DNA of 58,601 nucleotides from Aquitalea magnusonii. Lineage in GTDB: Bacteria; Pseudomonadota; Gammaproteobacteria; Burkholderiales; Chromobacteriaceae. The position numbers and the translations under genes are program-made. Positions within the stretch are counted from its first letter, which is position 1. Each line of letters opens with the position of its first letter. Under the pieces are notes generated by a model that did no database searches, was not told the DNA's origin, and saw only the letters and a program-made list of their open reading frames with translations. The stretch spans positions 1 to 58,601 of the forward strand of contig NZ_QJKC01000020.1 in the NCBI RefSeq assembly GCF_003202035.1. The letters are read 5' to 3'. Positions 1 through 58,601 of the stretch are shown here, in pieces.

Positions 1-794
1 CTGCCAGTTGTGCCGGCGGTCGGGAATGTGACGTTGAAGCGCTGCGGCGATGCGTACGCCTGAATTGCCGGCGACGGTGTCAGGGTATAAGCCGGGGCAG
101 TGCCCGCAGCAGCGAATGCAGTACCGGTTTGCGCCTGGATCTGCGCCATCGTCGGCAAATTGATAAACGGCGCGGCCGCATACTGGCTGATGTTGCCTGC
201 GGTGATCTGGGTTTGCCCGTAGGCCACTGTCACCACGTATAGCCCGACGTTGCCGGAGTCCGGCGCCGGCGTAGCTTGGCTGCCGGTAGTCGCTGCGATC
301 CCAGCCTTGGCGGATACAACAGCCAGACCCTTTCGGGTGGTGTATTGCGCCTGGCCATTATTGCCCGATCCACTCCACGGCTGCGTCGGATTTGTGCTGT
401 TGTAGTAAGGCAGCGCGACGGCGTTGGCATCCTGATCTTGGTAAGCGGCTTGGATCAGGTAGTTGACCGAGTAGCCGCTAGTGGTCGGTGCGGTGAGTGT
501 CAGCAGTTGCGAGTCCAGCGCAATGCCTTGCTTGAGAATCGAGTGTGTGGTGTCGGCCGCAAGCGAGCTGTAGGCCGTGGCATCAATGTTAGCCATGGCA
601 TAGATCTCACCCGGAGCAACATTGATCTGCAACGATGCCGGTGCGGTCGGAGTGACGGCGAAACCGTTGACGATTGTTCCGGTTCCGAAGATGGCTGCGG
701 CCAGCTTAGACAGGGCGACCATCATGTTTTTGTTGGTGTTGAGGATGTCCGTCTCGAGCGGAATGGCGCCCGGGTAAACGATCTGGCGATCCAT
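1..794 (-). CDS. Tail fibre protein, N-terminal part (3' end outside window)
   Basis: An open frame of 264 codons starts at ATG 794 behind a GGAG ribosome site and runs off the left edge without a stop. The N-terminus (MDRQIVYPGAIPLETD) and the following beta-rich, Thr/Ala/Gly-rich sequence resemble N-terminal parts of phage tail fibre or collar proteins, which anchor the fibre to the baseplate. It is the gene directly downstream of the gp48-like baseplate gene, where tail fibres sit in Mu/P2-type phages. Adhesion specificity lies in the missing C-terminus, so receptor type cannot be judged. Confidence 0.75.
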   Translation of the reverse strand, partial: MDRQIVYPGAIPLETDILNTNKNMMVALSKLAAAIFGTGTIVNGFAVTPTAPASLQINVAPGEIYAMANIDATAYSSLAADTTHSILKQGIALDSQLLTLTAPTTSGYSVNYLIQAAYQDQDANAVALPYYNSTNPTQPWSGSGNNGQAQYTTRKGLAVVSAKAGIAATTGSQATPAPDSGNVGLYVVTVAYGQTQITAGNISQYAAAPFINLPTMAQIQAQTGTAFAAAGTAPAYTLTPSPAIQAYASPQRFNVTFPTAGTTG

Positions 795-810
795 GAAGGC
801 TCCAAATAAA

Positions 811-833
811 AATGGCCGCACAGGGCGGCCATT
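811..833 (-). terminator. Intercistronic hairpin with T-tract before the tail fibre gene
   Basis: A perfect 9-bp inverted repeat (AATGGCCGC / GCGGCCATT) with a 5-nt loop is followed on the minus strand by TTTTTATTTGGAG, where the last bases are the ribosome site of the tail fibre gene. It looks like a terminator or attenuator, or an mRNA-stabilising 3' end, between the gp48-like and fibre genes. Similar modules precede the tube, sheath and scaffold genes. Confidence 0.7.
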
Positions 834-856
834 GGTCGGTGGAATGGTTGGTATTT

Positions 857-2260
857 CTAGCTGGAAATGCGCATCCAGATCTGTGTAGCAACTGGTCGAA
901 CTGCATCGACGGCGGCGAAAAGGTCTGCATCGGTTACTGCTGCAAGCTGCGACAGGGATGCGTAGTCGGCTTGCGATCCCTGCCCGTACCCGCCGGTCGA
1001 TGATCCGTAGCCGGCAATATTGGGGAATCCTTGACTCTGCGAGCGATATGCAGTCACCAGAGCCTGGTATGGCATTGACAGTGAACCGTAGCCACCAGCT
1101 GCCCCGTATGCGACTAGCCCCGTCATGCTTAGATTTCTGATCGAAAAGCTGGTTGCAATGCCGTCAGCGGTGGCGAACTGCTGAAAACTCGACGAAACAG
1201 CATTCCCCGTACTGGCTCCGACCCCGCTGCCGGACCACAAAATAGGCGTGCCGGCGGCAGGCGGGCTGCTGAATGTGATCAGCCCGTTGCTGCCCTGGGT
1301 GTAGTCAGTGGTCGTTACCGCGGCTGTAGTTGTCTGAATATTCGACGTCGCCGTACTTCCAATTTCTAGCTGCGCCCGAAAAATCCAGTATGTCTGCAAA
1401 GCTACAGTATCCGTCACGCCAACGTAGTAAGTCTGGGTCATTGCAGGCGTGTAAGTCACGGAATACCTACAAAACACCGTAGATGCCGGTATCGCTGCAC
1501 TTGCTACCGTTCCGGTTGTTGCCGGCGAATTTCGGATAACTAAATTTGCGGCGGCGGCAGGACTAAGAACCCAGGCTGAAAATGTATATGTTATCCCTGC
1601 CGTTAGCGTAATTGCTTGGCCTACGCCTGATCCGCCTACCGTTGCTACTACTTTTGATGAACCACTGTTATCCGGAGCTGCGTATGTAGTATCGCCATCC
1701 ACAACAGTAGCTGCGCCGCCCCATCTTGCGGCAGCCCAGGCCGCGTTGCTGAATGCGTTGGAAAAGAGTAGGAAATTCGTCCGCGGCGTGCTGTACTGCA
1801 GCTCATTCCCGTTCCAAGTGGTTTTGTAAATCTGCGGCCCGGCTGCGAAATTGACTATCTCAGTTGCCCCGTATGCGCCCGTATCCGCCGGGCGGCGCGG
1901 CTCGAAGATCAGCGGCGCACGCCCAGTCAGATCAGTCAGCACTTTTGTAATCGCATAGCGCGTGCCACGCTCACGTACCAAGTTGATCAGGATCCGATTG
2001 CGGTAGCTCGCGTCAGACATTCCGTTACCACGCGGCAGGCTAGTGCCGAAGAAATCGAACGCGATCATGTCGAGCCAGCCGTCAGAAGCCGACTTGATGC
2101 GCGTCTGCAGCTGCGCGTACAGGTAAAGCGAGAATACCCAGGCCAGCGCCTGCGCCATCCCCCATATCATTGCGTCCAGCACCGGATTGCTGTCGCCAAA
2201 CCAGGGGGGCAACAGAGCTTTTAGCCGGCCGAACATGTCTTGTTGATCACCTGTCGCCAT
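857..2260 (-). CDS. Baseplate protein, Mu gp48/P2 gpI-like, with inserted jelly-roll-like domain
   Basis: The N-terminal ~150 residues (MFGRLKALLPPWFG, then SYRNRILINLVRERGTRYAI) look like the Mu gp48/P2 gpI family that joins the baseplate to the fibre. Between about residues 165 and 320 there is a Ser/Thr/Gly-rich segment opening with NFLLFSNAFSNAAW and containing TFSAWVLSP. This resembles carbohydrate-binding-type modules found in phage tail proteins (family recall, not searched). The C-terminus resumes a gp48-like pattern ending in DAVRPVATQIWM. At 467 residues it is more than twice the ~200 usual for the family, which the insertion explains. It starts just after the baseplate J gene stop. 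Confidence 0.8.
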   Translation of the reverse strand: MATGDQQDMFGRLKALLPPWFGDSNPVLDAMIWGMAQALAWVFSLYLYAQLQTRIKSASDGWLDMIAFDFFGTSLPRGNGMSDASYRNRILINLVRERGTRYAITKVLTDLTGRAPLIFEPRRPADTGAYGATEIVNFAAGPQIYKTTWNGNELQYSTPRTNFLLFSNAFSNAAWAAARWGGAATVVDGDTTYAAPDNSGSSKVVATVGGSGVGQAITLTAGITYTFSAWVLSPAAAANLVIRNSPATTGTVASAAIPASTVFCRYSVTYTPAMTQTYYVGVTDTVALQTYWIFRAQLEIGSTATSNIQTTTAAVTTTDYTQGSNGLITFSSPPAAGTPILWSGSGVGASTGNAVSSSFQQFATADGIATSFSIRNLSMTGLVAYGAAGGYGSLSMPYQALVTAYRSQSQGFPNIAGYGSSTGGYGQGSQADYASLSQLAAVTDADLFAAVDAVRPVATQIWMRISS

Positions 2261-2261
2261 G

Positions 2262-3389
2262 TCAGCTCACCGTGAGGGCGCCGGCGCGGATCACCTGCCG
2301 GCTGGTTGCAGCGAGGTCGGAAGTGCCACCGTTCAAGGTCACCGCCGACACGTTCAGCACGTAGGGGCTGGCACCGTAGGCCACTGCCGCAAGCTGAGTG
2401 AACGGCAGCAGCTGGCCGAGCTTCAGCCCGGCGATGTAGGTCTGCAGAGCTGAAGCTACCAGCGCGACCACCGCCGCACGCGTGGCAGCAGGATCAACGG
2501 TCAGCGTCATCGCGACGTTGGCTGTGACAATCTGCGGGCCGAACACGCCATAGCTCACCGTAAACGGCCGCACCGCTTCAATCGCATTCGCGGCTGACGC
2601 CAGGAAAGTGCTGGATGGGCTGCCACTGCCGTCGTCGATTACCGCGGTGAAGTAGCCGGCCACGGCGTTGCCGTTGATGTCCTGGTTCTCGGTCAGCGTG
2701 TAGCTGACGCCCTGCTGCAGGCTGGTAATGGCGTAGGCGATGGCTGCCTTGGTCGATTTCGACAGCGATGCGATCCACAGCACGAAACGAGCCCGGAAGG
2801 CGGCATCGGTTTCAGGGTCGGTGCCATTCGCGAAAGCGTTGGTATTGGTGACCGTGTCGATACCGGGCAGCGCGCCCGTGATCTGCGTCACGGCACCGGC
2901 CAGCGCGTTGCCGGCCGCCCCTGCAGTATTGGCTTGCACCGGCACGGTGATGCTGGACACGCCAACGGCCACAACGTAACCGCCGAACGCGGCGCTATAG
3001 GCGGGGTTCGTGGTGTCCACGATCACGCTGAACTGCTGCGTGCCATCCGCTGTCTGCACTACCGTGCCGACGGGCACCACGGCCTGCCCGGTAGAGGAGA
3101 ACCGGGCAAAGGTCACGAGGCCGGTAGACTGCACGGCCGACAGCCTGATAAAGCCGAAATCGCCCATCCAGCTATCGAGGTCTGCGCCCGCGCTGGTTGC
3201 GGCCCGGGTGGTGGCCAGCAAAGTGACGATCAGCTGCTGCAGCCACTGCACCACGCTGGAATTGCTTTCGGCCACGGCGCGGATGAGCGAGCCGATGGTT
3301 GCGTCCACCAGCCCGGCGGCGCGCGCCTGAATGGCCGTTACATGGTCACGCACCAAGATTGGCCACGTTTTGATGTTCATGGTTGCCAT
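2262..3389 (-). CDS. Baseplate J-like protein (Mu gp47 family)
   Basis: The 375-residue product shows the Baseplate_J pattern: an N-terminal region with RDHVTAIQARAAGLVDATIGS and SWMGDFGFIRLSAVQSTG, then TDAAFRARFVLWIASLSKSTKAAI, then the C-terminal domain of P2 gpJ/Mu gp47 proteins. Such proteins form the baseplate wedge rim that contracts on infection. It lies between the gp46/W-like wedge gene and the gp48-like gene, the usual order. Two ATGs are possible (3389 and 3380); the first is chosen because AGG lies at a workable distance. Confidence 0.9.
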   Translation of the reverse strand: MATMNIKTWPILVRDHVTAIQARAAGLVDATIGSLIRAVAESNSSVVQWLQQLIVTLLATTRAATSAGADLDSWMGDFGFIRLSAVQSTGLVTFARFSSTGQAVVPVGTVVQTADGTQQFSVIVDTTNPAYSAAFGGYVVAVGVSSITVPVQANTAGAAGNALAGAVTQITGALPGIDTVTNTNAFANGTDPETDAAFRARFVLWIASLSKSTKAAIAYAITSLQQGVSYTLTENQDINGNAVAGYFTAVIDDGSGSPSSTFLASAANAIEAVRPFTVSYGVFGPQIVTANVAMTLTVDPAATRAAVVALVASALQTYIAGLKLGQLLPFTQLAAVAYGASPYVLNVSAVTLNGGTSDLAATSRQVIRAGALTVS

Positions 3390-3392
3390 GGG

Positions 3393-3758
3393 TTACCTGT
3401 TCACGTCGAAAGCCAGCACTGCCGGGGTGCCGGTGGGGGCGTCGATATAGCTGATCTGCACCGATACGCCGTTGTTGATCGGCGTCACATCGACCTGAGC
3501 GGCCGGCTTGCGTGCCACGGCGGCCTCCATGGCCAGTTGCGAGCGGATCAGCGCCGTTATCCCCGGTACGTCCACCACATCACCGACAAAGCGGCCAAGG
3601 CCGGCGCCGTAGTCGGGGTGGTGGATGTAGTCGCCAGGGTTTGTCATGAGTCGGCGCAGGATGCGCTGGCGCCCCTTGTCGACACCCGTGACCGGCATCA
3701 GGTCGCCAGTGGGCGAGGTGGACAGGTCGCCGCCTATGAAGTGGTAGAGATCGTTCAT
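3393..3758 (-). CDS. Baseplate wedge protein, Mu gp46/P2 gpW (GP25-like) family
   Basis: The 121-residue product carries the motif GRQRILRRLMTNPGDYIHHPDYG, split here as GRQRILRRLMTNPGDY followed by IHHPDYGAGL, which is characteristic of small gp25/W/gp46 wedge subunits. The family initiates baseplate wedge assembly with the J protein. Length and the position between the spike (V) gene and J gene both fit. No unusual features were seen. Confidence 0.85.
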   Translation of the reverse strand: MNDLYHFIGGDLSTSPTGDLMPVTGVDKGRQRILRRLMTNPGDYIHHPDYGAGLGRFVGDVVDVPGITALIRSQLAMEAAVARKPAAQVDVTPINNGVSVQISYIDAPTGTPAVLAFDVNR

Positions 3759-3766
3759 CGGGTTTC

Positions 3767-4420
3767 TCAGGTCGGCGGATTGGTATTGCTACCGGTACCG
3801 TTTTCGCGGTGGGTATGACCCTTGCCGCTCTTGCCGGCTGCTATCACGTCGGTGTCGCCGGTGATCGTGCCGGTAGAGTGCATGTCACCGGTCACTTGCA
3901 TGGCCGCGCCGGTACCACCCTGGATGGCCATGCCACCGTTGCCGGCAATCTGCTGGGTTACCTGCAGGGTGTTGTCCATCACAACCGGTCCGATGAAGTG
4001 GTGCTGGGTGGCGGTGTACTGCATCGTGGCCGCAGCCGTGATCTCGACCGTGCCGTCATTGTGGAACTTCAGCAGTGAGCCCGATTGATGCACCAGCCAG
4101 AACTCGCCGGCCGGCACCGGCAAAGGCCGCTCCACGTCGTTGAAAAAGCGCATCGAGACCACGCCGGCTTCGGCGCCGCCCTCCTGAAACTCGACTTCAA
4201 CCATTTCGCCGACGGCAGGGGCGCAGAACATCCCCCAGCCGCTGCCCACCCATGGCGAGCCGAGCGGAATCCAGCCGGTTTCCAGCCCGCTCGGTTGCAG
4301 CTGCACTTTCACGCTGAAGGTGTTCGGGTCGTAGCTCGAAATCGTTCCGAGCCGCGTGCCAGCGCGGTCGTCAGCATTGCGCGCCCGCTGGGCCATCGCG
4401 TTTTGTATTTGCCTGGTCAT
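3767..4420 (-). CDS. Baseplate spike protein, gpV/Mu gp45 family
   Basis: The 217-residue product has an N-terminal OB-fold-like region (RLGTISSYDPNTFSVKVQ, WIPLGSPW, GEMVEVEFQEGG), a repetitive beta-helix-like middle (LKFHNDGTVEITAAAT) and a C-terminal GKGHTHRENG. The HTH (His-x-His) there matches the metal-binding tip motif known from P2 gpV-type membrane-piercing spikes. The start at ATG 4420 overlaps the hub gene stop (TGATG). A GTG one codon earlier is possible but less likely. Confidence 0.9.
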   Translation of the reverse strand: MTRQIQNAMAQRARNADDRAGTRLGTISSYDPNTFSVKVQLQPSGLETGWIPLGSPWVGSGWGMFCAPAVGEMVEVEFQEGGAEAGVVSMRFFNDVERPLPVPAGEFWLVHQSGSLLKFHNDGTVEITAAATMQYTATQHHFIGPVVMDNTLQVTQQIAGNGGMAIQGGTGAAMQVTGDMHSTGTITGDTDVIAAGKSGKGHTHRENGTGSNTNPPT

Positions 4421-5517
4421 CACTGCGCCTGTGTCGAATTGGGATTGTGGTTCTTGGCGGAGAAGCTCATCGTGTAGCCGCTGCTCACATCCAGGTGACG
4501 GCGGATCGAATCGACGTAGTAGGGCTGGTCGAACTGGCTACCGGTGCCGGTCATTTCGATCATCACTTCTGGCATCAGCAGGTTGTCGCCAGGCAGCGTG
4601 CCGTCCAGCTTCATTTCGTGCTGAATGATCTGCTTGTAGAGGGCCTGCGCCTTCTGTAGCGCCTGCTCATGCGTCAGATTCGGGAAGGTGTAGCGGTAGA
4701 CCTGTGCCTTTGGCTTCGCCTGGCCAGCGCGCGCGCCGCCCACGCTCTTGGTGACCTTCGGGTAGCTGACCTGAAAGCCCTTCTTTTGCTTGGCGTTGAA
4801 GCTGTGCACCTCGACCACGACGCCCTTGGAAACCGTCAGGGTGCGCTCAAATTTGAGGTCGGCCACGTTCGACACCGGTCCCGTGACCAGCTCTTGCCAG
4901 TCGACCTGGTAGCGGTCAGCGGTCGCCGGGCTTGGCATCGGCTCGAAGTGCAGCTCGATGCCGCGCACGAAGCAGACAAATTCCTCGCGCTGGGCGAGGT
5001 AGAACAGCAACTCCCACTCGCTCTGCTCGTCCTGCATTTGCACATGGTCGATCTGGTAATACGAGCCTGCCTTTGCACTGGTCGGCGTCACCACCGGTGT
5101 CAAGCCATGTTTTTGCGCGATCTTTGTGGCGATCTGGCTGGCCGTCAGGTTGCGGTAATGCTCTGTCGTGCGGTCATCAATCAGAACAGCAGTAAGGTCG
5201 CGTCCCTCAAGCTCAACCGTTCTGGCTACCGGGTCGAAGCGGATGGAGTCGGCATTGCCCAGAATGAACGGCACCATCCCGTTGCCGTCATCCAGCTCAA
5301 TCTGCACCCGAAACTGCAACTGGGAAGCGAACCAGGCCAGGTCATAGTCGGGAGGCAGCAGCGAAATGGCGAACAATGCGCGGAACGTGTCAGCGCTGTG
5401 GAAGCTGTTGTTTTCCACCTCCAGGCTGATCCAGCCCGCCACTTCGCGCCCGTTCAAAAGACAACGCCCGCGTGGGGCGCGGGCGTATGGCTGAATCGGT
5501 AGCGTATTGAGGATCAT
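4420..5517 (-). CDS. Baseplate hub protein, P2 gpD/Mu gp44 (T4 gp27-like) family
   Basis: The 365-residue product begins RGRCLLNGREVAGWISLEVEN and contains SIRFDPVARTVELEGRDLTAVLID and EWELLFYLAQREEFVCFV. These are typical of late-control gpD/gp44 proteins that form the trimeric hub on which the spike sits. The C-terminus has DQPYYVDSIRRHLDVSSGYTM, the usual hub ending. It overlaps the LysM gene upstream by 4 bp and the spike gene downstream by 1 bp, so translation is probably coupled. Confidence 0.87.
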   Translation of the reverse strand: MILNTLPIQPYARAPRGRCLLNGREVAGWISLEVENNSFHSADTFRALFAISLLPPDYDLAWFASQLQFRVQIELDDGNGMVPFILGNADSIRFDPVARTVELEGRDLTAVLIDDRTTEHYRNLTASQIATKIAQKHGLTPVVTPTSAKAGSYYQIDHVQMQDEQSEWELLFYLAQREEFVCFVRGIELHFEPMPSPATADRYQVDWQELVTGPVSNVADLKFERTLTVSKGVVVEVHSFNAKQKKGFQVSYPKVTKSVGGARAGQAKPKAQVYRYTFPNLTHEQALQKAQALYKQIIQHEMKLDGTLPGDNLLMPEVMIEMTGTGSQFDQPYYVDSIRRHLDVSSGYTMSFSAKNHNPNSTQAQ

Positions 5518-6683
5518 GTGACGGTAGTTCCTGTGGTTCCGGTGAATGCACTCTGGGTGGAGCTGCCGGCCGGCGGCGCATCCGGAACGATGATCGTGTT
5601 CATACCATCCAGCTGGGGGTCGGCCATGCCGTTGGCCTCAGCGATATAAGGCCACAGCGTACTATCGCCGTACTGGTCAGAAGCTATCTGGTAGAGCGTT
5701 CCTCCCGCCTGCGTCACAGTGCGCGCCCCTTGGCCGAAGGTGCCAGCCGCGTTGCCGGTGGCGCCCGCCGCACTCTTCACGGCTTGAGCAAAGCGCGGCA
5801 TGGCCGACAGGTTCGCCTGCGTGCGTCCGACCACCTCTTGCAGCCGGTACAGCACCGGCAGCTGGTTGATGGTGTTGACCTGTTGGGATAGCCGGCCAAC
5901 GGCAGCAGCAACCGGATTGCCTGGCACAAGGCCGCCAAGCGTCGTGATCTTCACCAGCGCCGCTTCGGTGCGCAGGATTGCCCCCTGAACGGCCTGCTGC
6001 GCCTGCACGATCGGCTGGATGATGGCCTGCACTTGCTGCACCGTCGCCGTGGCGAAATCCTGCACCTGGTTGATTGCGTCCTGCACAGTGCTGATGGCCG
6101 ACTGGATGCCTGAGTCGCCGGACTGCTCGGCCAGGTCGCCGGCATCGTTCATGTCGTCGTTTATCTGCTGGTTCAGATCGTCGGAAGGCGGATCCTGCGG
6201 CACGTCGGTCGCGGCCAGCACAGCACATGTCAGCGTGTAGTCGATGTGCGCGTGGTCGTGGTAGGTGCTTTCATAGGCCTCGATCACCGTGCGGAAGGCA
6301 TATTCGTCCCATGTGAGCACGACCTCCTGCGCATCCAGCAGCATCTGGCTCAGGATTTTGTCCCGCGCAACAGCATCAAGACCCTCCAGCCGGCCGGTCC
6401 ACCCGATCGGCTCGTAGAACGCGCCCATCGTATCGATCACCCGCGTGCCACCGACCAGGTCATGCTGAGCCAGCTTCTGTTTCAGCATGACCCGAATGGA
6501 TTGGGGCAGTTCGAGGTCGGTGAACTCCACGTCTCCCAGCTTCAGCCGGGTCTTGCCGAGGATGTCGTCCGGCTCTTGGTGCGCCGGCCCCATGATGCCG
6601 CCGCCGATGCCATTGGCGAACTGCGTCACAGCATCAGCGCCGCTTTGGATCGCGCCGGTAATCGAATCGAGAGAGAAGTCCAT
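5514..6683 (-). CDS. Tail/baseplate protein with C-terminal LysM-like domain
   Basis: The 389-residue product has an N-terminal domain (RLKLGDVEFTDLELPQSIRV, then HDLVGGTRVIDTMGAF), a long Ala/Gln-rich helical middle, and a C-terminal LysM-like segment (GGTLYQIASDQYGDS, WPYIAEANGM). LysM baseplate proteins (T4 gp53-like, XkdP-like) sit between tape measure and hub genes, as here. The possible TTG two codons upstream is discarded in favour of ATG 6683. A Mu gp43-like role is an alternative label for the same position. Confidence 0.75.
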   Translation of the reverse strand: MDFSLDSITGAIQSGADAVTQFANGIGGGIMGPAHQEPDDILGKTRLKLGDVEFTDLELPQSIRVMLKQKLAQHDLVGGTRVIDTMGAFYEPIGWTGRLEGLDAVARDKILSQMLLDAQEVVLTWDEYAFRTVIEAYESTYHDHAHIDYTLTCAVLAATDVPQDPPSDDLNQQINDDMNDAGDLAEQSGDSGIQSAISTVQDAINQVQDFATATVQQVQAIIQPIVQAQQAVQGAILRTEAALVKITTLGGLVPGNPVAAAVGRLSQQVNTINQLPVLYRLQEVVGRTQANLSAMPRFAQAVKSAAGATGNAAGTFGQGARTVTQAGGTLYQIASDQYGDSTLWPYIAEANGMADPQLDGMNTIIVPDAPPAGSSTQSAFTGTTGTTVT

Positions 6684-6685
6684 GG

Positions 6686-8656
6686 TCAATATCCAGCGCG
6701 CGCCAGCGTGGGCGCATAAGTGGCCGTAACAGACGGGTCAGGGCCCATCGTGCCGGACGGTGGTTTGTTCAGCTCCCGGCCCTGGTACTTGCTGACCGCC
6801 TCGCCGATCTTGCGGCCGTCAAGGTTGATCTGGGTGGTGACCTGCAGCGGCTGGGCAGATCTGCCCGGCACCGCAGGCTGATAACCACGGCCCTCGTTGG
6901 AATACGAAGCCTTCGGCGTATTCCAATCGTCAGCAAAGTGCATCTTGCTGATCTGCATCGCAGTGGGAAGTATCTTGTTCAGCCCAGAGATCAGCAGGTT
7001 GAAAAGCGTTTGCCAGCCCTGCAGGTACCAGCCGACGAAGGTATGGAAGCCAGACTTGATGCCGCTCCACAGCGCTGCCATGTTGTCGGTGATCCAGTTC
7101 CACACAGCCAGCAGCTTCGGCTTGACCGTATCCCAGTTTTTCCAGAGCAGGTAAGCCGCCACCCCGATGCCGGTGATTGTGATGCCGATCGGATTCAGGA
7201 ACAGCGCGCGCCCGACAAACATCAGGGCCGCGCCAATTCCAGAGAAAACCGACGCAATCATCGGGCCAAGACCAAGCAGCTTGATGATGCCGGCCGCCAT
7301 GAGTCCGCGGCCGAGCAGATCAAGGCCAATGCCCAGCGTACCGAATCCGATCACCAGAGCCTGCAATTTGTTCGGGTGATGCTCCATCCATTGCGCCAGG
7401 CCACCCAACCAGTCGGCAAACTTGATAGCCAGTGGGATTAGCTTCGGGAGGATCTCGTAGCCAATCCTGGCTTGCACGTTCTCCCATTGCGAATGCAAGG
7501 CCTGCTGCGCAAGCTGCGGGTTGGTCTTCAGTAGTCTCTGATACGACTCATAACTGGATGGACCACTTTCGATCAGCTTACGGTCGCGCTCAAATTGAGC
7601 CGCCTTGTTGACTAGCGTTTGCAAGCCGAATGCCTTCATCCGGTCCTTGGTCAATGCGTAGAAGGCATCCGTCTCGCTCAGGTGCTTGGTGGCCATGAGG
7701 TGCTTGATGGCCGGCGCCACGTACTTCTGGGCCCAGGTATATGGGTTTTCGGCAAACTCGTCCGAACCAAGGATGCCGCCCGGTAGGATTTTCGAGGTAG
7801 TGCGGTTGTGCTTGTCCGCAACGACAGATCCTTTTTTGAGCAGGCCGGCATCCTGCCAGTTGGCGATCAGCTCCTTGGGAATCTGCCGCCCGGCTACCAG
7901 AGCATACATCGAGGCGATGACGTTACCGGCCGAGCTTGCGCCGCCGTGACCCGTCTTCATTTCCTGAATCAGGGTTGGCAGGTACTTGTACTTGAAGTCA
8001 TCGGACATGTATGGCGCCGCGGCGCGCGAATACTTGAGCGCCTGGTGGAAGTCTTGCACGGTCAGCGTTCCGCCGAATTGCATCAGGGCCTTGCTCATCA
8101 TTTCGGATTGCTTGAGCAGGCTCTCCTTCGTGACGGCACCCTTTGTGCCTAGCTCGATTGCTTTCACCATGTCGAACGCGACACCGTGCTGCTCTTTGCC
8201 CGTCAAAGCCTCCATGATGGCCTTGGTGCGCTGCACTTGCGGTAGCACGGCATAGGCCTCGTCCATGTGGTCCTTGCCGAATACAGAACGCAACTCACGA
8301 ATGGCCGTCATATTTTGCGAAGCGCTTGAGGTGATGACCTCCTTGGAGGTTGCCCAGGCTGAGCTGGTGGCCTTAGCAATCTCTAGGTGCGACATGCCGG
8401 CCGCGTTCATTAGCGAAAGCTGGCGCGTGTATTCCTTGCTGGTTTCCACCGTCTTGCCGAGAAAGCCGAGCATGCCGTCGCCGATATGCTTCATGCCCCA
8501 ACCGACACCGATCATCTTCAGCGCCGTAAACTTGTCCTGCAGGTTTACAACGTTTTTTTCCAGCCCGGTCAAATCTTTTGCGATCAGTTGCAGGCCCGAG
8601 CTAACCATATTGGTTAAACTGAGCTTGATGGCAACACTATAGGCTTCGAATGCCAT
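6686..8656 (-). CDS. Tail tape measure protein
   Basis: The 656-residue product is mostly helical. It has an N-terminal coiled region (LSLTNMVSSGLQLIAKDLTGLEK) and hydrophobic Gly-rich segments near residues 435-505 (LVIGFGTLGIGLDLLGRGLM; AALMFVGRALFLNPIGITI) of the kind found in tape measures that cross the host membrane. It is the longest gene of the tail block and follows the chaperone and gp10-like genes, as expected. It is short for a tape measure, predicting a relatively short tail. Its start codon overlaps the start codon of a plus-strand gene. Confidence 0.88.
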   Translation of the reverse strand: MAFEAYSVAIKLSLTNMVSSGLQLIAKDLTGLEKNVVNLQDKFTALKMIGVGWGMKHIGDGMLGFLGKTVETSKEYTRQLSLMNAAGMSHLEIAKATSSAWATSKEVITSSASQNMTAIRELRSVFGKDHMDEAYAVLPQVQRTKAIMEALTGKEQHGVAFDMVKAIELGTKGAVTKESLLKQSEMMSKALMQFGGTLTVQDFHQALKYSRAAAPYMSDDFKYKYLPTLIQEMKTGHGGASSAGNVIASMYALVAGRQIPKELIANWQDAGLLKKGSVVADKHNRTTSKILPGGILGSDEFAENPYTWAQKYVAPAIKHLMATKHLSETDAFYALTKDRMKAFGLQTLVNKAAQFERDRKLIESGPSSYESYQRLLKTNPQLAQQALHSQWENVQARIGYEILPKLIPLAIKFADWLGGLAQWMEHHPNKLQALVIGFGTLGIGLDLLGRGLMAAGIIKLLGLGPMIASVFSGIGAALMFVGRALFLNPIGITITGIGVAAYLLWKNWDTVKPKLLAVWNWITDNMAALWSGIKSGFHTFVGWYLQGWQTLFNLLISGLNKILPTAMQISKMHFADDWNTPKASYSNEGRGYQPAVPGRSAQPLQVTTQINLDGRKIGEAVSKYQGRELNKPPSGTMGPDPSVTATYAPTLARAGY

Positions 8657-8876
8657 GAAATACCCTTTACGTTTCCGCGCCCAAGAGTGGCTTGCCGAAC
8701 GGGTTTCGTGGGTCCAGTACCCGCGTCAGCAGTTCATCCACCAAAAGCAAAAGCCAGCCTCGACCGGAAGCTTGCTTGATGCGATATGCAAGTGGGCCTT
8801 CTTTACCTACGCCATGGCGTGGATATGGGGACCTGTCATTGTTGTGCTGTTTATCTTGATGGTCGTGTATCTGTGA
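8655..8876 (+). CDS. Small membrane protein, cargo cassette inside the tail block
   Basis: The 73-residue product is a hydrophilic basic N-terminus followed by a strongly hydrophobic C-terminal segment from about residue 48 (FFTYAMAWIWGPVIVV then LFILMVVYL), most simply one membrane helix. I do not recognise the family. It is on the plus strand against the whole tail operon, and its ATG overlaps the tape-measure start. It is coupled to the next gene by a GTGA overlap. No clear ribosome site precedes ATG 8655, so a later start is possible. Confidence 0.55.
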   Translation: MKYPLRFRAQEWLAERVSWVQYPRQQFIHQKQKPASTGSLLDAICKWAFFTYAMAWIWGPVIVVLFILMVVYL

Positions 8877-9265
8877 AGAATTCCCTTATTGCGGCATGCG
8901 CCGCCACGGCAGTGGTTGCAACCACCATTCCCTCCCATGCGGAAGAGGCTAGATGGTCTGTTTTGTCCAGAGCGCTCGCTGGCATCCCTTCTGTGGCGCA
9001 CGGCAACGCCCTGGCCGCCATTACAAACTGTGGCATGAAGGTGAAAAAAGCCGATTCCTGGATGGATGACATGCCGGACAAGCCAGGTTGGAAGTTGCTG
9101 CAGGTCATGGTCGACTTACCACCCATACCTGGCGACAAAGATCCTTACCCATACAAAGACGTGCTCCTGCGCTGGGAGATAAAGGGGAAAACGGCTATCC
9201 CCACATCTGGCACTGCCGAAACTGTTCAGCGCAGCAAAGAGATTCTGCACTGGCGTCGATGCTGA
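8873..9265 (+). CDS. Secreted small protein of unknown function, cargo cassette
   Basis: Starting at GTG 8873, which overlaps the previous stop, the 130-residue product begins with a clear signal peptide: basic MKNS, then LIAACAATAVVATTIPSHA, with likely cleavage after SHA. The mature ~107 residues are soluble-looking, with two Cys (NCGMKV and the C-terminal WRRC) that could form a disulphide in the periplasm. I recognise no family. An ATG at 8786 in the same frame would give an implausible N-terminus that hides the signal peptide. The strand and location suggest a lysogenic-conversion or exclusion gene (inference). Confidence 0.6.
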   Translation: MKNSLIAACAATAVVATTIPSHAEEARWSVLSRALAGIPSVAHGNALAAITNCGMKVKKADSWMDDMPDKPGWKLLQVMVDLPPIPGDKDPYPYKDVLLRWEIKGKTAIPTSGTAETVQRSKEILHWRRC

Positions 9266-9268
9266 TTT

Positions 9269-9766
9269 TTATACCTCCTGGTCATAGCCGAGTGCTGGAT
9301 GGATCTGCTCGCCGCCAAGCAGACCAGATAGTGCAGCCCGCCCGATTAATTTCAGCACGAAATCCTTGTTCCTGAATGCCGCAGGCCCCAGAACAGGGCG
9401 AGGCGGCATTTTTGAAGTACCGAACTCGTGATAGACCAGGATCCGGCCAGCCTCGGTGTCCCTGGCCCCGATCACAGCCTCAAGGCCGTTGACCTCGTGC
9501 GTGATCTCATTGGCCATTGCGCGTGTACGCTCGAGCGGCGAATCGGCAGGGTAGCCGAGCCGGGCTTTTTCCTGCTCGGTTGAGTCGGCCAGTTCGGCCC
9601 AGGCCGGGAAGGGGCCGACGGCGGCCTGGTACTGGCCAATTTCGTCTTTGGCGGTTTTCTCAATCCTCACTGCGCAGCGCTCCAGCCCCTTTTGAAGTTC
9701 ATGTGTGTGTATGGTTGGGAGTGCTGCGAAATGCAACGCCAAGTCGCCCAGGCTCTTAAACTCCAT
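9269..9766 (-). CDS. HK97 gp10-like minor tail protein
   Basis: The 165-residue product has the pattern of gp10-like or tail-completion proteins: an N-terminal helix with EKTAKDEIGQYQAA, a central domain and a C-terminal EFGTSKMPPRPVLGPAAF. The last matches the 'GT.kMPaRPfl.pA' signature of that family. Its start lies inside the end of the frameshifted chaperone frame. Placement between chaperone and tape measure is somewhat unusual, since gp10-like genes often precede the tube gene. Confidence 0.65.
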   Translation of the reverse strand: MEFKSLGDLALHFAALPTIHTHELQKGLERCAVRIEKTAKDEIGQYQAAVGPFPAWAELADSTEQEKARLGYPADSPLERTRAMANEITHEVNGLEAVIGARDTEAGRILVYHEFGTSKMPPRPVLGPAAFRNKDFVLKLIGRAALSGLLGGEQIHPALGYDQEV

Positions 9767-10333
9767 CTTGCTTGCGCTCCTTGAACTTCATCGCGGACCA
9801 ATCAAACTCGTTGCCTTCGAATGTTGAGAAAAGGATAGACATGGCGGCGCGTTCGATCCTGGTCAGCGCCACTTCTTCCCCAAACGCGACATTGAACGGA
9901 ACCCCGTTCCTCACCAACCAGCAGCGGTTTTCGAAATCGGGGTTCCTGGCTAGTTTTTTACTGCAGCCTTTTCCGCCTTCTCGGCTTCCTCCTGCTCCTT
10001 GGCTTTTGCTTCCATGTGCGCATGAATGGCGCGCAAACCCTCGCGACCCACGGCCGTGATGGCGGCCTCGACCTCCAGTTTGGTCTGCGGGATCACCAAG
10101 TGTTCGCCGTCTATCTTTGCAACCAGCACAGCCGGCATCACGTAGCCGAGCATGTAGGCTTGGTTTGCAGCGCCGTCGGCACCGACAGCCAGCACAATGC
10201 GGCTTTCCTGCAGAGGGCCGATCTCGCGGAGCTCAAGCGTGCGGCCCTTGCTGTCGACCACGCTATCCACGCTGGCCTGGGCGACGGTGGCCTCAACCTT
10301 CTTGTCGTGCACGGTCACTTTCGGGGTTGCCAT
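9756..10333 (-). CDS. Tail assembly chaperone, -1 frameshifted form (gpG-GT-like)
   Basis: If ribosomes slip -1 at the heptamer, translation continues for 65 sense codons to TAA 9758-9756, giving about 192 residues. The added part reads as a real protein: RNPDFENRCWLVRN, then EVALTRIERAAMS, ending FEGNEFDWSAMKFKERK. The aromatic/Met-rich ending of the 'F.W..M' type is what T-domains of chaperones show in many phages. It ends inside the gp10-like gene start. This second frame has no start codon of its own that would make sense. Confidence 0.82.
9898..9959 (-). promoter_or_regulatory. Programmed -1 ribosomal frameshift signal
   Basis: On the minus strand the heptamer A_AAA_AAC occupies 9959-9953 in the correct phase (codons GTA AAA AAC TAG). 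After a 6-nt spacer, GGAACCCCG (9946-9938) can pair perfectly with CGGGGTTCC (9906-9898), a 9-bp stem with a 31-nt loop that could fold further or form a pseudoknot. Heptamer, spacer length and stem together are the classic stimulatory arrangement. Confidence 0.85.
9950..10333 (-). CDS. Tail assembly chaperone, unshifted form
   Basis: The 127-residue product (MATPKVTVHDKKVEATVAQA) has an Asp/Glu/Lys/Ala-rich helical end and stops at TAG directly after an A_AAA_AAC slippery heptamer. It lies between tube and tape measure, where gpG-type chaperones that bind the tape measure are encoded. The normal product would be made in excess over the shifted product. See the separate entries for the frameshift signal and the extended protein. 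Confidence 0.82.
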   Translation of the reverse strand: MATPKVTVHDKKVEATVAQASVDSVVDSKGRTLELREIGPLQESRIVLAVGADGAANQAYMLGYVMPAVLVAKIDGEHLVIPQTKLEVEAAITAVGREGLRAIHAHMEAKAKEQEEAEKAEKAAVKN

Positions 10334-10765
10334 TTACGCTACCTTCCTGCGGCGCGAAGCCACAAACGAGAGTTTTTGGGAGATGGTGCTGTCGCCAGCC
10401 CACTTGCCGGCATCGTCCAGCTTCAGCAGCACGTCTTCGTAGCGCCACTGGGTGACACTGCCGTCCGGCTCCTGAATGGTCTCGGTGATGGTGATCGGCG
10501 TTTCCGGCAAGCCGGCGAAGTAGTTCTCTTCCAGCGAGGCGAAGTAGTCGTCGATCGCGCTGTTCATGCGCTCGGCCTCGAACGAGCCGCTCCAGCCGTC
10601 GAAGAAGCGCTGGTGGCGGGTCTGGCCGTTGATCAGCTTGATCTTCTTCTCCTGCACGTCCTGCTTGCTGGAAAAGTCCTTCAGCCCGGGGATGCGCAGC
10701 GGGCCGGCGGCCGTGATGAAGTCCAGCGAGACATCGCGCCCGGTCGAAAATTGTCCTTGGGACAT
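10334..10765 (-). CDS. Tail tube protein
   Basis: The 143-residue product (MSQGQFSTGRDVSLDFITAA, then HQRFFDGWSGSFEAERMNSA, then DGSVTQWRYEDVLLKLDDAG) looks like the XkdM/Mu gpM-type tube subunits. These polymerise inside the contractile sheath. The gene follows the sheath gene directly and precedes the chaperone, the conserved myovirus order. A GGAG ribosome site 8 nt upstream and an adjacent hairpin suggest high expression. Confidence 0.85.
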   Translation of the reverse strand: MSQGQFSTGRDVSLDFITAAGPLRIPGLKDFSSKQDVQEKKIKLINGQTRHQRFFDGWSGSFEAERMNSAIDDYFASLEENYFAGLPETPITITETIQEPDGSVTQWRYEDVLLKLDDAGKWAGDSTISQKLSFVASRRRKVA

Positions 10766-10787
10766 GGTTTAGTCTCCAGAAATGACG

Positions 10788-10811
10788 AAACCCCGCACTA
10801 TGGCGAGGCTT
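10788..10811 (-). terminator. Hairpin between sheath and tube genes
   Basis: On the minus strand CCTCGC and GCGGGG pair (one G-T wobble) around a 6-nt loop, flanked by AA/TT pairs and followed by TTTCGTCATTTCTGGAGAC, which ends in the tube ribosome site. It is probably an mRNA 3'-end stabiliser or partial terminator that sets the sheath-to-tube ratio. Confidence 0.55.
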
Positions 10812-10826
10812 CGCTGTAGGGGTGGA

Positions 10827-12380
10827 TCAGCGCGGCTTGCTGCTGACTTGCACGGTGACGGTCTGGCCGCCTTCCAGGTTGACCAGAAAGTAGAAGATCA
10901 CCGACAGATACTTCACCTGCACGTCGGCCTGCATGTAGCCAGCGGCCACGCGAGCGTCGGGGTTGTTTTCGGCATTCAGCTGCACGCTGAAAGCGGGGCC
11001 GCCGTTCACATCGCCGATCATTTTCTGCTGCTGGAGCGTCAACAGGAACGACTCGATCGCGCTCTTGGCTTCACGGCGCAGGTCCATGGTCTGGTTCTGG
11101 CCGATCACGTAGCCGAACGCACTGGCCAGCGTCAGCGCCAGAAAGTTCGTCATGCGCGTGTAGTTGTCGCCGTTGCGAGTCGGGTCGCTCGAACTGTTGC
11201 GGCCAGTCTGGCCGGCGTAGTAGCTGCCGCCCGGGGACGGGTTGCTGATCACGTCCAGGCGCGCGCCGACAATAGCGCCGATCTCCGCACCGCTGTACGG
11301 CTGGTTCTGTGCCACGCGCTGGGTGCCGGTGATATTGCCGAGGCGCTTGTTCAGCGTCGACACGTGCGGCGCCTGTGCTGCACATTGCGCAGCCAGGAAC
11401 GTGGCTGGTGCCAGCAGGCGGTTCTGAGTGTTGACGGTGTCGTTCCAGTACACCCAGTCGCCCACCAGTACCTTCATGTGCCAATCGTCGACGCCGGCCG
11501 TGTTCAGGCTGGTGGAAACGGTAGAGTACGAAGCACCGACGGGGCCTTGCGTGAAACCGTACACACCTTCGCCGGACGCGAAGGTCGAAATGTTCGGCCA
11601 CTGCGTCGAGTCGGTCAGATCCACCAGATTGAGTACCTGGACACCGGTGCCGCGCAGTGCGTACATCCCCTTGCGGGCGGTGCTGGTGCCGTCTACGCCC
11701 ACCAGCGTGGAATCGGTCACGCCGCCTGCGCCGTCGGTGCCACCGGCGAAAGTGTAGGTGTTGGTGGTGTTGGGCGCAGTGATGGACGTGCCGATGGTTG
11801 CGACCGCCAGTTGCGAGGGGCCACGGATACCGCTCAAGCCGTTGTTGACCGCGCTCACCAGGTTGGCCCAGAAGGTGGCTCCGCTGCCGCTGATGCCGTC
11901 AAACACTTCCGGGGTGAAGTTCGGCCGCAGAATGGTCAGCTTGAAGGTGTTTTGCTGGGTGCCCGCGGTGATCGTTGCCTGCAGCGTGTTGCCGACCGTG
12001 CCGGTATAGATGGCAGTCAGTGTTGCGCCGGTTACCGGCGTGCCCAGCGTATCCTTGAGCGCCACGCTGGCAGCTACGTCAGTGCCGTCAGTCACGCGCA
12101 CAATGCGCTGGTTGGCTGCGCCGAGCTGCAGGCCGATGGCGATGGCGGTGGCCAGGTCGTACTTGCGCACCTGCTGAACACCGAAAAAGTTCTGTGCATC
12201 GGTCGGGCTGCCCACCAGGGTCGCGCTATTGACCGGACCCCACGATGCCACGCCCACCTGGCCGTAAACGTCAGTCGGCACGCCGTTGATGATCCGGGTG
12301 CGCGGTGGCACCACCTGCACGTACAGGCCCGGCGTTTGCAGCGCTGCAGTGTTGATTTGTCCCAGCTGATAGATGGGCAT
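10827..12380 (-). CDS. Contractile tail sheath protein
   Basis: The 517-residue product contains sheath hallmarks: GLYVQVVPPRTRIINGVPTD near the start, WGPVNSATLVGSPTDAQNFF, a variable Thr/Gly-rich domain, and the conserved C-terminal region (RQ-containing NYTRMTNFLALTLASAFGYV and QNQTMDLRREAKSAIESFL). It surrounds the tube and contracts. The TTG at 12392 is rejected because ATG 12380 has GGAGA at 6-nt spacing. It follows the DUF2635 gene, as in Mu (gp38-gpL). Confidence 0.93.
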   Translation of the reverse strand: MPIYQLGQINTAALQTPGLYVQVVPPRTRIINGVPTDVYGQVGVASWGPVNSATLVGSPTDAQNFFGVQQVRKYDLATAIAIGLQLGAANQRIVRVTDGTDVAASVALKDTLGTPVTGATLTAIYTGTVGNTLQATITAGTQQNTFKLTILRPNFTPEVFDGISGSGATFWANLVSAVNNGLSGIRGPSQLAVATIGTSITAPNTTNTYTFAGGTDGAGGVTDSTLVGVDGTSTARKGMYALRGTGVQVLNLVDLTDSTQWPNISTFASGEGVYGFTQGPVGASYSTVSTSLNTAGVDDWHMKVLVGDWVYWNDTVNTQNRLLAPATFLAAQCAAQAPHVSTLNKRLGNITGTQRVAQNQPYSGAEIGAIVGARLDVISNPSPGGSYYAGQTGRNSSSDPTRNGDNYTRMTNFLALTLASAFGYVIGQNQTMDLRREAKSAIESFLLTLQQQKMIGDVNGGPAFSVQLNAENNPDARVAAGYMQADVQVKYLSVIFYFLVNLEGGQTVTVQVSSKPR

Positions 12381-12402
12381 TCGTGTCTCCAAAAATGAGA
12401 AG

Positions 12403-12420
12403 ACCCGGCAATGGCCGGGT
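12403..12420 (-). terminator. Hairpin before the sheath gene
   Basis: A perfect 7-bp inverted repeat ACCCGGC/GCCGGGT with a 4-nt loop is followed on the minus strand by CTTCTCATTTTTGGAGACA, ending in the sheath ribosome site. It lies between the DUF2635 and sheath genes and belongs to the recurrent hairpin/T-rich/TGGAGA leader family of this operon. Confidence 0.65.
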
Positions 12421-12449
12421 CATCGGGGGAGCGGGAAGCTGTCTGGTGC

Positions 12450-12614
12450 TTACTGCTGCGCAGCGGACACCTTGTTGACGTGGTGGGCGTTCTCCGACTC
12501 GAGAACACGCGCAATCTCGTCGGTATCGCTGATCTGCATGCCGCGCTGGTAATCGCCGAACGGGTGAATGACCACCAGCACGAATGCCGGGGCCGAAGTT
12601 TGCTTGTCTGCCAT
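12450..12614 (-). CDS. Small DUF2635-like protein (Mu gp38 family)
   Basis: The 54-residue product (MADKQTSAPAFVLVVIHPFG ... HHVNKVSAAQQ) starts at ATG 12614 behind GAGGA. An upstream in-frame extension to 12833 overlaps the preceding gene out of frame and is rejected. Its size, a VIHPFG..QRG motif and its place immediately before the sheath gene fit DUF2635 proteins of Mu-like phages. Their function is unknown. Confidence 0.65.
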   Translation of the reverse strand: MADKQTSAPAFVLVVIHPFGDYQRGMQISDTDEIARVLESENAHHVNKVSAAQQ

Positions 12615-12622
12615 GGGGTTCC

Positions 12623-13450
12623 TCATACGGTACGGGACGCCGATCCGGCGCCGGATGGTGTGATGTTTTCGATGCCGGCCAGCACCTGCGCGGCCTGTGC
12701 TTGTTTGGTTACGGCGTATTCCACTGTGACGAAGATATCGCGCTTGTACAGCCGGGACTTCTGCTTCTCGTCCGAGTCGTGGCCACCGCGATAGATCAGC
12801 CGCGCCGCGGTACCGTCGGGCATCTGGAGCCACGCCGTGTCCATCAGTGCCGGGACAATCGCTTGAGCCAGTCCTGAGCGGCGGCCAGGGTCGTCTGCCC
12901 AGATTGTGAGCTGGAAGCGCTTCTCGATGCGGCCGATTTCCTGCTGCACCGTTGCGAAGCCGCCGACGCGCGCAATCACGCTGTAGGCGGTCGGAATGGT
13001 CAGGATAGAGCCGGTGCTAGTAGCGGCTGGATAATTGCTATGGAGCAAAGTTGCCAGGGCCGCGGCGATGCTGTTGAGCGTGTCCGCCGGCTGCACGGCG
13101 TAGGCGTAGGGCTTTCCGTTGACCAGCAGCATTACATTTTGTGGAACCGAGACCGTGCCGGACAGCGCTACCGCGTTGCCAGTCACTGCGGCCGCCAGCG
13201 TGACCGAAGCTGGCGTGACGGTGTTCCAGCGCCGCATGAAGCGCGTGGTGTTGCGCTCGGTTTCATGGGCGAACACGCTGATGTGCGCACGTTGCTGTGC
13301 GAGGTCTGCCTCCAGCACGTTCGGCACCGGCCAGCCGGGGTATATCTTCACTGGCGTGCCGCTGATGCTGGGAGCTGCTGTGCCATTCGGATAGACAATG
13401 CCAGCGGCGAGGCCGGCCAGGGCGTTGAGGACATCGGTAACGTCAGCCAT
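12623..13450 (-). CDS. Tail terminator-like protein (Mu gp37 position)
   Basis: The 275-residue product has an N-terminal part (YPNGTAAPSISGTPVKIYPG, NVLEADLAQQRAHISVFA), a central Ala/Ser-rich insertion and a C-terminal part (GRIEKRFQLTIWADDPGRRS, LYKRDIFVTVEYAVT). The two outer parts look like phage tail-terminator or completion proteins, which cap the tube and join it to the head. Position two genes before the sheath agrees. The assignment is by position and overall character, with moderate certainty. Confidence 0.55.
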   Translation of the reverse strand: MADVTDVLNALAGLAAGIVYPNGTAAPSISGTPVKIYPGWPVPNVLEADLAQQRAHISVFAHETERNTTRFMRRWNTVTPASVTLAAAVTGNAVALSGTVSVPQNVMLLVNGKPYAYAVQPADTLNSIAAALATLLHSNYPAATSTGSILTIPTAYSVIARVGGFATVQQEIGRIEKRFQLTIWADDPGRRSGLAQAIVPALMDTAWLQMPDGTAARLIYRGGHDSDEKQKSRLYKRDIFVTVEYAVTKQAQAAQVLAGIENITPSGAGSASRTV

Positions 13451-13451
13451 A

Positions 13452-14093
13452 TCACACCTGCGACTGCATGGCGGTGATCCGCCAGCCCATGTCGGTCAAT
13501 TCGGCGCTGGAAACGGTATAGCGCCGCCCGATGTCATCCGTGATGATGTCGGATGTGCGCAGCACGATACCGGGCCATGCCGGCATCAGGATTGCCCACC
13601 ATGGCGTCCGGACATCGCCCGGCAGCTTGGCATCGTTCTGCTCACCCTTCGTGCCCTGCAACACGCTGGCCGGCCAGTCGGACATCAGCACCTGCTCGGT
13701 GCCAGTCGTATCGCCGCCATAGCCAACCTGGCCGACACCGCTGTCCATGCTGACGCGCAGCACGGAAACCAGTCGCTCAGCCTGAATGCAGTAGATTGGT
13801 AGCGTCTTCTGCATTGCCGCAATGAAGAACGTGCCTTGCACGCCAACCAGGATGTCTCCGGGCTGCGTCTGGTTACCGTCAAACAGACCCATCCATGTCG
13901 GGTCGCCATATTCATTCGGCTTGCTATAGCGGAAGCCATTGTCAGAGAAGCTGGCTGGGATGGTCTTGATTGCTGCAGCCTGCAGGGGCATGAGTGGCGA
14001 AGATGGGCGGTATATCTGACATGGGAAGCCAATACGCTTGGCCGCCTGCCCATAGCCGGTGTAAATCTTGGCCTGAAGGGTTGCACCGTCCAT
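13452..14093 (-). CDS. Phage head-tail region protein, unknown
   Basis: The 213-residue product (MDGATLQAKIYTGYGQAAKR, then KPNEYGDPTWMGLFDGNQTQPGD split around WMGLFDG, and IGRRYTVSSAELTDMGWRIT) is soluble-looking with no membrane segments. Similar proteins of this length with the DGNQTQPGDI motif occur in head-tail joining regions of myophages (recall only). It stands between the small 86-aa gene and the terminator-like gene. A neck or head-completion role is inferred from context. Confidence 0.55.
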   Translation of the reverse strand: MDGATLQAKIYTGYGQAAKRIGFPCQIYRPSSPLMPLQAAAIKTIPASFSDNGFRYSKPNEYGDPTWMGLFDGNQTQPGDILVGVQGTFFIAAMQKTLPIYCIQAERLVSVLRVSMDSGVGQVGYGGDTTGTEQVLMSDWPASVLQGTKGEQNDAKLPGDVRTPWWAILMPAWPGIVLRTSDIITDDIGRRYTVSSAELTDMGWRITAMQSQV

Positions 14094-14353
14094 TACTCGT
14101 CCTCGCCAGGTAGGAGGTATTCAACCCGAGATGAGATGAAGAGGCGCATGTAATCGCGCTTCAGCACCTCCAGGGCGCCGATCATGCCCATTCGACTTGC
14201 AGAATCATCCAGTACGGGGAATTTGTCGAAAAAACAACCGCGTTCATCCTCGATGATGATGGCGAACTGTTTTACGCGCCCCTCCAGGATCATTTGCACC
14301 AGGACCCGAACTTCTTCCGGCATTGCATCGACAGGCTGGATGTCACTGTTCAC
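14093..14353 (-). CDS. Small acidic phage protein, unknown
   Basis: The 86-residue product (PEEVRVLVQMILEGRVKQFAI, then a C-terminal MRLFISSRVEYLLPGEDE) is acidic and probably helical with one beta hairpin. The frame opens with GTG 14353 just below the previous stop; an internal ATG at residue 10 is an alternative. It overlaps the next gene start by one base. I do not recognise it. Confidence 0.5.
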   Translation of the reverse strand: MNSDIQPVDAMPEEVRVLVQMILEGRVKQFAIIIEDERGCFFDKFPVLDDSASRMGMIGALEVLKRDYMRLFISSRVEYLLPGEDE

Positions 14354-14354
14354 A

Positions 14355-14738
14355 TCACACCACCAGTCTTACAGATCCGCCACTGCCCAAGCCTGGCCCG
14401 GGCGGAATGCCCATGAAGGCACACAGTTCGCGGCGATAGTGGGAGAAGAGGGCGACACGGTCGGCCACCTCGTTCGCGTTGTGTTTCCAAACAGCGGCTT
14501 GCTCCGTGTCCAGATTGGCGCGCGCCCCCGGCACGTCACTTTCAAGCAGGTAGAGGTTTGCCAGATAGGTGGTGCGGGTTACCGCCTCTTCTTCAGCCAG
14601 CATGTTGTTCAGCTTGTACTCCAGAATGCCGTAAGCCGTGCTGAAGCGCGTACCGCTGGCCGGGGTGTACTGCGAGCCGAACATGCCATATCCGCAGAAG
14701 CGGCGGACATCGACCTTTTCTGCGGTGGTGAATGCCAT
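14355..14738 (-). CDS. Head-tail connector region protein
   Basis: The 127-residue product (MAFTTAEKVDVRRFCGYGMF ... LANLYLLESDVPGARANLDT ... YRRELCAFMGIPPGPGLGSG) is mainly helical. Its size and position two genes after the major capsid gene match the small connector/adaptor proteins of tailed phages, which form the ring below the portal. The family was not identified by name, so the role is positional inference. Confidence 0.5.
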   Translation of the reverse strand: MAFTTAEKVDVRRFCGYGMFGSQYTPASGTRFSTAYGILEYKLNNMLAEEEAVTRTTYLANLYLLESDVPGARANLDTEQAAVWKHNANEVADRVALFSHYRRELCAFMGIPPGPGLGSGGSVRLVV

Positions 14739-14741
14739 GCT

Positions 14742-15020
14742 TTACTCCGGAATTACGTGTTCAGCGCCGAAATCAACCAGCAGCTTGATTTCGTCAGCAT
14801 CGGTAACGACCTGGCCAGCCTGCCACATGCGCAGGTTTTTGCTTTCGTCGTAGAAGCCAAAAGGGCAGGTCAGGGCGATCAGCGCGGGCAGTTCGGCCGG
14901 CGAGATAGCCTCCTGATCAGTATTGGCCTCCGTGGTGGGAGTGCCGTCAGTTTCGCCAGCACCCTGAAGCAAGTCAGCACCGGGCTCAGCTTGTGCTTTG
15001 GGGGGAGTCTTCGTTGCCAT
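14742..15020 (-). CDS. Small phage protein with Pro/Ala/Thr-rich N-terminus
   Basis: The 92-residue product starts at ATG 15020 with GGAGG five bases upstream (MATKTPPKAQAEPGADLLQG). The low-complexity N-terminal half is followed by a compact C-terminus (CPFGFYDESKNLRMWQAGQV, then DADEIKLLVDFGAEHVIP) resembling small proteins encoded just after capsid genes. A 22-bp sequence that contains its own ribosome site is repeated in frame 99 bp downstream. Function unknown. Confidence 0.55.
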   Translation of the reverse strand: MATKTPPKAQAEPGADLLQGAGETDGTPTTEANTDQEAISPAELPALIALTCPFGFYDESKNLRMWQAGQVVTDADEIKLLVDFGAEHVIPE

Positions 15021-15042
15021 ATTGGCCTCCGTGGTGGGAGTG
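14922..15042. repeat. 22-bp direct repeat spanning a ribosome site and reused as coding sequence
   Basis: The sequence attggcctccgtggtgggag plus tg occurs at 14922-14943 and 15021-15042, exactly 99 bp apart. The copy at 15021 supplies the GGAGG and upstream leader of the 92-residue gene. The other copy lies inside that gene in the same phase and encodes TPTTEAN. It suggests a short tandem duplication that built the low-complexity N-terminus. Confidence 0.85.
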
Positions 15043-15076
15043 GTGGCCCAGCGCATGAGCGCCAGGCCGCTACCAG

Positions 15077-16435
15077 TTAGCCAGCGTGTTCGATCACGAC
15101 AGCGCGCTTCAGGTACTGGCTACCTGCGGTCGGGATGATGGTCTGGTTCGCAGTGGCATCAGTCGGTGCGACAAAGCCGCCAATCCAGAACCAGGACTGC
15201 GCAACGATCTGTTGCAGGCGGTCCAGCGGGCCACGAGTGACCTGCACCACACCGTCGACAACCTGCACTTCGGAGTTGATGCCCCAGGTTTCGTGGGCCT
15301 TCTGCTCCATCCCGGCAAAGTCGCCTTCCACCAGGGCGCCGGGGGCGCACAGAATCGGGCGGCGAGTACGAACAGGGACATTGCTGCCGGCAGCTTGTAC
15401 CAGCGCTTCAGTGGTGGGAATGAAGTTCACGCCCATCAGCTGGAATACCTTGCCTTGACGGGCTTCCGGCGAGCCGTATTGGCCTTGGTACATCAGCTTG
15501 AAGTCCTGGTCAGCGAACAGCTGGCGCATGGACACGTTATCCAGGTAGAAATTGAACATTTCATCCTGCATGCCGGTGTTGTTGCGCAAGGTAGCAACTG
15601 CATCCTCGATGGTGCCGAGGGTCAGCACATCGGAAGAAGTCAGGGCGGAAGTGGCAGTAGTCGAACCCTGCGCGCTGCCGCCATACCACTTGCCGTTCGG
15701 GCGAACCAGCGCCGGGGCGTTCAGGTGGATGACGGCATTCAGTGCAGTGCCATCGGCTACGGTCACGTTGCCAGAGAAAGTCAGCGTACCGGAGGTGCCA
15801 CCAAAAGCAGCCACCGACGATACGTTGGAGCCATCCACGGCGACACCGGTCAGGGTGTAGACGTTCGAACCGATCAGCACCTGAGCAGTATTGGTGCCGG
15901 ATACGGGGACAAACTGGCCATTGACCAGCACGGTAGCGAAGCCGCGCACGTCATCCACGTTAATGGTGGCGGCCGGAGCGCCCAGGGTGGTGCGGACGCG
16001 AGTCTGGCCGCCCATGTAAGCGTTGAACAGCGCATTGCGTGCGATGCGATCCAGCGACTGGCGCGCCTGAATACCATTGGTCTGGGCGTTTTTCAGGAAC
16101 TGATTCGCGATGCCTACCTGAGAGGTGATTACGTTCAGGTCGATGGTATCGGCGTACTGGTTGATGCCCAGCGTGTATTGCTCCACCGTGAACGCGGACG
16201 GGGTCAGGCCATTGTCCAGGTTGGTGTTGCTGGATGCGGTCAGCGGGGTGGTGACCGGGGCTTTCAGACCGGTACGGGTCTTGGTGACGGTTTCACCGAC
16301 GTTGATGGCGACCGGCTCACGGTCGGCCACGGCGCGATAGCCCAGGGCGGAAGTAAGGCCATCATGGAATTCGCGCTCCAGGAAGCCTTGTTGAATGATC
16401 GGCTGCAGCGCCGTCGGCATATTCTGAATGGGCAT
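15077..16435 (-). CDS. Major capsid protein (HK97-like) with inserted domain
   Basis: The 452-residue product begins MPIQNMPTALQPIIQQGFLE and contains DREPVAINVGETVTKTRTG and LGINQYADTIDLNVITSQVG. The latter resembles the E-loop and P-domain region of capsid proteins of this phage type. A Thr/Gly/Val-rich stretch from about residue 170 to 255 (VSGTNTAQVLIGSNVYTLTG, then AAFGGTSGTLTFSG) looks like an Ig-like or surface domain inserted into the A/P core. The scaffold gene lies directly upstream, as expected. Start ATG 16435 has TGGAG at suitable spacing. Confidence 0.85.
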   Translation of the reverse strand: MPIQNMPTALQPIIQQGFLEREFHDGLTSALGYRAVADREPVAINVGETVTKTRTGLKAPVTTPLTASSNTNLDNGLTPSAFTVEQYTLGINQYADTIDLNVITSQVGIANQFLKNAQTNGIQARQSLDRIARNALFNAYMGGQTRVRTTLGAPAATINVDDVRGFATVLVNGQFVPVSGTNTAQVLIGSNVYTLTGVAVDGSNVSSVAAFGGTSGTLTFSGNVTVADGTALNAVIHLNAPALVRPNGKWYGGSAQGSTTATSALTSSDVLTLGTIEDAVATLRNNTGMQDEMFNFYLDNVSMRQLFADQDFKLMYQGQYGSPEARQGKVFQLMGVNFIPTTEALVQAAGSNVPVRTRRPILCAPGALVEGDFAGMEQKAHETWGINSEVQVVDGVVQVTRGPLDRLQQIVAQSWFWIGGFVAPTDATANQTIIPTAGSQYLKRAVVIEHAG

Positions 16436-16504
16436 GGTTGCTCCAGTTGAATGAGATGGTTTTCATTCCCCTGGGCGTCTTGCCCCGATGGGAGATGGCT
16501 TCGG

Positions 16505-17020
16505 TTAACCCTTGAGCAGCGCTGCCTTGGCAGCGGCATACTCTTCGGTGGTCATGTCCTTGGCCTGCTTCGCCTCGGCCGGTTTCGGTTTGGGCGCGGT
16601 TTCGGTGGAGGATGTGCTCGACTGCTCACCGAACAGATACGGTTTGCTTTCCTTGAGACCAGCGAACAGTGCTTCAGCACCTTCGATTTTTCCGTCCGCA
16701 AATTTGACGGCGGACAGATCCAGCAGCTTCAACTGATCCAGATCCAGCAAGCCGGACTTCACAGCTACGCTTTTCAGCTCAGCCTGCAAAACGCGCTTGT
16801 CGGCTTCTGCGCTGGCTTCGGCCAGTGCTGCCTCACGAATCTTGGGTGCGGCTTCGTCAATGGCTTTCTTTACGGCTTCTGCCGTAGCCTGTTCGAAGCC
16901 ATCTACCTTGCCTTGCAGCTCGGTATTCTTCAGGCGCAATCCCTTGTTTTCAGCTCGGAGTTCGCGGACGTACTCGGCAGAGAAGGATTGCGGTTCAGGA
17001 TTGTTTGCGGGGTCGGACAT
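16505..17020 (-). CDS. Capsid scaffolding protein
   Basis: The 171-residue product is a charged coiled coil (RELRAENKGLRLKNTELQGK) followed by an Ala/Lys/Glu helix and a Ser/Thr/Pro/Lys linker. Its C-terminus is short and basic-hydrophobic (MTTEEYAAAKAALLKG), as in scaffolds that dock on capsid subunits. It resembles the gp20/DUF4355-like scaffolds and lies immediately before the major capsid gene. No protease active site is seen, so a separate head protease is not implied. Confidence 0.75.
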   Translation of the reverse strand: MSDPANNPEPQSFSAEYVRELRAENKGLRLKNTELQGKVDGFEQATAEAVKKAIDEAAPKIREAALAEASAEADKRVLQAELKSVAVKSGLLDLDQLKLLDLSAVKFADGKIEGAEALFAGLKESKPYLFGEQSSTSSTETAPKPKPAEAKQAKDMTTEEYAAAKAALLKG

Positions 17021-17043
17021 CTAGTCTTCTCCAAAATGAAAAA

Positions 17044-17063
17044 CGCCCTGAATCATCAGGGCG
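17044..17063 (-). terminator. Hairpin before the scaffold gene
   Basis: A perfect 8-bp inverted repeat CGCCCTGA/TCAGGGCG with a 4-nt loop is followed on the minus strand by TTTTTCATTTTGGAGAAGAC, running into the scaffold gene ribosome site. This is the clearest terminator-like member of the recurrent leader family, and could separate portal/terminase from capsid expression. Confidence 0.75.
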
Positions 17064-17089
17064 ACTTGGTTGCGCGGAATCGTCCGCAA

Positions 17090-17527
17090 TCACATGTCGT
17101 AGAACGCGATAGACAGCTCGCATTGCGCCGGCACGGAAGTCGCCAGCGTCAGGCTGACGGTAATGCTGTTCCCTACGGGATAGAGCTGCATCAGCACCGC
17201 GTTGGAAGCTGCGTTAGAAGTGCTGCCACCAGTCTGGACTGAGGAGGCAGTCTTGATCGGCAGCATCTCCGGCAGGGTCAGACCAGGGTCGGCACATTGC
17301 ACCGTCAAAACATCAGCGTTGGCGGTGTTGGTGCGCTTGCTTGCTACGATGGTACGAACCCATTCGGGCACGGTCAGGGTGAACTGCACCGTATCGCCAA
17401 CAGCCAGGCCGGCTTGCGCGAGAACGTTGTAATGCCGCTCGTAGCGCAATGCCGCCTTGGCTTTGCTGACTTCAAGCACAAGTGCAGCGCCGGCCAGCGC
17501 GGGCGCATCAAGGTTGTATGTGGCCAT
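17090..17527 (-). CDS. Probable head structural protein, unknown
   Basis: The 145-residue product (MATYNLDAPALAGAALVLEV ... VQFTLTVPEWVRTIVASKRT ... NSITVSLTLATSVPAQCELS) is beta-rich and without membrane segments. It is encoded between portal and scaffold and ends at the hairpin before the scaffold gene. A decoration or head-vertex role is possible, but the sequence does not show it. The start codon overlaps the portal stop (ATGA-type overlap). Confidence 0.5.
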   Translation of the reverse strand: MATYNLDAPALAGAALVLEVSKAKAALRYERHYNVLAQAGLAVGDTVQFTLTVPEWVRTIVASKRTNTANADVLTVQCADPGLTLPEMLPIKTASSVQTGGSTSNAASNAVLMQLYPVGNSITVSLTLATSVPAQCELSIAFYDM

Positions 17528-19002
17528 CAGTCATCACTCTGTGAAAGCGGCTCCTGCTTTGGTGCAGCAGCGGCTGAGTTGGGCGAGGGTGGATCTTTAT
17601 CGATTTGTCGCAGCTCGTCAGCCGGGTCCGCAATGTCGTAGCTGTCGGCTATCGATTTGACTGCTGTTTCCCGACTCAGCAAGCCACCGTCACGCAAAGT
17701 TGTGACTGTCTCTGCCTGCGTTTGCTTATCGGCATAGGTGGGCGCATACCAAGCCGGCCAGCGTAGTGAGATATCACCTTTTTCTGACAGCGGGCCAATC
17801 TCGCTGCCACGCTTGTCCACCAGTTTGAACTTGGCGCTGGCGCGCACGGCCATGCTGAGCAGGTCAAGGAGGGCACCTTCCCCGTAACTGGTGCGCAGCT
17901 TGTCGGCCAGCCAGATCAGGGCCTGATTCATCAGTTCCATTGCCCGGCCAGACTGTGCGGCGCTGAGTTTGTCCGCATTGGCCCGGTTGCCGTGGGCAGT
18001 TTCAAGAGCTAACTCGCGGACTGCGCGCACATACTCGACCACAGCGGCCACTGCCGTACCGTTGATCTCCAGCAACTTGGCATCGCCTTCAGTGCTGGTA
18101 ATGATGGCGCGGTCTGCGCCGCGAACCATCTGGCCTTCACCAAATGCCGGCTGTTTGATATGCAGCGTAGGGTCAGACGAGTAGCGCAAGCCACGACCAG
18201 CCTGGGAAAGTTGGTAGTCGATCTCAATCTGGCAATCGATTGCCTCGGATGGCATTGTCGGCATGCCGTCAATATCATCACCGCCCGGTAGATTCTTTAC
18301 CCACACCATCGGCACAAAGCCGAGGTTGTGCTGCGTGGTGCGCTTGGCATCGACAGTAAATTTCTGACCCTTTTTGGCGTCATCAACCTTCAGGGGGTCA
18401 TGCCAGGTTTCGGCATTTGCATCCCAAATCCGGCAAAACCAGAAGTCCACAGACGCGTCATCGTCTGCAATGGCGTAGCCCATTGCTTTCAAGTCCGCGC
18501 CTTTGACTTTGTACTGCTCAGTTACCCTTTGCAGAGTGTCAGGTGCGTCTGGCTGCCATTCGGGCGTCAGGTAGGCCGTGGGTAGCACCTTCCAGAAAAT
18601 GCGCTTTTTCAGCACGCGCATCAGGATGGCCACGGAGCCGACAGAGCCTCGGATGGCAGCATCGGTCATGATCAGATTGAGGCCGCTATCCTTTGACAGG
18701 CGCTCAAGGCTGTCGCGGGTTGCCTCGTCCGCACACTCAAATGCCGGGAAGTGGCCTTCGCTGAATAGCAGGCTGACGCTGTCTTCCACGACCGTGCGGC
18801 AGAGGTTGTAGCGCACAGACGGCCGGCGCTTGCTCAGCGGGATGTATTCGTCGATGACGTCTACCTGCTCTTTGTCGAAGGGGTACTGGAGGCAGTCGTA
18901 CATCGTGCCATCCAGCACCTTCGTCAGCGCCAGCAGGGTGCGTGTGCGCTCGGGATAGTCCGAGTCTTTCGGGTAGGTACCCCGTAGCTCTTGAAAGTCC
19001 AT
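17527..19002 (-). CDS. Portal protein
   Basis: The 491-residue product matches the general portal pattern: RTRTLLALTKVLDGTMYDCL, VRYNLCRTVVEDSVSLLFSE, LNLIMTDAAIRGSVGSVAIL, and a long C-terminal helix region with LETAHGNRANADKLSAAQSG and RAMELMNQALIWLADKLRTS. It is directly downstream of the large terminase. The portal forms the dodecameric DNA entry ring. Length is normal for the SPP1-type/DUF1073-type portals. Confidence 0.85.
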   Translation of the reverse strand: MDFQELRGTYPKDSDYPERTRTLLALTKVLDGTMYDCLQYPFDKEQVDVIDEYIPLSKRRPSVRYNLCRTVVEDSVSLLFSEGHFPAFECADEATRDSLERLSKDSGLNLIMTDAAIRGSVGSVAILMRVLKKRIFWKVLPTAYLTPEWQPDAPDTLQRVTEQYKVKGADLKAMGYAIADDDASVDFWFCRIWDANAETWHDPLKVDDAKKGQKFTVDAKRTTQHNLGFVPMVWVKNLPGGDDIDGMPTMPSEAIDCQIEIDYQLSQAGRGLRYSSDPTLHIKQPAFGEGQMVRGADRAIITSTEGDAKLLEINGTAVAAVVEYVRAVRELALETAHGNRANADKLSAAQSGRAMELMNQALIWLADKLRTSYGEGALLDLLSMAVRASAKFKLVDKRGSEIGPLSEKGDISLRWPAWYAPTYADKQTQAETVTTLRDGGLLSRETAVKSIADSYDIADPADELRQIDKDPPSPNSAAAAPKQEPLSQSDD

Positions 19003-19003
19003 C

Positions 19004-20284
19004 TCAGCGTCTCATGTGCGGCACATGTGCGCCGTGGGTTGCAATCGGTTTTACGACCGGCCAGCGCCACACCATGAAGTAGCCGCCGGCATCGTTCGGG
19101 TGGTCGTGGTCGGTGGTTTTGTCGGGTTCGCCGTTGTCGTCATACGGCTGCTGCTCCAGGCTTTCCGTGTACGTCGGGCACAGATCGGTGTTCACCTTCA
19201 GCCGGCGCACGCCCTGGTCATTCAGGATCAACGCATTGACGCTGTTGATCCGGTCTTTGACCGGCGGGTTGGTGCTCTTGGCCATGATCTGGAATCCGGC
19301 CTGCTGCAGGATGGTCAGGTCAGACTGGCTGGCGCTCTTGCTGCTTGTGTTCTGGCCGCTGGCATCCGGGTAAACCGTGATGGCGTGGCCCTTGTCCTTG
19401 TACCGCTCGCGGATCATGCGGGCCATATCGGGCGTGTCGCGCACTTTCACCAATTCGCCCACGGCATGCGGGCAGTCGTCACGCACCACAAAGACAACAG
19501 CAGCCATCTTGTTGACGTTGAAGTCCATGCCGATGTGCAGCGGCTCCCCCGGCATGGCCACAGTCGGCGCATGGTTCAACACGCGGCTGAACTCCGGGTA
19601 CACGCAGCCGCTGTTCAAGTTGACGAAGCGGCCCTCAAGGTAGGCCTCGATCAGCTGAGGCGGGTAGCTGGCGCGAAGGCTATCGATGTAGTCGACCGGC
19701 AGGAACGGATTGGTGCGGGTAGGAGCCTGCACCATGGCGTAGCCTGGCTTCGGGTTCTTGCCCCATGTCTCGTAAACAAAGCGGAAGCCTTCGGGTGTGG
19801 TGTAGACGGACACTCGATTGAATGGATTTTCCAACCCCTTTGGCATCTGCCGGTTACGGGCAATGATCTTTCGCCATGCATGCTGCGCATGATCTTTTTT
19901 CAGTGTGTCGATCTCATCGACGTGCGCCCGGTAGGACTGGTAACCGATGATGCGCGCCGGGTTGTCTAGCGTCCGCATCACGAAGTCGCCACAGCCACCA
20001 TTGGCCGTATAGATGATGTTCTCGGTCTTGTTGTACCGGTACCGGATGCCAAGCTCCGAAAGCTTCTCCTCCATCCGCGGGGCCAGAATCAGGCGGATAA
20101 GGTCGTAAGTCGGCTCGTACAGCGCGATCAGCGCGCTGGATGACTCCAGGGCGTCGCGGGTAGCGCACATGGCCAGTGCCTCGGTCTTGCCGGTGCCGAA
20201 GCCGCCAACAAAGGCGGGGTACTTGTCAGGAAGCTGGAAGAACCTTGCCTGCGGCTCCGTCATGGTCATCCGGATTTCACGCAT
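19004..20284 (-). CDS. Terminase large subunit
   Basis: The 426-residue ATPase-nuclease shows Walker A GGFGTGKT (residues 27-34) and Walker B AHVDEID (DE about 123-124). Nuclease acidic residues are at IGMDFN (D254) and TVYPDASG (D307), with a C-terminal DHDHPNDAGGY. It packages DNA into proheads through the portal. The start ATG 20284 overlaps the small-subunit stop by 8 bp, so the two subunits are co-translated. Packaging mode cannot be told from sequence alone. Confidence 0.95.
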   Translation of the reverse strand: MREIRMTMTEPQARFFQLPDKYPAFVGGFGTGKTEALAMCATRDALESSSALIALYEPTYDLIRLILAPRMEEKLSELGIRYRYNKTENIIYTANGGCGDFVMRTLDNPARIIGYQSYRAHVDEIDTLKKDHAQHAWRKIIARNRQMPKGLENPFNRVSVYTTPEGFRFVYETWGKNPKPGYAMVQAPTRTNPFLPVDYIDSLRASYPPQLIEAYLEGRFVNLNSGCVYPEFSRVLNHAPTVAMPGEPLHIGMDFNVNKMAAVVFVVRDDCPHAVGELVKVRDTPDMARMIRERYKDKGHAITVYPDASGQNTSSKSASQSDLTILQQAGFQIMAKSTNPPVKDRINSVNALILNDQGVRRLKVNTDLCPTYTESLEQQPYDDNGEPDKTTDHDHPNDAGGYFMVWRWPVVKPIATHGAHVPHMRR

Positions 20285-20882
20285 TTGGGCTTCCCACCAC
20301 TTCGATTACGATCTTGCCGACCGGGCCGTCATCCTTCTGCAGACCCTTGTCCTTCAGCTCCAGGCGCTTCAGATCAACGTCCACCTGATGCATTTCACCA
20401 TCGCGGGCATTTTTGCCGCGCTTCAGTTCTGTGTCTGCCTGGATGGCCAGGATCTGTACACGGCGCAGCTCCAGCGACTCAATACGGCCAGTCAGCCGGT
20501 CGATCAGAGCAGCGTAGTCCTTCACCTGGCGCTTTTCTTCGTCGCCGGCAGCCATGGGGCCGCCACCAGAGCGCTCAACCGTTTCCACCAGTTCCAACGA
20601 GTCACCGCGCTCTTGCTCAAGCTGCAGGGCGCGCATCAGCCGGATGCGGGTAAGCCGCAGTTCTTCGTCCACGCTGCCCAGCTCGAGGCTGGCCGCAATG
20701 GCCTGTTCTTCCTTCGTCAGGTACAGGCTGTACAGGCTGCCGGGTTTTGCGGCGTTCTTGTTGCCGCGCTGGTTCTTCGGCCCTGTGCTTTTACCGCCAT
20801 GCAAGGCACACCGGCGCTTGCCCGGTAATGCCTCGCGCTGGCACTTCCCGCCTTTGCGGGTTGTCGCCCCGCACTTCGGCAT
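20277..20882 (-). CDS. Terminase small subunit
   Basis: The 201-residue product begins with a Cys/His cluster (CGATTRKGGKCQREAL, GKRRCALHGGKSTGP) of the type common at the start of phage small terminases. It then has a helical middle and an acidic/basic C-terminus. It would recognise the packaging site. The GTG three codons upstream is rejected because GGAGAGG lies 8 nt before ATG 20882. It is the first gene of the terminase-to-tail-fibre late block. Confidence 0.8.
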   Translation of the reverse strand: MPKCGATTRKGGKCQREALPGKRRCALHGGKSTGPKNQRGNKNAAKPGSLYSLYLTKEEQAIAASLELGSVDEELRLTRIRLMRALQLEQERGDSLELVETVERSGGGPMAAGDEEKRQVKDYAALIDRLTGRIESLELRRVQILAIQADTELKRGKNARDGEMHQVDVDLKRLELKDKGLQKDDGPVGKIVIEVVGSPNA

Positions 20883-20927
20883 GGGATGCACCTCTCCATG
20901 GGGTCAATTTCGCAGAGGAATAAGAAA

Positions 20928-20943
20928 ACCGGCCGAAGCCGGT
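20928..20943 (-). terminator. Terminator-like hairpin upstream of terminase genes
   Basis: ACCGGC/GCCGGT with a 4-nt loop is followed on the minus strand by TTTTCTTATT. It would end or attenuate leftward transcripts arriving from the 66-residue gene just before the terminase genes, or act on the antisense side of the anti-CRISPR leader. Confidence 0.6.
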
Positions 20944-20982
20944 CGCAGATAGATCACCATCCTTTCGGGGGCCGGCAATCTT

Positions 20983-21053
20983 GGGGAATTTTTACAACAC
21001 GCGGAAGAAATCTGAATTTTCCCCTTGCATGTTTGATTGTTGTATTACATAAT
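20983..21053 (+). promoter_or_regulatory. Promoter and candidate operator of the anti-CRISPR operon
   Basis: TTGCAT (21025-21030) and CATAAT (21048-21053) are 17 bp apart, a good sigma-70 pair. A 7-bp inverted repeat, TACAACA (20993-20999) and TGTTGTA (21038-21044), places one arm in the promoter spacer; GGGGAA (20983-20988) and TTCCCC (21019-21024) form another. Known acr operons are autorepressed by their Aca protein at inverted repeats over the promoter, so these are candidate sites for the downstream small protein. Confidence 0.55.
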
Positions 21054-21089
21054 TCATTCAACAGAACGCGACACGCAAAGGAAAGCAAA

Positions 21090-21542
21090 ATGGAACTCTT
21101 CCACACAACCGCAAACGAAATTGGCACCATTCACAAAAATGGCCGCTTTGGTGAGTTCTTCTGCTTTTCTTCCAACGTGTACGTGATGGTTGCCGGCGAA
21201 TACTTCACTTACTCGATTGAGATCGATGAAGATGAGCTGATCAACGCTAGCAGCTTGTTCTACCACGAAGACGCCGAAAAGCTGTCCGGACTTGTTTCAA
21301 CGCTGTGCAACCGTCTTTCGATTTCCGAGGACGAAGCCGAAGACCTGATCAGCGAGAAGGTTTCCGGCTGGGATCTGATCGATTCTTGGGACGCTGAGCA
21401 AGACTGGGACCTGCAACGCCTCACTGCTAGCGCTGCCAAAATCCTGGGCTACCGTGGCTGCATCATGAAAGACGAACAGGGCACGCTGTACATGATCGAC
21501 ATGCTGGGCCGTGAAGCTGACCTGGTAAAAGTAAATGGATAA
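21090..21542 (+). CDS. acrIF11: AcrIF11-like anti-CRISPR (ADP-ribosyltransferase)
   Basis: The 150-residue product starts at ATG 21090 behind AAAGGAAAG. Its opening MELFHTTANEIGTI, GRFGEFFCF, VYVMVAGEYFTYSIEIDED, SSLFYHEDAEKLSGLV, and the ending MKDEQGTLYMIDMLGREADL correspond closely, along the full length, to the AcrIF11 sequence as I remember it (MEIFHTS..., ...DEQGTCYMIDMLGHDAELV). AcrIF11 ADP-ribosylates the Cas8f subunit of type I-F Cascade and blocks target recognition. It lies on the plus strand between terminase and early genes, overlaps the next small gene by 8 bp and has its own promoter. An upstream in-frame start at 20886 is rejected. Confidence 0.92.
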   Translation: MELFHTTANEIGTIHKNGRFGEFFCFSSNVYVMVAGEYFTYSIEIDEDELINASSLFYHEDAEKLSGLVSTLCNRLSISEDEAEDLISEKVSGWDLIDSWDAEQDWDLQRLTASAAKILGYRGCIMKDEQGTLYMIDMLGREADLVKVNG

Positions 21543-21711
21543 TCAAGCAACCAATCGTGGCGGCTCTCGCCCAGGCGCTGGCCGGCCAAAGGCAGAGTCT
21601 CCCACCAAGCCCCGGTCTTTGCGCCTCACCGATGCGGAGTGGCAAAAATTGCAGGACCTTGGCGGCGTCGAATGGATACGCGCTCAGCTGGATCAAGCCT
21701 TTCAGAAATGA
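21535..21711 (+). CDS. Small putative DNA-binding protein, candidate anti-CRISPR-associated regulator
   Basis: The 58-residue product (MDNQATNRGGSRPGAGRPK, then RSLRLTDAEWQKLQDLGGV, EWIRAQLDQAFQK) has a basic Gly/Pro-rich arm, one short strand-like RSLRLT and two helices, a layout like a ribbon-helix-helix protein. Proteins with 'GG.RPGAGRP' starts are common in phages and largely uncharacterised. Its start overlaps the stop of the AcrIF11-like gene, the position where aca repressors are found. It does not resemble the HTH-type Aca proteins I remember, so its Aca role is inference. Confidence 0.7.
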   Translation: MDNQATNRGGSRPGAGRPKAESPTKPRSLRLTDAEWQKLQDLGGVEWIRAQLDQAFQK

Positions 21712-21720
21712 GAGGCTTTT

Positions 21721-21921
21721 TTACACCCGCACCATCTCCGGCACGCGATGGCGCGGGATGATTACGTGGTCTTCGGCTTTCCCGCTGTCAAGGTAGTCAA
21801 ACCTGATGGTGGATTTGCCGATCTCAGCGACGCGGGCGGCCCGTCCGCTAGCCATCAGCACATGCTGGCCCTGCTTCAGATAGCAGGCGTCTAACACTGC
21901 CTTGGCGTGTTCCATGTGCAT
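21721..21921 (-). CDS. Small protein of unknown function, first gene after the tandem terminators
   Basis: The 66-residue product (MHMEHAKAVLDACYLKQGQH, ARVAEIGKSTIRFDYLDSGK) starts at ATG 21921 with AGGAG seven bases upstream. It has no membrane segment and looks like a small SH3-like beta barrel. It is convergent with the anti-CRISPR operon and its stop is only 10 bp from that of the upstream plus-strand gene. The longer frame reaching 22035 only reads through the repeat and is rejected. Confidence 0.6.
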   Translation of the reverse strand: MHMEHAKAVLDACYLKQGQHVLMASGRAARVAEIGKSTIRFDYLDSGKAEDHVIIPRHRVPEMVRV

Positions 21922-21944
21922 GGGATGGCTCCTGAAAAGCAAAA

Positions 21945-22056
21945 AGCCCGAACTCTGGACGAAGTTCGGGCTGCTGCAAATATCGTAGTTTTGTTGCATC
22001 AGCCCGAACTCTGGACGAAGTTCGGGCTGCTGCAAATATCGTAGTTTTGTTGCATC
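21945..22056 (-). repeat. Perfect 56-bp tandem duplication carrying two terminator hairpins
   Basis: Units 21945-22000 and 22001-22056 are identical. Each holds a perfect 10-bp inverted repeat (AGCCCGAACT / AGTTCGGGCT, 8-nt loop) plus a 28-bp linker. On the minus strand the second hairpin encountered (21972-21945) is followed by TTTTTGCTTTTC, making a good intrinsic terminator. The first is followed by the repeat linker instead. It sits exactly between the last early-operon gene and the 66-residue gene. Confidence 0.9.
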
Positions 22057-22546
22057 AGGCTGTCAAGCGCTCCGCATAGACCAAGTATTCCAGCATCTCC
22101 CGATGCGGCCCCTCCAGCACCCCGTAAGCCTTGTGCATCAGCAGCTCCAGAGCCTGTACCACGGTTTTCTCATACCGGCTGGCAGTGGAGTAGTGCACAT
22201 GATGCCGATCCCCCAGCTCACGACACCCAGGCCCTTCACCCGTTGCCCACTTGCGGATGATGTCCAGATCTGTCTTGAAGCCGAACCGGCAGGGCGTGTG
22301 CGTGGTCAGGTAGACCATCTCCGTCTCCCGCTGCACATGCAGTGCCCACAGCACAGCGCGTTGCTCGGCCGGCAGCCGGTTGATCTTGAGCATGACCATG
22401 GCGGCCTGGGCCTTGAGATCGTGCGGTGTCACATCAGCAAACGCGGGGGAGGTCTGCTGCTCACCGAACTTCTGGACCTTCACCAGGCACACGGCCTCGA
22501 TCTGGAACGCCCATCCCACCAGTGACTTGATCGTCGAAAACTGCAT
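22055..22546 (-). CDS. Last early gene: putative late-gene regulator (Q-like position)
   Basis: The 163-residue product (MQFSTIKSLVGWAFQIEAVC ... MLKINRLPAEQRAVLWALHV ... RKWATGEGPGCRELGDRHHV HYSTASRYEKTVVQALELL) looks like a DNA-binding protein with a C-terminal helix-turn-helix reminiscent of sigma-region-4 or antiterminator folds. I cannot name a family. It is the last gene of the leftward early operon and is followed directly by the tandem terminators, which is the place of Q antiterminators in lambda-type phages. ATG 22546 is preferred for its AGGGGG at 7-nt spacing. Confidence 0.5.
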   Translation of the reverse strand: MQFSTIKSLVGWAFQIEAVCLVKVQKFGEQQTSPAFADVTPHDLKAQAAMVMLKINRLPAEQRAVLWALHVQRETEMVYLTTHTPCRFGFKTDLDIIRKWATGEGPGCRELGDRHHVHYSTASRYEKTVVQALELLMHKAYGVLEGPHREMLEYLVYAERLTA

Positions 22547-22577
22547 CCCCATTCCCCCTTGTTGCTCTGTGTTTCTG

Positions 22578-23036
22578 TCAGGCTGCGAACAGCCCTTGTT
22601 GCGCCCGTTCTGGTACCAGCTGCGTGATTGTCACCACCACCCGCGCATCACCGTCCGGCTCCATCCGCTCCCCGAAGAGCTTCCGGACCCACTTGTCGTC
22701 GTGGAAGACCAGCCCCTTCAGACTGTCCAGCAGCACCTTGTTGGCGTTGTCCAGGTCGATGCACTGCACGTCGTCATCCCAGCATTCCGGGTCTTTCTTG
22801 GCGCGGCGTGCCCAGTCCTGCGGGCGGTTCGGGTACAGGGCGATATCCACGGCGACACGGCCGTCGAACGGCTGGCGGATGCCGGCGCGGTGGATGATGC
22901 CGGCCACCAGCTTCTTGTAGGCCTTGGCCTCGGCAGACAGCGTGGTGACCGGGGCCTTGAAGCCCTTGGGCTGGTAGGTTCTCCAGTACCGGTTCGCGCT
23001 CACCGGATAGGGCAGTACCAGGGTGATCGACTTCAT
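22578..23036 (-). CDS. rusA: RusA-family Holliday junction resolvase
   Basis: The 152-residue product starts MKSITLVLPYPVSANRYWRT and has the RusA acidic cluster (CWDDDVQCIDLDNANKVLLD, SLKGLVFHDDKWVRKL). The conserved aspartates that bind the catalytic metal are therefore present. It resolves four-way junctions during phage recombination and replication before packaging. The start at ATG 23036 overlaps the stop of the preceding small gene (ATGA); an upstream start at 23066 is rejected. Confidence 0.92.
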   Translation of the reverse strand: MKSITLVLPYPVSANRYWRTYQPKGFKAPVTTLSAEAKAYKKLVAGIIHRAGIRQPFDGRVAVDIALYPNRPQDWARRAKKDPECWDDDVQCIDLDNANKVLLDSLKGLVFHDDKWVRKLFGERMEPDGDARVVVTITQLVPERAQQGLFAA

Positions 23037-23245
23037 GCCGCTTTCCCTTTCTGGTCCAGATCCCACTCTGCTTTCACCCGTGCCTTGAGCGCTTCCACGT
23101 CTTGGCCACGCTCGGCTGCGCGGTGGTATGCAGCCAGCCGCAGCGGCTTGATCGTGCGGGCCAGCATCCGGGCTTCACAGGCCTGGCAGCCCATCTGGTA
23201 CACGTTGGCGCCACGGTTGGCGCAGCAGTCGCAACCGGCGCTCAT
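23033..23245 (-). CDS. Small Cys-rich (probable zinc-binding) phage protein
   Basis: The 70-residue product starts MSAGCDCCANRGANVYQMGC QACE: a CxCC...CxxC arrangement that probably binds a metal, followed by a basic helix (RTIKPLRLAAYHRAAERGQD). It overlaps its neighbours on both sides by 4 bp (ATGA). Such small zinc proteins are frequent beside rusA in phages. Function unknown. Confidence 0.6.
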   Translation of the reverse strand: MSAGCDCCANRGANVYQMGCQACEARMLARTIKPLRLAAYHRAAERGQDVEALKARVKAEWDLDQKGKAA

Positions 23246-23919
23246 GCGGCTTGCTCCATGGGCTTGGTTTTCGCATCCTGCTGGTGGACAAGCAGCATGA
23301 TGCGATTGGCCTCGCCTACATCCAGCTGCTGCATGCCCAGCGCCGGCCTGTTGGTGCCAGCCGTCATGACCGCCTTCGCCATCGAGGCATCACCAATCAG
23401 CATCGGCGGTTCTACGCGGTGCCCTTCCTTGCGGTTCTCGGCCTCTGTGATGCCAACCATCACCGGCAAGTACTCCGGCAGCTCCTGGCGGCTGGCGAAT
23501 GCCTTGTAGCGGTTCTCGAACTCCTTGGCCACGAACGGCCAATCGTCATCTGTCTTGGTTCCGAGGGAAATCCAGCCGCCCATTTCGTGCAACACGCGGT
23601 GAATCAGCGGGTCGTCGAATACCACGCTGCTGTAGGTGCCGACTTGGCGCAGTGCTTTGTCGACCTTGTGCCAGGCCTGCAGGGCCTTGTCCTGGCTGGA
23701 GCCCTGCATCATGCGGATCAGGTCAGCCGGTTTCGGCATGAACTGGCCGTTGTCGGGGTTGGTGACATGGCGGTTCATCGCCTCGCGGAACACGGCAAGG
23801 TCCACGTGCTTCAGGGCGCCCCAGTAGATCCCGATCGAGAACTCGGTCAGGCGCTTGCCGTACAGGTCGGCCACAGCCTGCAGCATGTCGACGAAGATGT
23901 CGTAGTCGTTCTGGGTCAT
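23242..23919 (-). CDS. DUF6475-like phage protein
   Basis: The 225-residue product (MTQNDYDIFVDMLQAVADLY, YWGALKHVDLAVFREAMNRH, DNGQFMPKPADLIRMMQGSS, then VFDDPLIHRVLHEMGGWISL) fits phage proteins annotated with DUF6475. These occur beside DUF1376 replication genes and are thought to work in replisome loading because of their gene context. The upstream in-frame start at 23985 lies over the preceding gene end and is rejected for ATG 23919. Confidence 0.7.
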   Translation of the reverse strand: MTQNDYDIFVDMLQAVADLYGKRLTEFSIGIYWGALKHVDLAVFREAMNRHVTNPDNGQFMPKPADLIRMMQGSSQDKALQAWHKVDKALRQVGTYSSVVFDDPLIHRVLHEMGGWISLGTKTDDDWPFVAKEFENRYKAFASRQELPEYLPVMVGITEAENRKEGHRVEPPMLIGDASMAKAVMTAGTNRPALGMQQLDVGEANRIMLLVHQQDAKTKPMEQAA

Positions 23920-23923
23920 GGCA

Positions 23924-24727
23924 TCAGGCCTCCGGATTGGCATCACCGCCGAACAGCAGGGCCTTGGCCCGCTCGGCAGCTGCACGGTTGTGGTCGGTCA
24001 GGTTGGAACTGGTGGCAGGTGCGCGACGAGGCTGCTGCTGGAACTTGCTGTCGCCATGCTTGTTGGCGTTGCGCAGCCAGTTGCGGAACTTGGCAGGCCA
24101 TTCGGCCAGCACTTCGCCGGTCGAGGTGTAGTGATCCACGAACTTATCGCGCTCAGCTTGCAGGTCCAGGCCCATGTTGTGGGCAATGCCCCGGTGGCTC
24201 TGATCCGGCTCGAAGTCGGCAGGTACGGTGGTGCCGAGTGCAGCCTCGCGGGTGCGGTTTCGCGCCTCACCCACGAAGGAAGGTTTACCTTCCGTAGTGG
24301 GTTTAGGTGAAGGTGATGGTGAAGGGCATTCCTCAAGCTGTGCTTCAAGTGTGCTTGTAGCATTGCTTGAAGCATTGTTTTTGCTTTCCTTAGACCATCG
24401 TGCAGCAGCTGCTTTCTTTGCCCTTTCTTCATGCTTGGCAGCATTCTCAGCGGCTGCTTGAAGCTCAGTATCAACGCGCTTGTGCAGCCACTCGCCACCC
24501 TCAACAAGGAACAGCCGGGCCAGCACAGGGCGGTGCTTCTTCCATTGCGGCATGGACAGGCGCGTGATATTGGACAGCGCGCCGTCATCGTCCGGCAGCG
24601 GGCCATTGCGCCAGTAATCCATGATCAGCAGCAGGTATGCCCCGTGCTGCTCGGTTGTCAGCCGCGTGGTATCCGCCAGGTAATCGGCGATGTACAGCGG
24701 CATCCAGACGTTGGTTTTCTTGCTCAT
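23924..24727 (-). CDS. DUF1376/YdaU-like replication protein
   Basis: The 267-residue product starts MSKKTNVWMPLYIADYLADT TRLTTEQHGAYLLLIMDYW, the DUF1376 signature found at the N-terminus of phage replication initiation proteins. It is followed by a charged linker with a PSPSPSPKP run and a C-terminal helical part (FVDHYTSTGEVLAEWPAKFR NWLRNA) typical of helicase-loader/initiator ends. It probably serves in theta replication initiation of the phage. The upstream start at 24841 is rejected. Confidence 0.85.
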   Translation of the reverse strand: MSKKTNVWMPLYIADYLADTTRLTTEQHGAYLLLIMDYWRNGPLPDDDGALSNITRLSMPQWKKHRPVLARLFLVEGGEWLHKRVDTELQAAAENAAKHEERAKKAAAARWSKESKNNASSNATSTLEAQLEECPSPSPSPKPTTEGKPSFVGEARNRTREAALGTTVPADFEPDQSHRGIAHNMGLDLQAERDKFVDHYTSTGEVLAEWPAKFRNWLRNANKHGDSKFQQQPRRAPATSSNLTDHNRAAAERAKALLFGGDANPEA

Positions 24728-24731
24728 GCTG

Positions 24732-25961
24732 CTACTCCGCGCCGAACAGAAGTGGCTGCACAGCGCCGTTCTGATAGACGATATCCAGCGGCACCGTGGC
24801 CAGTGGCTCGTCGCCATCCCAGCCCTGCGGCCAGGTCTCAAGGGCGATCAGCTCACGGATGCGGGCCTCTTCCTCGGCATTGATCAGGTCGATATGGGGC
24901 ATGCCGTCGCGGTCTGCGCCAGCGTTGACTTCGGCCTGGATGGCCAGCACGCGCTCCAAGCCCATCAGCCGAGCCTCAAACGTCAGCGGGCCCATGCGTT
25001 GCGGGTTCGCGGCGATGCTTCCGTCTTTCAGACGTTCCAGGCCCGGTTTGCGCAGGCGGTGCTGCGGCTCACGTAGTTCACGCCACAGCAACTTCAGGCC
25101 CTTCAGGGGGGCCAGGTATTGCCAACGGGGATTCAGCAGGATGGTGTCGAGTGCCTTGTCTTCCTGGGCCAGCGGGCAGCCGATGCAACCGGTTCGCGCA
25201 TTGACCTCTTCAGCCTCATCACCACCGTAGGCATCAGCAATCATGCGGGTGCTGAAGTCGCCAAACTCTGCCGTCGGGGCCCAATGTTTCAGCCACTCCC
25301 AGACGTGGCACACACGCCAGTGCAGCAGTGGGGCCAGGGTAGCGATCCGGCCGCGCAGGCCCTTGGCGTTAGGAAGCACCTGCTGATACCAGCCCTGACC
25401 GCACTCGGCGCCGTCCTTGCCGCAGCTCATCTCAATGCGGCGGTCGCGAATGGCGCTTTCGCCCTGGCGCACGCCAGTGATCATCAGGATGTTGCCGTCC
25501 AGCTCATCAAGTCGCTGGCGCAGCGCTTCTTCCATCGGGGTGATCTTGATCTGGCCGGTGCACCAGTGCAGGGTGCCGTTGTTTGGTGGAGGAACACCGC
25601 GGCCGAGCAGGTAGACCATGAATCGCTTGTCGAGCGGCGCGCGTACAACTTCCACGCGGATACCGCGGTCGTCCAGCTCGTCCATGATCTGTTGCGCGGC
25701 GATGGCCAGGGGGGGCAGTTCGAGGCGCGTGTCGGCATAGAACACGGTCAGAGACTTGGGCCGCTGGATCTTGCCGGCATCGAGCAGGTACATGATCAAG
25801 GTCAGCGTGGCGCTGCTGTCTTTGCCACCGGACCATGCGATGCCCCAGTGGTCGTTTTCCGGCCCATAAGCCTGCAACGACTGGATGGTCAGCTCGATGG
25901 ACTCGGTCATCTGCATGCGGCGCGCGCCAGCGGCAAAGATGTCGATTTGCTGGGGATTCAT
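24732..25961 (-). CDS. PAPS reductase-family (DndC-like) PP-loop enzyme
   Basis: The 409-residue product carries the PP-loop IAWSGGKDSSATL about residues 43-55, GTLHWCTGQIKITPMEEAL and a Cys cluster (MSCGKDGAECGQGW; ARTGCIGCPLAQEDKAL) that could hold an iron-sulphur cluster, as in DndC and related sulphurtransferase-like enzymes. It could thiolate DNA or another substrate. No dndB, D or E lies nearby. It overlaps the methyltransferase gene by 4 bp (ATGA), so the two are translated together. A start at 26087 is rejected. Confidence 0.75.
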   Translation of the reverse strand: MNPQQIDIFAAGARRMQMTESIELTIQSLQAYGPENDHWGIAWSGGKDSSATLTLIMYLLDAGKIQRPKSLTVFYADTRLELPPLAIAAQQIMDELDDRGIRVEVVRAPLDKRFMVYLLGRGVPPPNNGTLHWCTGQIKITPMEEALRQRLDELDGNILMITGVRQGESAIRDRRIEMSCGKDGAECGQGWYQQVLPNAKGLRGRIATLAPLLHWRVCHVWEWLKHWAPTAEFGDFSTRMIADAYGGDEAEEVNARTGCIGCPLAQEDKALDTILLNPRWQYLAPLKGLKLLWRELREPQHRLRKPGLERLKDGSIAANPQRMGPLTFEARLMGLERVLAIQAEVNAGADRDGMPHIDLINAEEEARIRELIALETWPQGWDGDEPLATVPLDIVYQNGAVQPLLFGAE

Positions 25962-27739
25962 ACGGCCCCCTGGACGGAAAGAGCAATCGCCAGCGGGCGG
26001 ACCCAGATCGGCGTTGCAGAAAGTACGAAGGTTTCGCCGCTCCAGGCGAGCAGCAGGGTGGTGCCCATCACTTCGGCAATGGCGCATGCCGCTTCCGGAG
26101 GAACCATGTTGCCGATGCGTTCGCGCCAGTCGCTGTCGCTCAAACCATCCAGTTCGAGGTATTCCTCGGGTTCGATCAGCGATTGCAGGGCAGCCAGCTC
26201 GAAGGTGGTGAAAGGGCGGTGCCAGGTACCGTCAAGCGAGCGGATCACGCATTGCAGCTTCTCGTTCGGTTCGGGCATGCGGGGATCGGCAACGCTCCAG
26301 CGGCCGTTGTCATGGCCTGCAGCAGCCGATACGGCGCCGCTGGTTTGATCCCAGCCGATCACGCCGTAGTGGCCGCCGGTCAAATAGTTGTCACCGCTCT
26401 GGCGACGATTTAAACCGGTACGTGGATCCGCAACGGCAAATGCGCCTTGGCCGGTGGTGCTGCCAGAAATGACGGTACCGGCTGCCTCATCCCAGTCGGT
26501 GACCATGTACTTGCCAAAGGTCGGGCCGATTCGGCGAGGATCTGCGACAGCTTGGCCGCCGGAGCTGGGGCCGTGGCCACCGGTAATGGTGCCGGCAGCC
26601 TGGTCGAAGCTGACGACGCGGAAAACATTGTTGTGGCGTACCTTCTCCGCGCGCGGGTCTGCGACGGAATACTTTCCGCCACCGGGGGCCGACTGGCTGC
26701 TGATGGCGCCGGAATGCACATCCCAGGGCAATACGCCGTACTGGCTGTATTCGGCCATCTGGGTACGGGGATCTGCAACGGAGAAAGCCCCATTGCTGGG
26801 GGTAGATCGGCCAGCAACGGTACCGGTCGGATCATTCCAGGCATTCACGCCCAGATAGCCTGCGCGGTATTCCGGAACAAGCAGGTAATCACGGAGCTGG
26901 CCGTTTTCCACTTCCAGGCGGTTCAGGCTGCGCCAGTCGCTGCCAGCTTCTACGAATGCGAGGCGCACCCAGGTTTTCCACTGCAAGGACGGAACGCGGT
27001 GCATCGGGCCGCCTGCCAGATCGCCCGGCATCGGCATGCGGCCGAGTACGGTACCGACGGCCTCTAGGCGCTTTTTCTCCGGCTCGTACAGGAACGGGGC
27101 TACTTTCTCGATGTGACGGGCCACCAGCAGGAAGCGCTTGCGGGATTGGGCAAGGCCGCCGATCTCGCCACAGTCGTGGGTGGTTTCGGCCACGGCGTAG
27201 CCATAGGCGCGCAGCAGTTCGCCAATCTGGTCAAGCAGGTGCCGGCCTCGGTTGGCGATGCGTGGCACGTTTTCGAACACGATCAGCTCGGCAGGATCGT
27301 CGGCATAGGCTTCCAGAGCCAGCCAGATACCGCGCAAGGTCAAACGATTCAGGGCCTGATACTTGGCTGTCTTACTGCGCGATTCATTCAGCAGGCCGCT
27401 GAAGCCCTTGCAGGGAGCTGACAGGAACCAGATGTGAGGGGATTCATTGCCCATGGCGCGACGGATGTCTACCGGCGTGGCTTCGCGCCAGTCGGTCGGC
27501 GGCTCTTTGCCATGGAAGTCGATGTACTGGGAACGGTCGAACAGATCCATTACCGTACCTGGCACGCCGACGATGCTGTTGAAATCGCGGATGGCAGCTG
27601 CATCCACGTCAATGCCGCCCAGGCAACGGAATTTGGCTTGAAGATTGCCAACGCGCGGTTGCGCTTTGTTGAAGCCCTTTGCGCCGCCGCCCAGGCCGCA
27701 GAACAGATGAGCATGGCGGATTTCGCGTGTCTCGATCAT
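25958..27739 (-). CDS. DNA cytosine-5 methyltransferase with five internal repeats
   Basis: The 593-residue product has motif I HLFCGLGGGA (11-20), catalytic motif IV SAPCKGFSG with Cys110, motif VI FENVP (155-159), motif VIII AQSRKR (197-202) and C-terminal motif X RIGNMVPPEA (about 540-549). The region where the target-recognition domain lies (about 290-490) contains five ~38-residue repeats, each ending in VADPR (321, 359, 398, 436, 483) with cores like WDEAAGTV and WDVHSGAI. It may protect phage DNA from restriction. No paired restriction gene is nearby, so it is an orphan methylase. Confidence 0.93.
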   Translation of the reverse strand: MIETREIRHAHLFCGLGGGAKGFNKAQPRVGNLQAKFRCLGGIDVDAAAIRDFNSIVGVPGTVMDLFDRSQYIDFHGKEPPTDWREATPVDIRRAMGNESPHIWFLSAPCKGFSGLLNESRSKTAKYQALNRLTLRGIWLALEAYADDPAELIVFENVPRIANRGRHLLDQIGELLRAYGYAVAETTHDCGEIGGLAQSRKRFLLVARHIEKVAPFLYEPEKKRLEAVGTVLGRMPMPGDLAGGPMHRVPSLQWKTWVRLAFVEAGSDWRSLNRLEVENGQLRDYLLVPEYRAGYLGVNAWNDPTGTVAGRSTPSNGAFSVADPRTQMAEYSQYGVLPWDVHSGAISSQSAPGGGKYSVADPRAEKVRHNNVFRVVSFDQAAGTITGGHGPSSGGQAVADPRRIGPTFGKYMVTDWDEAAGTVISGSTTGQGAFAVADPRTGLNRRQSGDNYLTGGHYGVIGWDQTSGAVSAAAGHDNGRWSVADPRMPEPNEKLQCVIRSLDGTWHRPFTTFELAALQSLIEPEEYLELDGLSDSDWRERIGNMVPPEAACAIAEVMGTTLLLAWSGETFVLSATPIWVRPLAIALSVQGAV

Positions 27740-27802
27740 CGTGCAGTCTCCGGGTTGCGTTTGAATGGTGGTGTCGTCATAATCAATCTGCCTTTGAAGG
27801 TA

Positions 27803-27842
27803 GGGCCGCGTGGTATGTCCAGTACCGTTACGCGGCCCTTTT
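27803..27842 (+). terminator. Strong hairpin with T-run on the plus strand
   Basis: GGGCCGCGT (27803-27811) pairs perfectly with ACGCGGCCC (27830-27838), with an inner GGTA/TACC pairing, and is followed by TTTTCG on the plus strand. On the minus (operon) strand it is a structured segment between the CII-like gene and the methyltransferase with no T-run. It could block antisense transcription or regulate methylase expression. Confidence 0.55.
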
Positions 27843-27862
27843 CGTTTCTGTGTCTCTGCCCA

Positions 27863-28153
27863 TCAATTCCCACTCCCGCATTCACCCATACCCCGGCGCG
27901 CGCACTCGCAATTGGCGCCGACCTGACACAGCGTGGCCATGGCATCCAGGTACTTCGGCTTGACGCACACGTAGCCGAGAGCACCGAGAGCTGCGTCCAC
28001 CTTGTCGATCGTCAGACCGAGCTGGCCAGACAGGAAACGGCTCACCTGGCTGCCGTCCCAGTTCAGCGCCTCGATGATCCGGGGGCTTTCCTTGGGGTTG
28101 GTCAGCGCAGCCCGTAAGCCACGTTCAATCGACAACATGCCAATATTTTCCAT
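27863..28153 (-). CDS. CII-like / small HTH phage regulator
   Basis: The 96-residue product (MENIGMLSIERGLRAALTNP, ESPRIIEALNWDGSQVSRFL, GQLGLTIDKVDAALGALGYV) has a helix-turn-helix of the sort seen in CII/P22-C1-type regulators. Its C-terminus has several Cys (CQVGANCECARRGMGECG). It is the second gene of the leftward operon after cro, where cII lies in lambdoid phages. ATG 28153 is preferred to ATG 28159 because GAGGG then has 7-nt spacing. Confidence 0.65.
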   Translation of the reverse strand: MENIGMLSIERGLRAALTNPKESPRIIEALNWDGSQVSRFLSGQLGLTIDKVDAALGALGYVCVKPKYLDAMATLCQVGANCECARRGMGECGSGN

Positions 28154-28255
28154 TGTCATTCCCTCTCAAAATTGATTGCGTGCGGTTGTGCACCGCACAG
28201 TCCATAGTTCTAACGAAACGCATAGCTACCCTTTCTCCTAGTTGAATGGATGGGG

Positions 28256-28468
28256 TTAAGCGGCCTTCTTGGGGCGTTGCCTGTAGGCCGCGAAGAACTC
28301 GGCTTCCGGGATGCCTGTTTCCTTGGCTACGGCCTCAATGCTGTTGGGTGGGACGTAGCCGCTGGCCTCCCATTGCTGAACGGCCTGTGGTGTAACGCCG
28401 ACCAGGCGGGCAAGAACTGATTTGTTGCCGGCAAGTTTTGCCGCGCGGGTGACGATGTTCGATTCCAT
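28256..28468 (-). CDS. Cro-like repressor
   Basis: The 70-residue product (MESNIVTRAAKLAGNKSVLA RLVGVTPQAVQQWEASGYVP) contains a classic Cro/YdaS helix-turn-helix. It diverges from the CI-like gene, and its promoter contains operator sequence shared with the rightward operon. It starts the leftward operon with a strong GGAGG site and would shut off repressor synthesis during lytic growth. Confidence 0.82.
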   Translation of the reverse strand: MESNIVTRAAKLAGNKSVLARLVGVTPQAVQQWEASGYVPPNSIEAVAKETGIPEAEFFAAYRQRPKKAA

Positions 28469-28487
28469 GTGAATCCCTCCTGCGCAA

Positions 28488-28537
28488 AGTATTAAAGAAT
28501 TTCTTTACTTGGTCAACATTAATCAAGAAACTCTTTG
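28488..28537 (-). promoter_or_regulatory. cro promoter and operators between cro and the repressor
   Basis: On the minus strand TTGACC (28516-28511) and AATACT (28493-28488) are 17 bp apart. Between them lies the palindrome AAAGAATTTCTTT (28494-28506), and a second site CAAGAAACTCTTT lies at 28524-28536. The latter is identical over 13 bp to the first operator of the rightward promoter at 31067. Binding at the first site would block the cro promoter directly. Confidence 0.7.
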
Positions 28538-28573
28538 ATGGAGAGATGCAAGGAACACTTGTATTTTCACGAT

Positions 28574-29017
28574 ATGAAATACATTGAGACTGGTGCGCGC
28601 ATCACCGCCGCAAGAAAAGCTAAAGGCCTAACCCAGCCTGATCTTGCTGAGTTATTGGGGATTACGGCTCAAGCTGTTCAGCAATGGGAAGCTGGTAAGA
28701 CGATGCCCCGTGGTCATCAGCGCCAGCAGATGGTTGCCGATGCATTGGGTGTTACTGTTGCAGAACTGTTTTTTGGCATCACACAGCAAGAAAATAGTGC
28801 CCGGCCAGGATTGATTGAAGTTTGGGAGCCTGATCTGACAGATCAGGAAGGCGTTTTAGCTGCCGCAGGTCGAGCAAGAAGACGCGATGGCGAAGATGCC
28901 AGCCTGGTTGAACTATGCGCTGCACTTGCCCGCATGCTGGAGCAGAAGACCGAGGAGTGCCGGCAGCTGCAGGAGCAAATTCGGCAGCTCGACCCTAACT
29001 GGGGAAAGTATTCATAG
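28574..29017 (+). CDS. CI-like prophage repressor without peptidase domain
   Basis: The 147-residue product begins MKYIETGARITAARKAKGLT and has an HTH (TQPDLAELLGITAQAVQQWE). It continues with a short hydrophilic linker and a C-terminal coiled coil (AALARMLEQKTEECRQLQEQ). There is no LexA/S24 Ser-Lys peptidase, so RecA-stimulated self-cleavage is not expected. The recognition helix core (AQAVQQWE) is nearly the same as in the Cro-like protein (PQAVQQWE), which fits shared operators. Starts at 28538 or 28574 are possible; neither has a good ribosome site. It ends at a strong terminator. Confidence 0.8.
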   Translation: MKYIETGARITAARKAKGLTQPDLAELLGITAQAVQQWEAGKTMPRGHQRQQMVADALGVTVAELFFGITQQENSARPGLIEVWEPDLTDQEGVLAAAGRARRRDGEDASLVELCAALARMLEQKTEECRQLQEQIRQLDPNWGKYS

Positions 29018-29020
29018 AAG

Positions 29021-29040
29021 CCCGCGAAAGCGGGTTTTTT
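29021..29040 (+). terminator. Intrinsic terminator after the repressor
   Basis: CCCGC-GAAA-GCGGG followed by TTTTTT, starting three bases after the repressor stop codon: a textbook rho-independent terminator with a tetraloop. Confidence 0.9.
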
Positions 29041-29057
29041 CACGTATGGAGGTTCTC

Positions 29058-29285
29058 ATGTTCGAAGTCGACTGGCGGCAAGCTCCGAAAGGGGCTAGGT
29101 GGTGGGCGATCAATGAGGATGGCCAGGCGCACTGGTTCACTCCGCCTAAAACGGTTCCGTTCATTCACATCTGGTACGCCGACATGGACCCAGCACCCGA
29201 CTTCGGCTACCAGGGCGACTGGAAAGAAAGCCTCCGCGAGTGCCCGGCCAGATTGACGCCCGCCAAGCGTAAGCCCACACTGTGA
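29058..29285 (+). CDS. Small hypothetical protein in the immunity region
   Basis: The 75-residue product (MFEVDWRQAPKGARWWAINE DGQAHWFTPP, YADMDPAPDFGYQGDWKESL) is rich in Trp and acidic residues and begins six bases after GGAGG. Short phage proteins of the 'W..AP.gA.w.A.D..G...W' kind are common but have no known function. It is bracketed by two terminators, so it is probably transcribed from its own promoter or by read-through. Confidence 0.65.
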   Translation: MFEVDWRQAPKGARWWAINEDGQAHWFTPPKTVPFIHIWYADMDPAPDFGYQGDWKESLRECPARLTPAKRKPTL

Positions 29286-29329
29286 TCGGCCGGCATCCTT
29301 CCTTCGGATAAAAACCAACCGGCCAGCTG

Positions 29330-29355
29330 AGCCCCGCCACGTGCGGGGCTTTGTC
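29330..29355 (+). terminator. Terminator after the 75-residue gene
   Basis: AGCCCCGC (29330-29337) and GCGGGGCT (29343-29350) form a perfect 8-bp stem with a 5-nt loop, followed by TTGTCTTG. The T-rich tail is imperfect but the stem is strong. Confidence 0.75.
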
Positions 29356-29427
29356 TTGTAATCAAATTCCTGTTTATCGAAATTTACGTTTCCACCAGCC
29401 GATCATTCAATCCACGAATATTCAGGG

Positions 29428-29775
29428 ATGGAAAATTTTGGCGATCGAGTAAAAGCAGAGCGGATTGCCCGTGGCTGGTCTCAAGGCGAACTTGGCCGAC
29501 GCGTTGGCGCGTCGACTTCCACCATCAGTGACATTGAAAACAACCCGACACGTGTTACAACTAAGCTTGTTGCACTAGCAAGGGCGCTGAGAGTGACCGC
29601 TGAATGGCTTGAGACGGGCAAGGAGCCCAAGGCGCGGGCCGTGGACCTGCAAACCGCATACATCGTGGCAGAAGACATCCACGACCTGGCAGACAAGCTA
29701 CTGAGCAAAGGGCCTGAAGCCATCGGCGAGCTGATGAAAATCATCGCCGAGTCTTCGATAAACCGGCAAAAGTAG
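29428..29775 (+). CDS. XRE-family HTH regulator
   Basis: The 115-residue product (MENFGDRVKAERIARGWSQG ELGRRVGASTSTISDIENNP) has a canonical XRE helix-turn-helix in the first ~65 residues, then a helical tail (LQTAYIVAEDIHDLADKLLS). It lacks a peptidase domain. It is the second of three regulators on this strand. Its targets are unknown; the A+T-rich region downstream is one candidate. Confidence 0.85.
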   Translation: MENFGDRVKAERIARGWSQGELGRRVGASTSTISDIENNPTRVTTKLVALARALRVTAEWLETGKEPKARAVDLQTAYIVAEDIHDLADKLLSKGPEAIGELMKIIAESSINRQK

Positions 29776-29852
29776 TTTCGGCAAACAGGAGTTCATTTGT
29801 CATGTCAACCCGTGAGGCATAAGCCATGCGGGTATGTTGCATTTCTGGCGTC

Positions 29853-29906
29853 AAGTCGACTTGTCATTTTCGTCAAGTTGGGTCATACGGAATAATAAGT
29901 ATTATT
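29853..29906 (+). promoter_or_regulatory. Candidate operators before the third regulator
   Basis: A perfect 12-bp palindrome CAAGTCGACTTG (29853-29864) and a perfect 16-bp inverted repeat AATAATAAGTATTATT (29891-29906) lie just upstream of the TTG-initiated regulator gene. A third partial copy, GTCAAGT, lies at 29873. They probably form its control region. No convincing -35/-10 pair could be fixed. Confidence 0.5.
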
Positions 29907-29921
29907 ACGTAGCGCCACAGC

Positions 29922-30242
29922 TTGGAAACATTTACCGACCGCATCATCGTTCTGCGCGCCCGCCGCCGGAAAACCATCACCCAGATTGCCGCCGACTGCG
30001 GCGTCTCGCGGCAAACAGCTTCGTCATGGTTCAATGATGGAGTCATGCCAAAACCCCACCACATAAGCCTCTTGGCTGAGTCGCTCGACACTACAGGCTC
30101 TTACTTGGTGCATGGTGACGCCTCACCGGCCCGTCACGCCCTGGTGGCAGAGCTGCGCCAGATCATCCCTCAGCTGCCAGAAAGTAAGCTGGCAGCCCTC
30201 GCGCACGTCGCGCGAGAATTCCTCGCATCTATCGACGACTGA
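29922..30242 (+). CDS. HTH regulator with TTG start
   Basis: The 106-residue product (METFTDRIIVLRARRRKTIT QIAADCGVSRQTASSWFNDG) has a Cro/C1-type HTH, then MPKPHHISLLAESLDTTGSY and a helical C-terminus. An in-frame TAG lies 12 bases upstream and the first usable start is TTG 29922, which has no good ribosome site, so translation may be deliberately weak. It is the gene directly before the palindrome-dense region. Confidence 0.75.
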   Translation: METFTDRIIVLRARRRKTITQIAADCGVSRQTASSWFNDGVMPKPHHISLLAESLDTTGSYLVHGDASPARHALVAELRQIIPQLPESKLAALAHVAREFLASIDD

Positions 30243-30842
30243 CTTGACGGCCCTAGGTGTGAATACCTATGCACTGTTAAAACTAAACACATATATCATC
30301 CGCTAGCGCTGATTAACTTTAATTTTGAAAGTTAATTATCTGAGTGCAGGTTAATTATTAACTTTAACGATTAAAGTTAATTCTAAATTCCTCGCTATAC
30401 TAAATTCTTTCAGATTAACTTAACTTAGTATAGTTAAACCTAGTTAAGCTTAACTAACGCATTCTGCGCTATACGAAACTGAATAGTTCAGTTCTGTTAT
30501 TGGCCATGATATGACGTCATATGATTTCATATGATGTCATATCATGCCGTATGAAATCATATGATGCGATATCGGCGCGCAGTCATGCAAATCATAGATT
30601 TTTGTATTTTGCAATAGGGTTTGTGGAAGGTAACTACCTATATAGGTGAATTATTTATACAGTACAGTACTGTATAGTTCGGAGATGTTGCACAATATAG
30701 AATTGATTCGTGGATAGGTATTGATTTTTAGTCTGTGGATGGTTCAGAATTGCATTGTCGGTGTAGGGCGTTTGGGTTATTAACCATGTCCGTTTTTAAA
30801 TATTTACTGTCTCATGGCAAGACAGGTAGCTGGGAGATAAAA
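30243..30842. other. 600-bp gene-free A+T-rich region packed with palindromes
   Basis: No plausible gene. Perfect inverted repeats include: arms TTAACTTT/AAAGTTAA at 30313-30335; 11-bp arms at 30357-30381; TTAACT/AGTTAA at 30420-30437; a 16-bp palindrome TAGTTAAGCTTAACTA at 30441-30456; AACTGAA/TTCAGTT at 30477-30493; ACCTATATAGGT at 30636-30647; TACAGTACTGTA at 30663-30674. Direct repeats CTAAATTC (30383, 30400) and CGCTATAC (30393, 30467) are also present. Base composition is far more A+T-rich than the genes around it. Origin of replication, partition/centromere site or multi-protein control region are all possible. Confidence 0.85.
30509..30578. repeat. Seven consecutive 10-bp repeats, consensus ATATGATnTC
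   Basis: Units start at 30509, 30519, 30529, 30539, 30549, 30559 and 30569: ATATGACGTC, ATATGATTTC, ATATGATGTC, ATATCATGCC, GTATGAAATC, ATATGATGCG, ATATCGGCGC. The period is about one helical turn, and neighbouring units form overlapping palindromes such as ATATGACGTCATAT. This phasing would place bound proteins on one face of the DNA. Confidence 0.85.
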
Positions 30843-31013
30843 ATGAGTGATGCTGAAAATAATTCCGTATCTGCGGTGACACCCCTGGCACGTGAAGAGA
30901 TCGCTTCTAGCGTCCAAGCTGCGCTGGTAAACCTTGATCTGATGGAAGATCTGGTGTTCAAGTACTTTCAGCGGATGCGCAAGAACCTGACGGACCTGCA
31001 CCAAAACCTATAA
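30843..31013 (+). CDS. Small helical protein of unknown function
   Basis: The 56-residue product (MSDAENNSVSAVTPLAREEI ... LMEDLVFKYFQRMRKNLTDL HQNL) begins at ATG 30843 with GGGAG upstream and is probably two helices. It is monocistronic: a strong terminator follows and the operator-bearing promoter of the next operon lies just beyond. A longer frame from 30735 is rejected because it crosses poor-coding A+T-rich DNA. A regulatory role (small antirepressor or similar) is conceivable but not shown. Confidence 0.6.
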   Translation: MSDAENNSVSAVTPLAREEIASSVQAALVNLDLMEDLVFKYFQRMRKNLTDLHQNL

Positions 31014-31032
31014 GCCAGGCATGGCTCATCAG

Positions 31033-31055
31033 ACCGCCCTGTGGCGGTTTTTTTT
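31033..31055 (+). terminator. Intrinsic terminator after the 56-residue gene
   Basis: ACCGCC-CTGT-GGCGGT followed by a run of eight T: a perfect 6-bp stem with strong U-tract, isolating the small gene from the rightward operon. Confidence 0.9.
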
Positions 31056-31066
31056 CGCCACAAAAG

Positions 31067-31127
31067 CAAGAAACTCTTTATCCAAGTAAAGAAACACTTG
31101 AACTATGTAAAGAAATACTTGTATAGT
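31067..31127 (+). promoter_or_regulatory. Rightward early promoter with three operators 21 bp apart
   Basis: TTGAAC (31098-31103) and TATAGT (31122-31127), 18 bp apart, form the promoter. Three related 13-mers start at 31067 (CAAGAAACTCTTT), 31088 (AAAGAAACACTTG) and 31109 (AAAGAAATACTTG), spaced exactly 21 bp, i.e. two helical turns. The last two overlap the -35 and the spacer. The first is identical to the site at 28524 beside the repressor gene, so the same repressor should act at both places. Confidence 0.8.
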
Positions 31128-31164
31128 GACCTCACCTACACAGCTCCACATGCAGGAGAGGCAC

Positions 31165-31308
31165 ATGAAAACCTACCTAGTAACAGTCACTGAACGGGAC
31201 GGACGGCGCTACGTCGTTGCCGCTCTCGCAACCAGCACCTGCGACGCCTGCATGCAGGTGCTTGAGCAGCTGGGCCGCATCGTCGGCATTTCGGGGCGAC
31301 GCGCATGA
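31165..31308 (+). CDS. First gene of rightward operon: small protein, unknown
   Basis: The 47-residue product (MKTYLVTVTERDGRRYVVAA LATSTCDACMQVLEQLGRIV) starts at ATG 31165 behind GGAGAGG. It looks like a small alpha/beta protein similar to host-takeover or killer-type proteins in position only. It overlaps the next gene start (ATGA). An upstream in-frame start at 31126 falls in the -10 region of the promoter and is rejected. Confidence 0.65.
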   Translation: MKTYLVTVTERDGRRYVVAALATSTCDACMQVLEQLGRIVGISGRRA

Positions 31309-31400
31309 AAACCCTGAAATACATCTTTGGCGCAGTGCTGCTGACGGCGGCCTTCTTTACCGCAATGGGCTTTGCCCAGGCGCTGGAGCAGTTGCCATGA
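31305..31400 (+). CDS. 31-residue membrane or exported peptide
   Basis: ATG 31305 to TGA 31398-31400 encodes MKTLKYIFGAVLLTAAFFTA MGFAQALEQLP: a basic start and one hydrophobic segment. It overlaps the genes on both sides by 4 bases (ATGA), which strongly supports its translation. Such tiny one-helix proteins at the head of phage early operons are often inhibitors of host processes, but nothing in the sequence fixes a role. Confidence 0.65.
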   Translation: MKTLKYIFGAVLLTAAFFTAMGFAQALEQLP

Positions 31401-31693
31401 GCCTGTCCCAGTTATCCGCCGCAGTCATCCAGCTGATGCGCCAAGCAGAACTAGTGCGCGGCTACCAGCGTGGTGAGGTCACGCTGGAGTTTGACGGCTT
31501 CGCCCTGGTGGTGCGCGGCCATTACACCCCAGCAGAGCGACCCGCGGCATTCCACCCCGGCCAGCCGGCCGGCTTCGAAGTAACCGAAGTGTTTCTGGCA
31601 GACAGCGCGACCGACGCGGCCGAGCTGTTCGACTGTGCCGCGCTCAGCGTGGCCGTGCTGGAGCATCTGAATTCACAGGAAAAAGCAGCATGA
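31397..31693 (+). CDS. Phage protein of unknown function
   Basis: The 98-residue product (MSLSQLSAAVIQLMRQAELV RGYQRGEVTLEFDGFALVVR) has an N-terminal helix followed by beta strands and a C-terminal helix with DCAALSVAVLEHLNSQ. It is coupled by 4-bp overlaps to the 31-residue gene before and the exonuclease after. No family recognised. A host-nuclease inhibitor or exonuclease partner would be plausible from position alone. Confidence 0.6.
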   Translation: MSLSQLSAAVIQLMRQAELVRGYQRGEVTLEFDGFALVVRGHYTPAERPAAFHPGQPAGFEVTEVFLADSATDAAELFDCAALSVAVLEHLNSQEKAA

Positions 31694-32523
31694 ACGCACC
31701 ATTCACTATGAAACCGTCCGTGACGGTACGCGCCAGCTCGCTGGCAGAACTCTTCGACTGTCCGGCACGCTGGGAGGCCAAGCAACTGCTGCGCATGCGT
31801 ATGCCGTCGTCTGGCGCCGCCCGCCTGGGCACTGCCATTCACGCCGGTACCGCGCTGTTTGACCAAGCCAAGCTGGATGGCAACCCACTGACCCCGTCCG
31901 AGGCTGCTGGCGCACTGATCGACGCGCTGTATGCCAAGGATGATGAGCAGGGCAACGGTGAGGTGGATTGGGGCGATACCGACCCGAACGCCGCCGAAAA
32001 GATTGGCCTGACCCTGCATTCCCGCTACTGCCACGAAATCGCACCCAAGCAGGATTACGTGGGCGTGGAAGTGCCGTGTGAAGCGCTGGAAATCACCGAC
32101 CTTGGCTTGGTGCTGACCGGCACCACCGACCGGATCTATCGCAACGTGGATGGCGAGCTGGGCATCGCCGACTTGAAGTCTGGCGCCCGCGCCGTGGGCA
32201 GTGATGGCATCGCTGTCACCAGCGGCCACGGCCCGCAGATGGGTGTGTATGAGCTGATCGCCGAGTTTGCCGTCGGCCAGGCGCTGACCGCACCGGCCCA
32301 GATCATCGGCCTGAACACCGGCAAGACCGCCGCCAGCCAGAAGGTAGGCGTGGGCCTGATCAGCAATGCCCGTGAGGCGCTGATCGGTGACGAAGACAGC
32401 CCCGGCCTGCTGCAGCACGCCAGCCACATCATTCACAGCGGCCAGTTCTACGGCAATTCGAAGTCGATGTATTGCTCCGCCAAGTATTGCCCGCGCCACC
32501 CCACCTGCAAGTTCAAAGGATAA
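31690..32523 (+). CDS. Cas4/RecB-like PD-(D/E)XK exonuclease
   Basis: The 277-residue product has nuclease motifs TGTTDRIYR (D147) and GIADLKSGA (D161, K163), and the helix AAEKIGLTLHSRYCHEI. C24 plus the C-terminal cluster CSAKYCPRHPTC (C262, C267, C273) would hold a 4Fe-4S cluster, as in Cas4 and AddB. It probably resects DNA ends to load the RecT-like protein encoded next. It is a Cas4-like fold used for phage recombination. No CRISPR array is nearby. Confidence 0.87.
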   Translation: MNAPFTMKPSVTVRASSLAELFDCPARWEAKQLLRMRMPSSGAARLGTAIHAGTALFDQAKLDGNPLTPSEAAGALIDALYAKDDEQGNGEVDWGDTDPNAAEKIGLTLHSRYCHEIAPKQDYVGVEVPCEALEITDLGLVLTGTTDRIYRNVDGELGIADLKSGARAVGSDGIAVTSGHGPQMGVYELIAEFAVGQALTAPAQIIGLNTGKTAASQKVGVGLISNAREALIGDEDSPGLLQHASHIIHSGQFYGNSKSMYCSAKYCPRHPTCKFKG

Positions 32524-32528
32524 GCACC

Positions 32529-33539
32529 ATGACTGCTGCACAAACCACCAACCTGCAGGCGCTGCGCCAGCCTGCCGCTCAAGCGAGTAACGTCCCGGCC
32601 GTGCATGCCGGCTTCTTCGACCTGCAGAGCTTCGAGCTGATGCAGCGTGTGTCCAAGGCCTTCGCGTCTTCCGACCTTGTGCCGCAGCAGTATCGCGGTG
32701 CCGACAAGATCGCCAACTGCATGATCGCCATGGATATGGCCCAGCGCATCGGCGCAAACCCGCTGATGGTGATGCAGAACCTGTACATCGTGCACGGCAC
32801 ACCAAGCTGGTCCAGCAAGTTCCTGATCGCCACCATCAATGCCTGCGGTCGCTTTTCGTCGCTGCGCTACGAGTGGAAGGGCGAACCGGGCGGTAAGGAC
32901 TATGGCTGCCGCGCCTGGGCAATTGAGAAGGCCACCGGTGAGCGGCTGGACGGCATCTGGGTCACCTGGGAAATGGTGCAAGCCGAAGGCTGGGCCAGCA
33001 AGAACGGCAGCAAGTGGAAAACGATGCCCGACCAGATGTTTGTCTACCGTGCAGCGGCCTTCTGGCAGCGCGCCTATGCGCCGGAACTGGGCATGGGCTT
33101 ACAGACTGCGGAAGAGGTCGGCGACGTTTTCGACGCTGCCCCGGATGCCAGTGGCAACTACGTCGTCACCAGCGAGGATCTGCGCCAGCAGGGTGCCCCG
33201 GCGGAAAAGACCGTGGCCAGCGACGAGCCGCCCTTTGATGTTGACACCACCACCGGTGAAGTCCTGACCCAGCAATCCGTTGCCCAGGGCTTGCGCCAGC
33301 AGCGTGAAGCCGAGCCGGTGCAGCAGCACCAGCAGGAAGAGCAGGGCAGCCAGCAGCAATCCGCCATGTTCGGTCTGGACGATGCGCTGGAGTCCGTCCG
33401 TCGCGGTGCATTCGATGAAGCCCGCGATATCGCCCGCAGCCTGAGCGAGAAGGATGCCCAGATCGTCGAGCAGACCATCGCCAATCAGCAGAAGGCAGGC
33501 GGCACCACCCGCGCCCGCCGCCAGCGCGACGTGGAGTAA
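32529..33539 (+). CDS. RecT-type single-strand annealing protein
   Basis: The 336-residue product contains GADKIANCMIAMDMAQRIGA NPLMVMQNLYIVHGTPSWSS followed by KFLIATINACGRFSSLRYEW, as in RecT-like annealing proteins that pair with phage exonucleases. The C-terminal third is Gln/Glu/Ala-rich (QQREAEPVQQHQQEEQGSQQ) and likely disordered, ending in a basic tail. It promotes strand annealing for recombination and concatemer formation. It begins 5 bp after the exonuclease stop. Confidence 0.85.
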   Translation: MTAAQTTNLQALRQPAAQASNVPAVHAGFFDLQSFELMQRVSKAFASSDLVPQQYRGADKIANCMIAMDMAQRIGANPLMVMQNLYIVHGTPSWSSKFLIATINACGRFSSLRYEWKGEPGGKDYGCRAWAIEKATGERLDGIWVTWEMVQAEGWASKNGSKWKTMPDQMFVYRAAAFWQRAYAPELGMGLQTAEEVGDVFDAAPDASGNYVVTSEDLRQQGAPAEKTVASDEPPFDVDTTTGEVLTQQSVAQGLRQQREAEPVQQHQQEEQGSQQQSAMFGLDDALESVRRGAFDEARDIARSLSEKDAQIVEQTIANQQKAGGTTRARRQRDVE

Positions 33540-33542
33540 GCC

Positions 33543-34223
33543 ATGTCCTTGTTCAACTTCCAAGGTAAAGCCGAGATCAAGCACTTCAACGCTCGGAAGG
33601 AAGGTCCGGACGAGGACAAGACCCTCGCTCTGGACCTCAAATTGACGGCGAAAACCGGAAGTGCGGCCCTGGTGTTCTTCGATGAGCACCTGGAAGGCTT
33701 CCTCTACCTGGACGGTACTGGCGCCGTCCGTAACCAGATGATGGAACCGCTGAAGTACAAGCATGAGGTGCAGGACTGCGAACTGGATATTGCTGGCTGC
33801 CGCTTCCATGGCGTGCGGGTCAGCAAATTCATGATCGAGCCGCAGGACGGTTACCAGCTCTGGTTGACCTGGCAGTGCAGCTTCCAGCCGACCAAAGACG
33901 AGTGCGCGATTCTGGCCGAGCTTCTGCAGGAAGAGGTGGATGTGGCCATCGCCGCTCAGCCGGATCTGTTCGGCGGCGAGCAGGCCACCCCCAGTGTGTC
34001 ATTTACGCAGGCCCTGATGGAAGACCACGGCCAGGATGACCCGCTTTTCCATGACGCCTGCCAGGCAGTGATGCAGACCGGCCGCGCCTCGATCTCCTCG
34101 GTGCAACGTCATTTGCGGATCGGCTACAACCGCGCCGCCCGGCTGATCGAGGGCATGGAGCAGGTTGGCATTGTCTCCCCCATGCAAAGCAATGGCAGCC
34201 GTGAAGTGCTGACCACACGATAA
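33543..34223 (+). CDS. Recombination-operon protein with C-terminal FtsK-gamma-like domain
   Basis: In this 226-residue product the first ~140 residues ([60 protein letters not shown]) are an unrecognised beta-rich domain found in phage recombination operons. The C-terminus ([60 protein letters not shown]) matches the winged-helix gamma domain of FtsK/SpoIIIE, which reads KOPS sequences and activates XerD. There is no FtsK motor. The domain could direct this protein to oriented sites or to the dif region. Confidence 0.85.
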
Positions 34224-34232
34224 GGAACCACC

Positions 34233-34670
34233 ATGAAAACCAACGCTATCGATCTCATCCTGCTGGTCGCCGTCGCCGAGATGGCCATCACCAAGCTGGA
34301 GCAGGAAAACGCCAAGCTGCGCGAACACACCGCCGGATATGACCGTCTTAAGGCCGAGAATGGCCGCCTCAAGGGCCGTGAATCCAGTCTGGAAAACCGT
34401 ATTGCCAGCGCCGACGATACCACTCGCCACTACTGGACCTTGATTCAAGGGCACGTGGCCGAGATCAACCAGCTCAAGCAGCAGGTGCTTGAGTTGGGTC
34501 GCCAGAACATTGCCCTGGCCGCCCAGGCCGAAAGCGCCGCCATGCTGGAACAGGCGCTCGACAAGGCAAACCGCCGCATCGACGAACTGGAAGCTGCCCT
34601 GCAGGTTGAACGCCTGCCGGCCGCCAGCCGCGCCAATGTCATTGCCCTGATTCAGGAGAGAGCAGCATGA
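34233..34670 (+). CDS. Coiled-coil protein
   Basis: The 145-residue product is nearly all heptad-rich helix (EMAITKLEQENAKLREHTAG, RLKAENGRLKGRESSLENRI), then ILIQGHVAEINQLK-type repeats to the end. No enzyme motif. It lies between the FtsK-gamma protein and a small zinc-finger gene, whose start it overlaps (ATGA). It could be a structural partner of the SMC-like ATPase encoded two genes on. Confidence 0.65.
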   Translation: MKTNAIDLILLVAVAEMAITKLEQENAKLREHTAGYDRLKAENGRLKGRESSLENRIASADDTTRHYWTLIQGHVAEINQLKQQVLELGRQNIALAAQAESAAMLEQALDKANRRIDELEAALQVERLPAASRANVIALIQERAA

Positions 34671-34852
34671 CCAGTTTCAACACCCAGCCGAAGTGCCCGT
34701 ACTGCGGCAAGCCGATGGACAAGCCAGTCAGCCGCAAGATCATCGACCGCGCTTACGACCAGATCACGCGCCGTCAATACGTCCGCACCCGCATGGTTGA
34801 GTTCTGCTCGAAAGAGTGCGGTGGCAACTACCAAATGGGATGCGAGGGCTAA
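34667..34852 (+). CDS. Small zinc-ribbon protein
   Basis: The 61-residue product has CPYCGKPM near the start and FCSKECGGNYQMGCEG at the end, two Cys pairs that probably form one zinc site, with a basic segment between (SRKIIDRAYDQITRRQYVRT). Such ribbons often mediate DNA or protein contacts in phage recombination operons. Function unknown. It overlaps the coiled-coil gene by 4 bp. Confidence 0.65.
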   Translation: MTSFNTQPKCPYCGKPMDKPVSRKIIDRAYDQITRRQYVRTRMVEFCSKECGGNYQMGCEG

Positions 34853-34855
34853 GCC

Positions 34856-36688
34856 ATGAAAATCAAATCCATCAAAATTGCCAACTTCGAAGGCCTGCGC
34901 ACTGCTGACATGCAGCTGCATGCCCCGATCACCATGGTTTCCGGCAAGAACGGTACCGGCAAATCCAGCCTCCGCGATGCGGTGGTTATGGCCCTGTCTG
35001 GCCAGCCCACCCGCGTCAGCTTGAAGAAGGACTACGGCCAGCTGGTGGCTGAAGGCTCCAAGGCCGGCAGCATCGAGCTGCACCTGGCCGACGGCCGCCG
35101 CTCCGAAACAACCCTGCCGGATGGTGGCACTACCTTCTTCGGCAACCAGATCGAGGATCCGGCAAAGGCCCGGGCAGGCCTGCCGTTCGTGCTGAACCCG
35201 GCTGCCTTTGCTGCCGCCACGGCCGACGGCCGCCGCTCCGCGCTGTACGCGCTGACCGGCTGCGCTGGCGGTACCGATGAAGCGCAGAAGCGCTTGCTAG
35301 AGCGCGGTGCCGACCAGGGCAAGATCGACGCCGTGCTGCCGCTGGTGCTCGTTGGCTTTCCCGAGGCTGAGAAGCATGCCAAGCAGCGCGCTACTGAGGC
35401 CAAGGGCGCATGGCGCGCGGTGACCGGTGAAACCTACGGCGACAAGAAGGCCGAGGGCTGGAAATCCGGCAAGCCTCCCGTTGACCTGGAAGCTGCCCAG
35501 CTGTGTGAGCAAGATCTGGCCTCTCTGGATGCCCAGATTGCCCAGGCCCAGCAGGACATGGGCACACTGCGCGCCCGTCACCAGGCCAGCGCCGGCCGGG
35601 CAGGGCAGATCGCCCAGCTGACCGAGCTGGCAGGCAAAGTGGACAGCATCAGCAAAAAGCTGGCAGCTGATGAAGCCGACCTGGTCAGCGTGCGTGACCG
35701 TGTGGCTGAGATCAGCGCCGGCCCGGCCGAGCGCAAGGGGCTTGTGCATGATCTGGCCCGCGCGCTGAATGCGACCCTCTGCATGGCGATACCATTTGGC
35801 GACATGACAACCGAGCAGCGTAGTCACCTCAAGTTTTCCAGCGAGACGCTAGAGCAGTACAAGGCACAGCACGGCCCGGTGGACGAAGAGGGCGCGCCAG
35901 CCAGCGCCGCCGATATCGCCAGCCTGCCGGAGCTGCAGCGCTCCCTAGCCATGATGGAGCGCACGGTTGCCAACGACCAGCGCGACCTGAAGCTTGCCCA
36001 AGACGCCGCCGTGCAGCTGAAGGTGCTGCAAGAGCAGGATGGCGGTGAGGCCGTCACCGAGACGCAGCTGTCCGCCGCCAGAGAGCGCATCAACACCCTG
36101 ATGGCCAGCCGAAAGAAGATGGCCAGCGACATGGATACCCTGCGCGCCAGCCAGCGCGCGGCCGCCGAAGCCGACAAGAAGACCAAGGACGCCGGTAAGC
36201 ATCACGCAGATGTGCAGGGCTGGACTCTGATTGCCGATGCACTGGCCCCGGATGGCATCCCGGGCGAGATCCTGGCCGATTCCCTGCGCCCGGTGAACGA
36301 CATGCTGCATACCCTTTCGCGGGATGCTGGCTGGGCGCGCGTGGCGATCAGCCGCGACATGGACATCACAGCTGACGGTCGTGCTTATGGCTTGCTGTCC
36401 GAATCTGAGCAGTGGCGTACGGATACCCTGCTTGCGCTGATGATTGCCCAGTTGTCCGAACTGAGGCTGGTGGTGCTGGATCGCTTCGACGTGCTGGACT
36501 TGCTAGGCCGTTCCCAGCTGCTGGACTTGCTGTGCGACCTGGCCGAGGGCGGCGCGCTGGATAGCGCTGTGGTGTGCGGGACTATGAAGAAAGCCATGCC
36601 GAGTGACGAGCTGATCGGTTCCTTCTGGATCGAAAACGGGGAAGTGCTGGCCGTGGCCGGTGCTGAAGAGGAAAGGATGGCGGCGTGA
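34856..36688 (+). CDS. RecF/SbcC-like (SMC-type) ATPase
   Basis: The 610-residue product starts MKIKSIKIANFEGLRTADMQ with Walker A GKNGTGKS (30-37). Two long coiled-coil stretches run through the middle. The C-terminal head has a signature-like LLSESEQWR and Walker B LRLVVLDRFDVLD. The Asp-Arg replacing the usual Asp-Glu in Walker B is a family peculiarity of such phage ATPases. It probably organises DNA ends together with the exonuclease/RecT pair. It overlaps the next gene by GTGA coupling. Confidence 0.85.
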   Translation: MKIKSIKIANFEGLRTADMQLHAPITMVSGKNGTGKSSLRDAVVMALSGQPTRVSLKKDYGQLVAEGSKAGSIELHLADGRRSETTLPDGGTTFFGNQIEDPAKARAGLPFVLNPAAFAAATADGRRSALYALTGCAGGTDEAQKRLLERGADQGKIDAVLPLVLVGFPEAEKHAKQRATEAKGAWRAVTGETYGDKKAEGWKSGKPPVDLEAAQLCEQDLASLDAQIAQAQQDMGTLRARHQASAGRAGQIAQLTELAGKVDSISKKLAADEADLVSVRDRVAEISAGPAERKGLVHDLARALNATLCMAIPFGDMTTEQRSHLKFSSETLEQYKAQHGPVDEEGAPASAADIASLPELQRSLAMMERTVANDQRDLKLAQDAAVQLKVLQEQDGGEAVTETQLSAARERINTLMASRKKMASDMDTLRASQRAAAEADKKTKDAGKHHADVQGWTLIADALAPDGIPGEILADSLRPVNDMLHTLSRDAGWARVAISRDMDITADGRAYGLLSESEQWRTDTLLALMIAQLSELRLVVLDRFDVLDLLGRSQLLDLLCDLAEGGALDSAVVCGTMKKAMPSDELIGSFWIENGEVLAVAGAEEERMAA

Positions 36689-36954
36689 GCCTCCTAACCG
36701 AAGTTGGTCGTGCGGCCATCGCCTTGGACGAAGCCATCAAGGTACGAACCAAGGCGAAGGCTATACGAGCCAAGCTGTTGAAAGAGTATTCGAGCGAAAC
36801 CGGCGAATGGTTTGAGGGGAGCACGTGCGATGAAGACCAACCCATCGTAGATGCCCACGCCGCCTATAAGACCGCAAACGCAGAAGTCGCCAAGTTGCGC
36901 GGATTGTTTCGTCGATCAGTAAACAAATACAGGAAATCGGAGGGAATGGCATGA
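36685..36954 (+). CDS. Small helical phage protein, unknown
   Basis: The 89-residue product begins with GTG (GTGA overlap with the ATPase stop): MSLLTEVGRAAIALDEAIKV, then a basic helix (RTKAKAIRAKLLKEYSSETG), and ends ALRGLFRRSVNKYRK-like. It is highly charged with no metal or membrane motifs. The ATGA overlap with the next gene supports coding. Function unknown. Confidence 0.6.
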   Translation: MSLLTEVGRAAIALDEAIKVRTKAKAIRAKLLKEYSSETGEWFEGSTCDEDQPIVDAHAAYKTANAEVAKLRGLFRRSVNKYRKSEGMA

Positions 36955-37118
36955 ACCTCTACGGCCAAGGAATGGACGACGCCCACGCCGGCAAGCAACC
37001 GTCCGAAGAACACTGCGACCAGCCGTACTACATGCACGGCTGGAACACCGGCCGCCGCGACTATGACCTTACCGGTCGTATGTGGAGGATGGCTACACCC
37101 GTTACCAGGCCGCTGTGA
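36951..37118 (+). CDS. Rmf/CrpP-like small protein
   Basis: The 55-residue product begins MNLYGQGMDDAHAGKQPSEE and continues HCDQPYYMHGWNTGRRDYDL. The pattern 'G..DA..G......C..P.Y..GW..GRRD' matches ribosome-modulation-factor-like proteins common in phages (CrpP-type). The last ten residues look random. In the +2 frame, codons at 37082-37156 read more like protein (EDGYTRYQAAVMAGLRDPDE), so a frameshift near 37080 may have truncated or split this gene. Confidence 0.65.
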   Translation: MNLYGQGMDDAHAGKQPSEEHCDQPYYMHGWNTGRRDYDLTGRMWRMATPVTRPL

Positions 37119-37157
37119 TGGCTGGCCTGCGTGATCCTGATGAGGCGAGGGATTGAG

Positions 37158-37655
37158 ATGGGAAAATTTTGCGAATCACTTGGCCGACTACGCCTGGCAT
37201 CCCATCCGATGCAGCGTCAGCGCGGTAGTGAAAAGGGAATGGTGACCGTCCAGAAGGAAGACATCCAAGAGCTGCTGAATCACTTCGACCGCCTGGATGC
37301 GGAGGTTCGTAGCCGCGCACAGCCAGCATGCCCCACTTGCGGTGGCCACGGAATGGTAGGTGGCCCGAGCTACCGGGAGCCGGATGAAGGTGGCCAGCCG
37401 TGCCCGGATTGCTCCAAGCCTGGTGCTGATGTGGTGGCATTGCCTGCGGATTGGGTTCGTGGCCTGCTGCTTGGTGATCGCCAGCACCATAATGCAATCC
37501 GTGAGTTGCTTGCTTCCCCGCCCACGCATGCAGTGCCGGATGAAATCGACTGCGACAACGCGCCATGGATGTCAGCCGACACCGAACCGGACATTGCTTA
37601 TGCGAATGGCTGGAACGCATGCCGTGCAGCAATGCTCGCCAAGGGGGTGAAGTGA
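37158..37655 (+). CDS. Phage protein with CxxC zinc motif
   Basis: The 165-residue product starts at ATG 37158 behind GAGGG. It holds a CPTCGGHGMVGG ... CPDC pair, half of a DnaJ-type zinc module, followed by a helical part and a C-terminal 'ANGWNACRAAMLA' motif that recurs in small phage proteins. A shorter form from 37239 is possible. Function not known; the gene is the last before two HTH-type genes. Confidence 0.6.
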   Translation: MGKFCESLGRLRLASHPMQRQRGSEKGMVTVQKEDIQELLNHFDRLDAEVRSRAQPACPTCGGHGMVGGPSYREPDEGGQPCPDCSKPGADVVALPADWVRGLLLGDRQHHNAIRELLASPPTHAVPDEIDCDNAPWMSADTEPDIAYANGWNACRAAMLAKGVK

Positions 37656-37885
37656 TGGACCTCGAATCCTACGCCATCTCCTGCGCCCATTCTGATATCG
37701 AGGTCAACTGCATCGAGATGAGCCGTTATAAGGGGCAGCGCCGGATCTACAGCATGGCCGCGCTGAGCCTGTTCGATAAAGAAGCTCTTTCCTTCCCGAT
37801 ATCCCTTCTGGTCGACAAGGGGCTGGCGGTTATCCGTGGTGATGAAATTGAGCTGCTGCGGTACGCAACAAAGGGAGGTAAATGA
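37655..37885 (+). CDS. Small phage protein, unknown
   Basis: The 76-residue product (MDLESYAISCAHSDIEVNCI ... YSMAALSLFDKEALSFPISL LVDKGLAVIRGDEIELLRYA) looks like a small winged-helix-like fold, with a C-terminal 'LVDKGLAVIRGDEIELL'. Its ATG overlaps the previous stop by one base and it ends in a GGAGG-containing sequence that serves the next gene. No family identified. Confidence 0.55.
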   Translation: MDLESYAISCAHSDIEVNCIEMSRYKGQRRIYSMAALSLFDKEALSFPISLLVDKGLAVIRGDEIELLRYATKGGK

Positions 37886-38316
37886 TGGACACCACCCGAC
37901 TCGGCCCGAACCAGCGCCGCGCGCTGCAGCTGCTCCAGCAGTCGCAGGCCGGCCTGACCCGCACGGAGCTCCAGACACAGCTGGCTATCCCGGACCTGCG
38001 CACAATGCAGACCATGCTCAAGGCGTTGCGCCATCGAGGGCTGATCCATATCGCCACCTGGCGCTATGAGTCGGCCGGCGCCAGTTGCCCGGCTTGCCGG
38101 GTGTTTGTGTACGGCCCAGGCAAGGATGCGCCAAGGCCCGTCGCCCTGGGCAAAGAGGAATGCCGGCAGCGGTACCGGAACAAGATTGGCCGGAAGCTCT
38201 ACAACAGGGTAGGCGAAGCAAGAAAGAAGGGGGCCACGCGCATCGTGATCGATGGCGTGACTGTCTGGCAGAAAGGTATGGGCTTTGCCCGCGTGAATAA
38301 GGAAAACAGGGTATGA
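37885..38316 (+). CDS. Winged-helix DNA-binding phage protein
   Basis: The 143-residue product starts MDTTRLGPNQRRALQLLQQS and forms a winged helix (GLTRTELQTQLAIPDLRTMQ TMLKALRHRGLIHIATWRYE). A CPACRV pair and a basic C-terminus (NKIGRKLYNRVGEARKKGAT) follow. It is likely a DNA-binding regulator or endonuclease accessory of the late part of the operon. A first ATG three bases upstream exists; GGAGG spacing favours 37885. Confidence 0.6.
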   Translation: MDTTRLGPNQRRALQLLQQSQAGLTRTELQTQLAIPDLRTMQTMLKALRHRGLIHIATWRYESAGASCPACRVFVYGPGKDAPRPVALGKEECRQRYRNKIGRKLYNRVGEARKKGATRIVIDGVTVWQKGMGFARVNKENRV

Positions 38317-38570
38317 ACACGATGAAACGAACAATTCGACGCGACGAACTGCGCAAGATGGTCCCGCTGGCCGATTCGACGATCTACGAGATGGAGCGCA
38401 ACGGTAAATTTCCGAAGCGCTTCAATTTGACCTCGCGCTGCGTGGTGTGGGATTACGACGAGGTGGTGGCCTGGATCGAGGCGCGCAAGGAAGCCGCCAA
38501 CGACGTAGAAAAAGCGCCGGGGCCGGATGTCCACCAGCGCAAGACGCGGCCCACCAAGAAAGCCGCATGA
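38313..38570 (+). CDS. AlpA-family regulator / excisionase
   Basis: The 85-residue product (MNTMKRTIRRDELRKMVPLA DSTIYEMERNGKFPKRFNLT) has the AlpA/MerR-like wing (CVVWDYDEVVAWIEARKEAA) that P4-type phages and islands use as excisionase and integrase-gene activator. It lies at the end of the rightward operon, tail-to-tail with the integrase gene 17 bp away. That position fits control of excision upon induction. Confidence 0.85.
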   Translation: MNTMKRTIRRDELRKMVPLADSTIYEMERNGKFPKRFNLTSRCVVWDYDEVVAWIEARKEAANDVEKAPGPDVHQRKTRPTKKAA

Positions 38571-38587
38571 GCATTACCGGGCCGGGG

Positions 38588-39793
38588 TCAGGCCTTTTTC
38601 TCGGCCCCGGCTATCCAGCCGTCCACCATGTCCGCCCACTTCTGCAGCATATCCCGTCGCTGCTCCACGTATTCCGCCTTGTTGTAGACCGCGCGAACGC
38701 CTTTCTGCTCGTGCGCCAGGCACTTCTCGATCCAATCCGAATTGAACCCCGCCTCATGCAGTAGCGTGCTGGCCGTGCGCCGCAGGTCGTGCACGCCGAA
38801 CGACTCCAGCGGCAGACCGGCCGCCTGGGCGCGCTCTACCGTCGCGTCAATGACCCGGTTTAAGGTCGCGTTCGACATCCCCTTATCACCCTCATAGCGC
38901 GATGGCAGCAGGAACTTGGAGCCGCCGGCACAGGTCTTGAGCGCGATCATGATGTCCAGTGTCTGTTGCGACAGGTAGACGTTGTGCGGTCGGCGCGCCT
39001 TCATCCTGTCGGCAGAGATCGTCCATACCGCGTCGGTAAAATTGACCTCTGGCCAGGTGGCATTCAGCAGCTCGCTTTTGCGCACCATCGTGAGCAGCAC
39101 CAGCTTGAGCGCCAGGCGGATGGTCGGCAGCGTGCTGACCAGTTCCAGCTGCTGGAAGAAGATGCGGATCTCGTCGGGGGAGAGGGCGCGGTCCTTCGGC
39201 TTGAACGTGGCGATCGACGACGCGCTGACGGTATCGGCCGGGTTCGTTACCTTCTGGCCGCGCTCGATGGCCCAGCGGTAAATTTGCTGGACGATTTCCC
39301 GGGCGTGCACGGCAGTGGCTGGCGCACCGCGCGCCTTGATCTTGTCGCACAAGCTGCGCAGGTCTTCGTCGGTAATTTCGCCGAGCTTGTGATTCTGGAA
39401 TACCGGCAGGATATCGCGGTTCAGAATGCTCTCGCGCATGGCCTTGGTGCTCTCGGCCATACCGTAATCCGCCAGCCAGCTGACGGTAAATTCACCGAAG
39501 GTTTTTGCCGCCCGGTCTTGCCGTTTACCGCGCTGCTTTTCCTTGGCCGGCGACTTGCCGGCGGCGATGTCTTTCTTGGCCTCGATCAGGGACTCGCGCG
39601 CAGCGGCCAGGGAGAGCCCAGCAGGCCCATAACGGCCAATGGTAAGGGTTTCGCGGCGACCATTCAGGCGGTAGTCGTAGCGGAAGGTGACGGTACCGGC
39701 AGGGGAGACGGCTACATACAGGCCGTCACGGTCGGTGACCTTGTAGAGCTTGTCCTGGGGCTTGAGGTTCTTCAGCTTGGTATCTGTGAGCAC
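38588..39793 (-). CDS. int: P4-type tyrosine integrase
   Basis: The 401-residue product has the DUF4102 arm-binding N-terminus (LTDTKLKNLKPQDKLYKVTD RDGLYVAV), a core-binding region about 95-185 and catalytic residues R238 (MVRKSELL), H335-x-x-R338 (VHDLRRTA), H361 and Y370 (RAVYNKAEY). It reads toward the phage interior and its promoter lies in the attachment region between it and guaA. The neighbouring multi-copy TACCGTCA motif is probably its arm site. Confidence 0.96.
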   Translation of the reverse strand: MLTDTKLKNLKPQDKLYKVTDRDGLYVAVSPAGTVTFRYDYRLNGRRETLTIGRYGPAGLSLAAARESLIEAKKDIAAGKSPAKEKQRGKRQDRAAKTFGEFTVSWLADYGMAESTKAMRESILNRDILPVFQNHKLGEITDEDLRSLCDKIKARGAPATAVHAREIVQQIYRWAIERGQKVTNPADTVSASSIATFKPKDRALSPDEIRIFFQQLELVSTLPTIRLALKLVLLTMVRKSELLNATWPEVNFTDAVWTISADRMKARRPHNVYLSQQTLDIMIALKTCAGGSKFLLPSRYEGDKGMSNATLNRVIDATVERAQAAGLPLESFGVHDLRRTASTLLHEAGFNSDWIEKCLAHEQKGVRAVYNKAEYVEQRRDMLQKWADMVDGWIAGAEKKA

Positions 39794-39794
39794 G

Positions 39795-39961
39795 TTACCG
39801 TCTCCGGGTGCGGGTTTTTACCGTCATCGCCCGGGCTGACGGTAAAACAGCCGTAAGCCGCGCCAGTGCTGAGTTTCAGCCTGTTTGATACCGTCAAACG
39901 ACACAATGTGAGGTGACGGTATAGTGAATGGAGTCGATGAATCGGAAGTGGATTACCGTCA
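39795..39961. promoter_or_regulatory. Array of integrase arm-type sites and int promoter region
   Basis: Six copies of TACCGTC(A) or its complement TGACGGTA occur: 39796-39802, 39819-39826, 39837-39844, 39889-39896, 39914-39921 and 39954-39961, in both orientations. The core (A/T)TACCGTCA is extremely regular, and the array covers the start of the integrase gene. They are expected arm sites for the integrase N-terminal domain and may also let it repress its own promoter. Confidence 0.7.
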
Positions 39962-40009
39962 AGAATACCGGTAAAAATTTCCGTCTTCAATCGATAGTTG
40001 CCGAAAGCA

Positions 40010-40043
40010 GAAAAGAGAAAGCCCCGCGCAAAGTGGCGGGGCT
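40010..40043 (-). terminator. Terminator downstream of guaA
   Basis: On the minus strand AGCCCCGC (40043-40036) and GCGGGGCT (40027-40020), with an 8-nt loop, are followed by TTCTCTTTTCT. It lies 46 bp after the guaA stop. Its location on the prophage side of guaA suggests the phage brought a replacement terminator (inference). Confidence 0.7.
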
Positions 40044-40088
40044 ACTGGATTTCACGATAGCTGCCGAATGTCAGCGACTAACGTTATA

Positions 40089-41666
40089 TTATTCCCACTC
40101 AATCGTTGCCGGCGGTTTGCCCGATACATCGTAAACCACGCGGTTGATGCCGCGCACTTCGTTGATGATGCGGTTGGAGGCGCGGCCCAAGAGGGAGTAG
40201 GGCAGTTCGGCCCAGTGGGCGGTCATGAAGTCGCTGGTGACCACGGCACGCAGGGCCACCACGTAGTCGTAAGTGCGGCCATCGCCCATTACGCCTACCG
40301 ATTTCACTGGCAGGAACACGGCAAAGGCCTGGCTGGTGAGGTCGTACCAGTTTTTGCCGGTTTTTTCGTCCACGGTATTGCGCAGTTCTTCAATGAAGAT
40401 GGCGTCGGCCTGGCGCAGCAGGTCGGCGTATTCCATTTTCACTTCGCCAAGGATACGCACCCCCAGGCCCGGGCCCGGGAAGGGGTGACGGTACACCATG
40501 TCGTGCGGCAGGCCCAGCGCCACGCCCAGTTGACGGACTTCGTCCTTGAACAGCTCGCGCAGCGGTTCCAGCAGCTTGAGGTTCATGTCTTCCGGCAGGC
40601 CGCCCACATTGTGGTGGCTCTTGATGGTGTGGGCCTTCTTGGTTTTGGCTCCGGCCGATTCGATTACGTCCGGGTAGATGGTGCCCTGGGCCAGCCACTT
40701 GGCATTGGTCAGCTTGTTGGATTCGGCCTGGAAGACTTCGACGAATTCGCCGCCGATGATCTTGCGCTTCTTTTCCGGATCGGTTTCGCCGGCCAGTTTG
40801 CTCATGAACTGTTCGGTGGCATCCACGTGGATGACTTTCACGCCCAGGTTCTGCGCAAACATTTCCATCACCATCTTGCCTTCGTTCAGGCGCAACAGGC
40901 CGTGGTCGACGAAGACGCAGGTCAGTTGCGGGCCGATGGCGCGATGGATCAGCGCGGCAGCGACCGAGCTGTCCACGCCGCCGGACAGGCCGAGGATGAC
41001 TTCTTCATCGCCCACTTGCTCGCGGATTTTCTTCACCGCTTCGTCGATGTAGTTGGGCATGGTCCAGCTGGGCTTGCAAGCCGCCACGTGCAGCACGAAA
41101 CGATGGATCATTTCGGTGCCGCGCTTGGTGTGGGTCACTTCCGGGTGGAACTGCACGCCGTAGTAGCCACGGTCTTCATCCGCCATGGCGGCAATCGGGC
41201 AGGACGGGGTTTCGGCGATGACGTGGAAGCCTTGCGGCAGGGCAGTCACCTTGTCGCCATGGCTCATCCACACATCCAGGAAGCCGTTGCCGGCATCGTC
41301 GATGTGATCCTGCAAGCCTTCCAGCAGTTTGGAGTGATGGCGGGCCTGGATCTGGGCGTAGCCGAATTCGCGCTTGTCACCAGCTTCCACCTTGCCACCC
41401 AGGCTTTGCGCCATGAACTGCATGCCGTAGCAGATGCCCAGTACCGGGATGCCCAGTTCGAACAGGGCCGGGTCGGCCTGGTAGTCCGATTCGTACACCG
41501 AGTTGGGACCGCCGGACAGAATGATGGCCTTGGGGCCGAATGCACGGATTTCTTCAATCGGCATGTCAAACGAATGAAGCTCACAGTAGACGTGAGCTTC
41601 GCGTACGCGGCGGGCAATCAACTGGGTAACTTGAGAGCCGAAGTCGAGAATGAGGATCTTGTCCAT
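40089..41666 (-). CDS. guaA: GMP synthase (glutamine-hydrolysing)
   Basis: The 525-residue product has a class-I amidotransferase domain (GICYGMQF with the catalytic Cys; HPEVTHT with His/Glu) and an ATP-pyrophosphatase domain with LSGGVDSS. It ends with the usual PPATIEWE. It converts XMP to GMP in purine synthesis. The prophage adjoins its 3' end, a known integration hotspot in other bacteria, and the reading frame is intact to a normal C-terminus. ATG 41666 with AAGGA is chosen over 41711. Confidence 0.98.
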
Positions 41667-41731
41667 GCCTGTCCTTGAAAGGTTCCGTTGGCCCGAAGGC
41701 CTGTCGTTCAATGGGTAAAGAGTATGCGGTT

Positions 41732-42088
41732 TCAGGGTTGGTCCTGATTGTCCTGCAAGGCGCGCCAGCCTCGGCTGCGCTCCGGAATGCGGTCACTGCG
41801 TGCCAGCAGCATCAACAAGCCCATCACCACCATGCCCAGCGACAACAGGTGGCTGAATTGCAAGCCCAGGTTGTCGCGCAGGTAGATGGCCGCTCCGGCG
41901 TAAATCAGCAAGGGGCTGCTGACCAGGGTGGATTTGTTGAAGCCGTCGATGATCAATAATAGACACCCTGCCGCTGCCAGTAGCAGGGAAAGCAGGGTGG
42001 AGGTGTTCGGCAGCAGGGCGGTGCTCTTGAGAAACCACACCGAACCCAGGCAGATCAGTGCAATGGGCAGGGCGGCGCTCTTTTTCAT
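41732..42088 (-). CDS. Small integral membrane protein
   Basis: The 118-residue product shows four hydrophobic segments ([47 protein letters not shown] and [17 protein letters not shown]), resembling LiaF/DUF5668-like transmembrane repeats. It overlaps smpB by ATGA and lies before guaA in the same direction. Function unknown. The longer form starting at 42136 is rejected because it runs into the end of smpB. Confidence 0.75.
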
Positions 42089-42540
42089 GCGCCACCTCGC
42101 TGGTTTTTCATGAAGCGCTGCTTTTCGCGCTGCCATTCACGGTCTTTTTCCGTATCGCGCTTGTCATGCAGCTTCTTGCCCTTGGCCAGGCCAACCTGGG
42201 CCTTGATATTGCCTTTGCTGTAGTGCAGGTCCAGCGCCATCATGGTGTAGCCGGCGCGTTCCACCTTGCCGATGAAGCGGTTCATCTGCGATTGGGACAT
42301 CAAGAGCTTGCGCGGGCGTACCGGGTCTGGCTTGACATGGGTGGAGGCCGACTGCAGCGCGGTGATGTGGCAGCCGATCAGCCAGAAGGCACCGTTCTTC
42401 CAGTCGATATAGCTTTCCTTGAGCTGGATGCGTCCGGCGCGTATGGCCTTGACTTCCCACCCTTCCAGCACAAGCCCGGCCTCGAGTTCTTCCTCGATGA
42501 AATAATCATGGAAGGCTTTGCGGTTCTGGATGATGCTCAT
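42085..42540 (-). CDS. smpB: SsrA-binding protein SmpB
   Basis: The 151-residue product ([63 protein letters not shown]) is a full-length SmpB. It binds tmRNA and brings it to stalled ribosomes for trans-translation. It is divergent from ratA, an arrangement seen in many proteobacteria. Confidence 0.98.
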
Positions 42541-42719
42541 GAGCCTGAGTTTTCCGTGGCTTTGAAAAGGGAATCCGCCATTCTACCAGAAGCTGCGGCC
42601 AGGCCAAAATTCCTGAAAATCAGCAGCTTGAAATCGGCGGCGGGACGGGCACGGACAGCCGGGGCGGCTTTTGGTAAACTTGCCAGCTTGAACCATTTTG
42701 CACAATGTGCCGCTTCCCC

Positions 42720-43157
42720 ATGCAGGTTGTAGAAAAGAAAGTCCTGGTTGCGCATACCCCGGCGCAGATGTTTGCCCTGGTCGACAAGGTGGAAAATTAT
42801 CCGCGTTTCCTGCCCTGGTGTGCCAAGGCGGAGGAACACGCACGCGAGGGGGATCAGCAGGTGGCCAGTCTGCATATTGATTACCTGAAGATTCGCCAGC
42901 ATTTCACCACCCGCAATACCCTGCGTGATGGTGAAAGCATCCTGATGGAGCTGGTCGAGGGGCCTTTCCAGCACTTGCAGGGCCTGTGGCAGTTTACCCC
43001 GCTGGGCGATTTTGGCTGCAAGGTGGAGTTTACCCTGCGCTACGAGTTTTCCAGCAAGCTGCTGGAAAAGGTGATCGGTCCGGTATTCGGCCACATTTCC
43101 GGCACGCTGGTGGATGCCTTTATCAAGCATGCCGACAAGGTGTATGGCGATGAGTGA
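42720..43157 (+). CDS. ratA: RatA-family toxin / coenzyme Q-binding START domain protein
   Basis: The 145-residue product (MQVVEKKVLVAHTPAQMFAL VDKVENYPRFLPWCAKAEEH ... HFTTRNTLRDGESILMELVE GPFQHLQGLWQF) is a START/aromatase-like fold of the RatA/Coq10 family. The E. coli member binds 50S subunits; related proteins bind ubiquinone. It is followed by an rnfH-type gene with overlapping start, the standard pair next to smpB. Confidence 0.93.
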   Translation: MQVVEKKVLVAHTPAQMFALVDKVENYPRFLPWCAKAEEHAREGDQQVASLHIDYLKIRQHFTTRNTLRDGESILMELVEGPFQHLQGLWQFTPLGDFGCKVEFTLRYEFSSKLLEKVIGPVFGHISGTLVDAFIKHADKVYGDE

Positions 43158-43461
43158 ACTGATCCGGATAGAGGTTGCCTGTGCCTTGCCGCAACGGCAG
43201 CGCGTCATGGCCATGCAGGTGGCGCAGGGGACGACGGCCGAGCAGGCGGTGCGGGCATCCGGCATTCTGGCGCAGTTTCCCATCATCGATGCCACGGCAC
43301 TCAAGCTGGGCATATTCAGCAAGGCCATCAAGCTGGATACCGTGCTGCGCGAGGGGGACCGGGTGGAGATTTACCGTCCCTTGCAGGCCGACCCCAAGGC
43401 GGTGCGACGACAGCGGGCCGAAGCGGGCAAGGGCATGAGCAAGGGCGGCAGCGCAGAATGA
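43150..43461 (+). CDS. rnfH: RnfH-family (UPF0125) protein
   Basis: The 103-residue product (MSELIRIEVACALPQRQRVM ... AVRASGILAQFPIIDATALK LGIFSKAIKLDTVLREGDRV EIYRPLQADPK) is a ubiquitin-like beta-grasp RnfH (RatB). It overlaps ratA by 8 bp. A start at ATG 43144 (two codons earlier) is equally possible. It ends at a strong terminator. Confidence 0.93.
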   Translation: MSELIRIEVACALPQRQRVMAMQVAQGTTAEQAVRASGILAQFPIIDATALKLGIFSKAIKLDTVLREGDRVEIYRPLQADPKAVRRQRAEAGKGMSKGGSAE

Positions 43462-43490
43462 AAAAACCGGGGCAGCTCCCCGGTTTTTTT
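43461..43490. terminator. Bidirectional terminator between rnfH and the GGDEF gene
   Basis: AAAAAACCGGGG and CCCCGGTTTTTTT flank a 5-base centre, giving a strong stem with T-runs on both strands. It can end both the ratA-rnfH transcript and the convergent diguanylate cyclase transcript. Confidence 0.9.
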
Positions 43491-43508
43491 GTGTGCTAAC
43501 TGCGTGAC

Positions 43509-45293
43509 TCAGATAATGCGGTCGGGTTCGGCTGAAATGACGCGGTTCTTGCCGCTGATCTTGGCCTGATACATGGCCTGGTCGGCGCGCTCTATCACTT
43601 CGATGTCCTGTTCGCCCAGATGCCATTTGGCCACGCCGGCACTGAAGGTGATGACCAGCCTGTCGTTATTGGCCAGGAAGAAGGTGCGGGTCAGTTCGCG
43701 TTGCAATCGCTGTACAGTGTCGATGGCTTCCTCAACCGGCGTGTCCGGCATGAGCAGGACAAATTCTTCACCGCCAAAACGGGCGACAATGTCGGCCGGA
43801 CGCAGATTGTGCTTGATCACGTCCACCAGGTATTTCAGTGCATCATCGCCAGTCAGGTGGCCATAGCGGTCGTTGAGCTGCTTGAAATTGTCGACGTCGA
43901 TCAGCGCCACGCTCAGCTCGCTGCTGGTTCGCTCGGCACGGCTGATCTCGCGCTGGAAATGCTCGGCCAGGCCGCGGCGGTTGTAGGCACCGGTCAGCTG
44001 GTCTTCCTTGACCTTGGCGCTGGCCGCTTCCAGTGCGTTTTCCAGTTCGTTGATGCGCTGCTCGGCAGCTTCGACCTGCTCGCGGGCGGACAACAGCTCG
44101 TCGCGCGAACGGGTCAGGTCCAGCTGCATCAGCGAGGTGTCTTCCATCAGCGAACCGATGATGCTGCTCAGCTCTTCGACATTGCTGGTCTGCTTCAGCT
44201 TTTCACTGTGTTTGCTGATCTTGCTGTGGAAGTCGTCGGTCGTGTCCGTCATCAGGGCCAGGCGCGAGATAAAGCGGTCCAGCAGGGTGCGCAAGGAGCT
44301 GGTGGCTTCATCCAGCGTGCTTTTCAGCATGCCTTGCTTGCGGATCACTTCCTTCAGGCTGGTTTCCAGCTGGTATACCTGCTGCATCGACAGCGGCTGG
44401 TGCGACAGCACTTCCTGCAGCGAGTGCACCTGGCCGACCAAATAATCGTCCGAGCGGTTGATCTCGGCCACATTGTCCAGCAACAGTCGCAGCAGATTGG
44501 TCAGGCCGGAAACCAGGCGGCCTTCCTGCTGGGTCTGCAGTTCCAGCTTGATCATGAAGCCGCGCAGCTTGGGCATGTAGACGTTGAGGCTTTCATCGTC
44601 GCAGACCTGATCCAGCTCGCGGATCAGTGCTTCCAGCGATTCCACCATGTCCGGCATGCTGATCAGGCGCGGTTCCAGCCCGTGCTTGAGGGCAAAGGCC
44701 AGCGTGCGTTGCCATAGCGGCCAGCTGTTATTGTCCTGACCGGCAACGCCGGGGATTGTGCTGCTGGCTGTTGGCGGATCATCCGGCATGGCGAGCGCTT
44801 CGCGCTGGCTGGCCGGTGCATTCCAGTTCTTGATCAGGGCCGACAGCTTGGTATTGAGTTCTTCCGGCTGATTGCCGTAGTTGATCAGCACCCGCTCCAG
44901 TGCGGCCTGCTTGTGGTGTTGCGGCAGGTCGGGCAGGCGCAGATCCCAGCTGCGGATCAGGCTTTGTATCAGGCTGCCCCAGGTCTGGGTCAGATGGCTT
45001 TCGGTCAGTGCCTGGCGCAGAAAGTCGATGGCCAGCTGTGGAAGCTGTTCCCAGCGGGACTCGTCGGTGGCCTGTTTGATGCGCAGCAGGGAAGTCTTGC
45101 TTTGCGGAGATTCGGCTGGAATGGTTTCCAGTGCCCGCAGCAACTGGGTGCCCAGTTTGTTGTCGCGTTCGATGGGGGTTTGTGTGAGCTCGTGGTAGAC
45201 GCGCTCGAAATTTTCCGGTGTTGGCAGCAATTTGCGCATGCTCAGCTGCTTGAGCGTTTCGCGTGCAACCTCAATCGGATTCTGTGTTGTCAT
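43509..45293 (-). CDS. GGDEF diguanylate cyclase with long helical sensory N-terminus
   Basis: In this 594-residue product the first ~400 residues are helical without membrane segments, so the protein is cytoplasmic. A coiled coil (AEQRINELENALEAASAKVK) leads into a GGDEF domain with RFGGEEFVLL and the inhibitory site RPAD exactly five residues upstream. It is therefore predicted active with product inhibition. It makes cyclic di-GMP. It resembles the YfiN/DgcC-independent, pole-localised cyclases with domain of unknown input. ATG 45293 is chosen over 45326. Confidence 0.93.
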   Translation of the reverse strand: MTTQNPIEVARETLKQLSMRKLLPTPENFERVYHELTQTPIERDNKLGTQLLRALETIPAESPQSKTSLLRIKQATDESRWEQLPQLAIDFLRQALTESHLTQTWGSLIQSLIRSWDLRLPDLPQHHKQAALERVLINYGNQPEELNTKLSALIKNWNAPASQREALAMPDDPPTASSTIPGVAGQDNNSWPLWQRTLAFALKHGLEPRLISMPDMVESLEALIRELDQVCDDESLNVYMPKLRGFMIKLELQTQQEGRLVSGLTNLLRLLLDNVAEINRSDDYLVGQVHSLQEVLSHQPLSMQQVYQLETSLKEVIRKQGMLKSTLDEATSSLRTLLDRFISRLALMTDTTDDFHSKISKHSEKLKQTSNVEELSSIIGSLMEDTSLMQLDLTRSRDELLSAREQVEAAEQRINELENALEAASAKVKEDQLTGAYNRRGLAEHFQREISRAERTSSELSVALIDVDNFKQLNDRYGHLTGDDALKYLVDVIKHNLRPADIVARFGGEEFVLLMPDTPVEEAIDTVQRLQRELTRTFFLANNDRLVITFSAGVAKWHLGEQDIEVIERADQAMYQAKISGKNRVISAEPDRII

Positions 45294-45369
45294 TGACCAA
45301 ACCCTGGAAGTTTTGAAACCAGCCATAATTATTTTTAGTCTAGGAGGGTGAAGGTTTGGATGGGCTTAG

Positions 45370-45660
45370 TCAATGTTTAGCAGAGGCAGCCGGATCCAGT
45401 AATTGAAAAAATACCTCACCATTGCGGATCATACCAAGTTCGTTGCGCGCTCTCTCTTCAATTGCATCGGTTCCTTGTTTCAGATCACGAACTTCGGCAT
45501 CCAGGGCGGCGTTGCGGGCTATCAGCTTTTGCGTGACAGCCCGCTGTTCCTGCAGTTGCTTGTCCAGCTGCCAGACCCTGAGCCAGCTCCCCTTGCCAAA
45601 CCACAAGGGCCATTGCAAGGCGATCAGCAGGGTTACCAGAGTCAGGGTCAGCCAGCGCAT
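45370..45660 (-). CDS. ftsB: Cell division protein FtsB
   Basis: The 96-residue product begins with a single membrane helix ([17 protein letters not shown]), then a coiled coil ([32 protein letters not shown]) and the FtsB-like [20 protein letters not shown]. It forms the FtsQBL complex at the septum. It lies directly downstream of eno in the same direction, as in many proteobacteria. Confidence 0.95.
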
Positions 45661-45668
45661 GATTCAGC

Positions 45669-47911
<2,243 letters not shown>

Positions 47912-47913
47912 GC

Positions 47914-49566
<1,653 letters not shown>

Positions 49567-49761
49567 CTATGGGAATCCGGGATTTTAACCCGAAATCGCT
49601 TGGATTTGAACCGCCATGGCAGCGCTTGTTGCAACAATGAATGCAACACTTGCTGCGGGCAATTGCATGTTGCACTCGCGTGTTTGTGGTAATTCCGTTA
49701 CAATCCGCCCCGACTGTTTCATATACGAGATCGTGCTTTCTGCGGAAAGTGCGCATCATGC

Positions 49762-49791
49762 TTGAATCGCTGGCTTTTTTCATGGTATAAA
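49762..49791 (+). promoter_or_regulatory. Probable rpmB-rpmG promoter
   Basis: TTGAAT (49762-49767) and TATAAA (49786-49791) are 18 bp apart, placing the transcript start about 25 bases before the GGGAG ribosome site of rpmB. The rest of the 268-bp pyrG-rpmB gap shows no gene. Confidence 0.6.
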
Positions 49792-49822
49792 GCCAGCTTT
49801 TACCGGTTTTGGGAGTGTTAAC

Positions 49823-50056
49823 ATGGCGCGTGTTTGCAAAGTCACCGGCAAACGTCCGATGACCGGGAACAATGTTTCCCACGCCAACAACAAGACGAAA
49901 CGTCGTTTCCTGCCGAACTTGCAGTACCGCAAGTTCTGGGTAGAAAGCGAAAACCGCTGGGTGCGCCTGCGCGTATCCAACGCTGCACTGCGTACCATCG
50001 ATAAAGTTGGTATCGATGTAGTGCTGGCAGATCTGCGCGCTCGTGGCGAGATCTAA
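49823..50056 (+). CDS. rpmB: 50S ribosomal protein L28
   Basis: The 77-residue product ([40 protein letters not shown]) is a standard bL28. It precedes rpmG by 34 bp, the conserved rpmBG order. Confidence 0.99.
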
Positions 50057-50090
50057 GCGGTCAACTAGATAGCGACAGATAGGTTATACA

Positions 50091-50246
50091 ATGCGCGATA
50101 AAATCAAGCTTGAATCCACCGCCGGCACTGGCCACTTCTATACCACTACGAAGAACAAGCGCACGATGCCGGAAAAAATGGAGATCAAAAAATTTGATCC
50201 CGTTGCCCGTAAACACGTTATCTACAAGGAAACCAAGCTGAAGTAA
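50091..50246 (+). CDS. rpmG: 50S ribosomal protein L33
   Basis: The 51-residue product ([40 protein letters not shown]) is bL33 of the cysteine-free (zinc-independent) type, since the usual CxxC pairs are absent. It is too short for most gene lists but certain by sequence. It is the second gene of the rpmBG operon, before a terminator. Confidence 0.98.
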
Positions 50247-50272
50247 GCTTGTTTTTCGGTAACGTTCAAGAG

Positions 50273-50303
50273 CCCTTCTCTGGTGCACGGAGAAGGGTTT
50301 TTT
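50273..50303 (+). terminator. Terminator after rpmG
   Basis: CCCTTCTC (50273-50280) and GAGAAGGG (50290-50297) form a perfect 8-bp stem with a 9-nt loop, followed by six T. Confidence 0.92.
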
Positions 50304-50480
50304 ATTGCCTGTCGTACGCAGGTGCATGATGTTGTTTCCACGGCTCACTGCAGCTGGTCTCTTGATGATTTGATCAATTTTCAATTCATCGTCAGTGTTA
50401 ATTCATCTATATTGGCTCTTTTCATTTTTTTGTGATCACGTATTCCATCTGTGGAGTCAAGGTGTGCACGAGGAGACGAC

Positions 50481-51194
50481 ATGAAGCCCATCGCCATCAT
50501 TCAGCATGTGTCGCTGGATGGACCGGAATATTTTCTCGATTATCTGAACCGCCAGGCTATACCTTCGTGCATTTTCAAGGTCTATGCCGGTGCAGTGCTG
50601 CCGGATGATGTGTCGGCTTATGCCGGCATCGCCACTTTTGGTGGACCGATGAGCGTCAACGACGAGGCCGAGCATGACTGGATTCTGCCGGAGATCGACT
50701 TCCTGCGGCGGGCGGTGGCTGCCGGGGTACCCGTGATCGGACACTGCCTGGGTGGGCAGTTGCTGGCGCGGGCCTTGGGTGCGCGTGTGCGCAAGGCGGA
50801 CATTCCGGAAATCGGCTGGGTCGCGCTGCAGGCCGAATCGGAGGCGCTGGCGCAGGAGTGGTTTGGCGGGTATTCGTCCCCGCGTGTTTTTCAGTGGCAC
50901 AGCGACAGTTTCGACTTGCCGCCAGGGGCCAGTTTGCTGGCCAGCAGTGCCTATTGCCGCAACCAGGCTTATCTGTACGACGGCCGCCACCTGGGCATGC
51001 AGTTTCATTGCGAGGTGAAAGTGGAAATGATCCGGCAGTGGCTGCAGGTGGGCTATCAGGAAATCGATGCCCATGATCTGCCCAGTGTCATGTCGGTGGC
51101 GCAGATTGCCGCTTCACTGGAGGAGGGCATGCCGCAGAGCCATCGCCAGGCCGATGCCATTTATCGGCGCTGGCTGCGGGGAGTCTATGGCTGA
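50481..51194 (+). CDS. Class-I glutamine amidotransferase-like protein
   Basis: The 237-residue product (MKPIAIIQHVSLDGPEYFLD) has the catalytic Cys in VIGHCLGGQLLARALGA and the His/Glu pair in MQFHCEVKVEM, so a complete Cys-His-Glu triad. It resembles stand-alone GuaA-like amidotransferase domains (YfeJ/Gat-type). These hydrolyse glutamine or gamma-glutamyl compounds, and the substrate here is unknown. ATG 50481 with GAGGAG is chosen. It converges on the udg gene, overlapping it by 10 bp. Confidence 0.88.
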   Translation: MKPIAIIQHVSLDGPEYFLDYLNRQAIPSCIFKVYAGAVLPDDVSAYAGIATFGGPMSVNDEAEHDWILPEIDFLRRAVAAGVPVIGHCLGGQLLARALGARVRKADIPEIGWVALQAESEALAQEWFGGYSSPRVFQWHSDSFDLPPGASLLASSAYCRNQAYLYDGRHLGMQFHCEVKVEMIRQWLQVGYQEIDAHDLPSVMSVAQIAASLEEGMPQSHRQADAIYRRWLRGVYG

Positions 51195-52099
51195 GGCTGG
51201 GTGGTGTGCAGGGACGCTGCCTTGCTGAGACGGTTGAAGTGCTGCTTGGCCAGCACCATGTCTTGCCAGGCCTTGGCCTTGTCCGGCAGATTGCGTAGCA
51301 GATAGGCCGGGTGATAGGTGGCAATCAGTGGAATGCCCTGATAGTGGTGCAACTGGCCGCGCAGCTTGCCGATGCTTTGCTCGGTCTGCAGCAGGGTTTG
51401 CACGGCAAAGCGGCCCAAGGCCAGAATCAGGGTGGGTTGCACATGGCGAATCTGCTGTTGCAGATAGTTGCTGCATGCCAGGATTTCAGCCGGAGCCGGG
51501 TTGCGATTGCCTGGTGGCCGGCATTTCAGCACATTGGCGATATAGACATCGTTTTCACGGTCCAGTCCGGCAGCCGCCAGCATATTGTCCAGCAGCTGGC
51601 CAGCCTTGCCGACAAAGGGCTGGCCTTGCCGGTCCTCCTGTTCGCCTGGGGCTTCGCCGATCAGCATCCAGCGTGCCTGCGGATTGCCACGGCCAAATAC
51701 GGTTTGGCTGCGGGTCTGGCAGAGCTGGCAGTTTTGGCAGTTTGCCACGGCTTGTTCCAGCTGTTCCCAACTGAGTTCCACCAGCGGCAGGGGCGCGGCA
51801 GCGGGCTGTTCCGCTATGGCAGTCACCGGAGCGGCTACTGATATGAGCTCAGGAGTGCTTGCCATGGCAGCAGGACTGGTCACCAGGAGCGGGGCCGCCA
51901 GCTGAGCATCGGCCTCCGTTACGGCGGTTATGGCGGGGGGGATTTCTGCCGCGGTGGCCGCAGACTGGCTGGCTTGCTGCTGTGCCAGTTGCCAAGCCTT
52001 GCGCTCCAGTTCGGCGGGATGCTGTTCAAACCAGCCGCTGCGGGCCTGCCATTGCGGGCCAAGGCCGATGGCCTGCTGGATAAAGCGGCTGCGGTTCAC
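51185..52099 (-). CDS. Uracil-DNA glycosylase, family 4 (Fe-S)
   Basis: The 304-residue product has a long Ala/Pro-rich N-terminal extension (~110 residues) before CQNCQLC, motif A GEAPGEQEDRQGQPFVGKAG, ANVLKCRPPGNRNP and motif B TYHPAYLLR. Cys pairs for a 4Fe-4S cluster are present. It removes uracil from DNA. It starts with GTG overlapping the rimI stop (GTGA). The extension is typical of Neisseriales/Burkholderiales homologues fused to unknown sequence. Confidence 0.93.
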   Translation of the reverse strand: MNRSRFIQQAIGLGPQWQARSGWFEQHPAELERKAWQLAQQQASQSAATAAEIPPAITAVTEADAQLAAPLLVTSPAAMASTPELISVAAPVTAIAEQPAAAPLPLVELSWEQLEQAVANCQNCQLCQTRSQTVFGRGNPQARWMLIGEAPGEQEDRQGQPFVGKAGQLLDNMLAAAGLDRENDVYIANVLKCRPPGNRNPAPAEILACSNYLQQQIRHVQPTLILALGRFAVQTLLQTEQSIGKLRGQLHHYQGIPLIATYHPAYLLRNLPDKAKAWQDMVLAKQHFNRLSKAASLHTTQPQP

Positions 52100-52533
52100 A
52101 GGCAGGCCTCCATCAGGATGGCGTGTTCGCGTTGACCATCGCCGCCAGCGTAGTAGTTTTTGCGCAGGCCGGACTCATGAAACCCGCAACGCAGATAGAG
52201 TGCCCGCGCCGGGGCATTGCTGGCGCGCACCTCCAGGAACAGCCGTTGACAACCCTGTTGCCGGAGATCCTGCATCAGGCCCTCCAGTAATTGTCGGCCC
52301 AGACCACGTCCCTGCTGCGGCGCGGCAATGACAATATTCAGCAGCTCGGCTTCATCCAGCACCGGCATCACCACGGCAAAGCCGGTTTCTGGCTGCTCAA
52401 GGCAGTAAAATGCGTGGCCGGCGTTGATGGAATCCTGGTAATTGCCTGCGCTCCAGCCATGCGCTGTTGCGGCAGCTTCCTGTGTGGCCAGGTCGTGGGC
52501 GGAGGCTGGATGGTAGCGGCGGACGCTGCTCAT
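52096..52533 (-). CDS. rimI: Ribosomal protein S18 alanine N-acetyltransferase RimI
   Basis: The 145-residue GNAT protein has LDEAELLNIVIAAPQQGRGL GRQLLEGLM (acetyl-CoA site) and LFLEVRASNAPARALYLRCG FHESGLRKNYY, the standard RimI arrangement. It overlaps tsaB by 4 bp, a conserved pair (tsaB-rimI). Confidence 0.95.
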   Translation of the reverse strand: MSSVRRYHPASAHDLATQEAAATAHGWSAGNYQDSINAGHAFYCLEQPETGFAVVMPVLDEAELLNIVIAAPQQGRGLGRQLLEGLMQDLRQQGCQRLFLEVRASNAPARALYLRCGFHESGLRKNYYAGGDGQREHAILMEACL

Positions 52534-53198
52534 CCCTTGAGTGCCTGTTGTTCGATCGAGGTCAGTGCCACTTTGTTGCGGACATACAGCAGCTCGGCCT
52601 CGCGCGGGTGTTGCATGGGGTAGCGACCGCTCTGTGCCAGCGCGATGTGGGCGCTGGCATCGGCGCGCAGCACGCCGCTATGGCGAATGTGCTCACGTTG
52701 TCCTGCCAGCAGGGCGGGGTAGTTTTCAAAACCATCGCCGGCTACCTGGGTGATGCCGTCTGGCAAGACCACCGCCTGGGGGTCCTGCAGGGTGATCGGT
52801 CCCAGGCGTTGCCAGTGCGGGCCGGTCTGGTAGACCGCGCAATACACTTGCTGCATGCGCGCATCCAGGCAGACCAGCAACTGGTCGGCTGCGCTTTGCT
52901 GGGCGACGGCATCCAGCGTGGGAATGCCGATGACCGGCAGTCCCGCGGAAAAAGCCAGTCCTTGTGCCAGGCCGCAGGCAATGCGCAGGCCGGTAAAGGA
53001 ACCCGGTCCCTGACCGAAGACGATGGCGTCCAGCGCAGTGAGCTTGATGCCGGCCTGTTTTAACAGCGTATCGATTTCCGGCAGGGTGCGTTCCGCGTGT
53101 TTTTGTCCCATCTCCTCATGAAAGGCGTGCATTTCGCCGTCCAGGCTGAGGGCCAGGGACAAATAACTGCTGGAGGTATCAATGGCTAACAGTTTCAT
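52530..53198 (-). CDS. tsaB: tRNA threonylcarbamoyladenosine protein TsaB
   Basis: The 222-residue product begins MKLLAIDTSSSYLSLALSLD and has QGPGSFTGLRIACGLAQGLA, diagnostic for TsaB. It partners TsaD and TsaE in t6A synthesis of tRNA. The longer start at 53231 is rejected. No clear ribosome site is visible before 53198. Confidence 0.96.
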   Translation of the reverse strand: MKLLAIDTSSSYLSLALSLDGEMHAFHEEMGQKHAERTLPEIDTLLKQAGIKLTALDAIVFGQGPGSFTGLRIACGLAQGLAFSAGLPVIGIPTLDAVAQQSAADQLLVCLDARMQQVYCAVYQTGPHWQRLGPITLQDPQAVVLPDGITQVAGDGFENYPALLAGQREHIRHSGVLRADASAHIALAQSGRYPMQHPREAELLYVRNKVALTSIEQQALKG

Positions 53199-53231
53199 CG
53201 AGGGGTTCGGAACCGGCTGAAGGGCTGGCAA

Positions 53232-54455
53232 TTATAAGCCCAGATCCTCTACCCAGGCGAGTGCGGCGACATGGGCCTGGTTGAGCTGGTCGGCGCTCAG
53301 CTGCAGCCGTGCCGACAGTTCGACCACCCCGGCCAGCTGGCCATCTTCGCAGCTGCAGGTCAGTTGCAGCAGGGCACCCATCTGCCCCTTGCGTTCCGAC
53401 AGGGCTTCGATCAGGGGCAGCGGCAATTGCAAGTGCTCCAGGATATTGGCCATGGGCATGTCGAATAGTACATCGAGCAGACTGAACATGCCGACGATGA
53501 ACAAATTGTCACACTCGTCATGATGCAGCCCCAGTTGCTCTCCCAGTAATTCCATGAAGCGGCCCCGGGTCACGGCGGTTTTCTGCAGGGCCGGTGGCGC
53601 ACGGCCATCATCGGAGGCGGTGACCAGCAGCAGGGTCAGCCAGCGGTAGAGCTTTTTGTAACCCAGTACGGTGACTGCGTGCGAGAAGGAGCTGATGGTA
53701 GTGTTCAGCCCGGCAGCGGCCGAATTGACATAGCGCAGCAGTTTGAAGGACAGCGCCACATCGCGCTTGAGGATCTGCTCCACCTGACGCAGGTCCGCAT
53801 CCATGCGCAGCAGGTTGAGCAGCTCCAGCGCATTGCTGAAGGTGGGGTGAATCACCCGTGCCGACAGGGTTTCCGGCTTGGCGAAGTAGTAGCCCTGAAA
53901 GCCATCCATGCCCAGTTCCTTGCACAGATGGTATTGCTCGTGGGTTTCCACCCGCTCGGCAATACGGATCACCGGATAGCTGCGCAAGCGGGCAGCCAGA
54001 ACCTGGAAGTGATTGGTATTGCGGTTCTGGATATCCAGCTTGACGTAGTTGGCGAACTCCAGAAAGGCGGCGGACTGGGCCTCGAAGGAGAAATCATCCA
54101 GGGCAATGCCAAAACCCAGCGACCGCAGATGGCGCGCCCGTGACAGCAATTCACTGGAGGCGCTGATGTCGGGGGCGATATCCAGAATCACCCGGCGTGG
54201 TGGCAGCAACTCCAGAAAATCGCTGGTGAGCATGGCTTCACCCACATTGATGAAGGCCAGCTTGTTGCCGATCAGCCAGCTGGTACCCATATTGTTCAGG
54301 GTATTCACCAATACCTGGGTATCCGCCTGCAGCTCGCTGTGTGGCCCTGCCGAATTGGCTTCCTCGCTTGCACGAAAAAGCAGCTCATACCCGATGAGCT
54401 GCTGGTTACGGTTCAATACCGGTTGTCGGCCAATGAAGGCGCTTTGTGAGGTCAT
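53232..54455 (-). CDS. EAL-HDOD signalling protein with degenerate EAL domain
   Basis: In this 407-residue product the N-terminal EAL-like part (FIGRQPVLNRNQQLIGYELL FRA, LGFGIALDDFSF) has ELL instead of EAL and lacks acidic metal-binding residues, so it is predicted not to hydrolyse cyclic di-GMP. The C-terminal HDOD part (ILKRDVALSFKLLRYVNSAA) is complete. This YuxH-like architecture is found in regulatory proteins of motility and biofilm control. It lies just downstream of cheA. Confidence 0.9.
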   Translation of the reverse strand: MTSQSAFIGRQPVLNRNQQLIGYELLFRASEEANSAGPHSELQADTQVLVNTLNNMGTSWLIGNKLAFINVGEAMLTSDFLELLPPRRVILDIAPDISASSELLSRARHLRSLGFGIALDDFSFEAQSAAFLEFANYVKLDIQNRNTNHFQVLAARLRSYPVIRIAERVETHEQYHLCKELGMDGFQGYYFAKPETLSARVIHPTFSNALELLNLLRMDADLRQVEQILKRDVALSFKLLRYVNSAAAGLNTTISSFSHAVTVLGYKKLYRWLTLLLVTASDDGRAPPALQKTAVTRGRFMELLGEQLGLHHDECDNLFIVGMFSLLDVLFDMPMANILEHLQLPLPLIEALSERKGQMGALLQLTCSCEDGQLAGVVELSARLQLSADQLNQAHVAALAWVEDLGL

Positions 54456-54480
54456 TAAAACTTGCCAGTTCTGGTTTTTC

Positions 54481-56448
54481 TTATACGGAGATCAACTCCG
54501 AGGTCCGGACTTGGCCATTGGTGCCATCGCTGGAGCTGAGCAGGTCTTCCATATCCAGCACCAGTACCACCGAGCCGTCGCCAGACAGTGTGGCACCGGC
54601 CACACCCTTCGGACGAATATTCTGCAGCGGTTTGATGACCACATCATCACGACCGACAAAGGAGTCGATGGCCAGAATGAAGGACTTCTCGGCCGACTGC
54701 ATCAGCACGCCAAAGTAGGGCTTCTGTGTCGGTTCCCAGCCAAGCAGGCCGGCCAGGGTGCGCAGCGGCAGGATTTCGTCGCGTACCACGATGGTGGGCT
54801 TGCCGGAGACTTCCTGAATGGCGTTCGGATCGATGGTGATGATCTCGCGCACCATGGCCAGCGGTACGGCAAACGGCTGGTTGCAGGCACGGACCACCAG
54901 TACCGGCAGAATGGCCAGGGTCAGCGGCAGCGAGATGCTGATGCGGGTGCCTTCGCCCGGCAGCGAGTTGATGTCGATGCGGCCGTTGAGTTTCTGGATA
55001 TTGGTCCGCACCACATCCATGCCCACGCCACGGCCGGAAACGCTGGAAATCTGGTCCTTGGTGGAGAAACCCGGCATGAAGATGAGTTGCAGGCACTGCT
55101 TTTCGTCCAGACCGTTGGCGGTTTCCTGATCGATCAGGCCTTTTTCGATGGCCTTGCGACGCAGGGCGTCCGGGTTCATGCCCTTGCCGTCGTCGGTGAT
55201 TTCGATCTGGATATGATCGCCCACCTGTTCGGCGGTCAGCTGGATCAGCGATTGCGGCTTCTTGCCAGCGGCAATACGTTCTTCCGGCGACTCGACACCA
55301 TGGTCAACCGCATTGCGCACCAGGTGGACCAGCGGATCGTTCAGATCTTCGATCATGGTCTTGTCCAGCTCGGTTTCTTCACCGGACAGTACCAGTTCCA
55401 CTTCCTTGCCCAGTTGACGAGCCAGGTCGCGTGCCAGGCGCGGGTACTTCTGGAACAGGCGGCCGATAGGCTGCATGCGGGTCTTCATCACCGCGTTCTG
55501 CAGGTCACCCACCAGCAGGTCGAGCTGGCTGATGGCTTCGTCCAGCGAGCGCAGGGTGTTGCCGTCGCGATTGCCCTGCAGGATTTCCGTGCGCAGGGTG
55601 GTCAGGCGGTTCTTGGTGAGGCCGATTTCGCCGGACAGGTTGAGCACCATGTCCAGGCGTACCGTATCGATACGGATGGTGTTTTCCTGCGGGCCACTGC
55701 TGTTGCCGGCGCTGCTGGGCTGCTTGTTGGCCACCGCCTTGCTGGCAGGTTTGGCTGCGGGAATGTGTTCTGCGGCGGGCAGCAGTTCCTGTACCGGTGT
55801 GCTGACAACGGCGGCAACTGCTGCGGCCGGTGCTGCGCTTGCTGCCGGCGCCGGTGCAGGTGCGGCTGCCGGGGCAGGCTGTGCGGTGGCCGCTTGCGGC
55901 ACGATGGCCTGATGCAGGGCATTCCAGTCAGGACCGTCTGTGGCAGCAGCAGGAGCAGGAGCCGGCGCCGGGCTGGCCACGGCTTGCACCGCCGGAGCCG
56001 CTGCCACTGCGGCAGGCGCCGGGGCAGGGGCGGGCGCGGCGGCCTTGCCGGGCATCTCGCCGGCCAGTACGGCATCCAGTGCATTGAGTACATCGGCATC
56101 GGCATCCGCCACCATCAGGCCCTGGCCCAGGGTGCCGAACATGTCGCGCACAATGCCGGTTGCATCCAGAATCACGTCCATCACTTCCGGCGTGATGTGG
56201 AGTTCGCCATTGCGCAGCTTGTCGAACAGGTTTTCGGTGCGATGGCACAGGTTGACCATCGGACCCACGTTCAGAAAGCCAGCTCCGCCCTTGATGGTGT
56301 GGAAACCCCGGAAAATGTCATTGAGCAGTGCCTTGTCTTCAGGACGCTTTTCCAGTTCCACCAGCTTGTTGTCCACATCGGACAGCAGATCGGTGGATTC
56401 CATCAGGAAGTCTTGTAGCAGTTCTTCCATGCCGCCAAAATCGCTCAT
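54481..56448 (-). CDS. cheA: Chemotaxis histidine kinase CheA
   Basis: The 655-residue product has an Hpt domain with FRGFHTIKGGAGFL (His50), an Ala/Pro-rich linker of about 130 residues, a dimerisation region, a kinase domain (N box HLVRNAVDHGVES, G1 DDGKGMN, F box GFSTKDQISSVSGRGVGMDV) and a CheW-like C-terminus. No P2 CheY-binding domain is obvious; the linker replaces it. It autophosphorylates and feeds CheY and CheV. It follows cheZ and cheY. Confidence 0.97.
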   Translation of the reverse strand: MSDFGGMEELLQDFLMESTDLLSDVDNKLVELEKRPEDKALLNDIFRGFHTIKGGAGFLNVGPMVNLCHRTENLFDKLRNGELHITPEVMDVILDATGIVRDMFGTLGQGLMVADADADVLNALDAVLAGEMPGKAAAPAPAPAPAAVAAAPAVQAVASPAPAPAPAAATDGPDWNALHQAIVPQAATAQPAPAAAPAPAPAASAAPAAAVAAVVSTPVQELLPAAEHIPAAKPASKAVANKQPSSAGNSSGPQENTIRIDTVRLDMVLNLSGEIGLTKNRLTTLRTEILQGNRDGNTLRSLDEAISQLDLLVGDLQNAVMKTRMQPIGRLFQKYPRLARDLARQLGKEVELVLSGEETELDKTMIEDLNDPLVHLVRNAVDHGVESPEERIAAGKKPQSLIQLTAEQVGDHIQIEITDDGKGMNPDALRRKAIEKGLIDQETANGLDEKQCLQLIFMPGFSTKDQISSVSGRGVGMDVVRTNIQKLNGRIDINSLPGEGTRISISLPLTLAILPVLVVRACNQPFAVPLAMVREIITIDPNAIQEVSGKPTIVVRDEILPLRTLAGLLGWEPTQKPYFGVLMQSAEKSFILAIDSFVGRDDVVIKPLQNIRPKGVAGATLSGDGSVVLVLDMEDLLSSSDGTNGQVRTSELISV

Positions 56449-56492
56449 ATTCTCACCCCGCTTATGCCGCTAACACGTTCACCGCTTTTTGT

Positions 56493-57245
56493 TTAGAAGC
56501 CCAGGCTTTCCAGCAGGTCGTCGACCTGCTGCTGGCTGGACACCACGTCCGTTCTGCCCTCCGGATTGACCACCGGACCATTCAGCAGATTGCTGTCCAG
56601 CTCGGCTTTCTTCGAATCCGGAGAGAATTCGATCAGGAAGGCCACCAGTTCCGTTTCCAGTATATGCACCATATCCATCATTTTCTTGATGACTTGGCCG
56701 GTAAGGTCCTGGAAGTCTTGCGCCATCACGATTTCCAGCAACTGGGTATTGGTAGCCTGGGTTTGTTTCGGAACATGGCCGAGGTACTGACGGGTCTCCT
56801 CGGCAAGGTTCTTGAATTCGGCAGTCGACAGCTGGTTGGCATAGAGCAGGTTCCAGCGTTCCGACAGCAGCCTGGCACGACTTTCCAGATCATCCTGATA
56901 GGGTTTGGCCAGGTCGGTGGCATTGAGCACCCGTTCGGCCGCACTTTCCGTCAGCGAGGCGATGTAGCTCAGCCTGTCCTTGGCATCGGGAATGGCGTCT
57001 GCCACCTTTTCCAGTGATTTGTCATAGCCCAGATCGCGCAGCGCGTCGTGCATCTTTCGTGTCAACTGGCCAATCTGTTCGTACATGACCGCGGTACTGG
57101 TTTCGTTGCTGGCTGCCGTGCTTGCCGACCCAGCCGATGTGGTCGAGATTGCTTCTGGTTCTTTTTGCTGTTGCTGACTGGCAATGCTGTCAAACAATGC
57201 TTCGAGATCCGGTGAATCTCCACTTTCCAGAATGTGATCCGGCAC
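56493..57245 (-). CDS. cheZ: CheZ phosphatase
   Basis: The 250-residue product starts at GTG 57245 behind AGGAGAGG. It shows the CheZ long helical hairpin (QTIGQLTRKMHDALRDLGYD-like) and the active-site segment AQDFQDLTGQVIKKMMDMV containing the conserved Asp/Gln. A C-terminal CheY-binding peptide is present (SQQQVDDLLESLGF). It dephosphorylates CheY. It is next to cheY in the same direction. Confidence 0.94.
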   Translation of the reverse strand: MPDHILESGDSPDLEALFDSIASQQQQKEPEAISTTSAGSASTAASNETSTAVMYEQIGQLTRKMHDALRDLGYDKSLEKVADAIPDAKDRLSYIASLTESAAERVLNATDLAKPYQDDLESRARLLSERWNLLYANQLSTAEFKNLAEETRQYLGHVPKQTQATNTQLLEIVMAQDFQDLTGQVIKKMMDMVHILETELVAFLIEFSPDSKKAELDSNLLNGPVVNPEGRTDVVSSQQQVDDLLESLGF

Positions 57246-57299
57246 GATAGCCTCTCCTCAGTGCTGACTAGGCAAGTTTGTTTGCTATGTTTGTTCGTT

Positions 57300-57689
57300 T
57301 TACTTGTTCATGGTCTGGAAGATCTTGTTCATCTTTTCTTCCAGTGTGGCAGCCGTGAACGGTTTGACGATGTAACCACTGGCGCCGGCCATGGCGGCTT
57401 CGATGATGTTTTCCCGCTTGGCTTCGGCGGTAATCATCATGAAGGGCAGATGCTTGATCTGCTGGTCGGCGCGTACTGCTTTCAGCAACTCGATGCCGGT
57501 CATGTTCGGCATGTTCCAGTCGGAAACGATAAAGTCGAAATGCTGCGTTTTCAGCTTGTGCAAGGCAACCTGGCCGTCTTCGGCTTCATCCACATTGGTG
57601 AAGCCCAACTCTTTCAGCAGGTTGCGAACAATTCTTCTCATGGTCGAGAAATCGTCCACAACGAGGAATCGCATGTTTTTATCTGGCAT
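57300..57689 (-). CDS. cheY: Chemotaxis response regulator CheY
   Basis: The 129-residue product has all key residues at E. coli CheY positions: D12, D13, phosphoacceptor D57 (IVSDWNMP), T87 (MMITAEA) and K109 (YIVKPF). It binds the flagellar switch when phosphorylated. It sits between cheV and cheZ. Confidence 0.98.
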
Positions 57690-57740
57690 CTGGGTAGGTC
57701 CTGAAATGTCGGTATTCCATTGAGCCGTTGATTTTAACGG

Positions 57741-58601
57741 TTACCTCTGCAGGAATGGAATCAAAGTTTCAGCCAGTATTGCCGGATCGAATTTGGCAAC
57801 ATAGGCATCGACACCCACGCTGGAACCCATCGCCTTGTTGGCGTTGGAGGACAGCGAGGAGTGCATGATAACCGGGATGCCTTTGAAGCGGACATCGGAT
57901 TTGATCAGTTTGGTCAGGACATAACCGTCCATTTCCGGCATTTCCGCATCCACCAGAATGATCTTCAGATAGTCGTGCAGCGACTCGTCTTCGCCCCAGC
58001 TGCGGCTGGCCAGCACTTGCAGGCGTTCCCAGGCTTCGCGGCCATTGGTGGCCTGCTGGAACTTGATGCCCATCTTTTCCAGCACGCTGGTGATTTCCTT
58101 GCGCGCCACCACCGAGTCGTCGACGAAGAACAGGTACTGGTCGGTTTCCAGCTGTGCCTGCGGAATGTCCGGCAGCCGCGGTTCACCCACCACGGTGGCC
58201 AGAATCTGTTCCACGTCCAGAATGGAAACCAGCTTGCCGTCTTCCAGTTCGGTAATGGCGGTGATCAGATTGGAGTTGGTGGTGGTGCTCATCATGTTTT
58301 CCGGGGCGCGTACCCGGTCCCAGTCGACGCGGATGATGCGGTCGACCGAATCCACCAGGAAAGCCTGGGTGCTCTTGTTGAATTCGGTGACGATCATGGT
58401 GTCGAATTTGCGACCGCTTTGTTCCGAGCCGACGAAACGTGCCAGCGAAATCACCGGGATGATGTTGCCGCGCAAGGACAGCACGCCCTGCACACCAAAG
58501 GGCATGTTGGGGGTTTTGGTGATGGCCGGCGTCTGCGATACCTCGCGCACCTTGAATACATTGATGCCGAAGGTTTCGCGGGTACCCAGCGAAAACAGCA
58601 G
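57741..58601 (-). CDS. cheV: CheV-type coupling protein (5' end outside window)
   Basis: The open frame runs to the right edge without a start. The visible 286 residues are a CheW-like domain (LFSLGTRETFGINVFKVREV, GVLSLRGNIIPVISLARFVG) followed by a receiver domain (FFVDDSVVARKEITSVLEKM, ILVDAEMPEMDGYVLTKLIK). It couples receptors to CheA with a phosphorylatable buffer domain. Only the first ~15-20 residues are missing. Confidence 0.95.
   Translation of the reverse strand: MLFSLGTRETFGINVFKVREVSQTPAITKTPNMPFGVQGVLSLRGNIIPVISLARFVGSEQSGRKFDTMIVTEFNKSTQAFLVDSVDRIIRVDWDRVRAPENMMSTTTNSNLITAITELEDGKLVSILDVEQILATVVGEPRLPDIPQAQLETDQYLFFVDDSVVARKEITSVLEKMGIKFQQATNGREAWERLQVLASRSWGEDESLHDYLKIILVDAEMPEMDGYVLTKLIKSDVRFKGIPVIMHSSLSSNANKAMGSSVGVDAYVAKFDPAILAETLIPFLQR

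Follow-up and report, generated by a model that had tools for sequence, protein, structure and literature searches.

An AcrIF11 anti-CRISPR and a small candidate regulator encoded in a prophage that is matched by its host's own type I-F array

How does a bacterium survive with two prophages that are matched by spacers of its own, complete-looking type I-F CRISPR array? The question is raised by a 58,601-nt stretch of Aquitalea magnusonii DNA, here called the window, which is one whole contig of a 4.4 Mb genome and carries one of these prophages; the other, an inovirus, resides elsewhere in the same genome. We consider it highly probable that an AcrIF11 protein encoded in the window holds the host I-F system off, which would protect its own prophage as well as the inovirus, and that a 58-residue protein encoded directly behind it probably represses the cassette through the promoter element TTTGATT. 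The Acr adds a member to an established family, in a setting that is unusually informative; the partner gene is a lead that could be new. Neither the 58-codon gene nor the self-targeting spacers had appeared in the original prediction.

The acrIF11 gene lies at 21090–21542 on the forward strand and encodes 150 residues from ATG to TAA; in a mechanical ORF list its frame extends upstream to 20886, the 150-residue product being that of the ATG start. We assigned family membership by a curated NCBIfam model matched over its length, and the protein aligns to positions 1–142 of the 142 in the equivalog NF052490 (AcrIF11_anti) with 162.7 bits (E 9.6e-48, cut-off 50). A phmmer search of the PDB returned two chains, 8dwq (E 1.3e-46 over residues 1–148) and 6kyf (E 1.7e-4). 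Pfam and PADLOC gave no real match, which leaves NCBIfam and the solved structures as the basis of the call; by sequence, the protein is a further member of the AcrIF11 family. The original prediction of a 150-residue AcrIF11 was right, and the motifs it listed are all found: FHT (residues 4–6), GRFGEF, SLFYHE and DEQGTLYMIDMLG. At 51%, the G+C content of the gene is lower than the 60% of the prophage part of the window. AcrIF11 is rare among relatives of the host, being found in one of ten genomes of the genus and one of 300 drawn from the order, both times the window's own genome.

Across 24 aligned proteins, the window's included, H5, F20, Y31, D128 and E129 are invariant, and D128/E129 align with D146/E147 of 8dwq; the alignment to family and structure that had been suggested as a check therefore finds the catalytic Asp/Glu pair kept. 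A model built from this alignment (pLDDT 93.3) retrieved only 8dwq (E 5.2e-11) and 6kyf (E 1.0e-5) below 0.001 in a fold search. Model and alignment together point to an ADP-ribosyltransferase (ART) fold with the catalytic Asp of the solved homologues (D115, or D146/E147). AcrIF11Pae2 (PDB 8DWQ, 'H3 protein') has the fold and the Asp-Glu pair in common with the window's protein, is of similar length and is 49% identical in structural alignment, while AcrIF11Pae1 (PDB 6KYF) shares the ART fold and the catalytic Asp region at only 25% identity, also by structural alignment. In PMC12421852, 8DWQ is described as AcrIF11Pae2, solved and active, and as ADP-ribosylating Csy1 in cells. Whereas AcrIF11Pae2 was compared as a protein alone, the window's gene stands in a genome whose I-F array targets its prophage and is followed by a gene for a ribbon-helix-helix (RHH)-like protein of 58 residues.

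As an ADP-ribosyltransferase, the window's protein would transfer ADP-ribose from NAD onto the host Cas8f, and with Cas8f so modified, the Csy complex would no longer bind DNA. The host Cas8f is 450 residues long from its ATG, and the asparagine targeted by AcrIF11 (N250 in P. aeruginosa Cas8f) is kept in its KPQN motif as N261, the putative acceptor. Conservation in Cas7f is partial: K58, K60 and K66, to which PMC12421852 assigns roles, are conserved in the host, and S70, whose effect is given there as weaker, is not.

The presumed target of the Acr is present in the same cell. The host carries an I-F operon of cas1, cas2/3 (1120 aa), csy1, csy2, csy3 and cas6f, all free of internal stops and with an array beside them; csy2 and cas6f are named by gene order and likeness to congeners only. 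The six genes are 70–97% identical to those of the congeners compared, and csy1 occurs in five of ten genomes of the genus, the host included, which answers the suggestion that I-F cas genes be sought in the same and sister genomes. The host lineage had been predicted to be exposed to type I-F CRISPR; a full I-F operon in the host itself, together with a spacer against the window's prophage, makes the case stronger than was stated. The array holds 56 spacers; all but three of its repeats conform to the consensus, leaving aside one repeat-like stretch that lies outside it. Two irregularities of the array (L007) were seen in passing: spacers 17 and 41 from the leader are the same spacer, and one interval, at 10109–10155, is 47 nt long against the usual 32–33.

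Both strands of the window were searched with all 56 spacers, and 280 shuffled spacers served as a control. The 31st spacer from the leader (number 26 in the array listing) matches 31 of 32 positions of a forward-strand protospacer at 3676–3707, with a mismatch at position 9 and with CC at 3674–3675, within a CCCC stretch; the best of the shuffled spacers still had 9 mismatches. The target lies in a reverse-strand gene for a gp25-like baseplate wedge protein (3393–3758), which matches phrog_975, phrog_120, phrog_43 and phrog_261, all tail or baseplate families, and has no Pfam match. Further self-targets were sought by a BLAST of the array against its own genome, followed by a count of mismatches in the window and in those matching loci that were retrieved. 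Three more spacers, counted from the leader, match contig C1 behind CC: spacer 5 at C1:277739 (32/32), spacer 13 at C1:272613 (31/32, mismatch at 20) and spacer 25 at C1:271546 (31/32, mismatch at 8). This region is a resident inovirus with coat protein B, a G2P-type replication protein and a Zot-domain protein. CC is the PAM of type I-F systems, and positions 1–8 form the seed. All four self-targets with zero or one mismatch (one in the window prophage, three in the inovirus) lie behind 5′-CC, and two of the four protospacers could be partial escapes because their mismatch falls at position 8 or 9. Spacer 11 of the array listing was rejected as having a target in the window (8 mismatches, no CC), as were a match at C4:7314 (two mismatches, AA flank) and one on C2, where the best ungapped match of any spacer has 11 mismatches; weaker rows of the own-genome BLAST were left out of the target count.

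The window prophage spans about 1–39793, its left end being cut by the contig end, and a viral contig of 39,791 bases contains the same stretch. Its integrase (phrog_1) lies at 38588–39793 on the reverse strand, and the next host gene beyond, at about 40089–41666, is probably a GMP synthase, given an annotated GMP synthase domain in the matching sequence. On the other side of the acr cassette, the leftward block includes the terminase large subunit (19004–20284, reverse strand, phrog_2). The element appears to be a temperate tailed prophage in which phage genes running leftward flank a two-gene, acr–aca-like cassette that probably has a promoter of its own. Elsewhere in it, at 24732–27739, two genes match phage genes whose annotations read PAPS reductase/DndC and DNA cytosine methyltransferase, their DNA being about 76% identical to Pseudomonas phages over part of its length.

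The survival of this host is best explained by the Acr holding the I-F system off, because a complete-looking I-F array matches both prophages; AcrIF11 would thereby shield the prophage that encodes it and, in trans, the inovirus. There is a precedent. According to Roux et al. 2019 (PMC6813254), self-targeting of inoviruses is rare (45 of 1,429 genomes), 43 of the 45 self-targeted inoviruses occur beside dsDNA phages, five of these with known acr genes, and in a P. aeruginosa test self-targeting killed the cells except where another resident phage provided an Acr, which demonstrated rescue in trans. The arrangement described there recurs here: the host's CRISPR array targets a resident inovirus, and a dsDNA prophage elsewhere in that genome carries an acr gene. 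The difference is that, here, a spacer of this array also matches the acr prophage. The genome is a natural test of protection by an Acr, since an intact-looking I-F host carries spacers against both the acr prophage and a filamentous prophage: for that reason, removal of one gene should kill the host or cure the prophages.

An unlikely alternative is that AcrIF11 is real and the host I-F system is silent, being either not expressed or subtly inactive, so that self-targeting is tolerated without the Acr. Expression is not visible from sequence, and such decay does occur in the genus, where an in-frame stop in congener G003 (L008, C1, about 14715–18232) splits cas2/3 into open stretches of 883 and 244 codons, so that its I-F system may be broken. 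The host's six cas genes, however, are uninterrupted and at the level of identity to congeners given above, its array is long with few variant repeats, and the cassette itself is intact. As controls we took three I-F congeners lacking AcrIF11, namely G003 (26 units), G004 (40) and G007 (14, the array ending at a contig edge), and left out G006, which has three repeats at a contig end. Compared with their own genomes at E up to 0.001, the three arrays matched only themselves and yielded no self-target, whereas the host array gave six further matches at the same threshold. This control is small and flawed: in G004, which is complete, the cas genes are uninterrupted; G003, also complete, is weakened as a control by the stop within cas2/3; and only part of the G007 array is on the contig.

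Protection by another Acr elsewhere in the genome, which would make AcrIF11 redundant, is in our estimate distinctly unlikely. Many Acrs belong to no curated family, our screen covered only 39 small proteins, and NCBIfam gave no name to an AcrF31-like protein from another genome that Pfam detects (locus L075, below). Against this, no Acr family was found among those 39 small proteins, from the window prophage and the inovirus region, with NCBIfam and Pfam at E up to 0.01, and AcrIF11 would suffice by its known function.

If AcrIF11 is the protector, how is its gene controlled? The original prediction gave the cassette its own promoter. Its orientation speaks for this, as it runs opposite to the leftward called genes on both sides, and so does a promoter-like layout read by eye at 21025–21053 on the forward strand (TTGCAT, 17 nt, CATAAT) and shared by the upstream regions of relatives such as L048 and L049; a consensus scan, in which this site fell below threshold, did not report it, and we regard the promoter as probable. 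TTTGATT, the proposed operator core, lies inside the promoter spacer (21032–21038, forward strand), and an imperfect inverted repeat, TGTTG...CAACA, spans the −10 region (21038–21063, forward strand). The longer string TTTGATTNTTG occurs once in the window, at 21032–21042, and at least one copy also appeared in 12 of 100 shuffles.

The second gene of the cassette (21535–21711, forward strand) begins just before the acr stop, in the place typical of an aca gene, and encodes the proposed autorepressor. Its 58-residue product consists of a GGSRPGAGRP tail followed by SLRLTDAEWQKLQDLGGVEWIRAQLDQA. A monomer model (pLDDT 71.8 overall; 87, 84 and 78 in the last three blocks) has no regular element up to residue 32 and helices at 33–41 and 45–57, and this moderate-confidence prediction of a GRP-rich tail, an extended stretch and two helices is RHH-like in pattern. 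The protein has no significant Pfam or NCBIfam match. Ten partner-family members, this one included, gave no HTH family at E up to 1 (HMMER filters drop most matches above about 0.1), and one of the ten weakly matched RHH_7 (E 0.09). Neither a Foldseek comparison of the model with PDB structures nor a search of the family profile against PDB sequences returned anything significant. With a moderate model, no significant structure match and one weak RHH_7 match, the RHH fold is suggested by the pattern.

What follows AcrIF11 elsewhere? We compared 34 loci, the window's own phage among them, of which 12 came from genomes and 22 from viral contigs. In most, a short gene overlaps acrIF11 or lies close behind it, and these genes are of several kinds: among five other partners compared with Pfam, that of L028 matches HTH_3 above the cut-off, those of L025 and L049 weakly match HTH or KORA families, and those of L023 and L059 match nothing of note. 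The window's partner family stands behind AcrIF11 in only two of the 34, the window's phage and L062, whose core is identical at 15 of 28 residues. Within the host's family, the partner profile was found in three of 61 genomes: the host, G033 (GRP tail only) and G026. In G026, which lacks csy1, the partner follows a 53-codon gene (L075) whose product matches Pfam AcrF31 with 93.8 bits (cut-off 27) and the N-terminal half of AcrIE4-F7 (7vzm; E 1.6e-18). A small downstream gene recurring with different acr families is a mark of acr–aca pairs, and it is seen here: twice with AcrIF11 (window, L062) and once with an AcrF31/AcrIE4-like gene (L075).

The L075 cassette lies between relatives (77% and 69% identical) of the 66-codon and 163-codon genes that follow the window's cassette. 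That it occupies exactly the window's slot was considered and rejected, since it sits on the other side of the shared 66-codon gene. Adjoining that gene in the window, at about 21945–22057, is a stretch with a GCCCGAACT...AGTTCGGGC hairpin, twice in tandem, and a similar stretch is found upstream of the AcrF31-like gene in L075. Behind the L075 cassette, at 1020–1484, a 154-codon gene with weak family matches only could encode a further regulator.

The same comparisons bear on whether the pair might instead be an ART toxin with an RHH antitoxin. Gene order and overlap do resemble such modules, and the AcrIF11 model weakly resembles the VPA0770 toxin in fold (E 0.06). Yet the protein passes the AcrIF11 equivalog and is close to a proven Acr, the genes downstream of AcrIF11 vary widely, and the partner also follows an AcrIE4/AcrF31-type gene; we regard a toxin–antitoxin module as very improbable.

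A second mark of acr–aca pairs is a shared operator-like element in the promoter. We counted elements within 80 nt upstream of eight cassettes or lone genes that have the partner, having removed relatives that match mainly in the GRP tail and left out L112, which has no upstream sequence. TTTGATT is present in six of the eight regions and absent from L106 and L078. The element was noticed on these same eight sequences, which the shuffle test allows for by searching all 7-mers: in 2000 dinucleotide shuffles the best shared 7-mer reached four regions, in 17 shuffles. TTTGATT occurs in none of the 32 AcrIF11 loci with other neighbours (25 distinct upstream sequences). In two held-out and mutually related loci, L084 and L086, it again has a −35-like hexamer on one side and a −10-like hexamer on the other, and the small first gene that follows overlaps the partner; the element is 55 nt before the first-gene start in L084, and the start in L086 is ambiguous. 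Held-out L073, a P. syringae phage with a relative of the partner, has no TTTGATT within 600 nt. We propose that the RHH-like protein probably binds TTTGATT in the promoter and represses the operon.

On another reading, which we find doubtful, the 58-codon gene is a small phage gene without any tie to the acr gene, or itself encodes a second Acr, and TTTGATT is shared through common descent of the promoters. The relative in L073, with no neighbour annotated as an Acr and no TTTGATT nearby, fits it, as does the close kinship of some element-bearing cassettes: L079 and L080 are 68% identical upstream, L118 is a near copy of L080, and L084 and L086 are alike. The remaining pairs among the eight upstream regions are, however, only 26–53% identical, TTTGATT stands before unrelated first genes, and without L079, which resembles L080, the count is still five of seven against a shuffle maximum of four.

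The operator also works as a search term. When viral contigs were searched with a pattern derived from L079 and L080, four were found: these two, L118 and L117, a new operon. Each of the four has a small first gene with the partner behind it. NCBIfam gave no match to the first genes of L079, L080, L106 and L117, nor did Pfam to those of L079, L080 and L106. Together with the first genes of L084 and L086, these make six candidate anti-CRISPR or other anti-defence genes. The partner's operator may accordingly serve as bait for new anti-CRISPRs.

The partner resembles Aca1–Aca10 in being a short protein encoded directly behind an acr gene and in having promoter repeats. It differs from them in having no HTH match and an RHH-like pattern; Aca1–Aca10 are described as HTH proteins in PMC9410906, and AcaFinder (PMC9765179) seeks HTH proteins near acr genes. 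A search of open-access journal papers found no bacterial RHH-type Aca, and a term search of the main text of PMC12026748 found no occurrence; PMC11065993 reports RHH domains in some predicted anti-defence proteins of archaeal viruses. The 58-codon gene probably encodes a non-HTH Aca. We lean towards the fuller claim that, in bacteria, no non-HTH Aca family had been recognised before this one, which would be of the ribbon-helix-helix type and would repress its own operons through a TTTGATT operator. On this view the family has been combined with two or more unrelated Acr families, and the operator leads to unnamed candidate acr genes, the first genes of L079, L080, L084, L086 and L117, to which the partner adds that of L106. 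The partner would then point to acr regulators outside the HTH proteins on which Aca mining is built, and HTH-based searches would miss such operons if it is indeed an RHH-type Aca.

A different small gene family (MSKAQK...), whose member in L023 has no Pfam or NCBIfam match, follows AcrIF11 in L023, L046, L047 and L058, and a palindrome around ATATCATATGATAT lies upstream in these loci.
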